IMG/VR virus record: IMGVR_UViG_3300030106_000204
Span: 1-30,338 of that record
Reading direction: 5' to 3' (one strand)
From: a virus
Length of the DNA stretch: 30,338 nucleotides
Part shown: one piece after another, positions 1-30,338 of the stretch
Layout of the letters: each line of letters begins with the position of its first letter
Numbering within the stretch: position 1 is the first letter of the stretch
Translations under genes and position numbers: made by a program
The notes under the pieces: generated by a model
What the model was told of the DNA's origin: nothing
Seen by the model: only the letters and a program-made list of their open reading frames with translations
Database searches by the model: none

Positions 1-8
1 GTAAATGA
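1..8 (+). CDS. 3' end fragment of 60-aa basic protein gene
   Basis: Only the last codons (a split Gly codon, Lys, stop) are present. They are identical to the end of the 29496-29678 gene, and the same ATGA overlap leads into the next gene. This shows that the window begins inside a gene, as expected for a circular genome cut at an arbitrary point. Confidence 0.7.
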
Positions 9-160
9 CAGGTTTTACAACTACAGCTACTATTATTGAATTAATAGGCAAAAGACCTATAAAATCAAAAAGAAGAAGAACCAGAAAGAACAAAATGCCC
101 TTTAAAGGCAGTTTAAAGGCGGTACAGCGACTTTTGCCCACTAGAAGGATAAAGTACTAG
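5..160 (+). CDS. 51-aa basic protein, left copy
   Basis: Short open frame from the ATG at 5, overlapping the preceding stop as ATGA, to TAG at 158-160. The protein has a Thr-rich start, a Lys/Arg-rich centre (residues about 16-31) and a conserved C-terminal part containing AVQRLLPTR. The right-hand homologue at 29675-29830 has the same length. Most differences are conservative (Lys/Arg, Phe/Tyr) and there are no indels, which argues for a real, selected protein. It ends 9 bp from the convergent VRR-NUC stop. No function is recognised; nucleic-acid binding is only a guess from charge. Confidence 0.7.
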   Translation: MTGFTTTATIIELIGKRPIKSKRRRTRKNKMPFKGSLKAVQRLLPTRRIKY

Positions 161-178
161 GTGTAATCCTCAACACCT
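159..178. terminator. Possible shared terminator between convergent genes
   Basis: AGGTGT (159-164) pairs with ACACCT (173-178) across an 8-nt loop at the junction of two convergent genes. The same hairpin is kept at 29829-29848. There is no U-tract on either strand and the stem overlaps both coding ends, so a terminator role is only plausible. Confidence 0.3.
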
Positions 179-532
179 CACAGGAATGTTTTTTTCAATG
201 ATTTGTTTGATTTGATCTAAACATTCAGTTAAACCCCCCTTGACCACAAAGTGAGGTGTACCAAGTGCTTTCGATTGTACCGCCCACAACTTTTGAGAAT
301 CAGACAACCTACCCTTTTCATTTTTCAGTTCAATATAAAGAACCCGCCCTTCTGGATATTCAATAATTATATCTGGACAACCAGATTTCAAACCCATTTT
401 TTTCATCTTTGCATGGTAGGATATAGACCTTTTACCCTCATTAGGCACATGAAAATGTCTAAAAAAATAGTATTTACCTAGATAGTTTAGATATTCATTA
501 CAGGCTATTTGAATGTCTGATTCTTTAGTCAT
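170..532 (-). CDS. VRR-NUC domain nuclease, left copy
   Basis: 120-aa PD-(D/E)XK nuclease of the compact VRR-NUC family. Visible motifs are an early Glu (E5, MTKES), PNEGKR at 30-35, GCPDIII with D54, LYIELKNEKG with E68 and K70, then Q80; these are the expected metal-binding and catalytic positions. The family cleaves structured or branched DNA and in phages stands alone, as here; a role in recombination or genome processing is inferred. I place the start at ATG 532, because the right copy begins at exactly this Met while an upstream GTG (554-556) is not shared. With its right-hand copy it is the only minus-strand gene. Confidence 0.85.
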   Translation of the reverse strand: MTKESDIQIACNEYLNYLGKYYFFRHFHVPNEGKRSISYHAKMKKMGLKSGCPDIIIEYPEGRVLYIELKNEKGRLSDSQKLWAVQSKALGTPHFVVKGGLTECLDQIKQIIEKNIPVRC

Positions 533-533
533 A

Positions 534-608
534 AGGGTCTGTATATTCTGTTTCACTTCCTATAAATACTGCGATTTATTTAAGTACCTCGAAGAACAAC
601 AGACCCCT
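534..608. other. Inverted arms upstream of VRR-NUC
   Basis: AGGGTCTGT (534-542) is complementary to ACAGACCC (599-606), enclosing about 56 nt immediately upstream of the VRR-NUC start. In the right copy the same place holds a compact hairpin with different bases but the same geometry (CATAGGGG...CCCCTATG, 30200-30231). Loop and stem sequences changed while pairing remained, which hints at a selected structure; its role is unknown. Confidence 0.4.
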
Positions 609-614
609 ATGTGC

Positions 615-639
615 ATAGTAGAATTGGAGTTCTTACTAT
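615..639. promoter_or_regulatory. Conserved hairpin carrying the TTGGAGTTC motif (left)
   Basis: ATAGTAGAA (615-623) pairs with TTC-T-TACTAT (630-639) around the loop TTGGAG, with one bulged T. The loop and TTC arm are the same bases that precede four early start codons (near 793, 1099, 2225 and 5023), but no ATG follows at the same distance here. The block is nearly unchanged at 30233-30257, although neighbouring intergenic sequence differs strongly. Confidence 0.5.
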
Positions 640-731
640 ATTCCCACTTTTGAGGTTGGAGGAACATAATCAATTTACCAAAAAAATTTATATTTTACAA
701 CACTTTACAAAAAACTATTTAAAATCAAAAC

Positions 732-760
732 TTGACAAAACCTAGAAAATATGCTAGGTT
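732..760 (+). promoter_or_regulatory. Sigma70-like early promoter with palindromic operator
   Basis: TTGACA at 732-737, a 17-bp spacer and an extended -10 (TGC then TAGGTT, 755-760) precede the gene at 793. A perfect palindrome AACCTAG-N8-CTAGGTT (739-760) covers the spacer and -10. The same palindrome recurs at 1053-1074 over a second promoter, so it is probably the site of a dimeric repressor or activator. No regulator can be assigned. Confidence 0.65.
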
Positions 761-777
761 AAAAAATAATCAAAATA

Positions 778-795
778 GAAATGGAGTTCAAAATG
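778..795 (+). promoter_or_regulatory. Conserved leader GAA-ATGGAG-TTC before start codon
   Basis: GGAG (783-786) lies 6 nt before ATG 793 and serves as Shine-Dalgarno. The flanking GAA and TTC could pair, showing the site in a small loop. The same element precedes genes at 1099 (GAT-TGGAGTTC), 2225 and 5023. Conservation of TTC beyond the Shine-Dalgarno core suggests more than simple ribosome binding. It decides the start: the in-frame ATG at 781 sits inside the motif. Confidence 0.6.
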
Positions 796-984
796 AATAT
801 AAAATTTACAGAACAAGAAATGATTGAACTTACTTGTATGCTTGGGGAAACCAAAGAATACAAAGTATGTCAAGGTTTTAATACTTTTGCTGATGATTTA
901 AAATATGATTTTTCAGAAGAAGAAATTGAAAATATGAAAATATATCTTGTTCCACTTTTCAAAAAACTTGGAATGTTAAAATAA
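793..984 (+). CDS. Small early protein, 63 aa, function unknown
   Basis: First rightward gene, acidic in its second half (DFSEEEIENM) with predicted helices; no known domain is recognised. The start is set at ATG 793 by the conserved GGAG leader. It has its own promoter (732-760) and is closed by a strong intrinsic terminator (990-1013), so it is probably transcribed as a single-gene unit early in infection. A host-takeover or regulatory protein is possible from position alone, not from sequence. Confidence 0.7.
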   Translation: MNIKFTEQEMIELTCMLGETKEYKVCQGFNTFADDLKYDFSEEEIENMKIYLVPLFKKLGMLK

Positions 985-989
985 CTATA

Positions 990-1013
990 GGGGGGTACAA
1001 CCCCCCTTTTTTT
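990..1013 (+). terminator. Strong intrinsic terminator after first gene
   Basis: GGGGGG (990-995), loop TACAA, CCCCCC (1001-1006), then seven T (1007-1013). This is the clearest rho-independent terminator in the window. It separates the first small gene from the following early operon. Confidence 0.9.
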
Positions 1014-1038
1014 ATTTCAAAAAAAATACATTTGGTGT

Positions 1039-1074
1039 TTGACTTATGAATAAACCTAGTTTAATATCTAGGTT
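1039..1074 (+). promoter_or_regulatory. Second early promoter with the same palindrome
   Basis: TTGACT (1039-1044), exactly 17 bp, then TAATAT (1062-1067): a good sigma70-type promoter. AACCTAG-N8-CTAGGTT (1053-1074) covers the -10 and repeats the palindrome at 739-760 with identical arms and spacing but a different spacer. Both units therefore look co-regulated. It drives the operon starting at 1099. Confidence 0.75.
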
Positions 1075-1098
1075 AATAATAATAGATTGGAGTTCAAA

Positions 1099-1650
1099 AT
1101 GACATTTAATTACTACTTAGATAAGGCTCTTGATTTAGGTTCATTTTCTTTCTTTACCTCAAAGGCTAAACAAAAAGATGCTTTAGATTATCTTAATCGT
1201 GCTTATGATTGTCTAAGAGATACTAAGGTTTACAAAAGTTCTACACCGCAAGAAAGATGGTTAGAAACATATGATTTACCTATGTCCTTACATCATGTCA
1301 AAGAAAAGCACAGAACAGTATTTCAAAATCTTTCTATTGATTGTGATTTAGTTTACAAGTTGGTTGAATACAGAAAGCAATTCAAAGAATTTGATATTGT
1401 TAAACCAACAAAAAAAGATGACCTAAGTACAACAATCAAAATTATCAATGACACAGTTGGGTATAGTAAAGAATATCCAAATGAATCACAAAGAAACCTT
1501 GAACACTATATTGGCAAAGATTTGTGGAAAAGAGTTTCTTATACTTGGCACTTTGTAACAAATTCACAAGGTACAAAATTTATCAGAGTGTTTTGGTTCT
1601 TAGATGGTAACTTTACTAAATTATCAAAAATTTTAGCTTTGAGGGGGTAA
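1099..1650 (+). CDS. Hypothetical early protein, 183 aa
   Basis: Rich in aromatic and charged residues, no signal peptide or membrane segment, no recognised domain. The start at ATG 1099 follows the GGAG leader at the standard distance; an in-frame TTG at 1087 lies inside the leader and is unlikely. First gene of the early operon that runs to about 2188. The C-terminal half contains several Trp residues and a Leu-rich end. Confidence 0.8.
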   Translation: MTFNYYLDKALDLGSFSFFTSKAKQKDALDYLNRAYDCLRDTKVYKSSTPQERWLETYDLPMSLHHVKEKHRTVFQNLSIDCDLVYKLVEYRKQFKEFDIVKPTKKDDLSTTIKIINDTVGYSKEYPNESQRNLEHYIGKDLWKRVSYTWHFVTNSQGTKFIRVFWFLDGNFTKLSKILALRG

Positions 1651-1654
1651 ACTA

Positions 1655-1843
1655 ATGAGTAAGATAACAATAATAGGTGATTGGAAAGTTTATAAAACTA
1701 CTAACTGGGGTACTTCATGGAATTGGGTTGCTATGCACAAAGACACAGTTATAGATAATTTTCCAACCAAAAAAAAGGCAATGAAGTTTATAGAATTAGA
1801 AACACTTTTAGAAAATATGCAGAAGGAGTTGCCTTATGATTGA
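1655..1843 (+). CDS. Hypothetical protein, 62 aa
   Basis: Small protein with an N-terminal part rich in Trp, Thr and Lys (ITIIGDWKVYKTTNWGTSWN) that reads like a short beta-strand-rich fold, followed by a Lys-rich helix. It starts 5 bp after the preceding stop with a G-rich ribosome site (GAGGGGG) upstream and overlaps the next gene by 8 bp. No function assigned. Confidence 0.7.
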   Translation: MSKITIIGDWKVYKTTNWGTSWNWVAMHKDTVIDNFPTKKKAMKFIELETLLENMQKELPYD

Positions 1844-2090
1844 TAAACCTACAAGAATTGGAAATACTGAACTCTACATAGTTAGGGTTCAGAATATCAA
1901 TGTGGCTCAATCTTATAATGTTTTTTGGGAGTATGTAGAAATACTTAATAAAGCAAAGAAAAAATATAAGAAGCAACTGCAAACAAAAAATAATTATAAA
2001 CTTGAACTTAAAATTATCAATGAATGTAAAAAAGAACTGCATGATTTGATTTATAACCAAGAAACAAAAAATAGAGGACAAAAAAAATGA
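1836..2090 (+). CDS. Hypothetical protein, 84 aa
   Basis: A clear AAGGAG (1823-1828) lies 7 nt before ATG 1836. The first third looks strand-rich; from residue about 35 it becomes a Lys-rich helical, possibly coiled-coil segment. It overlaps its neighbours on both sides (the previous stop and an ATGA with the next gene), so it is probably translationally coupled. Function unknown. Confidence 0.7.
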   Translation: MIDKPTRIGNTELYIVRVQNINVAQSYNVFWEYVEILNKAKKKYKKQLQTKNNYKLELKIINECKKELHDLIYNQETKNRGQKK

Positions 2091-2188
2091 TTAAATTTAT
2101 TAAAAACTATGGTGTTTATGTTTTAGAAACACTTTTTTTAGTTATGTTTTTTGGATTTGCTTACTTTTTATTACTAGCATTTACATAA
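2087..2188 (+). CDS. 33-aa single-pass membrane peptide
   Basis: ATG 2087 overlaps the preceding TGA (ATGA); the frame ends at TAA 2186-2188. The product starts with a short basic segment (MIKFIKNYG) followed by about 20 hydrophobic residues rich in Phe and Leu, a typical one-pass inner-membrane peptide. It lies at the end of the small early operon. Its role is unknown; being very short, it could be spurious despite the coupled start. Confidence 0.5.
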   Translation: MIKFIKNYGVYVLETLFLVMFFGFAYFLLLAFT

Positions 2189-2196
2189 AATATCTT

Positions 2197-2227
2197 TATA
2201 ATTTAAAATGAATTGGAGTTCAGAATG
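2197..2227 (+). promoter_or_regulatory. Possible promoter and conserved leader before lipoprotein gene
   Basis: TATAAT at 2197-2202, without a good -35, is followed by GAA-TTGGAG-TTC (2210-2221) and ATG 2225. This is the same leader as before 793, 1099 and 5023, but without the palindrome. It suggests a separate transcription start for the lipoprotein gene. Confidence 0.45.
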
Positions 2228-2536
2228 AAGAATACAAAACTAATTTTTACTTTACTTACTGTTGCATTTGTTGGGGGGTGTTCAACAATGCCAATAGTAG
2301 ATAGTAGAGGAAAATCATCTGCTAATATCAAAGGCGATATGAACAGATTTCATGATGATTATTATACTTGTAAAAGTCTTGTTGAAGAGCAAACCAATTA
2401 TGGTTGGGATATAGGCAAGAACATTTATAATAATTTAAGGTGGAAAGTCCTATGGCTCAGTCCTAAAATGAACACTAGAAAAGATTATATAAATAGGTGT
2501 TTGGAAGGTCGTGGCTACAACGTAATCAACAAATAA
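2225..2536 (+). CDS. Small lipoprotein, 103 aa
   Basis: N-terminal signal with a basic start (MKNTK), hydrophobic stretch and lipobox VGGC; Cys about residue 19 would be lipidated, giving a mature envelope protein of about 85 aa. The end (CLEGRGYNVI) resembles the Cys/Gly/Tyr-rich ends of small bacterial envelope lipoproteins. ATG 2225 is fixed by the GGAG leader; the TTG at 2213 falls in the leader. Phage-encoded early lipoproteins often alter the host surface or block superinfection (known for some phages); applying that here is inference. Two further Cys could form a disulfide. Confidence 0.75.
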   Translation: MKNTKLIFTLLTVAFVGGCSTMPIVDSRGKSSANIKGDMNRFHDDYYTCKSLVEEQTNYGWDIGKNIYNNLRWKVLWLSPKMNTRKDYINRCLEGRGYNVINK

Positions 2537-2547
2537 AAGAGGATTAA

Positions 2548-2997
2548 ATGAATATAATAGATAAAATTTATGATAATACTAAAGATGGTGTACCTAACTA
2601 TTCTTTTAGTTTAGCTGATGGTAGAAGATTATACTATAGCGGGGTACAAATGAACCCAATGCCAGTTACAGGTGATGCAATAAACTTTACAATTATTGCT
2701 ACCAAAACATCAGCTAATGGTAATCAATACACAACTATAAAAGATGTAGAGGTAATTAAAAACCCAGATGGACATAATGATGCACCACAGCAACTTTCTA
2801 ATGTTGTTGAAAATGTTGCACCAATACCATCTGAACAAAATAATGGTTTTAGTAAAAGCGATAATCAATCTCTTATGATTTTCGTTACTGGATTAGTAGG
2901 AAGGTCAATGCAATCAGGACATTTTTCAGCAGAAGATATACCAAAATTAACTTCTATTGCTGTAAGGGCATTTAATGAAAACCTTAAAAAACTATAA
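2548..2997 (+). CDS. Putative OB-fold-like DNA-binding protein
   Basis: 149 aa. Residues about 15-75 look like a strand-rich domain (SFSLADGRRLYYSG, GDAINFTIIA, YTTIKDVEV), followed by a Pro/Asn/Gln linker and a helical C-terminus. That plan would fit a small single-stranded DNA-binding protein, and the neighbours (HNH, PD-(D/E)XK and replication proteins) support a DNA-metabolism role. I cannot name the family. A GAGG site precedes ATG 2548; the 3' end overlaps the HNH gene. Confidence 0.6.
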   Translation: MNIIDKIYDNTKDGVPNYSFSLADGRRLYYSGVQMNPMPVTGDAINFTIIATKTSANGNQYTTIKDVEVIKNPDGHNDAPQQLSNVVENVAPIPSEQNNGFSKSDNQSLMIFVTGLVGRSMQSGHFSAEDIPKLTSIAVRAFNENLKKL

Positions 2998-3355
2998 GAA
3001 ACTATTTGCCGACTTTTGGGGGTATCACGAAAATGATATTCCCGCTTGTTGGTATTGTAATAAGGCACAAGCAGTTGATATTCACCATATAGAAAATAAA
3101 GCAATGGGCGGTGTTAAGGGCAATAGATTGAACAGGATAGACAATTTGTTTCCCTTATGTAGGTCATGCCATGACAAAGCACATTCAGACAAATCATTGA
3201 ATGAACAATTTAAAAGAATATTAACAGCAAGATTTAAAAGTAATAGAGAAGAAAAAATAGAATTTTGGATTAAATGTAAATCACCAGTTAATTTAGTAAA
3301 AAAACAAATAGCTAGATTAGATGAAAAATATAGAAAGTATGGGATAGATGTCTAA
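2975..3355 (+). CDS. HNH endonuclease-like protein
   Basis: 126 aa. CWYC at residues about 26-29 and CRSCHDKAH near 62-70 give the two CxxC pairs of a zinc-stabilised HNH domain. DIHHIE supplies the catalytic His pair, and an Asn in NLFPLC occupies the expected middle position. HNH proteins nick or cut DNA and many phages carry one next to terminase; here it lies in the early region, so recombination, host DNA breakdown or a homing-like activity are alternatives. It begins inside the upstream gene and overlaps the next by 8 bp. Confidence 0.8.
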   Translation: MKTLKNYKKLFADFWGYHENDIPACWYCNKAQAVDIHHIENKAMGGVKGNRLNRIDNLFPLCRSCHDKAHSDKSLNEQFKRILTARFKSNREEKIEFWIKCKSPVNLVKKQIARLDEKYRKYGIDV

Positions 3356-3704
3356 TATTTACACAATAGATTTTGAGCCAAGCAAACTATCACACAGGCA
3401 AGATGAATTAGGTTTAGAGTTTGCGGATTTAGATACAGCAGTAGAACTTATGAAAAAAGAAGAAAAGATGATAATAGCTGAATTAACGCTGTATTTTTCT
3501 AAAAATGGTGGATATAAAAATATTACAGAACTAAATGGATATATTTATTCTGATAAGAAATTTAAGGACTATTTCGATAGATACGAAAGAACCCTTAAAC
3601 AGAGGAATCGAGCCAAGATTAGGTTTGAATCCTTTAAAGCGTTTAGAGATGACTTGAGAACTAAAGTTGTCAATGAACGAGAACTTGCAAAACATAATTT
3701 ATAG
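3348..3704 (+). CDS. Hypothetical helical protein, 118 aa
   Basis: After a short N-terminal segment the protein is almost wholly helical and charged, with a likely coiled coil from residue about 25 onward (ELMKKEEKMIIAEL). No catalytic motif is seen. It sits between the HNH and winged-helix genes in an unbroken operon, so it probably belongs to early DNA metabolism, but no function can be stated. Confidence 0.7.
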   Translation: MSNIYTIDFEPSKLSHRQDELGLEFADLDTAVELMKKEEKMIIAELTLYFSKNGGYKNITELNGYIYSDKKFKDYFDRYERTLKQRNRAKIRFESFKAFRDDLRTKVVNERELAKHNL

Positions 3705-3716
3705 AAAGGAATTATT

Positions 3717-3941
3717 ATGCAAAACACACAAGAAAACCAAATATTAAACCATCTTAAAAAACATAAATTTATTACTTCATGGGAAGCTATACAGGAGTAT
3801 AGAATAACCAGATTAAGTGCTAGGATTTATGAACTAAGAGAAAAAGGTTATCAAATCATAACCAAAAATATTACTGAAAATGGCAAAACTTTCGCTGAAT
3901 ACAGTTTGATTAGTACCACATTGTTGAAGGAGAAAGACTAA
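3717..3941 (+). CDS. Winged-helix / HTH-type protein, 74 aa
   Basis: The sequence fits a small winged helix: helix 1 (ENQILNHLKKHKFIT), a turn, a recognition-like helix (RLSARIYELREKGY), then two strands forming a wing. This layout is common in short phage helix-turn-helix proteins. It is a candidate for binding the repeated AACCTAG palindromes, but that link is speculation. An AAGGA site precedes ATG 3717; its stop overlaps the next ATG (TAATG). Confidence 0.7.
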   Translation: MQNTQENQILNHLKKHKFITSWEAIQEYRITRLSARIYELREKGYQIITKNITENGKTFAEYSLISTTLLKEKD

Positions 3942-4171
3942 TGTCAGATAAATTAGTAGAAGATAATGATGTTTCTGTTGATGAAGCTAAAGAACAAGCC
4001 ATTGCAAAACATAATTCTGATTTAGATGTAATGCAGAGATTAATATATGCCTTAAATGAATATATAATTCGTTTTGGCAGAACAAGTAATGTTCATGATG
4101 AATGTATGATTTTAAAAACTCAAGTAACTAAAAATAAAGAGCAGTTACAAGAGTGGATAAATACAATATGA
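3941..4171 (+). CDS. Hypothetical acidic protein, 76 aa
   Basis: Acidic N-terminus (DNDVSVDEAKEQ) followed by helices. Strong upstream site (GAAGGAG, 3925-3931) and coupled overlaps on both sides: TAATG with the winged-helix gene and ATGA with the nuclease gene. Its place directly before the PD-(D/E)XK gene suggests a partner in DNA processing, but no domain is recognised. Confidence 0.65.
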   Translation: MSDKLVEDNDVSVDEAKEQAIAKHNSDLDVMQRLIYALNEYIIRFGRTSNVHDECMILKTQVTKNKEQLQEWINTI

Positions 4172-4959
4172 TTGAGCATTTTCAAAAGTTTGATGGTGAG
4201 GGAAAGAGTTTACTTCCCTTATCATTTAGTCATCTAAATGAGTTTGCTTTTTATCGTGAAAGATGGGCATTAAGGCGAATATTTGGGTATGAGTTTCCAA
4301 CATCTGCATCAGCTATTAGAGGGCAAGTTGTTGAATCTGGCATAAATATGTTTCTGAATGGTTTACCCATAGAAGAAGCAAAAGAAAAAATGCTATCTGA
4401 ATATGATGAAAACTGCTCTAGGATAAATGACCCAAAGATAGAAGATGAAAGAAACAATTTAGTACCTTTATTTGATTTAGGAACTAAAAAGTTTCAAGAT
4501 TATGCTTATCGGTGGAGATTAATTGATTATCAAAGAAAAATAGAAGTTGAAATAGATGATATACCTTTTATCGGATATACAGATTTTTATTTTGAAGATA
4601 ATCATACAAGAGAAGATTTTTTTATCGATTTAAAAACATCTAAAAACTTGCCACAAAAAATAAGTATATCCCATGGTATGCAATCAGCTATTTATAATAG
4701 GGCAACAAATGCCAAGCAAATATTATGGTATCTTAAAACACCAACTAAGACTAAAGATGTTGAATATATTGCAATGTCATTAGATGATTATGTAGAGCCT
4801 TACAATATATGCAAACATATCATTAAGGTTATGGGTAATTACCTTAAAACAGTAGATACCCCAGATGATGTAAGAAATTCTTTAGTACCAAATCCCGATA
4901 ATTGGATATGGAAAGAACCCACAGTTCTTGAAGCTAGAAAAGAAGTCTGGGGATATTAA
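4168..4959 (+). CDS. PD-(D/E)XK nuclease (Cas4/RecB-like exonuclease)
   Basis: 263 aa, starting at ATG 4168, which overlaps the preceding TGA. Motifs in order: LSFSHLNEF near 18-26 (entry motif of RecB-type nucleases), RGQVVESG near 51-58, GYTDF with D139, FFIDLKTSK with D154 and K156 (catalytic D-x-K), then QSAIYNRA (motif with Gln/Tyr). This is a metal-dependent DNA exonuclease, probably for recombination or DNA end processing. Unlike Cas4 there is no evident iron-sulfur Cys cluster; only a single Cys is seen between motifs. It is the last gene before a likely new transcription start. Confidence 0.8.
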   Translation: MIEHFQKFDGEGKSLLPLSFSHLNEFAFYRERWALRRIFGYEFPTSASAIRGQVVESGINMFLNGLPIEEAKEKMLSEYDENCSRINDPKIEDERNNLVPLFDLGTKKFQDYAYRWRLIDYQRKIEVEIDDIPFIGYTDFYFEDNHTREDFFIDLKTSKNLPQKISISHGMQSAIYNRATNAKQILWYLKTPTKTKDVEYIAMSLDDYVEPYNICKHIIKVMGNYLKTVDTPDDVRNSLVPNPDNWIWKEPTVLEARKEVWGY

Positions 4960-4965
4960 CCAAAA

Positions 4966-5000
4966 AACCCCTTTAGGTTTTTGTCTAGAGGGGTTATAAT
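4966..5000 (+). promoter_or_regulatory. Palindrome and -10 before replication gene
   Basis: AACCCCTTTAG-N8-CTAGAGGGGTT (4966-4995, one G:T-type mismatch) is followed at once by TATAAT (4995-5000). Its core TAG-N8-CTA matches the spacing of the palindromes at 739 and 1053. Read on the minus strand the hairpin precedes a T6 tract, so a minus-strand terminator is an alternative. No strong -35 is present (TTTAGG at 4972). Confidence 0.5.
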
Positions 5001-5022
5001 AATCAAAGAAATGGAGTTCGAT

Positions 5023-5907
5023 ATGATTATAGATGAAAATTCAAAACCAAGAGAAAAACTAAAAGCATGGTATTTATTCACAGATTCCTTTATTTCTGGA
5101 ACAAGTCATTTAACCAATCTTGAATGTGGCATATATATTAGATTGTTATGTTGGAATTGGAACAAAAGATGTTCTGGAATACCTAGTCTAAGAAAAACTT
5201 ATTACAGAATTGCAAGTTGTCATACTAATGATGAAGAAATAGCTTGTGATAATGTTTTAAAAGAGTTTTTTGTTTTAGTTAATGACCATTACCAAAATGA
5301 AAAGCAACTAGAAGAATATCTTTTTATTACTAGAAGAATGGAAGCATCTAGGGAAAATGGTAGATTAGGTGGTAGACCAAAAAAACCTAGAACAGAACCT
5401 AAGAGTAACCTAGATGATAAGCTAAATGAAAGCCCCCTACCTAATACCTCTACCCCTACCTATACCATTACTAAAAATAAAGTAAGTTATTCCCCTCATT
5501 TTTTAAAATTTTGGGATTTGGTAACTAACAAGGTCAGCAAGGGAACAGCAGAAAAAAATTACATTAGATTAGAAAAAGAATGGCTAGAAAAACCAGAAGA
5601 ATTAGCTAAAATGTATAATGAGTATTATAATTCTATAGAGGATAAACAATTTGCCAAACAACCCGCTTTCTGGTTATCAGCTAGAAAATATGAAGATGAA
5701 GAACCTAAAAAAGTAAATAATGAAAAAATTAGTCAATATGAATATAGATTAGAAATGTTTAAAAAAGCTATTGCTAATGAACATGGGAGTAAATTTGTCC
5801 AAAAATATGCACAATCACATTCTTATGATGTTCGTAAAGCAATAGAAGAAGGGCATTTTACAAAAGAAGAAGCCATAAAACATTTAGATATGAAAGGTTG
5901 GTTATAA
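5023..5907 (+). CDS. DUF1376-type phage replication protein
   Basis: 294 aa. The N-terminal block (KAWYLFTDSFISGTSHLTNLEC, trimmed here to its key part KAWYLF...LTNLE) with IYIRLLCWNW and GIP fits the DUF1376 domain found in phage replication initiators and primosome-like proteins. A charged linker includes GRLGGRPKKP near residue 115, and the C-terminal half is helical. It probably brings the host replication machinery to phage DNA; no DNA polymerase or helicase is encoded here. Start at ATG 5023 after the conserved GGAG leader; upstream in-frame TTG at 4981 falls in the palindrome. Confidence 0.75.
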   Translation: MIIDENSKPREKLKAWYLFTDSFISGTSHLTNLECGIYIRLLCWNWNKRCSGIPSLRKTYYRIASCHTNDEEIACDNVLKEFFVLVNDHYQNEKQLEEYLFITRRMEASRENGRLGGRPKKPRTEPKSNLDDKLNESPLPNTSTPTYTITKNKVSYSPHFLKFWDLVTNKVSKGTAEKNYIRLEKEWLEKPEELAKMYNEYYNSIEDKQFAKQPAFWLSARKYEDEEPKKVNNEKISQYEYRLEMFKKAIANEHGSKFVQKYAQSHSYDVRKAIEEGHFTKEEAIKHLDMKGWL

Positions 5908-5908
5908 A

Positions 5909-6403
5909 ATGAAAATAATTAAAGATTTTAAATTTACACTTTTTTATATTTTATCAATAGCTTTGATAAATGTTGGATTTGTATATGTGCCATTAATACC
6001 ATTTTATGACACTATGTACCCACCAATGAGTATTATTGTTGGTATAATATTTATTTTGAGAGATTTTGCACAAAAAGAAATTGGTCATAAAGTTTTTATT
6101 GCTATGTTAATTGGTGCATTTCTTAGTTATATAATGGCAAATCCTTATATAGCTGTAGCATCTTTAGTCGCTTTTTTAGTTTCTGAAACAGTTGATTGGG
6201 GTGTTTATAGTTTTACAAAAAAGCCTTTACATCAAAGAATATTATTTAGTTCATTATTATCGACACCAATAGATAGTGCTATATTTTTATTAATGATTGG
6301 AAATTTTAGCATATTAGCTACGTCAACAATGTTTGTAAGTAAAATGTTAGCGTGTCTAGTAATTTGGTATTGGTTAGGTAAAAAAAATGAAACATATGTA
6401 TGA
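5909..6403 (+). CDS. VUT/YhhQ-like 7-deazaguanine precursor transporter
   Basis: 164-aa membrane protein with about five or six hydrophobic segments. The central block RDFAQKEIGHKVFIAMLIGA and the later LVSETVDWGVYS and LSTPIDSAIF match the signature of the VUT family, whose member YhhQ imports preQ0/preQ1. It is shorter than bacterial YhhQ (about 220 aa), lacking mainly terminal segments. The gene lies two genes before a DpdA-like transglycosylase, so the likely job is to raise preQ0 supply for phage DNA modification; that role is inferred from pairing known in other phages. It acts in the inner membrane. Confidence 0.75.
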   Translation: MKIIKDFKFTLFYILSIALINVGFVYVPLIPFYDTMYPPMSIIVGIIFILRDFAQKEIGHKVFIAMLIGAFLSYIMANPYIAVASLVAFLVSETVDWGVYSFTKKPLHQRILFSSLLSTPIDSAIFLLMIGNFSILATSTMFVSKMLACLVIWYWLGKKNETYV

Positions 6404-6626
6404 TTTCAAATTAGTTTGTAGATGTCCTAATGATAAATCTGTAAATATTTATGATGTTGAAATAAAATCAGATGAAACTATTGAAGTTGAAGAATTTTCT
6501 AAAATACAAAATAGAATTTATAATCAATTTATGTTTCAAGAAGATTTGTTTGAAATAATAAAAGCCAGATTTGAATTTGTAAAAATTATTGGTTATCATT
6601 TAGGAGTAAAGGTTATATCTAAATGA
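6387..6626 (+). CDS. 79-aa unknown inside the deazaguanine cassette
   Basis: Alternating strand and helix pattern: strand (FKLVCRCP), strand pair (YDVEIKSDETIEVEE), helix (FSKIQNRI...FEIIKARF), strand (VKIIGYHLGVKVI). It has two close Cys at residues about 13 and 15. The order is loosely like half a T-fold enzyme (QueF/QueD/FolE class), which would suit preQ0 chemistry, but no family motif is certain. It overlaps both neighbours (17 bp with the transporter, ATGA with the DpdA-like gene), so expression is coupled. An alternative start is ATG 6396. Confidence 0.6.
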   Translation: MKHMYDFKLVCRCPNDKSVNIYDVEIKSDETIEVEEFSKIQNRIYNQFMFQEDLFEIIKARFEFVKIIGYHLGVKVISK

Positions 6627-7333
6627 TTCATTATCATGGAACACCTATTACCCCTAGAACTGAACTATATAAAATGAGTGGAAAACATTTTTGTGTTAGT
6701 TTTTATAGACCAGATGATATTGATATTTGTTTACAAATAGGTCAATCAGTTATGTTAGATAATGGTGCTTTTAGTGCTTTTAAAAAAGGTGAAAAATTAA
6801 ATTTTAAAAATTATTATAAATGGTTAGAGGACAAATTAGGACACCCTCATTGGTGTGTAATACCAGATATTATAGATGGTAGTATATCACAGCAAAAAAA
6901 ACTTTTGCTTCAATTTCCTTACCCACCAGAATTATCAGCACCAGTTTGGCATATTGGATTAGATATTGAGTATCTTTATTTTTTATTAGATAGATACCCA
7001 AAAGTTTGTTTTGGTAGTAGTGGAAAGTATTGGAGTGTTGGTTCTTTACAATGGTGTCAAAGAATTGATTTTGTTTTTAATAATTTGATAAAAAAATATA
7101 AACATCTACCATATATTCATATGTTAAGAGGTTTATCAATGGGTGGAACTAAATACCCATTTGCATCTGCTGATAGTACAAATGTAGCTAGGAATTTTAA
7201 AACACTAAATAAATGTCCTGAAAAAATGGCAAGACAAATTGATTCAATGCAAAATCCTATTAATTGGAATAAAACTTTTAATCAACAAGAACTTTTTGAG
7301 GTAGAACATGAAGATAAAAAAAGCAAAAGATAG
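6623..7333 (+). CDS. dpdA: DpdA-like DNA guanine transglycosylase
   Basis: 236 aa related to tRNA-guanine transglycosylases. LDNGAF at 45-50 gives D46 in the place of the catalytic Asp of the TGT DSGGF motif; IPDIID at 80-85 supplies substrate-binding Asp; HMLRG at 166-170 replaces the HLLG-type motif; SADSTN at 182-187 places D184 as the probable nucleophile. There is no tRNA-specific zinc site. Short phage DpdA proteins exchange guanine in DNA for a 7-deazaguanine such as preQ0, protecting it from host restriction (established for related phages). No FolE, QueE or QueC gene is visible, so the base must be salvaged. Confidence 0.75.
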   Translation: MIHYHGTPITPRTELYKMSGKHFCVSFYRPDDIDICLQIGQSVMLDNGAFSAFKKGEKLNFKNYYKWLEDKLGHPHWCVIPDIIDGSISQQKKLLLQFPYPPELSAPVWHIGLDIEYLYFLLDRYPKVCFGSSGKYWSVGSLQWCQRIDFVFNNLIKKYKHLPYIHMLRGLSMGGTKYPFASADSTNVARNFKTLNKCPEKMARQIDSMQNPINWNKTFNQQELFEVEHEDKKSKR

Positions 7334-7601
7334 TTATTATGAGATAAAGCAAATATGCAAAGATTTAAAAGAAAATAACTTGAAAAAAAGAATTAGAGAA
7401 GAAGGTAGATTTGAAGATGTACCAAAACATATTTCAGATAAAGATGCTATAGGTAGGGTTAGAAGAAAACCATATATGAACTTTTTTCAATCTGTAAAAT
7501 ATCATTTTGACCAGACACTATTAACACAACCATCTGGGGTAACAGCTACTAATAAAAACTATGACTATGCTAATAGTAAATTTATTGAACAATTAGATTA
7601 A
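7308..7601 (+). CDS. Hypothetical basic protein, 97 aa
   Basis: Lys/Arg-rich, mostly helical first half (CKDLKENNLKKRIREEGRF) and a more polar second half. It overlaps the DpdA-like gene by 26 bp with a GAGGT site inside that gene, so it belongs to the same transcript and might assist DNA modification. No domain is recognised. Confidence 0.65.
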   Translation: MKIKKAKDSYYEIKQICKDLKENNLKKRIREEGRFEDVPKHISDKDAIGRVRRKPYMNFFQSVKYHFDQTLLTQPSGVTATNKNYDYANSKFIEQLD

Positions 7602-7602
7602 A

Positions 7603-7830
7603 ATGTTAGTTAGTACAAATATAAAATATCAATCCAAAAAAATGAGTTTGGTTGAATCTTTTGTTAATGTTTTTATAGGTTATATTGTTGCTGTAATAGC
7701 TAATTTAGCTGTACTTCCTTTATTTGGCTATAATGTTACATTTATTGATGGTTCTTTAATTGGACTAGCATTTACAATCATAAGTTTGATTAGAACATAT
7801 ATAATTAGAAGAATATTTAATTACAGGTGA
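7603..7830 (+). CDS. DUF7220-like small membrane protein
   Basis: 75 aa (62 if translation starts at Met 14, ATG 7642). The pattern SLVESFVNVFIGYIVAVIANL, shortened here to its key part VNVFIGYIVAV, then PLFGYN, a second hydrophobic helix and RTYIIRRIFN resembles the two-helix DUF7220 family found in many phages. Function is unknown. It lies between the modification genes and the methyltransferase. No good ribosome site is seen for either start. Confidence 0.65.
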   Translation: MLVSTNIKYQSKKMSLVESFVNVFIGYIVAVIANLAVLPLFGYNVTFIDGSLIGLAFTIISLIRTYIIRRIFNYR

Positions 7831-7833
7831 TTT

Positions 7834-9024
7834 ATGAACATTCAAGAAATAGAAATTGAAAAATTAATACCTTATCATAACAACCCTAGAAAAGACCAAG
7901 CGGTTGATAAAGTTGCCAGTTCAATAAATGAATATGGTTTTCAGCAACCTATAGTGGTTGATAAAAATATGGTTCTAATTGTTGGTCATACTCGTTTGAT
8001 GGGTGCAAAAAAACTAGGTTTAAAAAAAGTACCAGTAACTATAGCAAACTTATCTGAGTCTAAAGCTAAAGCCTACAGGATTGCGGATAATAGGTTAAAT
8101 GAAGATAGTGCATGGGATTTTGATTTATTGGATATAGAAATAAAAAACTTATTAGATGATGATTACAATATAGATTTGTTAGGTTTTGATTCATCTGAAT
8201 TAGATAAGTTTTTAAAAAATGATGAGCAATATTTAACAGATGAAGATGAAGTTCCAGAACCACCCAAAGAACCAAATTCAAAACTTGGTGACATTTATGA
8301 ACTAGGAGAGCATAGGTTAATGTGCGGAGATAGTACTAAAGAAAGTGATATCATTAAACTAATGAATGGACAAAAAGCAGAAATGGTATTTACTGACCCA
8401 CCTTATGGAATGTTTTTAGAAACTGATTATAGTAAAATTAAAGGTAGCGAAAAGTCAATAGGTTTTAAAGGTAATAAAAAGGGTAATAAATATAATAAAA
8501 TTTTAGGGGATAATGAAGATTTTACAGATTTGTTAATATCTAACATTTTTAAAAACTTTAAATACTGCAAAGAAATCTTTATATGGGGTGGTGATTATTT
8601 TGTTGATTTATTGCCTAATTATGGAAAAGATGGTAGTTGGTTTGTATGGAATAAAAGAAGTTCTGAAGCACAGCAAAAAGGCATTGGAAATTGTTTTGAA
8701 TTATTATGGTCTAAAAAAAAACACAAGAGAATAGTTTATGATTTTGAGTGGTTTGGTTTTTTAAGTAAAGATGACCCTAAAGAAGCAAGAAACAGACTTC
8801 ACCCTTCAATGAAGCCCACGATATTACTCACTAAAATAATAGAAAGTTATTCTGAAAAAAACAATTTAATAGCAGATATTTATTTAGGTAGTGGCTCAAC
8901 ATTAATAGCTTGTGAAAAAACAAAAAGAAAATGTTATGGTATTGAACTAGACCCTACATATGTAGATGTAATAATTCAAAGATGGGAAAACTTTACTGGC
9001 AAGAAAGCCAAAAAAATTAATTAG
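7834..9024 (+). CDS. ParB-domain DNA methyltransferase (N6-A or N4-C)
   Basis: 396 aa in two parts. Residues 1-110 form a ParB/Srx-type domain (LIPYHNNPR, VGHTRLMGAKKLG, YRIADNRLNE). Residues about 150-396 form an amino-methyltransferase with DPPY at 188-191, then HPSMKP and, near the end, DIYLGSGSTLIACE (AdoMet motif) and GIELDP. Catalytic motif before AdoMet motif is the beta-class order. Such fusions are common in phages and likely methylate phage DNA against restriction. Its site cannot be predicted. AGGTGA precedes ATG 7834. It is the last gene before the packaging block. Confidence 0.88.
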   Translation: MNIQEIEIEKLIPYHNNPRKDQAVDKVASSINEYGFQQPIVVDKNMVLIVGHTRLMGAKKLGLKKVPVTIANLSESKAKAYRIADNRLNEDSAWDFDLLDIEIKNLLDDDYNIDLLGFDSSELDKFLKNDEQYLTDEDEVPEPPKEPNSKLGDIYELGEHRLMCGDSTKESDIIKLMNGQKAEMVFTDPPYGMFLETDYSKIKGSEKSIGFKGNKKGNKYNKILGDNEDFTDLLISNIFKNFKYCKEIFIWGGDYFVDLLPNYGKDGSWFVWNKRSSEAQQKGIGNCFELLWSKKKHKRIVYDFEWFGFLSKDDPKEARNRLHPSMKPTILLTKIIESYSEKNNLIADIYLGSGSTLIACEKTKRKCYGIELDPTYVDVIIQRWENFTGKKAKKIN

Positions 9025-9079
9025 ATTTATTTTATAAAATTTGGTAATAAAAAAATACCTCACTAAGAGCAAATAGGAA
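9025..9079. other. Short AT-rich gap before packaging genes
   Basis: 55-bp gap between methyltransferase and terminase genes, one of the few real gaps in the rightward gene series. It contains TATAAA (9033-9038) but no matching -35, so a late promoter here is possible but not supported by a clear motif. Confidence 0.3.
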
Positions 9080-9385
9080 ATGGCAAGACCAAAGAAATAT
9101 AATATAGATACTAAACAAGTCCAAAAGTTAGCTTCATTAGGTTGTACCAATAAAGAAATATCAGAGTTTTTCGGTTGTTCAGCAGACCTTTTAGAAAAGA
9201 GTTATTCGGAATTTCTGACAAAAGGAAGGGCAGAACAGCGAATTAGGCTAAGACAGCTTCAATGGCAATCAGCAGAGAAAGGTAATGTTGTGATGCAAAT
9301 CTTTCTTGGAAAGAATATGCTAGGACAACAAGATAAGATAGAGCAAACAGAATTAGATGAACCTTTAGTATGGTCTGCTGATTAA
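9080..9385 (+). CDS. Terminase small subunit-like protein
   Basis: 101 aa. An N-terminal helix-turn-helix (QKLASLGCTNKEISEFFGCS) followed by a helical segment and a C-terminal tail ending in PLVWSAD, the usual plan of short phage terminase small subunits that recognise phage DNA and activate the large subunit. Its stop overlaps the ATG of the large subunit gene (TAATG). Assignment rests on HTH and position. Confidence 0.75.
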   Translation: MARPKKYNIDTKQVQKLASLGCTNKEISEFFGCSADLLEKSYSEFLTKGRAEQRIRLRQLQWQSAEKGNVVMQIFLGKNMLGQQDKIEQTELDEPLVWSAD

Positions 9386-10602
9386 TGCCATTAACAAAAC
9401 CACAAAAGAATGTAATTAAAGATGATTCAAGATTTAGGGTTTTAATTACTGGGCGAAGGTTTGGTAAAACATATCTTGCCATAAATGAACTAGCTAAGTT
9501 TGCAAGTATTCCGAATAATAAAGTTTGGTATGTTGCACCCAGTTATAGACAAGCAAAAGCTATATGTTGGGGTGTATTAAAAGAAAAGATGATATATCAT
9601 AAATGGGTAAAGAGCATAAACCATAGTGATTTAACAATAACTTTAAAGAACAATAGCCAGATAACACTTAGAGGTAGTGACAACGAACAATCTCTTAGAG
9701 GTGTTGGTTTGGATTTTTTATGTATTGATGAATTTGCAGATGTAAGCAAAGAAGCATGGTATGAAGTTCTTAGACCAACATTGTCAGACACTAAAGGTCA
9801 TGCTCTATTCTGCGGTAGTCCTAGAGGTTTTGGTAACTGGTCATATGAATTATTTAAGATGGGTGAAAACAATAAAGATTGGAAAAGTTTCCAATATACA
9901 ACCCTAGAGGGTGAACAAGTATCAGAAGATGAAATAGAACAGGCAAAACAAGATTTAGATTTAAGAACATTTCAACAAGAATATGAAGCTACGTTTGTAA
10001 ATTATTCTGGTATGATTTATTATAATTTCAGTAGAGATAAAAATATAATTGAAAAATATAATAAAAATACAGGGGTTTTACATATTGGTTTAGATTTTAA
10101 TGTAGACCCAATGAGTGCTGTAGTATGTATTATAGAAAATGATAGAATTTTTGTGGTAGATGAAGTACAAATATATAGCAGTAATACAAACGAAATGTGT
10201 GATGAGATTAAAACCAGATACAAGAATAAGCAGATAGTTGTTTATCCAGACCCCAGTGCAAGACAAAGAAAAACATCTGCGGGTGGATTAACTGATTTAT
10301 CTATATTGAAAAATAATGGTTTTGATGTAAGATGTAGAAGTACAGCACCTTTAATAAGGGATAGGATTAATGCAGTAAATTCAAAGCTGAAAAACGTAAA
10401 TGGTAAAAACAGCTTGTTTATTGTTAAATTCTGTAAAAATGCAATCAAAAGCATAGAAAGACAGATTTACAAGGAAGGTACACATATTCCTGATAAAGAT
10501 AGTGGATTTGACCACATGAATGATGCTCTAGGTTATCTAGTAGAGTATAATTTTCCGCTTAGAAGGAATTTTGCACCAAGCCAACCTAAAAGGTGGAGTT
10601 GA
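9385..10602 (+). CDS. terL: Terminase large subunit
   Basis: 405 aa. ATPase domain with Walker A GRRFGKT (23-29), Walker B FLCIDE (D115, E116) and coupling motif CGSPRG (143-148). C-terminal RNaseH-like nuclease with LDFNVDP (D237), YPDPSARQ and a late DHMNDALGYL acidic pair. It pumps DNA into the prohead and cuts it to length. Length is typical. Headful or site-specific cutting cannot be read from the sequence, but the diverged ends of the contig fit a circularly permuted genome. The TGA overlaps the portal ATG. Confidence 0.95.
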   Translation: MPLTKPQKNVIKDDSRFRVLITGRRFGKTYLAINELAKFASIPNNKVWYVAPSYRQAKAICWGVLKEKMIYHKWVKSINHSDLTITLKNNSQITLRGSDNEQSLRGVGLDFLCIDEFADVSKEAWYEVLRPTLSDTKGHALFCGSPRGFGNWSYELFKMGENNKDWKSFQYTTLEGEQVSEDEIEQAKQDLDLRTFQQEYEATFVNYSGMIYYNFSRDKNIIEKYNKNTGVLHIGLDFNVDPMSAVVCIIENDRIFVVDEVQIYSSNTNEMCDEIKTRYKNKQIVVYPDPSARQRKTSAGGLTDLSILKNNGFDVRCRSTAPLIRDRINAVNSKLKNVNGKNSLFIVKFCKNAIKSIERQIYKEGTHIPDKDSGFDHMNDALGYLVEYNFPLRRNFAPSQPKRWS

Positions 10603-12026
10603 TGAACAGGGAAACACTAACTAGAAAACATGAATTATGGGATAAGAATATATCAAACTGGGAGTTTTATATTCGTAGTTATTTAGGCGGTAATGATTAT
10701 AAAAATGGATATTACTTGCACAGATATGTTTTAGAATCACCAGAAGAATATGATGCTAGAATTAGACATACCCCAGTTGATAATCATTGCAAAAACGTAG
10801 TTCAAATATACACAAGTTTTTTATGGCGAGTACCACCAACTAGAGATTATGGTAGTTTAGATGGTGATGAACAATTATCTTCATTTTTAGTTGATGCAGA
10901 CTTAGATGGAAGAAACTTCAATACTATAATGCGAGAAGTTCAGATGAACGCTAGTATTTATGGTAATTGTTGGGTCATTGTTGATAAACCACAATCAAAC
11001 GCTAAGACAAGAGCAGAAGAATTAGCACAAGACATTAGACCTTATATTTCAATATATACACCAGAAAATGTTGTAAACTGGAATTATGCAAGGTCAGCTA
11101 GTGGTAGATTTTATTTAGATATGTTGATGGTTGTTGAAGATATAAATGTAGATAGGGCAATAATAAAAGTATTTACAGAAGAAACAATTGGCACCTATGA
11201 GGTAGAGGAGTATCAAGAAGAATATACAAAAGGTGATTTTAGATTAATTGAAGAAGTTCCAAACCCAATAGGTAAGATACCCGCAGTAAATGTTTACAAT
11301 CTCAGAGGTGCTAAAAGACCCATAGGTATCAGCGACTTGGCAGATGTAGCTTATTTACAGCAATCTATATACAACGATTATTCAGAAAAAGAACAGTTGA
11401 TTAGATTAGCAAACCACCCAAGTTTGGTAAAAACCCCTAATGTTGAAGCTAGTGCGGGTGCGGGTGCAATCATTGAAATACCAGAAGATTTAGAAGCAAC
11501 TTTAAAACCTTACATAATACAGCCAAGCGGACAAAACTTAGATGGTATTATGAAATGTATACAAAACAAAGTAGATGCTATTGATAGAATAACCCACATG
11601 GGTTCTGTAAGGGCAACAGGTAACCAAATAGCTAGTGGGATAGCACTACAAACAGAATTTCAATTATTAAACGCTAGATTGTCAGAAAAAGCAGATTATT
11701 TAGAAAATGCCGAAGAACAAATATGGGGTTTGTTTGCTATGTGGCAAGATAAACAATTTGATGGTTCTATAAATTATCCAGATACATTTGACATCAGGGA
11801 TTGGGCAAATGATTTACAATATTTACAAATGGCAAAAGCAAGTGGCATAAAATCAGAAACATTTAACAAAGAATTAGATAAACAAATAGCACAGGCTGTA
11901 ATTGATGATTCTGAAATGATAAAATCTATAAATGAAGAAATTGACAATACCAGAACAGTTAGAGGTCAATTTACAACAACAGAAGTAGAAGGGCAAACAG
12001 TTGGCGAGGAAGAAGAAGAAGCGTAG
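10602..12026 (+). CDS. Portal protein
   Basis: 474 aa, directly after the large terminase, with the length and plan of siphovirus portal proteins. Visible landmarks: NHCKNVVQIYTSFLWRVPP near the N-terminus (wing/stem), PKGLI-like GIPAVNVYNLRG region around 230, and a C-terminal acidic tail ending in EGQTVGEEEEEA. It forms the dodecameric DNA channel and packaging motor dock. The start is ATG 10602 (TGATG overlap, GGAG just upstream); the in-frame GTG at 10593 is less likely. Confidence 0.85.
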   Translation: MNRETLTRKHELWDKNISNWEFYIRSYLGGNDYKNGYYLHRYVLESPEEYDARIRHTPVDNHCKNVVQIYTSFLWRVPPTRDYGSLDGDEQLSSFLVDADLDGRNFNTIMREVQMNASIYGNCWVIVDKPQSNAKTRAEELAQDIRPYISIYTPENVVNWNYARSASGRFYLDMLMVVEDINVDRAIIKVFTEETIGTYEVEEYQEEYTKGDFRLIEEVPNPIGKIPAVNVYNLRGAKRPIGISDLADVAYLQQSIYNDYSEKEQLIRLANHPSLVKTPNVEASAGAGAIIEIPEDLEATLKPYIIQPSGQNLDGIMKCIQNKVDAIDRITHMGSVRATGNQIASGIALQTEFQLLNARLSEKADYLENAEEQIWGLFAMWQDKQFDGSINYPDTFDIRDWANDLQYLQMAKASGIKSETFNKELDKQIAQAVIDDSEMIKSINEEIDNTRTVRGQFTTTEVEGQTVGEEEEEA

Positions 12027-12192
12027 ATTAGTTCCTAAAGACAAACAAACAGGTATTCCAAAAAAATATCTATCTGGTCTAAAAGGTGCAAAAAGAAATG
12101 CTAGGGCAAATTTATTGAAGCAAGTAAGTGCTTTATATAGGTCTGGTGCAAAAATACCATTATCATTATTAAGGCGAAGGAACAGGGCATAA
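12001..12192 (+). CDS. Basic mini-protein, 63 aa (TTG start)
   Basis: Begins at TTG 12001 inside the portal gene with GAAGGG upstream; no ATG is available in frame. Starts MARKKKKRR and continues Lys/Arg-rich, predicted helical. Coupled to the next gene by TAATG. Located between portal and MuF-like genes, so a head or DNA-associated role is likely. No named function. Confidence 0.65.
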   Translation: MARKKKKRRLVPKDKQTGIPKKYLSGLKGAKRNARANLLKQVSALYRSGAKIPLSLLRRRNRA

Positions 12193-12461
12193 TGGCGGTA
12201 AGAAGAAAACCTTTATCAGCTAAAGTTGTTGCAACACTTAAAACAAAAGCAAAAAAATCTAAATTATTTAATATAACAGATTTGAAGCGTAGTTATCGTA
12301 AAGGTCAAGGTGCATTTTTATCTGCGGGTTCAAGACCTAGAATCCCTATGTCAGCATGGGCTATGGCTAGAGTGAACAAATTAATAAAATTAGGTGCAAG
12401 GGCAACATTTGACAAAGAAATAATCCGAACTGCACAAAAGAGAAATAGAAAAAAGAAATGA
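12192..12461 (+). CDS. Small basic phage protein, DUF5824-like
   Basis: 89 aa. The block YRKGQGAFLSAGSRPRIP followed by SAWAMARVNKL is a pattern I associate with a family of small phage proteins (DUF5824-like, from memory). The rest is Lys/Arg-rich, ending in RNRKKK. Close to the head genes; a capsid or DNA-binding role is inferred. The exact family name needs a profile search. Confidence 0.65.
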   Translation: MAVRRKPLSAKVVATLKTKAKKSKLFNITDLKRSYRKGQGAFLSAGSRPRIPMSAWAMARVNKLIKLGARATFDKEIIRTAQKRNRKKK

Positions 12462-12465
12462 TTAT

Positions 12466-12633
12466 ATGGACAAAGAAAAAACTAAATTTTGTATTAGGTG
12501 CAATGTCGCACTTAAAAAAACCGAGTTGAAAGATGTTTATAAATGTATAGCTTGTGGAATGATAACAAACGAAAGATTAGATGATAGGCAATCCTGGCAA
12601 AAACCTAGTAAAAACAAGGACTTAGATGGCTAA
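12466..12633 (+). CDS. 55-aa zinc-ribbon protein
   Basis: ATG 12466 to TAA 12631-12633. FCIRCNVAL and YKCIACGM supply two CxxC pairs 16 residues apart, a clear small zinc ribbon, followed by a polar basic tail. It overlaps the next ATG by 8 bp. The frame starting at ATG 12458 ends quickly, so 12466 is preferred. Role unknown; possibly protein or nucleic-acid contact during head assembly. Confidence 0.65.
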   Translation: MDKEKTKFCIRCNVALKKTELKDVYKCIACGMITNERLDDRQSWQKPSKNKDLDG

Positions 12634-12913
12634 ATATAGAGGAAAAGATGTAAAACTTAATAAACCTTTTAGGCTATCTACAGCAGAATCTAAAAGAAAA
12701 AAGTTTGGTGTTTACGTTAAAAACAAAGCTACAGGCAAGGTAAACAAAGTTACTTTTGGTGCTAGAGGTATGTCTATCAAGAAAAGCATACCCGCTAGAC
12801 AAAAATCATTTTTAGCTAGAATGGGTGGTGTTCTAAAAGAAGTAAAAGGGCAAAAGTCTTTATCACCTGCTTTTTGGTCTATAAGGGCGTGGAAAAAGAA
12901 CTTTCCATTGTAA
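12626..12913 (+). CDS. Conserved small phage head-region protein, 95 aa
   Basis: Contains a pattern seen in a group of phage structural-region proteins: KKFGVYVKN, KVTFGARGM, then PARQKSFLARMG and an aromatic end (FWSIRAWKKNF). In relatives with a longer His/Cys middle this is linked to head assembly. Here the Cys/His are missing. Basic overall. Function inferred from position only. Confidence 0.65.
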   Translation: MAKYRGKDVKLNKPFRLSTAESKRKKFGVYVKNKATGKVNKVTFGARGMSIKKSIPARQKSFLARMGGVLKEVKGQKSLSPAFWSIRAWKKNFPL

Positions 12914-12916
12914 AAT

Positions 12917-13819
12917 ATGTCCAGAATTTTAGAAAAATTAGCAGATGAGCATGAAGAAAGAATAATTAATGTTTTATACAAGCTAGAAGAAGATGTTGTT
13001 AAAGAAGTTACAAGAGCAACAAAAGGTCAGTTAGTATCACAAAGACTAGCAATTCAATTACAACCACAAATTAGAAAGTTAGTAGCTGATAATTACCTTA
13101 ATGAAGCAGATATAATCATCAATGAAGAGTATAATAAGATAGCCAAAGAGGTTTTAGACACATTTGGTGAAATGCCTATTCCTAAGAAGTTTAAAAGCCT
13201 TACAGAAGTAGATTTGCAGACAATCAATGCTCTTAAAACACAATCTTTTAGCGGTTTTGAGGATATTGCAGAAAGATTTTCTAAAGTAATTAATGATGAA
13301 ATTTACCAAAGTACAATAGCGGGTAGACCATTTGAAGATATGGTCAGTAATATAAAATCTCATATCAATGGTGTTTACAAAACGTCAAATACTCGTGAGA
13401 TAAATGAATTAGTTGATTTTATTAACGAGAATAAGTTTGATAGCACGAAAAAAGCACAAGTAGAAGATGCTGTAAGGAAGTTACATACCCAATATGCTTC
13501 CGATAGGGCGGGAAACAACCTAAGACGTTATGCAAGTCAAATAGCACATGATTCAGTAATGCAGTTTCATGGTCAGTTTACAGTAGCGAAAGCAAAAGAA
13601 GCGGGATTAACACATTTTACATATACTGGTACGCTTGTAAGGGATAGTAGACCTTTTTGCCAGAATATGCTAAATAGGACATTAACCGAAAAAGAAATTC
13701 GGGATATTTGGAATAATCAAGGTTGGCAAGGAAAATCAACTGGTGACCCATTTATTGTTAGAGGTGGATATAGATGCCGACATACTTGGATTCCAACAGA
13801 CCCAAACTGGGATATATAG
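12917..13819 (+). CDS. MuF-like minor head protein
   Basis: 300 aa. Long helical N-terminus and the C-terminal SPP1 gp7/MuF-type domain: VRDSRPFCQ near 243-251, then NNQGWQG, GGYRCRHTWIP near 283-293. MuF-type minor capsid proteins bind the portal and help DNA delivery or head assembly. There is no extra toxin domain after MuF. It lies in the expected place between portal and scaffold. The start at ATG 12917 lacks a clear ribosome site. Confidence 0.85.
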   Translation: MSRILEKLADEHEERIINVLYKLEEDVVKEVTRATKGQLVSQRLAIQLQPQIRKLVADNYLNEADIIINEEYNKIAKEVLDTFGEMPIPKKFKSLTEVDLQTINALKTQSFSGFEDIAERFSKVINDEIYQSTIAGRPFEDMVSNIKSHINGVYKTSNTREINELVDFINENKFDSTKKAQVEDAVRKLHTQYASDRAGNNLRRYASQIAHDSVMQFHGQFTVAKAKEAGLTHFTYTGTLVRDSRPFCQNMLNRTLTEKEIRDIWNNQGWQGKSTGDPFIVRGGYRCRHTWIPTDPNWDI

Positions 13820-13828
13820 GAGTAAGAA

Positions 13829-14533
13829 ATGGTTGAAGAAAATCAAGTAGAACAAACTGCTGAAACAAAAGAAGAAGCACCACAGGCACAAGAAACACCA
13901 ACACAAACATTCACCCAAGATGAAGTTAATAATATTGTTGAAAGACGATTAGCCAAAGAAAGAGGTTCTATGTATAAAAAACTTGGTGTTGATGATTTAG
14001 ATATAGCTGTAACTGCTGTAAAGACACAGAAAGAAGCAGAAGAAAAACAACGTATTCAAAAGGGTGAGTTTGAAGAAATACTGAAAACCAGAACCCAAGA
14101 ACATCAAAAAGAAAAGTCAGAATTAGAAAATCAATTAAAAGATATTAAGATAAATAAGTCCTTATTATCGTCAGCATCAAAGAATAAAGCTATAAATCCA
14201 GACCAAGTTGTTGAACTTTTAAAGGGTAATATAAAGCTAAATGAAACAGGAAATGTAGAAATACTTGATAAAAACGGAATTGCAAGATACAATAAATTGG
14301 GTGAACTTTTAACTACAGATGAATTAGTACAAGAGTTCTTAACACAAAACCCTCACTTTGTTAGTGCTACCCCTAGTGGTTCTGGCTCGGTGTCAAATGT
14401 GGATAGGCAAGAACTCAATAAGCCTTTTAATTTGAGTGATTTAGACATGAATAATCCAAAAGACAAAGAAGCCTATAGACAATATAGGAAAGAAAAATTA
14501 TCTAAACCTTTTGTGATTAATTCTAAATTATAA
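13829..14533 (+). CDS. Capsid scaffolding protein
   Basis: 234 aa. Acidic Gln/Glu/Thr-rich N-terminus, FTQDEVNNIVERRLAKER motif typical of phage scaffolds near 28-45, a long charged coiled coil (about 60-110) and a more ordered C-terminus for capsid contact. It directs prohead assembly and is lost before maturation. TAGGAG precedes the start; the major capsid gene follows 27 bp later. No protease gene is seen nearby, so scaffold removal may not need a dedicated phage protease. Confidence 0.85.
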   Translation: MVEENQVEQTAETKEEAPQAQETPTQTFTQDEVNNIVERRLAKERGSMYKKLGVDDLDIAVTAVKTQKEAEEKQRIQKGEFEEILKTRTQEHQKEKSELENQLKDIKINKSLLSSASKNKAINPDQVVELLKGNIKLNETGNVEILDKNGIARYNKLGELLTTDELVQEFLTQNPHFVSATPSGSGSVSNVDRQELNKPFNLSDLDMNNPKDKEAYRQYRKEKLSKPFVINSKL

Positions 14534-14560
14534 TCTGTTTTGTTAAAAGGAGAAAATTAA

Positions 14561-15403
14561 ATGGCAGACGAAACAACCAGTTCGACCATTTCGGAACTAT
14601 ATACCGAGATAGTTGCAGAAGCTATGTTCACAGCTAGTGAGCAATCAATAATGAAGGGTTTAGTCAGAAACTACACTATTGCGGGTGGTGGAAAATCAGT
14701 AGAAGTTCCGATTTATCCAACAGTTTCAGCGGCGGCTGTAAGTGAGGCAACAGACCTATCAAACACAGCGATAAACCCAAGTTCAGTTACTATCACAGCA
14801 TCAGAAGTTGGTATTATGACAACATTAACTGATTTGGCTAGAAATTCAGCATCAAGAAATGTTGCTCAAGACATTGGGCGAGTTTTTGGTGAAGCTATAG
14901 CTAGAAAGATTGATTTAGACCTAACAGCATTGTTTGATGGGTTTTCAACATCAGTTGGTGGTTCTGGTGCGGCATTATCAGCAGATACAGTTGCACAAGC
15001 ACACGCTAATTTAAGAAATAGTTCAGTACCAATGAATGACTTAGCTTTAGTTATTCACCCAATGGTTGCACATGACCTTAAAAGAGGTATGACTAACACC
15101 TATGCGGGTTTAGATACTGATATTTCTAATGAAGCATTACGTTCAGGGTTCATAGGAACTTTATTCGGTGTACCAGTATTTGAAACTGCTAATATGGCTA
15201 ATACAGGCACAGCGGGTGATTATAAGGGTGCTATGTTCCACAGAGATGCTTTAGGATTAGCAATGATGCAAGACCTCAAGATTGAGGTTCAAAGAGATGC
15301 TAGTTTAAGAGCAGATGAAATTGTAGCAACAGCAGTTTATGGTGTTGGAGAACTACAAGACAGCTATGGTATAGAAATCTTAGCAGATTCATCAATCCAG
15401 TAA
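14561..15403 (+). CDS. Major capsid protein (HK97 fold)
   Basis: 280 aa, short for the family, Ala/Ser/Thr-rich. Motifs of the N4-gp56/HK97-like group: GGGKSVEVPIY, SEVGIMTTLTDLAR, LALVIHPMVAHDLK, FGVPVFET and VYGVGELQDSYGIEIL. It forms the icosahedral shell. A strong AAAAGGAG lies upstream, in keeping with very high expression, and a terminator-like hairpin (15417-15437) follows. Preceded by the scaffold gene. Confidence 0.9.
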   Translation: MADETTSSTISELYTEIVAEAMFTASEQSIMKGLVRNYTIAGGGKSVEVPIYPTVSAAAVSEATDLSNTAINPSSVTITASEVGIMTTLTDLARNSASRNVAQDIGRVFGEAIARKIDLDLTALFDGFSTSVGGSGAALSADTVAQAHANLRNSSVPMNDLALVIHPMVAHDLKRGMTNTYAGLDTDISNEALRSGFIGTLFGVPVFETANMANTGTAGDYKGAMFHRDALGLAMMQDLKIEVQRDASLRADEIVATAVYGVGELQDSYGIEILADSSIQ

Positions 15404-15416
15404 TCAACACAACTAT

Positions 15417-15437
15417 GGGGTGGGAAACCACCCCTTT
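15417..15437 (+). terminator. Terminator-like hairpin after major capsid gene
   Basis: GGGGTGG (15417-15423), GAAA tetraloop, CCACCCC (15428-15434), then only TTT. The stem is perfect and stable. With a short U-tract it may cause partial termination or protect the capsid transcript 3' end from decay, letting some readthrough reach the tail genes. Confidence 0.75.
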
Positions 15438-15453
15438 AACTATAGGATTATTT

Positions 15454-15687
15454 ATGGAAACTATTAAATTAGAACGAAATGGTAAGGTTATTGAAAGAAC
15501 AAAAGCTGATTACGAAACAAATAAAGTTAAATATGACATCAGAGGTTTTAAAGAATATGTAGAAAAACCTAAACCACAACCCAAGCCAGAACCTAAAGTA
15601 GAAAAGCTAGGAAAAGAACCCAAAAAAGATAATGAATGGGTAAAAGAAGAAGCACCTAAAAAAACAGAAACAAAAAAGGCTGAATAA
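15454..15687 (+). CDS. Small Lys/Pro/Glu-rich protein, 77 aa
   Basis: Start at ATG 15454 with AGGA upstream; the earlier in-frame ATG at 15415 would place the start inside the terminator hairpin. A short folded N-terminal part (METIKLERNGKVIERTKADY) is followed by a disordered tail of KP/PEPK repeats and Lys/Glu. Lies between the capsid and connector genes. Function unknown; a capsid-associated protein is possible. Confidence 0.65.
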   Translation: METIKLERNGKVIERTKADYETNKVKYDIRGFKEYVEKPKPQPKPEPKVEKLGKEPKKDNEWVKEEAPKKTETKKAE

Positions 15688-16163
15688 TGTCCTCAACAGT
15701 TTTTAGTGTTCAAAATACACATTTACAAAAGATACAGCCAGATATTCTAGGTTTTGGTATTACAACTTTTGTAGACCAAATTCAATTTTCAGAAAATGAT
15801 GTTCTAAGACGTATTCGTGAAGAATGGTGGGAAAGATACAGGCATCAAGTAAGATATAAGGATATTACCAAAATAACATCTGTTGAAATGACAAATAGTA
15901 AACTTACACCCTCACAATGGGAATTATCTGTAGTTTATTTAGCGTTATGGAAATACATCTATCCCCAACTCACAAAATGGCGTGACCCAGATACAGGCGA
16001 AGGCAAAGATACATTTCAAGTTCAGATAGATTTCTATAGGGAAAGATATGAAGAAGAATTTCAAGCTATTCTAAGAGATGGGGTGGAATATGACGAAGAT
16101 GGTGGAGGTACAGTTAGCGATTCCGAGAAAGAACCAATTCATTTTCTAAGGTTAGTCAGATAA
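15687..16163 (+). CDS. Head-tail connector-like protein
   Basis: 158 aa, mostly helical with many aromatic residues (REEWWERYRH, LALWKYIYPQL) and a Glu/Asp/Gly-rich C-terminus. It sits where the adaptor (gp6-like) gene is found in siphoviruses, directly before the neck protein gene, and overlaps both neighbours by single bases (TAATG). Assigned from position and helical content rather than clear motifs. Confidence 0.65.
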   Translation: MSSTVFSVQNTHLQKIQPDILGFGITTFVDQIQFSENDVLRRIREEWWERYRHQVRYKDITKITSVEMTNSKLTPSQWELSVVYLALWKYIYPQLTKWRDPDTGEGKDTFQVQIDFYRERYEEEFQAILRDGVEYDEDGGGTVSDSEKEPIHFLRLVR

Positions 16164-16633
16164 TGGCAGTAGATGTCAAAGTTGATGTAAATTCTATTGA
16201 AATAACTAATTTTTTAAAAAAATTAAGTAGTAAACAAAAATCTGTCATATCTAAGGGTTTGAAAAGGGTATCTAATATGGCTATCCTTATGATTACAAAG
16301 CGTACACAGGCGGGAAAACTACCAGATGGTGGTAAAATGCGAGGATATGCAAAAGGCACTATCAGAAGCCGAAAAAAGCGGGGTAGACAAACAGGTTTTG
16401 TAGACCTCACCGACACAGGTAAGATGTTTAGAAGTTTAGATTTTAGAACAGGCGGTTTAAAAAGCACATTATTGTTTACAAATATGGAAAGAGCAAAAAT
16501 TGCAAGTTATCACGATTCATTAGGTGTTGGGAAAAGTAAAATTACTAGACCATTTTTTTCAATAGGTGATAAAGAAGAAGATAAATTAAGAGCAGAATTT
16601 GCAAAATTTTATTTTAAAGAAATGAGAATATGA
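16163..16633 (+). CDS. Neck / virion morphogenesis protein (HK97 gp10-like)
   Basis: 156 aa, basic. GRQTGFVDLTDTGKMFRSL and a C-terminal ITRPFFSIGD followed by helix resemble the gp10/gpG morphogenesis families that bridge head and tail. Position between connector and tail terminator agrees. Overlaps the next gene by ATGA. Confidence 0.75.
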   Translation: MAVDVKVDVNSIEITNFLKKLSSKQKSVISKGLKRVSNMAILMITKRTQAGKLPDGGKMRGYAKGTIRSRKKRGRQTGFVDLTDTGKMFRSLDFRTGGLKSTLLFTNMERAKIASYHDSLGVGKSKITRPFFSIGDKEEDKLRAEFAKFYFKEMRI

Positions 16634-17073
16634 GCAAAAGAGAAAACATAGCAAGTGATATAATTACTAAACTTGATGCTGTTACAAGTCCTATTGAGTT
16701 TAAAAAAATCACTCGTGAGCCTTTTGAAGTTGAAGAATTAAGTGATGCACAATTTCCCGCTTTATTTGTGCAATCTGGTGATGAAACAAGGGAAGTTGGA
16801 AGCATAGGCGATACAGGTTCAGGGTCTTACAGGGGTGCAATAGATTTTTTAATAGTTGCTTTTGGTAAAGGTACAACATCAAATATAGATACTGTTAGAA
16901 ATCAAATTATAGAAGTTGTTGAAGAAACTTTAGATAATGATATAACTAGAAATGGTAATGCTATAGATACTCAAATAGTCGAAGCATCAACAGACGAGGG
17001 TACAATATTTCCTTATGGCGGTGTAAGAATAACAGCAAGGATTATTTATGAATTTACTAGAGGGAGTGCATAA
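16630..17073 (+). CDS. Tail terminator protein
   Basis: 147 aa. Predicted alpha/beta fold: N-terminal helix (ASDIITKLDAV), strands (FPALFVQSGDE), GAIDFLIVAFGK, a helix (DTVRNQIIEVVEE) and a final strand pair ending ARIIYEF. This follows the gpU-like terminators that cap the tail tube. It precedes the tube gene by one small gene. Assigned by order and secondary structure. Confidence 0.75.
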   Translation: MSKRENIASDIITKLDAVTSPIEFKKITREPFEVEELSDAQFPALFVQSGDETREVGSIGDTGSGSYRGAIDFLIVAFGKGTTSNIDTVRNQIIEVVEETLDNDITRNGNAIDTQIVEASTDEGTIFPYGGVRITARIIYEFTRGSA

Positions 17074-17225
17074 TGGCTAAAAATGTTACTATGAAAAAAG
17101 GCGAAACCATTGTAAAATGTTCAGAAGACCATATAGAACATTTTGAAAAAAATGGTTTTAAAATGGTTAATGAAAAATCAGTTTCTAAAAAAACTGAAAA
17201 ACCCAAAGAAGAAAAGGAGGCTTAA
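17073..17225 (+). CDS. 50-aa small protein before tail tube gene
   Basis: ATG 17073 overlaps the preceding TAA; ends TAA 17223-17225, immediately followed by the tube ATG. A short folded beginning (MAKNVTMKKGETIVKC) and a Lys/Glu/Pro-rich end (KTEKPKEEKEA) like that of the 15454 gene. The GGAGG near its end serves as ribosome site for the tail tube gene, so translation is coupled. Function unknown. Confidence 0.65.
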   Translation: MAKNVTMKKGETIVKCSEDHIEHFEKNGFKMVNEKSVSKKTEKPKEEKEA

Positions 17226-17612
17226 ATGGCTACACATCATGGGAAAGAAGGAGTTGTTACTATTGGTGGCACTACACTAGGAAATGCAACAGGTTTTACA
17301 GTAGATACAACACATGACGTTGTTGAAGATACAGCATTAGGAAGTTCAATGAAATCATTTTTAGTTGGTAGGGGTACATATACAGCTAGTATTGATATGA
17401 ATTTTGATGAAACTGATAGTGGACAAACAACTATGGTTCAAGGTGCAGAACTTACATTTGCATTTTTACCTGAGGGTAATGAATCAGGAGATAGAAAATT
17501 TTCAGGAACTGGAATTGTTACTGGAATGTCTGTTGGCGTTACACTTGATGGCGTTACTACTAGAACTGTATCAGTACAGGGCAATGGTGGATTAACTATC
17601 GGTACTGTATAA
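17226..17612 (+). CDS. Major tail tube protein
   Basis: 128 aa, beta-rich, no Cys. THHGKEGVVTIGGTTLG, GFTVDTTHDVVEDTALG and SVQGNGGLTIGTV are typical of small phage tail tube proteins that form hexameric rings stacked to make the tail. It precedes the tail assembly chaperone pair and tape measure gene, the standard order. A strong AAGGAGG lies just upstream. Confidence 0.85.
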   Translation: MATHHGKEGVVTIGGTTLGNATGFTVDTTHDVVEDTALGSSMKSFLVGRGTYTASIDMNFDETDSGQTTMVQGAELTFAFLPEGNESGDRKFSGTGIVTGMSVGVTLDGVTTRTVSVQGNGGLTIGTV

Positions 17613-17966
17613 ATGTCAGACCAAAAAATTGATTACTTTGATGGTATTCGTGACCATTTTAGTCAGCTTGACACACAAATAATTGAAGTTCCTGAATGGG
17701 GTTTAGTAGGCGATAAAGCTATTTATTGCAAACCTTTCAATATGCTTGAAAAACAAAAAATATTTAAAGGAGCAACTGGAACGGATTTAATTGTTTTGAT
17801 TGATGTTATTATTGAAAAAGCATTAACAAAAGATGGCGATAAAATGTTTAATGCTTCCCATATTTTATCCTTTAAGACCAAAGCTGATACAAATGTTATT
17901 GCGGATGTGGCAACTAGAATTATGGGTACTGGTAACACAGATATTGAAGATTATAAAAAAAACTAA
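17613..17966 (+). CDS. Tail assembly chaperone, short form (gpG-like)
   Basis: 117 aa read in the zero frame, starting right after the tube gene. Helical after a short strand-rich part. In lambda-type phages this protein and its frameshifted long form bind the tape measure and recruit tube protein. The zero-frame stop comes directly after the slippery site at 17957-17963. Confidence 0.85.
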   Translation: MSDQKIDYFDGIRDHFSQLDTQIIEVPEWGLVGDKAIYCKPFNMLEKQKIFKGATGTDLIVLIDVIIEKALTKDGDKMFNASHILSFKTKADTNVIADVATRIMGTGNTDIEDYKKN

Positions 17967-18142
17967 GAAATGATGTAGAACTACATAATATTTTTAGTTT
18001 AGCTGAAAAACTTCATAAGACAGTAGCCGAAATCTTGCAAATGACAGTTTACGAGTTTAATATGTGGTTAGCATATTATCAAATTCAAAGCGAAGAACGA
18101 GATAGACAAGAAAGATTAGCAAGGGCAAAAAGTGGCAACTAA
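17613..18142 (+). CDS. Tail assembly chaperone, -1 frameshift fusion (gpGT-like)
   Basis: A -1 slip at A AAA AAC (17957-17963) gives a continuous frame from 17963 to TAA 18140-18142, adding about 59 residues, starting LRNDVELHNIFSLAEKL and ending RARAKSGN. The added domain is helical and charged like known T domains. It overlaps the tape measure start (GTG 18132). Both site and downstream frame fit the conserved tail chaperone frameshift; the efficiency is unknown. Confidence 0.85.
17957..17963 (+). promoter_or_regulatory. Programmed -1 frameshift site A AAA AAC
   Basis: Canonical X XXY YYZ heptamer positioned so that the zero-frame stop is the very next codon. The -1 frame stays open for 59 codons. 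No strong downstream pseudoknot is evident, as for several phage tail chaperone sites. Confidence 0.9.
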
Positions 18143-20249
18143 AGACGTAAATATAGATATCATAGCGAAGGATAAAACCAGACAAGCTATGCAATCTGCA
18201 ACAAAAGGTGTAGATGGTCTAAAAAGTGCAGTTTTTAATCTTAGAAATGCCCTAATTGGTTTAGGTGCAGGTGTTGCCATAAAATCGTTTGTTGATGTTG
18301 GTAAACAAGTCGAATCCCTACAAATCAGATTAAAATTTTTATTTGGTAGTGTTCAAGAAGGTGCAAAAGCTTTTGATGTTATGGCTAAATTTGCAGGTAG
18401 AGTGCCTTTTAGCCTTGAGCAGATACAAGCAGGTGCAGGTAATTTAGCTGTTGTAGCCAAAGATGCAAATGAACTTTCTGAAATATTAGAAATAACTGGA
18501 AGGGTTGCTAGTGTAACTGGGTTAGATTTTAGAACCACAGCAGAACAAATCCAAAGGTCATTTTCAGCAGGTGTAGCTAGTGCAGACATTTTTAGAGAAA
18601 GAGGTGTAAGAGATTTACTAGGTTTTAAAGCAGGTGCAACAGTAACGGCAGAAGAAACAGCAGAAGCTTTTAGAAGGGTTTTTGGTAAAGACGGCAGGTT
18701 TGCAAATGCTACCAGTGATTTGGCTAATACCCTAGAAGGAACTTTATCAATGATAGGTGATAAGTTCTTTAATTTTCAAAAAATAGTAGCAGAAAGTTTT
18801 TTCATAGGATTAAAGCAAGAATTTGGTGCATTGGATAAAGCATTACAAGACAATCAAGATACAATAGATGAAATAGCAAAAGCCATAGGTAAAGGGTTAG
18901 CAGAAGCAGTTATTGCAACTGGCGAAGCAGTTAGGTTTTTAGCTGATAATTTTGAAACAATAAAAACGATAGGTATAGCCTTGATTGTGGGCAAAATAGC
19001 AACTGGGTTTTTAACATTATCTGCAAATATTGCTTTGGCTACTAAAAGCCTAAGAATTTTTTCCAAAGTAACTAAAACAACAGTGATAGGTGCATTGATT
19101 GGTATTGCAATAGCATTTAATGAAATGAATGATGCAGTTGCAGATGGCATAGAGCCAAATAGAAAACTTAATAAACTATTAGAAAATAAAGCTTTGTTAG
19201 AAGAATTGCTAACCAAAAAAGGTTTGCAAAATGAAGAAACATTAAAAAAACAATTAAATTTTATAAACAAGCAAATTGAAAAAGAACAAGAATTAACAAA
19301 AGCTATTGAAGAACAAAACACGGGAAAAAATAGACAAGTATTTTTAACAGCAGAACGTCAAGATAAAATAATTAAAGAAATTAAAAAAATAGATGAACTT
19401 ATCAAGAAACAAGAAGAATTAAATAAGAAATTTATAACTGGCTCAGAAATGGGGCAAGGCACTCAACTTGATAGAAGTATGACTGGTTCAGAACTTATTG
19501 ACCCTATTGACCCATTAAGAGAGCAATTAAATACTGAATTTGAATTACAAAAAGAAATGAATGAAAAAGAAATTCAAAGAATACAAGGACATGACGAATT
19601 AAAAGCTGAACTAGCTAGAATAAATGCTGACAAATTACTGCAAATTGCTCACGAAACAGCAGAAAAAGAAAAAGCAATTAGAAAACAAGTATTTGATGAC
19701 AATTTTCAACTTATAAAGTCTGGTAGGGCAAGTGAAATAGAACTTGAAAAAATGTCTGGTAAAGACAAAACAGATTTGGCAAAGAAAGTTGGCAGAGAAG
19801 CATTAGACCAACTTGCTCAAAGTAATAGAAAAGCATTTCAATTAAACAAAGCTTTTAGACTAGGTGAAGCAATAATGGACACAGCAGGAGCAGTCGCTAA
19901 AGTTTTACCAAATATACCACTGGCTATTGCTATAGGTGCTTTAGGTGCTATTCAAATAGCGAGTATTTCCCAACAAAAATATGCAGGTCGTAGACTTGGT
20001 GGTAGAGTTAATCAAGGGCAACCCTATATGGTAGGTGAAGCAGGTGCAGAATTGATTGTTCCAGATAGACCATCAAATGTTGTACCAAATAACAAACTTG
20101 GGGGTATGAGCCAACCAGTTACAGTCAATTTCAATATAAATACTGTTGATGCTAGAGGATTTAATGAATTATTAGTAAATAGTAGAGGAACAATCGTAAA
20201 TTTAATAAATAGTGCTATGAATGAAAAGGGTAAAATGGCGATAGTATGA
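18132..20249 (+). CDS. Tape measure protein
   Basis: 705 aa, GTG start. A repeat-rich helical N-terminal part, hydrophobic segments near residues 275-320 (IALIVGKIATGFLTL and VIGALIGIAIAF), a long coiled coil (about 340-430) and a C-terminal YMVGEAGAELIVPDRPS typical of tape measure ends. It sets tail length; by the usual 0.15 nm per residue this gives roughly 105 nm, so a siphovirus tail. The coiled coil is Lys/Glu-rich. It follows the chaperone pair with an 11-bp overlap. Confidence 0.9.
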   Translation: MATKDVNIDIIAKDKTRQAMQSATKGVDGLKSAVFNLRNALIGLGAGVAIKSFVDVGKQVESLQIRLKFLFGSVQEGAKAFDVMAKFAGRVPFSLEQIQAGAGNLAVVAKDANELSEILEITGRVASVTGLDFRTTAEQIQRSFSAGVASADIFRERGVRDLLGFKAGATVTAEETAEAFRRVFGKDGRFANATSDLANTLEGTLSMIGDKFFNFQKIVAESFFIGLKQEFGALDKALQDNQDTIDEIAKAIGKGLAEAVIATGEAVRFLADNFETIKTIGIALIVGKIATGFLTLSANIALATKSLRIFSKVTKTTVIGALIGIAIAFNEMNDAVADGIEPNRKLNKLLENKALLEELLTKKGLQNEETLKKQLNFINKQIEKEQELTKAIEEQNTGKNRQVFLTAERQDKIIKEIKKIDELIKKQEELNKKFITGSEMGQGTQLDRSMTGSELIDPIDPLREQLNTEFELQKEMNEKEIQRIQGHDELKAELARINADKLLQIAHETAEKEKAIRKQVFDDNFQLIKSGRASEIELEKMSGKDKTDLAKKVGREALDQLAQSNRKAFQLNKAFRLGEAIMDTAGAVAKVLPNIPLAIAIGALGAIQIASISQQKYAGRRLGGRVNQGQPYMVGEAGAELIVPDRPSNVVPNNKLGGMSQPVTVNFNINTVDARGFNELLVNSRGTIVNLINSAMNEKGKMAIV

Positions 20250-20854
20250 GTGGAGCATTACCAAAAACTAATTTTACAGCTATTAACCTTAAAAGCAATC
20301 AAAAGACTTTGCTAAGTGAAACAGATAGTGGCAAGACTTTTAGAAGGCAAGTACAAGGGCAAAGATTTAGTTTTACTGTAGCATATCCACCCATGACTAG
20401 AGCAGAATTTGCACCAGTAAAGGCATTTATAATGAAGCAAAGAAACAGAAAAGAAAATTTTACTGTTACATTTCCAAGCTATTTTAATGCACAGGGCAAC
20501 GAAACTGGAACATTGTTAGTAAATGGGTCACATTCTGCAACAGACACCACAATAGCTATAGATGGCTTTGCTAGTGATGGTGCGGGTAGGCTAAAAGCGG
20601 GTGATTTTATCAAGTTTGCACACGATAAAGTTTATATGGTGGTAGAAGATGCAACTTCATCAAGTAACGCTTCTACAGTCACTATAGAGCCACCATTGAG
20701 GGAAGCATTGACAGATAATACTTCTGTAACATATGATTCAGTTCCTTTTAATGTTCATCTTACAAGTGATGTTCAAGAGTTTGGAACAGGTCAAAATGAT
20801 AAAAATGGAAACTTACTTTTTACTTATGAGTTTGATGTTATAGAGAGTTTATAA
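20246..20854 (+). CDS. Distal tail protein (minor tail protein)
   Basis: 202 aa, beta-rich. RQVQGQRFSFTVAYPPMTRAEF and FVTFPSYF-like strand, then a loop domain and a C-terminal FGTGQNDKNGNLLFTYEFDVIE. It lies directly after the tape measure gene, as do Dit or gpM-like proteins that form the hub at the tail tip. ATGA overlap. Family name not certain. Confidence 0.7.
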   Translation: MSGALPKTNFTAINLKSNQKTLLSETDSGKTFRRQVQGQRFSFTVAYPPMTRAEFAPVKAFIMKQRNRKENFTVTFPSYFNAQGNETGTLLVNGSHSATDTTIAIDGFASDGAGRLKAGDFIKFAHDKVYMVVEDATSSSNASTVTIEPPLREALTDNTSVTYDSVPFNVHLTSDVQEFGTGQNDKNGNLLFTYEFDVIESL

Positions 20855-21421
20855 ATGGCTAGAGGTTTATCAAGTGCAGTAAAAACAGAACTAGCTACTG
20901 GAAATATAGACCCAGTTTTATTACTTGATTTGGGATTTTCAACAAGGGTTTATCTTACAAATGCAAGTTTTGATATAACATCAAGCGTTTCTGGAACATC
21001 AAGAACATATCTATCAAATGGACATTTAAAAGGTATCACAGGGGTAAGTGAAACTAACCAACCTTCAAAAAATACCTTAGTTGTTAGTTTATCTGGTGTA
21101 GACCAAACATATATTTCTATTGTCCTCAATGAAAATATTATAAATTCTGATGTATTTATTTATAGAGGATATTTAGATGCAAACCTTGCATTAATATCAG
21201 ACCCATTTTTATTATTTTATGGAACTATAGATGAATATAAAATCTCTGATGATACAAACACAGCAAGATTAAATCTTACAGTAACTTCACATTGGGGAAA
21301 CTTTAGTAAGACAAGCGGAAGAACAACTACAGATAATTCACAAAAAAGATTTTTCCCAGATGATAAAGGTATGACATTTTCTGCACTTACTGTTAGAGAT
21401 ATAAAATGGGGTAGAGAATGA
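20855..21421 (+). CDS. Tail tip protein, DUF2163-like
   Basis: 188 aa, beta-rich, starting MARGLSSAVKTELATGNIDP with LLDLGF next. The pattern of short strands, IDEYKISDD and NLTVTSHWG at the end fits the tail-tip baseplate proteins (DUF2163/gpL class) between Dit and J. It ends with an ATGA overlap into the acetyltransferase gene. Family assignment is tentative. Confidence 0.65.
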   Translation: MARGLSSAVKTELATGNIDPVLLLDLGFSTRVYLTNASFDITSSVSGTSRTYLSNGHLKGITGVSETNQPSKNTLVVSLSGVDQTYISIVLNENIINSDVFIYRGYLDANLALISDPFLLFYGTIDEYKISDDTNTARLNLTVTSHWGNFSKTSGRTTTDNSQKRFFPDDKGMTFSALTVRDIKWGRE

Positions 21422-21861
21422 CCAGTATACATTTATTTCAAGCAGAAAAAAAAGATTTTGAGGATGTTTACAATTTATTGATTGAGTTCAAACATGATGA
21501 ATTAGAACATTTAGATTTACCAAAAGTTGATAAACAAAAATTAACTACATTTATTAATACAATTTTGCAAAAGGGTAAAATTATAATTTTAAAAGATTTA
21601 GATAAAAATATATTTATAGGTTGTTGTATATTTCACAAAGCAGAATATTGGTTCAGCAAAGAAATGTTTATGAATATTCAAGTGATTTATATTAAAAAGA
21701 ATTTTAGAAATTTTAAGTTAGTTAAAACAATAATTGATAGTGTTAAAAAAATAGCAAATGGTTTACCAATAGTTCTTAGTATAACAACTGGTTTAAAAAT
21801 AGACCCAGTTTTTGAAAAATTAGGATTTGAAGATATGGGCAGTAATTGGAGATTAAAATAA
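21418..21861 (+). CDS. GNAT-like acetyltransferase
   Basis: 147 aa. N-terminal helix region (FEDVYNLLIEF), strands IIILKDLDKNIFIGCCIFHK, MFMNIQVIYIKKNFRN (the central strand before the acetyl-CoA loop, here KNFRNFKLVK in place of the usual Q/RxxGxG/A), and VFEKLGFEDMGSNWRL, the classic GNAT end. The acetyl-CoA loop lacks the usual glycines. It lies between the tip protein and J-like genes, where many phages encode an NlpC/P60 peptidase. Target unknown; modification of a tail or surface component is possible. Confidence 0.7.
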   Translation: MTSIHLFQAEKKDFEDVYNLLIEFKHDELEHLDLPKVDKQKLTTFINTILQKGKIIILKDLDKNIFIGCCIFHKAEYWFSKEMFMNIQVIYIKKNFRNFKLVKTIIDSVKKIANGLPIVLSITTGLKIDPVFEKLGFEDMGSNWRLK

Positions 21862-24798
21862 ATGTGTGGGTTTATTGGCGATATTATTGATAGCATTGTC
21901 GATATTGTTGAAGATGTCGTTGATATAGTTGTTGATATTGTTGAAGATGTTATAGGTTGGTTAATACCACAACCAGATATTCCAGATTTCGGTGAACTTT
22001 ATGCAGAACAACAAGCAAAAGGTATTTTAGTAAATAAATTTACAGCAAATGCACATATACCAATAATTTATGGAACAAGAAAAGTTGGTGGTAATGTTGT
22101 TTTTTTAGAAACATCTGGAACAGATAATGAATTTTTATATATGGCAGTTGTTTTGAGTGAAGGTGAAATTGATGATATTGAATCAATACACATAAATGAT
22201 AATCAAGTAGTATTTTCTACTGACTTAGCTGATAATGTCCAATCTATTGTTGATGCAACTGATGAAAATTTTAGAGGAGACATTCCAGATGATATAGGAA
22301 CTGAAAGTTTAATAACTGTTGAACCACATTTAGGTTCAGATACACAATCTGCATCAAGCCTATTATCACAATTAAGCAACTGGGGAAGTGAACATAAATT
22401 AAGTGGCTTGGCATATTTAGCATTTAAATTTACTTGGAATCCAGACAAATTTGGTTCTTTGCCTACAGTACAAGCAGTTGTAAAAGGTCGCAAAGTTTAT
22501 AATCCAGATTTAGATGGCACAGTAACAGGTGGTAGTGGTTCACATAGGAAAGATACAAGTTCCACTTGGGCGTTTTCAGATAGTCCTATTTTACAATTAT
22601 TAGATTATTTAAGAAACGATAGGTTTGGAATGGGAATACCAGATAGCTATTTTGATAGTAATTTTGCAGATTGGCAAACTGCCAAAGCAGTATGCGACAC
22701 ACAAGTAACCCCATTTACTGGTGCAAGTCAGATACGTTTAATGGATAGCAATACTGTTGTAGATACTTCTGTCAAAGCCATTGATAATGTCAGAAACTTT
22801 GTAAGAGGTTCAAGGTCATATTTGAATTTTACAGGTGGTATATATAATATATTAGTTGAAACAACAGGTTCGGCATCAATCACACTTACAGAAGATAATA
22901 TTATTGGCGGAATATCAGTTCAAAGTAAAAATAAAAATTCAAGATATAATAGAGTGATAGTTAATTTTATTAATCCAGATAAAAACTTCCAATCAGATAC
23001 AGCACAGTTTCCACCAGTAGATGAAACTGGATTAGACTCCGCAGACCAACATGAAACAATGAAAACAGAAGATGGTGGATTATTACTAGAAGGAAGATTT
23101 GATTTTTCAATGTTAACTAGTCCATTTCAAGCTCAAGAAATGGCAGAAATAATTTTAAGAAGGTCAAGAAGTAGTTTAGATATTTCTTTAAAAGCTGATG
23201 GAACAGCACTTGAATTATCTATAGGCGATATTGTAAATGTTACTCATGCAACACCTAGTTTTTCTGCAAAACCATTCAGAGTACAAGGAATGACAATAAA
23301 TGCAGACCATTCAGTAAGTTTACAATGTTCTGAACATCAAGATAGTTTTTACACTTTTGGAACACAAGTTGCACTTCCAGAAATACCAGATACAAATTTA
23401 CCAAACCCATTTAATGTTCAAGCACCAGTTGTAAGTGCAACAGATGAACTTAGAGCAAGAAATGAAGAGGCGATTTCTGTATTATTAGTAAATGTAACTG
23501 CAACAGACCAATTTATTACAGACTTTGAAGTACAAGCAAAAAAATCAACAGATTCAGTTTTTATTAATTTAGGTCGTGGAAGTTCTGCACAATTTGAATT
23601 AGTCAACGTAGAAGATAATGTTGTTTACGACATTAGAGCAAGGTCAGTAAGTTCAGTTTCTCGCTCAAGTTTTACTAGCATAACACACCAAGTTGTCGGA
23701 AAAACAGCACCACCAGAGGATGTTACTAACTTTAGTGTGAATATTATTAATACAGAAGCACATTTAAGTTGGACACCAGTAACAGACCTTGACCTATCAC
23801 ATTATAGAATAAGACACGCTAAAGAAACAAGCGGAGCAACTTATGCTAATTCAATAGACATAGCTGATAAAGTATCAAGACCCGCAAATACTGTTATAGT
23901 ACCCGCAATGACTGGTACATATTTTATAAAGGCAGTTGATAAAGTGGGTAACAGTTCAGAAAATGCAGTTAGTAAAGTTGCAATAATCGAGAATATAAAA
24001 GGTTTAAATGTAGTTACTACATCTACACAAAGTCCTAGTTTTTCAGGAACTAAAACAAATATGGTTGTTGTTGATGGGGATAAATTACAATTAGGAACAG
24101 CAAATCTTTTTGATAGCGTTGCGGGTAATTTTGATGATGCAAGCGGTTTGTTTGATGGTGGTGGTGGAAATGTAGCAAGTTCGGGAAGTTATGAATTTGA
24201 TTCCCCAGTTGATTTAGGAGCAGTTTATACAAGCAGAGTTACAGCAAATATAAATGTTGCAAGAGTTAGTTTTGTTAATTTATTTGATGATGCTTCTGGA
24301 AATTTTGATGAACGTTCTGGCTTATTTGATGGTGACCCACAAGAATTTGATGATACAAATACTGAATTATTAGTTGCAACAACTGAGGACAATCCAAGTT
24401 CGGGTTCACCAACATATACAGATTTTAGAAAGTTTTTTGTTGGAGATTATAAAGCAAGAGCATTTAAATTTAAGGTGCAAATGACAAGTACAAAAGGCAC
24501 AGCAGTTCAACAAGTTTCCGCATTATCGGTAACAGTCGATATGCCTGATAGAGTTCATTCCGAAACAGATGTAGAAAGTGGAACAGATGCTTCAGGCAAA
24601 GCAATTACATATACCCCCGCTTTTAAATCGGTTCAGGGAATAGGAATTTCTGCTTCTAACTTGGCTAGTGGTGATTACTATGTTATAACTAATAAAAGTG
24701 CAACTGGGTTCACAATAGAATTTTTTAATAGTTCAAATGCAACAATAAACAGAACCTTTGATTATGTGGCTAAAGGTTTTGGGGAGTTGGCAAGTTAG
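21862..24798 (+). CDS. J-like central tail tip / receptor-binding protein
   Basis: 978 aa, the largest gene. Starts MCGFIGDIIDSIVDIVEDVV with an 11-residue repeat, then tail-hub domains (IPIIYGTRKVGGNVVFLET, a WNPDKFG region), a fibronectin type III-like domain (about 615-712, VTNFSVNI...HLSWTPV...YFIKAVDKVGN) and a C-terminal domain carrying two copies of LFD-x3-GNFD-x2-SGLFDG near 749 and 807. It forms the tip hub and probably touches the host receptor. ATG 21862 follows the preceding TAA. Confidence 0.85.
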   Translation: MCGFIGDIIDSIVDIVEDVVDIVVDIVEDVIGWLIPQPDIPDFGELYAEQQAKGILVNKFTANAHIPIIYGTRKVGGNVVFLETSGTDNEFLYMAVVLSEGEIDDIESIHINDNQVVFSTDLADNVQSIVDATDENFRGDIPDDIGTESLITVEPHLGSDTQSASSLLSQLSNWGSEHKLSGLAYLAFKFTWNPDKFGSLPTVQAVVKGRKVYNPDLDGTVTGGSGSHRKDTSSTWAFSDSPILQLLDYLRNDRFGMGIPDSYFDSNFADWQTAKAVCDTQVTPFTGASQIRLMDSNTVVDTSVKAIDNVRNFVRGSRSYLNFTGGIYNILVETTGSASITLTEDNIIGGISVQSKNKNSRYNRVIVNFINPDKNFQSDTAQFPPVDETGLDSADQHETMKTEDGGLLLEGRFDFSMLTSPFQAQEMAEIILRRSRSSLDISLKADGTALELSIGDIVNVTHATPSFSAKPFRVQGMTINADHSVSLQCSEHQDSFYTFGTQVALPEIPDTNLPNPFNVQAPVVSATDELRARNEEAISVLLVNVTATDQFITDFEVQAKKSTDSVFINLGRGSSAQFELVNVEDNVVYDIRARSVSSVSRSSFTSITHQVVGKTAPPEDVTNFSVNIINTEAHLSWTPVTDLDLSHYRIRHAKETSGATYANSIDIADKVSRPANTVIVPAMTGTYFIKAVDKVGNSSENAVSKVAIIENIKGLNVVTTSTQSPSFSGTKTNMVVVDGDKLQLGTANLFDSVAGNFDDASGLFDGGGGNVASSGSYEFDSPVDLGAVYTSRVTANINVARVSFVNLFDDASGNFDERSGLFDGDPQEFDDTNTELLVATTEDNPSSGSPTYTDFRKFFVGDYKARAFKFKVQMTSTKGTAVQQVSALSVTVDMPDRVHSETDVESGTDASGKAITYTPAFKSVQGIGISASNLASGDYYVITNKSATGFTIEFFNSSNATINRTFDYVAKGFGELAS
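21901..21950 (+). repeat. Short direct repeat in J-like gene start
   Basis: A 17-bp sequence (gatattgttgaagatgt) occurs at 21901 and again at 21934, one 33-bp (11-codon) step later, giving the repeated amino acids DIVEDV. It creates an amphipathic helix at the N-terminus of the tip protein. Confidence 0.8.
24106..24345 (+). repeat. Two internal protein repeats in J-like gene
   Basis: The 18-residue unit LFD-x3-GNFD-x2-SGLFDG occurs at residues about 749-766 (24106-24159) and 807-824 (24280-24333), with few conserved bases at silent positions. Each unit is rich in Asp and Gly, like small calcium-binding or beta-roll turns. A similar unit follows in part (QEFDDT). Confidence 0.7.
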
Positions 24799-24807
24799 GA
24801 GTTAAAT

Positions 24808-26400
24808 ATGTCGCAAAATGATTTAGTCATAGCAAATCAAGGTTTTGCTGCTTTTAGAACAGATTTAAACAGTGCCTTACAGGCATTAGGTTCAACAAAT
24901 AGTGGTACTTCTGCACCTTCAACAACTTATGCAAATCAGTTATGGTATGATACAACTAATAATATTTTAAAAATAAGAAATGAAGATAATGATGCTTTTA
25001 TTTCTCTTTTTACTTTAGACCAATCAAATGACAATATTGAAAGTTTGACAGTTAATGGTGTTATTACTGGAGAAACATTAGAAGCAACTGGAGATACATC
25101 TGCGGGAGATAATTCAGCTATAGGTTACACAAGTGCCGAAGGTTTAATTCTTACAGGTCAGGGTTCAACTTCAGATGTAACCATTAAAAATGATGCAGAC
25201 CAAACAGTATTAAGCATACCAACAGGAACACAAACTGTTCAAATTGATGGAACAACAACAAGTGATTTTTTAGTTGTAAAGACAACAGAAGCGGGTTCTG
25301 GTTCTGCACCTGATATTGTTTTTGCAAGAGATTCTTCTTCACCCGCTGATAATGATTTTTTAGGAAAAATTGTTTTTCGAGGTAAAAATGACGCTTCAGA
25401 AGATGTAGAATATGCTCAAATAGTATCTCAACTAATAGATGCTTCAGATGGCTCAGAAGATGGGAAACTATATTTACAAACAAAAGTTAATGGTTCTGAT
25501 ACAAATGTTGCTGTTATAGATTCAAGTGGACTAACATTAACTGGGAATTTAGTTCATAGTGGTGACTTAACATTAGATGTTACAGGCACTATTAATCTTA
25601 ATGCAGATAGTGGTAGTGTTAATCTTGCAGATGCTAGTACCACTTATGCTGAACTGGTTAATTCATCTAATGATTTTATTGTTAAATCTTCCCAAAATGG
25701 TGCAGACATAATATTTAAAGGTGTTCAAAGTTCTTCTTTAATAGAAGCTATGAGAATAGATATGTCAGCGGGTGGTAAACTTCAAATGGGAGCACAAAAT
25801 GAAGGGTTTCTTTCTGTTACCCATAATAATCAATCAGATGTTTTAATGCTTTTAAGAGATACATCAGGTAGTGGTGGAACTGCTATTAGATTTAGAGTTG
25901 GTACAAGTGAAGTTGGCACAATAGCAAATTCAAGTTCAGGAACAGCTTATAATACTTCTTCTGATTACAGATTAAAAGAATCAATTAATTATGATTTTGA
26001 TGCAACAAGTAGATTAAAACAACTTAAACCATGTAGATTTAATTTTAAAATAGATAAAGACAAAACAGTAGATGGCTTTCTGGCACATGAAGTTTCAAGC
26101 ATTGTGCCAGAAGCAATTACTGGCGAAAAAGATGGCACTCAAGATATTGGTATAATTAAAGATAAAGATGGAAATACTATTGAAGAAGATATTTTAGAAA
26201 TAGTACATATTGAAGGCAAAAAAACAATTACAGATAGTGAAGGTGTAGAAAAAGATGGAAGATTTCCAAAAGATTCAACATGGACAAAAACGCAAACAGA
26301 AGAAGTTTATCAAGGTATAGACCAAAGCAAACTTGTACCTTTATTAGTTAAAACCATACAAGAACTTGAAGCGAGAATAACAGTATTAGAAAGCAAATGA
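24808..26400 (+). CDS. Tail fibre with peptidase S74 chaperone domain
   Basis: 530 aa. N-terminal virion-binding part (QGFAAFRTDLNSALQALGS, then LWYDTTNN), a long Ser/Thr/Asp/Gly-rich beta-fibre, then an S74 intramolecular chaperone from residue about 383. S385 and K390 in TSSDYRLKE are the expected self-cleavage pair, followed by LKPCRFNFK, VDGFLAHEVS and a coiled-coil end. The domain trims itself off after folding the trimeric fibre. TAGGAG precedes ATG 24808. Host range is probably set here and by J. Confidence 0.88.
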   Translation: MSQNDLVIANQGFAAFRTDLNSALQALGSTNSGTSAPSTTYANQLWYDTTNNILKIRNEDNDAFISLFTLDQSNDNIESLTVNGVITGETLEATGDTSAGDNSAIGYTSAEGLILTGQGSTSDVTIKNDADQTVLSIPTGTQTVQIDGTTTSDFLVVKTTEAGSGSAPDIVFARDSSSPADNDFLGKIVFRGKNDASEDVEYAQIVSQLIDASDGSEDGKLYLQTKVNGSDTNVAVIDSSGLTLTGNLVHSGDLTLDVTGTINLNADSGSVNLADASTTYAELVNSSNDFIVKSSQNGADIIFKGVQSSSLIEAMRIDMSAGGKLQMGAQNEGFLSVTHNNQSDVLMLLRDTSGSGGTAIRFRVGTSEVGTIANSSSGTAYNTSSDYRLKESINYDFDATSRLKQLKPCRFNFKIDKDKTVDGFLAHEVSSIVPEAITGEKDGTQDIGIIKDKDGNTIEEDILEIVHIEGKKTITDSEGVEKDGRFPKDSTWTKTQTEEVYQGIDQSKLVPLLVKTIQELEARITVLESK

Positions 26401-26603
26401 AAAAAACAAACATTATAAATATTGATGGTAAACAATTTTCAAGAGATGATTGTAATGAAACCCAAAATCAATTAATTGAACAAATTTCTTTGTGTCAGTT
26501 TGAAATTAATAACATAACAAATCTTATAAAAAAAATTGATATTTATAAAAAAGCTAAAATTTTATATCAAAAAGAACTTTTAGAGTCTTTGGAAAAATTT
26601 TAA
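26397..26603 (+). CDS. DUF6447-like coiled-coil protein, 68 aa
   Basis: IINIDGKQFSRDDCNETQNQLI followed by a long Gln/Ile/Lys helix resembles the small DUF6447-type proteins (strand hairpin then coiled coil) often encoded next to tail fibres. ATGA overlap with the fibre gene. Possibly a fibre assembly factor; function unproven. Confidence 0.65.
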   Translation: MKKTNIINIDGKQFSRDDCNETQNQLIEQISLCQFEINNITNLIKKIDIYKKAKILYQKELLESLEKF

Positions 26604-26622
26604 AAATTGTAAGGTCATTATT

Positions 26623-26781
26623 ATGAAAAGTTTAGTTCAACATTTATTATTTTTGAAAGATGAAATAGAGTGCCTTAAAAAACAAACTGGTGGAAGTGGG
26701 AAAGGCAGTATTTTTACAGCTATCAATGTTTTAGAAAGAAGGGTTGAAGAAATTTCAGAGGAAATTGAAAAGAATGTCTAA
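26623..26781 (+). CDS. 52-aa coiled-coil peptide
   Basis: ATG 26623 with AAGG upstream, stop TAA 26779-26781. Two amphipathic helices (LVQHLLFLKDEIECLKK and VLERRVEEISEEIEK) around a Gly/Ser/Lys loop (TGGSGKGS). It overlaps the next gene by 8 bp. Function unknown. Confidence 0.55.
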   Translation: MKSLVQHLLFLKDEIECLKKQTGGSGKGSIFTAINVLERRVEEISEEIEKNV

Positions 26782-26941
26782 GCCAACAATTCAAAGTATA
26801 AATTTAAAATTGGAAAAACATATTGCTGTTAGTGATGAAAGATTTATTGAATTACTTAGTAGGGTAAAAAGATTAGAGCATATAATGATAGGTACATCTG
26901 GCACAGCAATAGTGATGCTTATAGGTTTACTCGTGAGGTAA
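26774..26941 (+). CDS. Small membrane-anchored protein, 55 aa
   Basis: ATG 26774 overlaps the preceding stop; an in-frame ATG at 26744 lies deeper in the upstream gene and is less likely. A charged helix (RFIELLSRVKRLEHIM) leads into a C-terminal hydrophobic segment (GTAIVMLIGLLV): a probable tail-anchored membrane protein. First of a run of small membrane proteins that lead to the lysis genes. Confidence 0.55.
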   Translation: MSKPTIQSINLKLEKHIAVSDERFIELLSRVKRLEHIMIGTSGTAIVMLIGLLVR

Positions 26942-26942
26942 T

Positions 26943-27695
26943 ATGGTAGTTGCAGAAATTCTTACTGGTATTGCTCTAGTTCAGAAATCAGTAGAGTTTA
27001 TAAAAAGCAACATCAGTACAGCAAAAGATATAAAAGACATAGCCAAGCAAATTGATGGGTTCTTCGAGGGCGAGGAACAAATGAATAAGAAGCAAGGCAA
27101 GGGCATAGGCATTGCTCAACAGTTTGGCATTGAATCAACAGCATCAGATTTTATTGATAGAAAGTTACTTGAAGAGGCTAGATATGAGTTAAAATTGCTA
27201 ATTCAAGACAGATTTGGATATGGCACTTGGGAGCAGATTTTAGCCGAAAGAGCCGAGAAAATAAAACAAGCGAAAGAAGCACAAAGACAAGCTAAGTTAG
27301 AAGCTAAAAAACAAAAAGAAGAAGTTTACGAAGCAATGAAATGGGTAGCATTTACATTATTAGGTATAGGTGTAGTTGTCTTAGTGTTTATGATGGGTTT
27401 AAAAGCTTTTGCATCAGAATTAGCTTATGAATACAAACCAAAAGATTACACAAAAAGGCAAAAAATCTGGCAAGGTCAAATCCAAGAAAAAAAATATACG
27501 ACTTGTAGACTAAAAAAAAGAATTACATCAAAATATACAAATAAAAAAGCCTGTATTTATGAGGGCGGTAATAAAACTTTTACAATGATGATTGAAACTT
27601 GGTGTCCTAGAAAATATAAATGTGTATATGACCCAAATGGAACAGAACCAGATATTGATAAAGTTATGGATAGTCTAAGGAGTATTAAAGATTGA
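26943..27695 (+). CDS. Membrane protein, 250 aa, unknown
   Basis: Helical N-terminal region, a charged coiled coil of Lys/Glu/Gln (about 110-125), one clear membrane helix near 130-155 (WVAFTLLGIGVVVLVFMMG), then a C-terminal domain with four Cys (TTCRLK, KKACIY, ETWCPR, YKCVYD) that could form two disulfides outside the inner membrane. It lies just before the lysis region; a role in lysis or envelope takeover is possible. Not recognised. Confidence 0.75.
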   Translation: MVVAEILTGIALVQKSVEFIKSNISTAKDIKDIAKQIDGFFEGEEQMNKKQGKGIGIAQQFGIESTASDFIDRKLLEEARYELKLLIQDRFGYGTWEQILAERAEKIKQAKEAQRQAKLEAKKQKEEVYEAMKWVAFTLLGIGVVVLVFMMGLKAFASELAYEYKPKDYTKRQKIWQGQIQEKKYTTCRLKKRITSKYTNKKACIYEGGNKTFTMMIETWCPRKYKCVYDPNGTEPDIDKVMDSLRSIKD

Positions 27696-27898
27696 TAACC
27701 GCATTTTTATTATATTGTGCTATGCAACCAAAAGAAATAAATGTTGCTAAAATTTATTTTCGTTCCATTGTGGATTGCACATATTATTCAGAAAAATTAA
27801 GCGGTCAGCAATTTATGTCAGAAGATGGAACTCAAACTTATGAATGTGTTTGTAAATTAGTTCCAAGTGTTAACCCAGACAAAGTAAAGGTTTATTGA
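27692..27898 (+). CDS. Small exported-like Cys protein, 68 aa
   Basis: TTG 27692 start overlaps the previous TGA, with AAGGAG about 10 nt upstream. Short hydrophobic start (MITAFLLYCAM), then a soluble part with Cys in DCTYYSE and ECVCK. It may be a small periplasmic or membrane-anchored protein. Its stop overlaps the next ATG (TGATG). Function unknown. Confidence 0.55.
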   Translation: MITAFLLYCAMQPKEINVAKIYFRSIVDCTYYSEKLSGQQFMSEDGTQTYECVCKLVPSVNPDKVKVY

Positions 27899-28125
27899 TG
27901 GAAAAAAAATTAGATACAAAAAAAATGTATGAAAAACCAGTAAATGTTAAAATAGATGAAAATAGTTTTGAATTATCTTTGAGAATATTAAGTAATGAAT
28001 TTGTTGCAATAAAGATTGGTTCTACAAATTTTTCTGGTAAACTAATAGCGGGTGGTATTTTATTATTATTTTTTACCCTAATTTTATTAGAAGGTTTTGG
28101 ATTAAATGAGTTATTGATACAATGA
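27898..28125 (+). CDS. Single-pass membrane protein, 75 aa
   Basis: ATG 27898 overlaps the preceding stop. Charged N-terminal part (KKLDTKKMYEKPVNVKIDEN), strands, then one hydrophobic helix near the end (LIAGGILLLFFTLILLEG). Part of the small membrane protein run before holin and lysozyme genes. Function unknown. Confidence 0.6.
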   Translation: MEKKLDTKKMYEKPVNVKIDENSFELSLRILSNEFVAIKIGSTNFSGKLIAGGILLLFFTLILLEGFGLNELLIQ

Positions 28126-28328
28126 ATGTAGAAACTTTTTTAAAATGGAAAATATTACCAAGATTAATGATGCTTGTAAGCACTATAATGTCTTGGAGAT
28201 GTGCAGAATGGTTCATGCAACTCGATTCACCAACTGCTAGTCAATCCGCTTTCGTGTCAGTCGTTATGGGCGTTATGACAGGCGTTTTCGGTATTTGGAT
28301 GGGTCACGAACATAAGGTGGAAAAATGA
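28122..28328 (+). CDS. Putative holin, 68 aa
   Basis: Two hydrophobic helices (LPRLMMLVSTIMSWRCAEWF and SAFVSVVMGVMTGVFGIWMG), short charged tail HEHKVEK. The gene overlaps the lysozyme gene by ATGA. Such two-helix proteins next to an endolysin are usually holins, opening the inner membrane at lysis time. Assigned from topology and position. Confidence 0.65.
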   Translation: MNVETFLKWKILPRLMMLVSTIMSWRCAEWFMQLDSPTASQSAFVSVVMGVMTGVFGIWMGHEHKVEK

Positions 28329-28765
28329 ATCTAAATAAATTGCAAAAACAAATAATGTTTGAAGAAGGTGTAAAGTATGAAATTTACAATGACCATTTAG
28401 GCTATAAAACTTTCGGTGTAGGGCATTTAGTAAGAGCCACAGACCCAGAAAACGAAATGGAAGTAGGAACAAAAGTATCTAAAATGAGGGTAGCTGAATG
28501 TTTTGAAGCTGATTTATATGTTGCAATAAACGATATGGAAAAGTTTACCGAAGGTATGGAAATAGATGATAATATAAAAGAATGTGTTACTGAAATGGTT
28601 TTTCAACTAGGTTTACCCAGACTAAATAAATTTAAAAATTTCAAACAAGCATTATTAGATGGAGATATTGAAACTGCACAGGCTGAAATGAAAGATAGTT
28701 TATGGTATAGACAAACAACTAATAGAGCAGAAAGATTAATTGAAAAATTAGGGAAAAGCGTCTAA
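28325..28765 (+). CDS. T4-type lysozyme (endolysin, GH24)
   Basis: 146 aa. The catalytic triad is E14 (FEEG), D23 (YNDHLG) and T29 (TFGVGH), exactly the T4 lysozyme spacing. The middle MVFQLGLPRLNKFKNFKQAL and C-terminal LWYRQTTNRAERL are typical. It breaks the glycan backbone of peptidoglycan. No signal peptide, so holin-dependent release is expected. Placed between two holin candidates. Confidence 0.93.
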   Translation: MNLNKLQKQIMFEEGVKYEIYNDHLGYKTFGVGHLVRATDPENEMEVGTKVSKMRVAECFEADLYVAINDMEKFTEGMEIDDNIKECVTEMVFQLGLPRLNKFKNFKQALLDGDIETAQAEMKDSLWYRQTTNRAERLIEKLGKSV

Positions 28766-28809
28766 GTCATTGATTTTAAAGGGTTTTAATCCTGGAGAGA
28801 ATGTTATAA

Positions 28810-29211
28810 ATGTTTAATTTATTAATAAGTCCAATAGCTGAACTTGCGGGTACATGGCTCAAAGGCAAGGTTGATAAATCAAAAGCAGATAGTGAAGTAA
28901 AAGTAGCTAGAGCAAAAGCAGAAGCTAAAGTTTATGAAACAGAAGCTACTTCACAAATGCTAAATGAAAAAAATCTTACCGAACAAATGGGTGATAGCCT
29001 TAAAGATGAATTTTGGGTACTGATTTTTGGGGGTATTCTAATTTGTTCATTTATACCCGCAACACAACCATATATAAAAGAAGGTTTTATATTTTTAGAC
29101 CAACATACCCCAGAATGGTTTTCTAATATGCTTTACATAGTAATAGGTTCATCTTTTGGTTACAGGTTTGGAAAACAAGGATTACAATTAATAAATAAGA
29201 GGAAACAATGA
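28810..29211 (+). CDS. Holin-like protein (3TM GTA-holin type)
   Basis: 133 aa. N-terminal SPIAELAGTWLKGKVDKSKA, an Ala/Lys/Glu helix (VKVARAKAEAKVYETEA), then two clear membrane segments (FWVLIFGGILICSFIP and MLYIVIGSSFGYRFG). This plan matches the holin family first named from gene transfer agents. With the 68-aa protein it gives two holin candidates around the lysozyme. GGAGAG lies about 11 nt upstream. Confidence 0.7.
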   Translation: MFNLLISPIAELAGTWLKGKVDKSKADSEVKVARAKAEAKVYETEATSQMLNEKNLTEQMGDSLKDEFWVLIFGGILICSFIPATQPYIKEGFIFLDQHTPEWFSNMLYIVIGSSFGYRFGKQGLQLINKRKQ

Positions 29212-29381
29212 CAAAATTTTATATGAAGTTATATGACTTCTTTACAAGCATAGCCAATTATTTTTGGAAAAAAGCATTGCAACCGAAAAAAGAAAGGGTT
29301 TATCATGGCACTAACACAAAAACAAAAAAAGCTACCAAAAGGACTACAGGAAGCAATTCTAAAAAGTCAAAAAAAAGGTAA
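29208..29381 (+). CDS. 57-aa basic protein
   Basis: ATG 29208 overlaps the preceding TGA (ATGA); stop at 29379-29381. Aromatic N-terminal helix (TKFYMKLYDFFTSIANYFW) and a disordered, Lys/Thr/Arg-rich tail ending NSKKSKKR. The last 77 bp also encode the next protein in another frame. Function unknown. Confidence 0.6.
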   Translation: MTKFYMKLYDFFTSIANYFWKKALQPKKERVYHGTNTKTKKATKRTTGSNSKKSKKR

Positions 29382-29406
29382 GAAAAAAAAGAAAGGAAAA
29401 AAATAA
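29305..29406 (+). CDS. 33-aa polylysine protein, overlapping frame
   Basis: ATG 29305 with AAAGGG upstream; stop at 29404-29406. MALTQKQKKLPKGLQEAILK, then a Lys-rich tail with GKKKKKGKK. The first part is a plausible amphipathic helix. It shares 77 bp with the 57-aa gene in the +1 frame and is linked to the next ATG by TAATG. Start-site strength and the similar helix-plus-Lys plan of its neighbours suggest it is real. Confidence 0.6.
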   Translation: MALTQKQKKLPKGLQEAILKSQKKGKKKKKGKK

Positions 29407-29495
29407 TGCCATATCATACAGGAAAAGGTTCACATTCTAAGGGAATGAAAAAGAAGAAAAAGAACAAAAGAATGAAGATGAAGAAGAAAAAGTAA
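29406..29495 (+). CDS. 29-aa polylysine peptide
   Basis: ATG 29406 overlaps the preceding TAA; stop 29493-29495. The protein has 14 Lys/Arg among 29 residues, after a short MPYHTGKGSHSKGM. It probably binds nucleic acid by charge only. Similar tiny Lys-rich reading frames occur in other marine phages. Function unknown. Confidence 0.55.
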   Translation: MPYHTGKGSHSKGMKKKKKNKRMKMKKKK

Positions 29496-29678
29496 ATGGT
29501 TCTAGTAAAATCTATAAAAAAATTTACTGAGGGTTTGACCGCTAGACAACGAAAAACTATGAATAGTCATGCAAGACATCATTCACTAAAACATATGCGG
29601 TCAATGGCAAATTCTATGAAAAAAGGTTCTACTTTTGCGGAAGCACATAGAAAAGCTATGAGGTCTGTAGGTAAATGA
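29496..29678 (+). CDS. Small conserved basic phage protein, 60 aa
   Basis: LTARQRKTMNSHARHHSLKHM followed by MKKGSTFAEAHRKAMRSVGK is a pattern found in short phage proteins of unknown function: an HxxHHxxKH cluster and a GxTFxxAHxxAMxxVG end. Very basic and His-rich, helical. The stop overlaps the next ATG (ATGA). Bases 1-8 of the window are the end of its left copy. Confidence 0.7.
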   Translation: MVLVKSIKKFTEGLTARQRKTMNSHARHHSLKHMRSMANSMKKGSTFAEAHRKAMRSVGK

Positions 29679-29830
29679 CAGGTTTTACAACTACAGCTAC
29701 TATATCCGAACTTATAGATAAAAGACCTATGAGAAGAAGAAAGACTAGGACAAAGAAGAACAAAATGCCCTATAAGGGCGATTTGAGGGCAGTACAGCGA
29801 CTTTTGCCCACTAGAAGCATAAAGCACTAG
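29675..29830 (+). CDS. 51-aa basic protein, right copy
   Basis: Same length and plan as the left copy (5-160): Thr-rich start, Lys/Arg-rich centre, AVQRLLPTR near the end. About 14 residues differ, mostly Lys/Arg and Phe/Tyr exchanges, and the first nine codons are identical at base level. Here the complete upstream gene is present, showing its place as the last of five tiny basic genes. Confidence 0.7.
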   Translation: MTGFTTTATISELIDKRPMRRRKTRTKKNKMPYKGDLRAVQRLLPTRSIKH

Positions 29831-29839
29831 GTGTAATCC

Positions 29840-30202
29840 TCAACACCTTACAGGAATGTTTTTTTCAATGATTTGTTTGATTTGGTCTAAACATTCAGTT
29901 AAACCCCCCTTGACCACAAAGTAAGGTGTACCAAGTGCTTTCGATTGTACTGCCCACAACTTTTGAGAATCAGACAATCTACCCTTTTCATTTTTCAATT
30001 CAATATAAAGAACCCGCCCTTGTGGATATTCAATAATTATATCTGGGCAACCAGATTTCAAACCCATTTTTTTCATTTTTGCATGATACGATATAGACCT
30101 TTTGCCCTCATTAGGTACATGGAAATGTCTAAAAAAATAGTATTTACCTAGATAATTTAGATATTCATTACAGGCTATTTGAATGTGTGATTCTTTAGTC
30201 AT
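29840..30202 (-). CDS. VRR-NUC domain nuclease, right copy
   Basis: 120 aa, differing from the left copy at three positions (residues 6, 61 and 94), none in the catalytic motifs GCPDIII, IELKNEKG or Q80. It runs convergent to the 51-aa gene with a 9-bp gap. ATG 30202 is the only good shared start and supports ATG 532 for the left copy. Confidence 0.87.
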   Translation of the reverse strand: MTKESHIQIACNEYLNYLGKYYFFRHFHVPNEGKRSISYHAKMKKMGLKSGCPDIIIEYPQGRVLYIELKNEKGRLSDSQKLWAVQSKALGTPYFVVKGGLTECLDQIKQIIEKNIPVRC

Positions 30203-30231
30203 AGGGGATAAACCTAAATTTACCCCCTATG
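30200..30231. other. Hairpin upstream of VRR-NUC (right)
   Basis: CATAGGGG (30200-30207) pairs with CCCCTATG (30224-30231), extended by TAAA/TTTA, with a short loop. It includes the start codon of the minus-strand nuclease, so RNA folding could limit its translation. The left copy keeps arms in the same place with other bases (534-542 and 599-606). Confidence 0.5.
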
Positions 30232-30232
30232 T

Positions 30233-30257
30233 ATAGTAGAATTGGAGTTCTTACTAT
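30233..30257. promoter_or_regulatory. Conserved hairpin carrying the TTGGAGTTC motif (right)
   Basis: ATAGTAGAA, loop TTGGAG, TTC-T-TACTAT, identical to 615-639. It is followed at 30258-30283 by a nearly identical stretch containing GGTTGGAGGAACAT. Conservation is higher than in the flanking noncoding bases, so it is probably functional. Confidence 0.5.
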
Positions 30258-30338
30258 ATTCCTACTTTGAGGTTGGAGGAACATTTTCAATGTATCACAG
30301 AAAACCCATATTTTACAATACATTAAAAAAAAAATAAC

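Follow-up and report, generated by a model that had tools for sequence, protein, structure and literature searches.

Phage DpdA, phage homologues of YhhQ and phage QueF-Like (QueF-L) proteins accompanied by full pathways are already known (PMC6884629, PMC7472734). Clusters of the CAjan and vB_StuS_MMDA13 types contain FolE, QueD, QueE, QueC and DpdA, along with a preQ0 transporter or QueF-L. The DpdA-only ("group 3") phages, which include Salmonella phage 7-11 and Pantoea phage MED16 (PMC6884629, PMC8306585), carry a short DpdA/TGT-like gene and no preQ0 synthesis genes. They have posed a puzzle as to the source of their modified base; the hosts of 7-11 and MED16 are thought to make preQ0 themselves. 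Both phages have dADG in their DNA: about 0.02% of G in 7-11 (PMC6884629) and about 0.13% in MED16, where this trace produces no visible block of restriction (PMC8306585). Bases of the 7-deazaguanine type are usually proposed to shield DNA from restriction (PMC6884629). About 9% of bacterial dpd islands have YhhQ close by (PMC11888242); a 2019 survey reported YhhQ as uncorrelated with any phage group (PMC6884629).

The window analyzed here, a whole stretch of 30,338 nucleotides of DNA from a small marine phage, likewise contains a short DpdA-like gene and no preQ0 synthesis genes; its DpdA is about 38-39% identical to those of 7-11 and MED16. In the stretches of these two phages that were read, no VUT or QueF-like gene lies beside DpdA, whereas the window has both.

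Layout of the locus

The cassette, together with the neighboring modification gene, is composed as follows:

5909..6403, + strand: VUT/YhhQ (QPTR, PF02592) family transporter, 164 aa (Pfam, PHROGs)
6387..6626, + strand: predicted minimal QueF-Like T-fold protein, 79 aa, phrog_37496 (PDB profile, fold)
6623..7333, + strand: predicted short DpdA / TGT-like transglycosylase, 236 aa (phrog_887, fold)
7834..9024, + strand: ParB-DNA methyltransferase fusion, neighbor gene (Pfam, PHROGs)

Coupling is tight across the three overlapping genes: the transporter gene runs 17 nt into the middle ORF, which in turn shares an ATGA stop/start with the DpdA gene. The initial annotation had described the two outer genes as coupled; the coupling is indeed tight, but the coupled gene between them had been overlooked. 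The motifs on which that annotation was based are present, RDFAQKEIGHK and SETVDWGVYS in the transporter ORF, LDNGAF, IPDIID, HMLRG and SADSTN in the transglycosylase ORF. Its statement that FolE, QueD, QueE and QueC are missing also holds, as none was found by Pfam scan among the 38 ORFs of the window. With synthesis genes absent and a QPTR-type transporter present, the phage would thus depend on imported or host preQ0, as had been proposed. No DpdB or restriction genes were seen in the window.

A primosomal-type gene lies on one side of the cassette and a DNA methyltransferase gene on the other. The latter, a ParB fusion, matches Pfam N6_N4_Mtase (E 3.8e-19), ParB_N (E 2.6e-9) and phrog_498 (E 7.5e-106). 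It is a second DNA-modification gene of this 30-kb genome, adjoining the deazaguanine module without being a member of it. A small membrane protein of the DUF7220 type (E 7e-26) is encoded at 7603-7830, in the interval from DpdA to the methyltransferase gene. The structural genes include an SPP1-type portal, a tape measure, and genes of tail-terminator-like and distal-tail-like type, a set that fits a siphovirus. The two ends of the window (1-714 and 29671-30332), each carrying a VRR-NUC-type nuclease gene, are homologous yet just 83.5% identical; they look like a terminal duplication, or like the result of over-assembling a circular genome present as two strains.

The proteins of the cassette

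The VUT/YhhQ-like nature proposed for the transporter is supported by Pfam Vut_1 (PF02592), matched with E 6.9e-8 and 33.4 bits, above the gathering score of 27.2, and by phrog_4899 (E 2e-34); the family assignments of both outer genes lie well beyond what chance would give. Against TIGR00697 (queuosine precursor transporter) it scores 29.8 bits, under the equivalog cut-off of 50.95: the protein appears to be a shortened, divergent QPTR member, whose substrate is not assured. It is about 42% identical to the products of Escherichia phage genes annotated as (putative) preQ0 transporter, and is predicted to import preQ0 or a related 7-deazaguanine base. QPTR transporters normally supply tRNA modification.

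For the 236-aa protein, phrog_887, "queuine tRNA-ribosyltransferase", is matched with E 2.5e-45, and homologues are found in 102 phage records. No match was obtained in Pfam or NCBIfam scans, nor by phmmer/hmmsearch against PDB sequences, and profile-profile comparison (hhalign) with canonical host TGT was insignificant; sequence alone does not link this protein to TGT. Its AlphaFold (AF2) model, with a pLDDT of 90, is a (beta/alpha) barrel. Plain Foldseek returned generic barrels alone, with E 2e-3 or worse, and TGT was singled out solely by VIA re-alignment of the Foldseek candidates, which gave Z 13-14.6: a Cap10 structure is on top (Z 14.6), its entry being annotated as in a Cap10-CdnD complex with NDG modification, followed by archaeosine TGT 1iq8 (Z 14.5) and Z. 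mobilis TGT (Z about 13), the two TGTs aligning over about 200 residues. The TGT-type barrel, whose lack would have counted against the initial annotation, was thus found. D46 (in LDNGAF) and D184 (in SADSTN) are invariant in 62 relatives from viral contigs. A profile alignment of low confidence places D46 on the Asp of TGT DSGGFQ; judging from strand order, D184 would be the equivalent of the TGT nucleophile. From family and fold, the protein is a short DpdA/TGT-like enzyme, predicted to swap guanine in DNA for a 7-deazaguanine.

The middle ORF is filed under "unknown function" in PHROGs (phrog_37496). When a profile built from 21 sequences of its family was compared with all PDB sequences, the QueF-Like archaeosine synthase 5jyx was found with E 6.1e-5, the next match being unrelated (E 0.12). 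One member of the family matches NCBIfam QueF-II (E 8.5e-4); the 79-aa protein itself stays under every curated QueF cut-off, and the Pfam QueF model does not recognize it. Its AlphaFold (AF2) model, with a pLDDT of 94.8, is a beta2-alpha2-beta2 T-fold, for which the best 13 Foldseek matches are all QueF-Like. By VIA, all 79 residues align to QueF-Like with Z 12.0 and an rmsd of 1.5 A; the T-folds ranked behind it are GTP cyclohydrolase I and QueF, at Z 9.3. Two other assignments were considered and rejected: QueD, since the profile comparison was insignificant and QueF-L is clearly ahead in fold, and FolE, judged by fold, where it ranks below QueF-L by VIA (Z 9.3 vs 12.0).

The catalytic residues are partly retained. 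C13 corresponds, in the HMMER alignment, to QueF-L Cys21, the thioimide Cys, and E52 to the substrate Glu of QueF FHE; both are invariant in the 21 sequences. Comparison by hhalign with QueF from host genomes (E 0.0014) also pairs C13 with the Cys of QueF CP, and QE52 with FHE. The general-acid Asp28 of QueF-L (C+7) aligns with N20, and only 4 of the 21 members have Asp at this position; His71 is invariant. Features common to the family are CP, Asp/Asn at Cys+3, VE/AE, a QE or HE pair, and the invariant His. Where QueF has ESKSLK, the window protein has IEVEEFSK, resembling AIEEFKK of QueF-L, which argues against an NADPH reductase. Homologues adjoin DpdA in Sinorhizobium, Microcystis and Pseudomonas phages and in viral contigs.

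On the basis of profile and modeled fold, the 79-aa protein appears to be a minimal QueF-Like T-fold, related to the archaeal enzyme that makes archaeosine, and is predicted to act as a tailoring enzyme on the preQ0 base or on preQ0 in DNA. The transporter and the inserter, taken by the initial annotation as the whole system, are therefore not all of it, and a further tailoring step is to be expected. In Caulobacter phage DMCA (L013, 5705-6001), a short ORF annotated as 6-carboxytetrahydropterin synthase lies directly upstream of a short DpdA, and is possibly another tailoring or partner gene.

Recurrence of the module and preQ0 supply

Linkage was evaluated on 131 DpdA loci of this lineage, grouped into 102 clusters at 90% identity; 91 clusters have both flanks of at least 1.2 kb. 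The transporter gene adjoins DpdA in 66 of the 102 clusters and in 59 of the 91 with intact flanks, upstream in 23 and downstream in 36. The small QueF-like gene adjoins DpdA in 21 of the 102, and the next commonest other neighbor family in 11. Along the DpdA tree, presence and side of the transporter change 22 times, against 47.9 in shuffles, while presence of the small gene changes 18 times, against 19.5. Despite some rearrangement, the transporter tracks the DpdA lineage; the small gene comes and goes freely, as an optional third member of the module with a scattered distribution.

The nearest relative by DpdA (L021, 87% identical) carries its cassette in the same slot as the window, between the primosomal-type gene and the ParB-methyltransferase, which there too lies downstream of DpdA. 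Its transporter is directly against DpdA, with no small gene: the middle gene is thus not essential for insertion. Searches with the small protein, run with a single protein as query, added three viral contigs, all with the order transporter, small gene, DpdA, and found DpdA beside the small gene in 4 of 4 phage records. The small gene was found in none of 385 genomes from the class of an Ensifer host, while the positive control recovered 3 of 3 known carriers. The two- or three-gene module recurs in dozens of phages and prophages. Among cultured phages, Rhizobium phage RHph_X2_30 has all three genes; Pseudanabaena phage Pam5 and Rhizobium phage RHph_N3_2 have the transporter but lack a QueF-like gene, and Microcystis phage Mae-JY30 and Pseudomonas phage Epa33 have the QueF-like gene but no transporter adjoining it. 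The initial annotation had called the system very reduced, which needs qualifying because of such recurrence.

Other genes were observed at these loci. Two DpdA-like genes, about 740 bases apart, are present in one viral locus (L046, 4995-5684 and 6425-7123). PAPS-reductase-like genes, with an ISFSGGRTS motif, lie near DpdA in eight loci, examples being L090 (6611-7435), L137/L138 (457-1305) and L012 (1-657).

The large terminase of the window aligns from end to end, at 56-57% identity, with its closest counterparts, those of Pelagibacter phages HTVC026P, HTVC111P, HTVC112P and HTVC202P, and the early-to-structural gene order of HTVC026P is similar. Judged from gene homology, SAR11 (Pelagibacter) is therefore the likely host. 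In the stretch of HTVC026P that was read, no cassette of this kind is annotated. A 2024 study grouped Pelagibacter with bacteria encoding only tgt of the pathway, plus a QPTR transporter, for which preQ1 salvage has been proposed (PMC11570991); with such a host, phage and cell would both depend on import. The substrate of the phage transporter may be either preQ0 or preQ1; QueF-L chemistry needs the preQ0 nitrile. Among 17 prophage hosts, 15 have a long QueC match and two only short, weak ones. In these two (genomes of L105 and L119), the DpdA loci both carry the transporter, a pairing which is suggestive, the cases being too few to conclude.

Interpretation and comparison with known systems

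The genes and families identified above, their folds, the invariant residues and the recurrent linkage are best explained by a cassette of three genes that would modify phage DNA with a salvaged 7-deazaguanine, through import, insertion and tailoring, with restriction resistance as its likely purpose; this reading is favored with modest confidence. VUT would make more preQ0 (or preQ1) available where the host cannot synthesize it, and the short DpdA would swap guanine of phage DNA for the imported base, by a TGT-type base exchange. The 79-aa protein would then form, via Cys13, a thioimide on the preQ0 nitrile, to be turned into a tailored group; in the simplest case this is the archaeosine formamidine (dG+), made with ammonia in the manner of QueF-L acting on preQ0-tRNA. 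In this scheme we infer the substrates, the targeting of DNA, the nature of the tailored product and any protective effect. When preQ0 is in tRNA, ammonia turns over the QueF-L thioimide, which does not happen with free preQ0 (PMC5485725); tailoring is for this reason placed after insertion, and the most likely order would be preQ0 import, exchange into DNA by DpdA, and conversion in place by the QueF-L relative. The end product would probably be tailored, in the form of dG+ or a related base, and not dPreQ0 as such; as the active site differs from that of QueF-L, an amide (dADG) or another group may also result. The change of Asp28 into Asn20, the missed curated cut-offs, the lack of the middle gene in the nearest relative and the trace levels of dADG count against this explanation. 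A narrower version, which we put forward as possible though somewhat doubtful, is that of a minimal, salvage-only route to archaeosine-type phage DNA, where an importer and a short DpdA, joined by a 79-aa relative of QueF-L whose active site is rearranged (no Asp28, but an invariant His71), would serve SAR11-type phages in hosts making no preQ0, and protection of phage DNA would depend on a base scavenged from seawater.

The lost general acid might also mean that the cassette only imports and inserts, leaving dPreQ0 in DNA, and that the 79-aa T-fold is a non-catalytic partner of DpdA, such as a base-binding or DNA-recognition subunit. Its size, smaller than QueF-L, its constant position beside DpdA and the many DpdA relatives that manage without it agree with this possibility. 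Yet every member keeps the substrate Glu and also a Cys that mere binding would not need, and the scattered pattern of gain and loss is easier to reconcile with tailoring by an optional enzyme than with a subunit that is required; the proposal is considered rather unlikely. The target could, on the other hand, be tRNA or another host molecule, the cassette tuning host translation or tRNA queuosine supply: the TGT fold, the PHROGs name, the usual role of QPTR transporters in feeding tRNA modification and, for a tRNA or other target, the Cap10-CdnD annotation of the best fold match all point this way. Such a target is made improbable by the short length of the enzyme, with its insignificant profile match to canonical TGT, by the flanking primosomal-type and methyltransferase genes, and by the deazaguanine found in DNA of the relatives 7-11 and MED16 (PMC6884629, PMC8306585).

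Three intact frames, residues invariant across many divergent viruses and a maintained importer linkage are hardly what would be expected of a decayed cassette, modifying nothing. The DpdA-only Mycobacterium phage Orion has DpdA yet no modification (PMC6884629), and the trace levels in 7-11 and MED16 go in the same direction; however, the Orion host is without preQ0 synthesis, which is exactly what an importer would address, and we give this last explanation very little weight.

What stands out is the strong association of one DpdA lineage with an importer gene, and with a predicted tailoring gene that annotation had missed. Under the favored reading, that of import, insertion and tailoring, dG+ or a related base, instead of dPreQ0, is predicted in a definable subset of viruses. 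If true, protection of phage DNA would be linked to micronutrients scavenged in the ocean. Neither the lineage-specific transporter linkage nor the 79-aa QueF-L relative was found in the literature searched, which covers the deazaguanine field incompletely, so that priority is uncertain.

Among known systems, the Pyrobaculum QueF-Like protein (PDB 5jyx, 5k0p) shares with the window protein the T-fold, CP with the thioimide Cys, the conserved Glu and the lack of ESKSLK. It is longer, about 105 aa against 79, and acts on preQ0-tRNA, whereas the window protein is virus-encoded, has Asn in place of the general-acid Asp, and features the additional invariant His71. With CAjan-type and MMDA13-type clusters the module shares roles, namely the transporter (CAjan), QueF-L (MMDA13, PMC7472734) and DpdA; those clusters carry the whole preQ0 pathway, while the module in the window has no synthesis genes, and CAjan DpdA is 306 aa long, compared to 236 aa. 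Bacterial dpd islands (dpdABC, dpdD-K) have DpdA-type insertion in common with the window; linkage to the transporter is far more frequent in the lineage of the window DpdA (59 of 91) than in these islands (about 9%).
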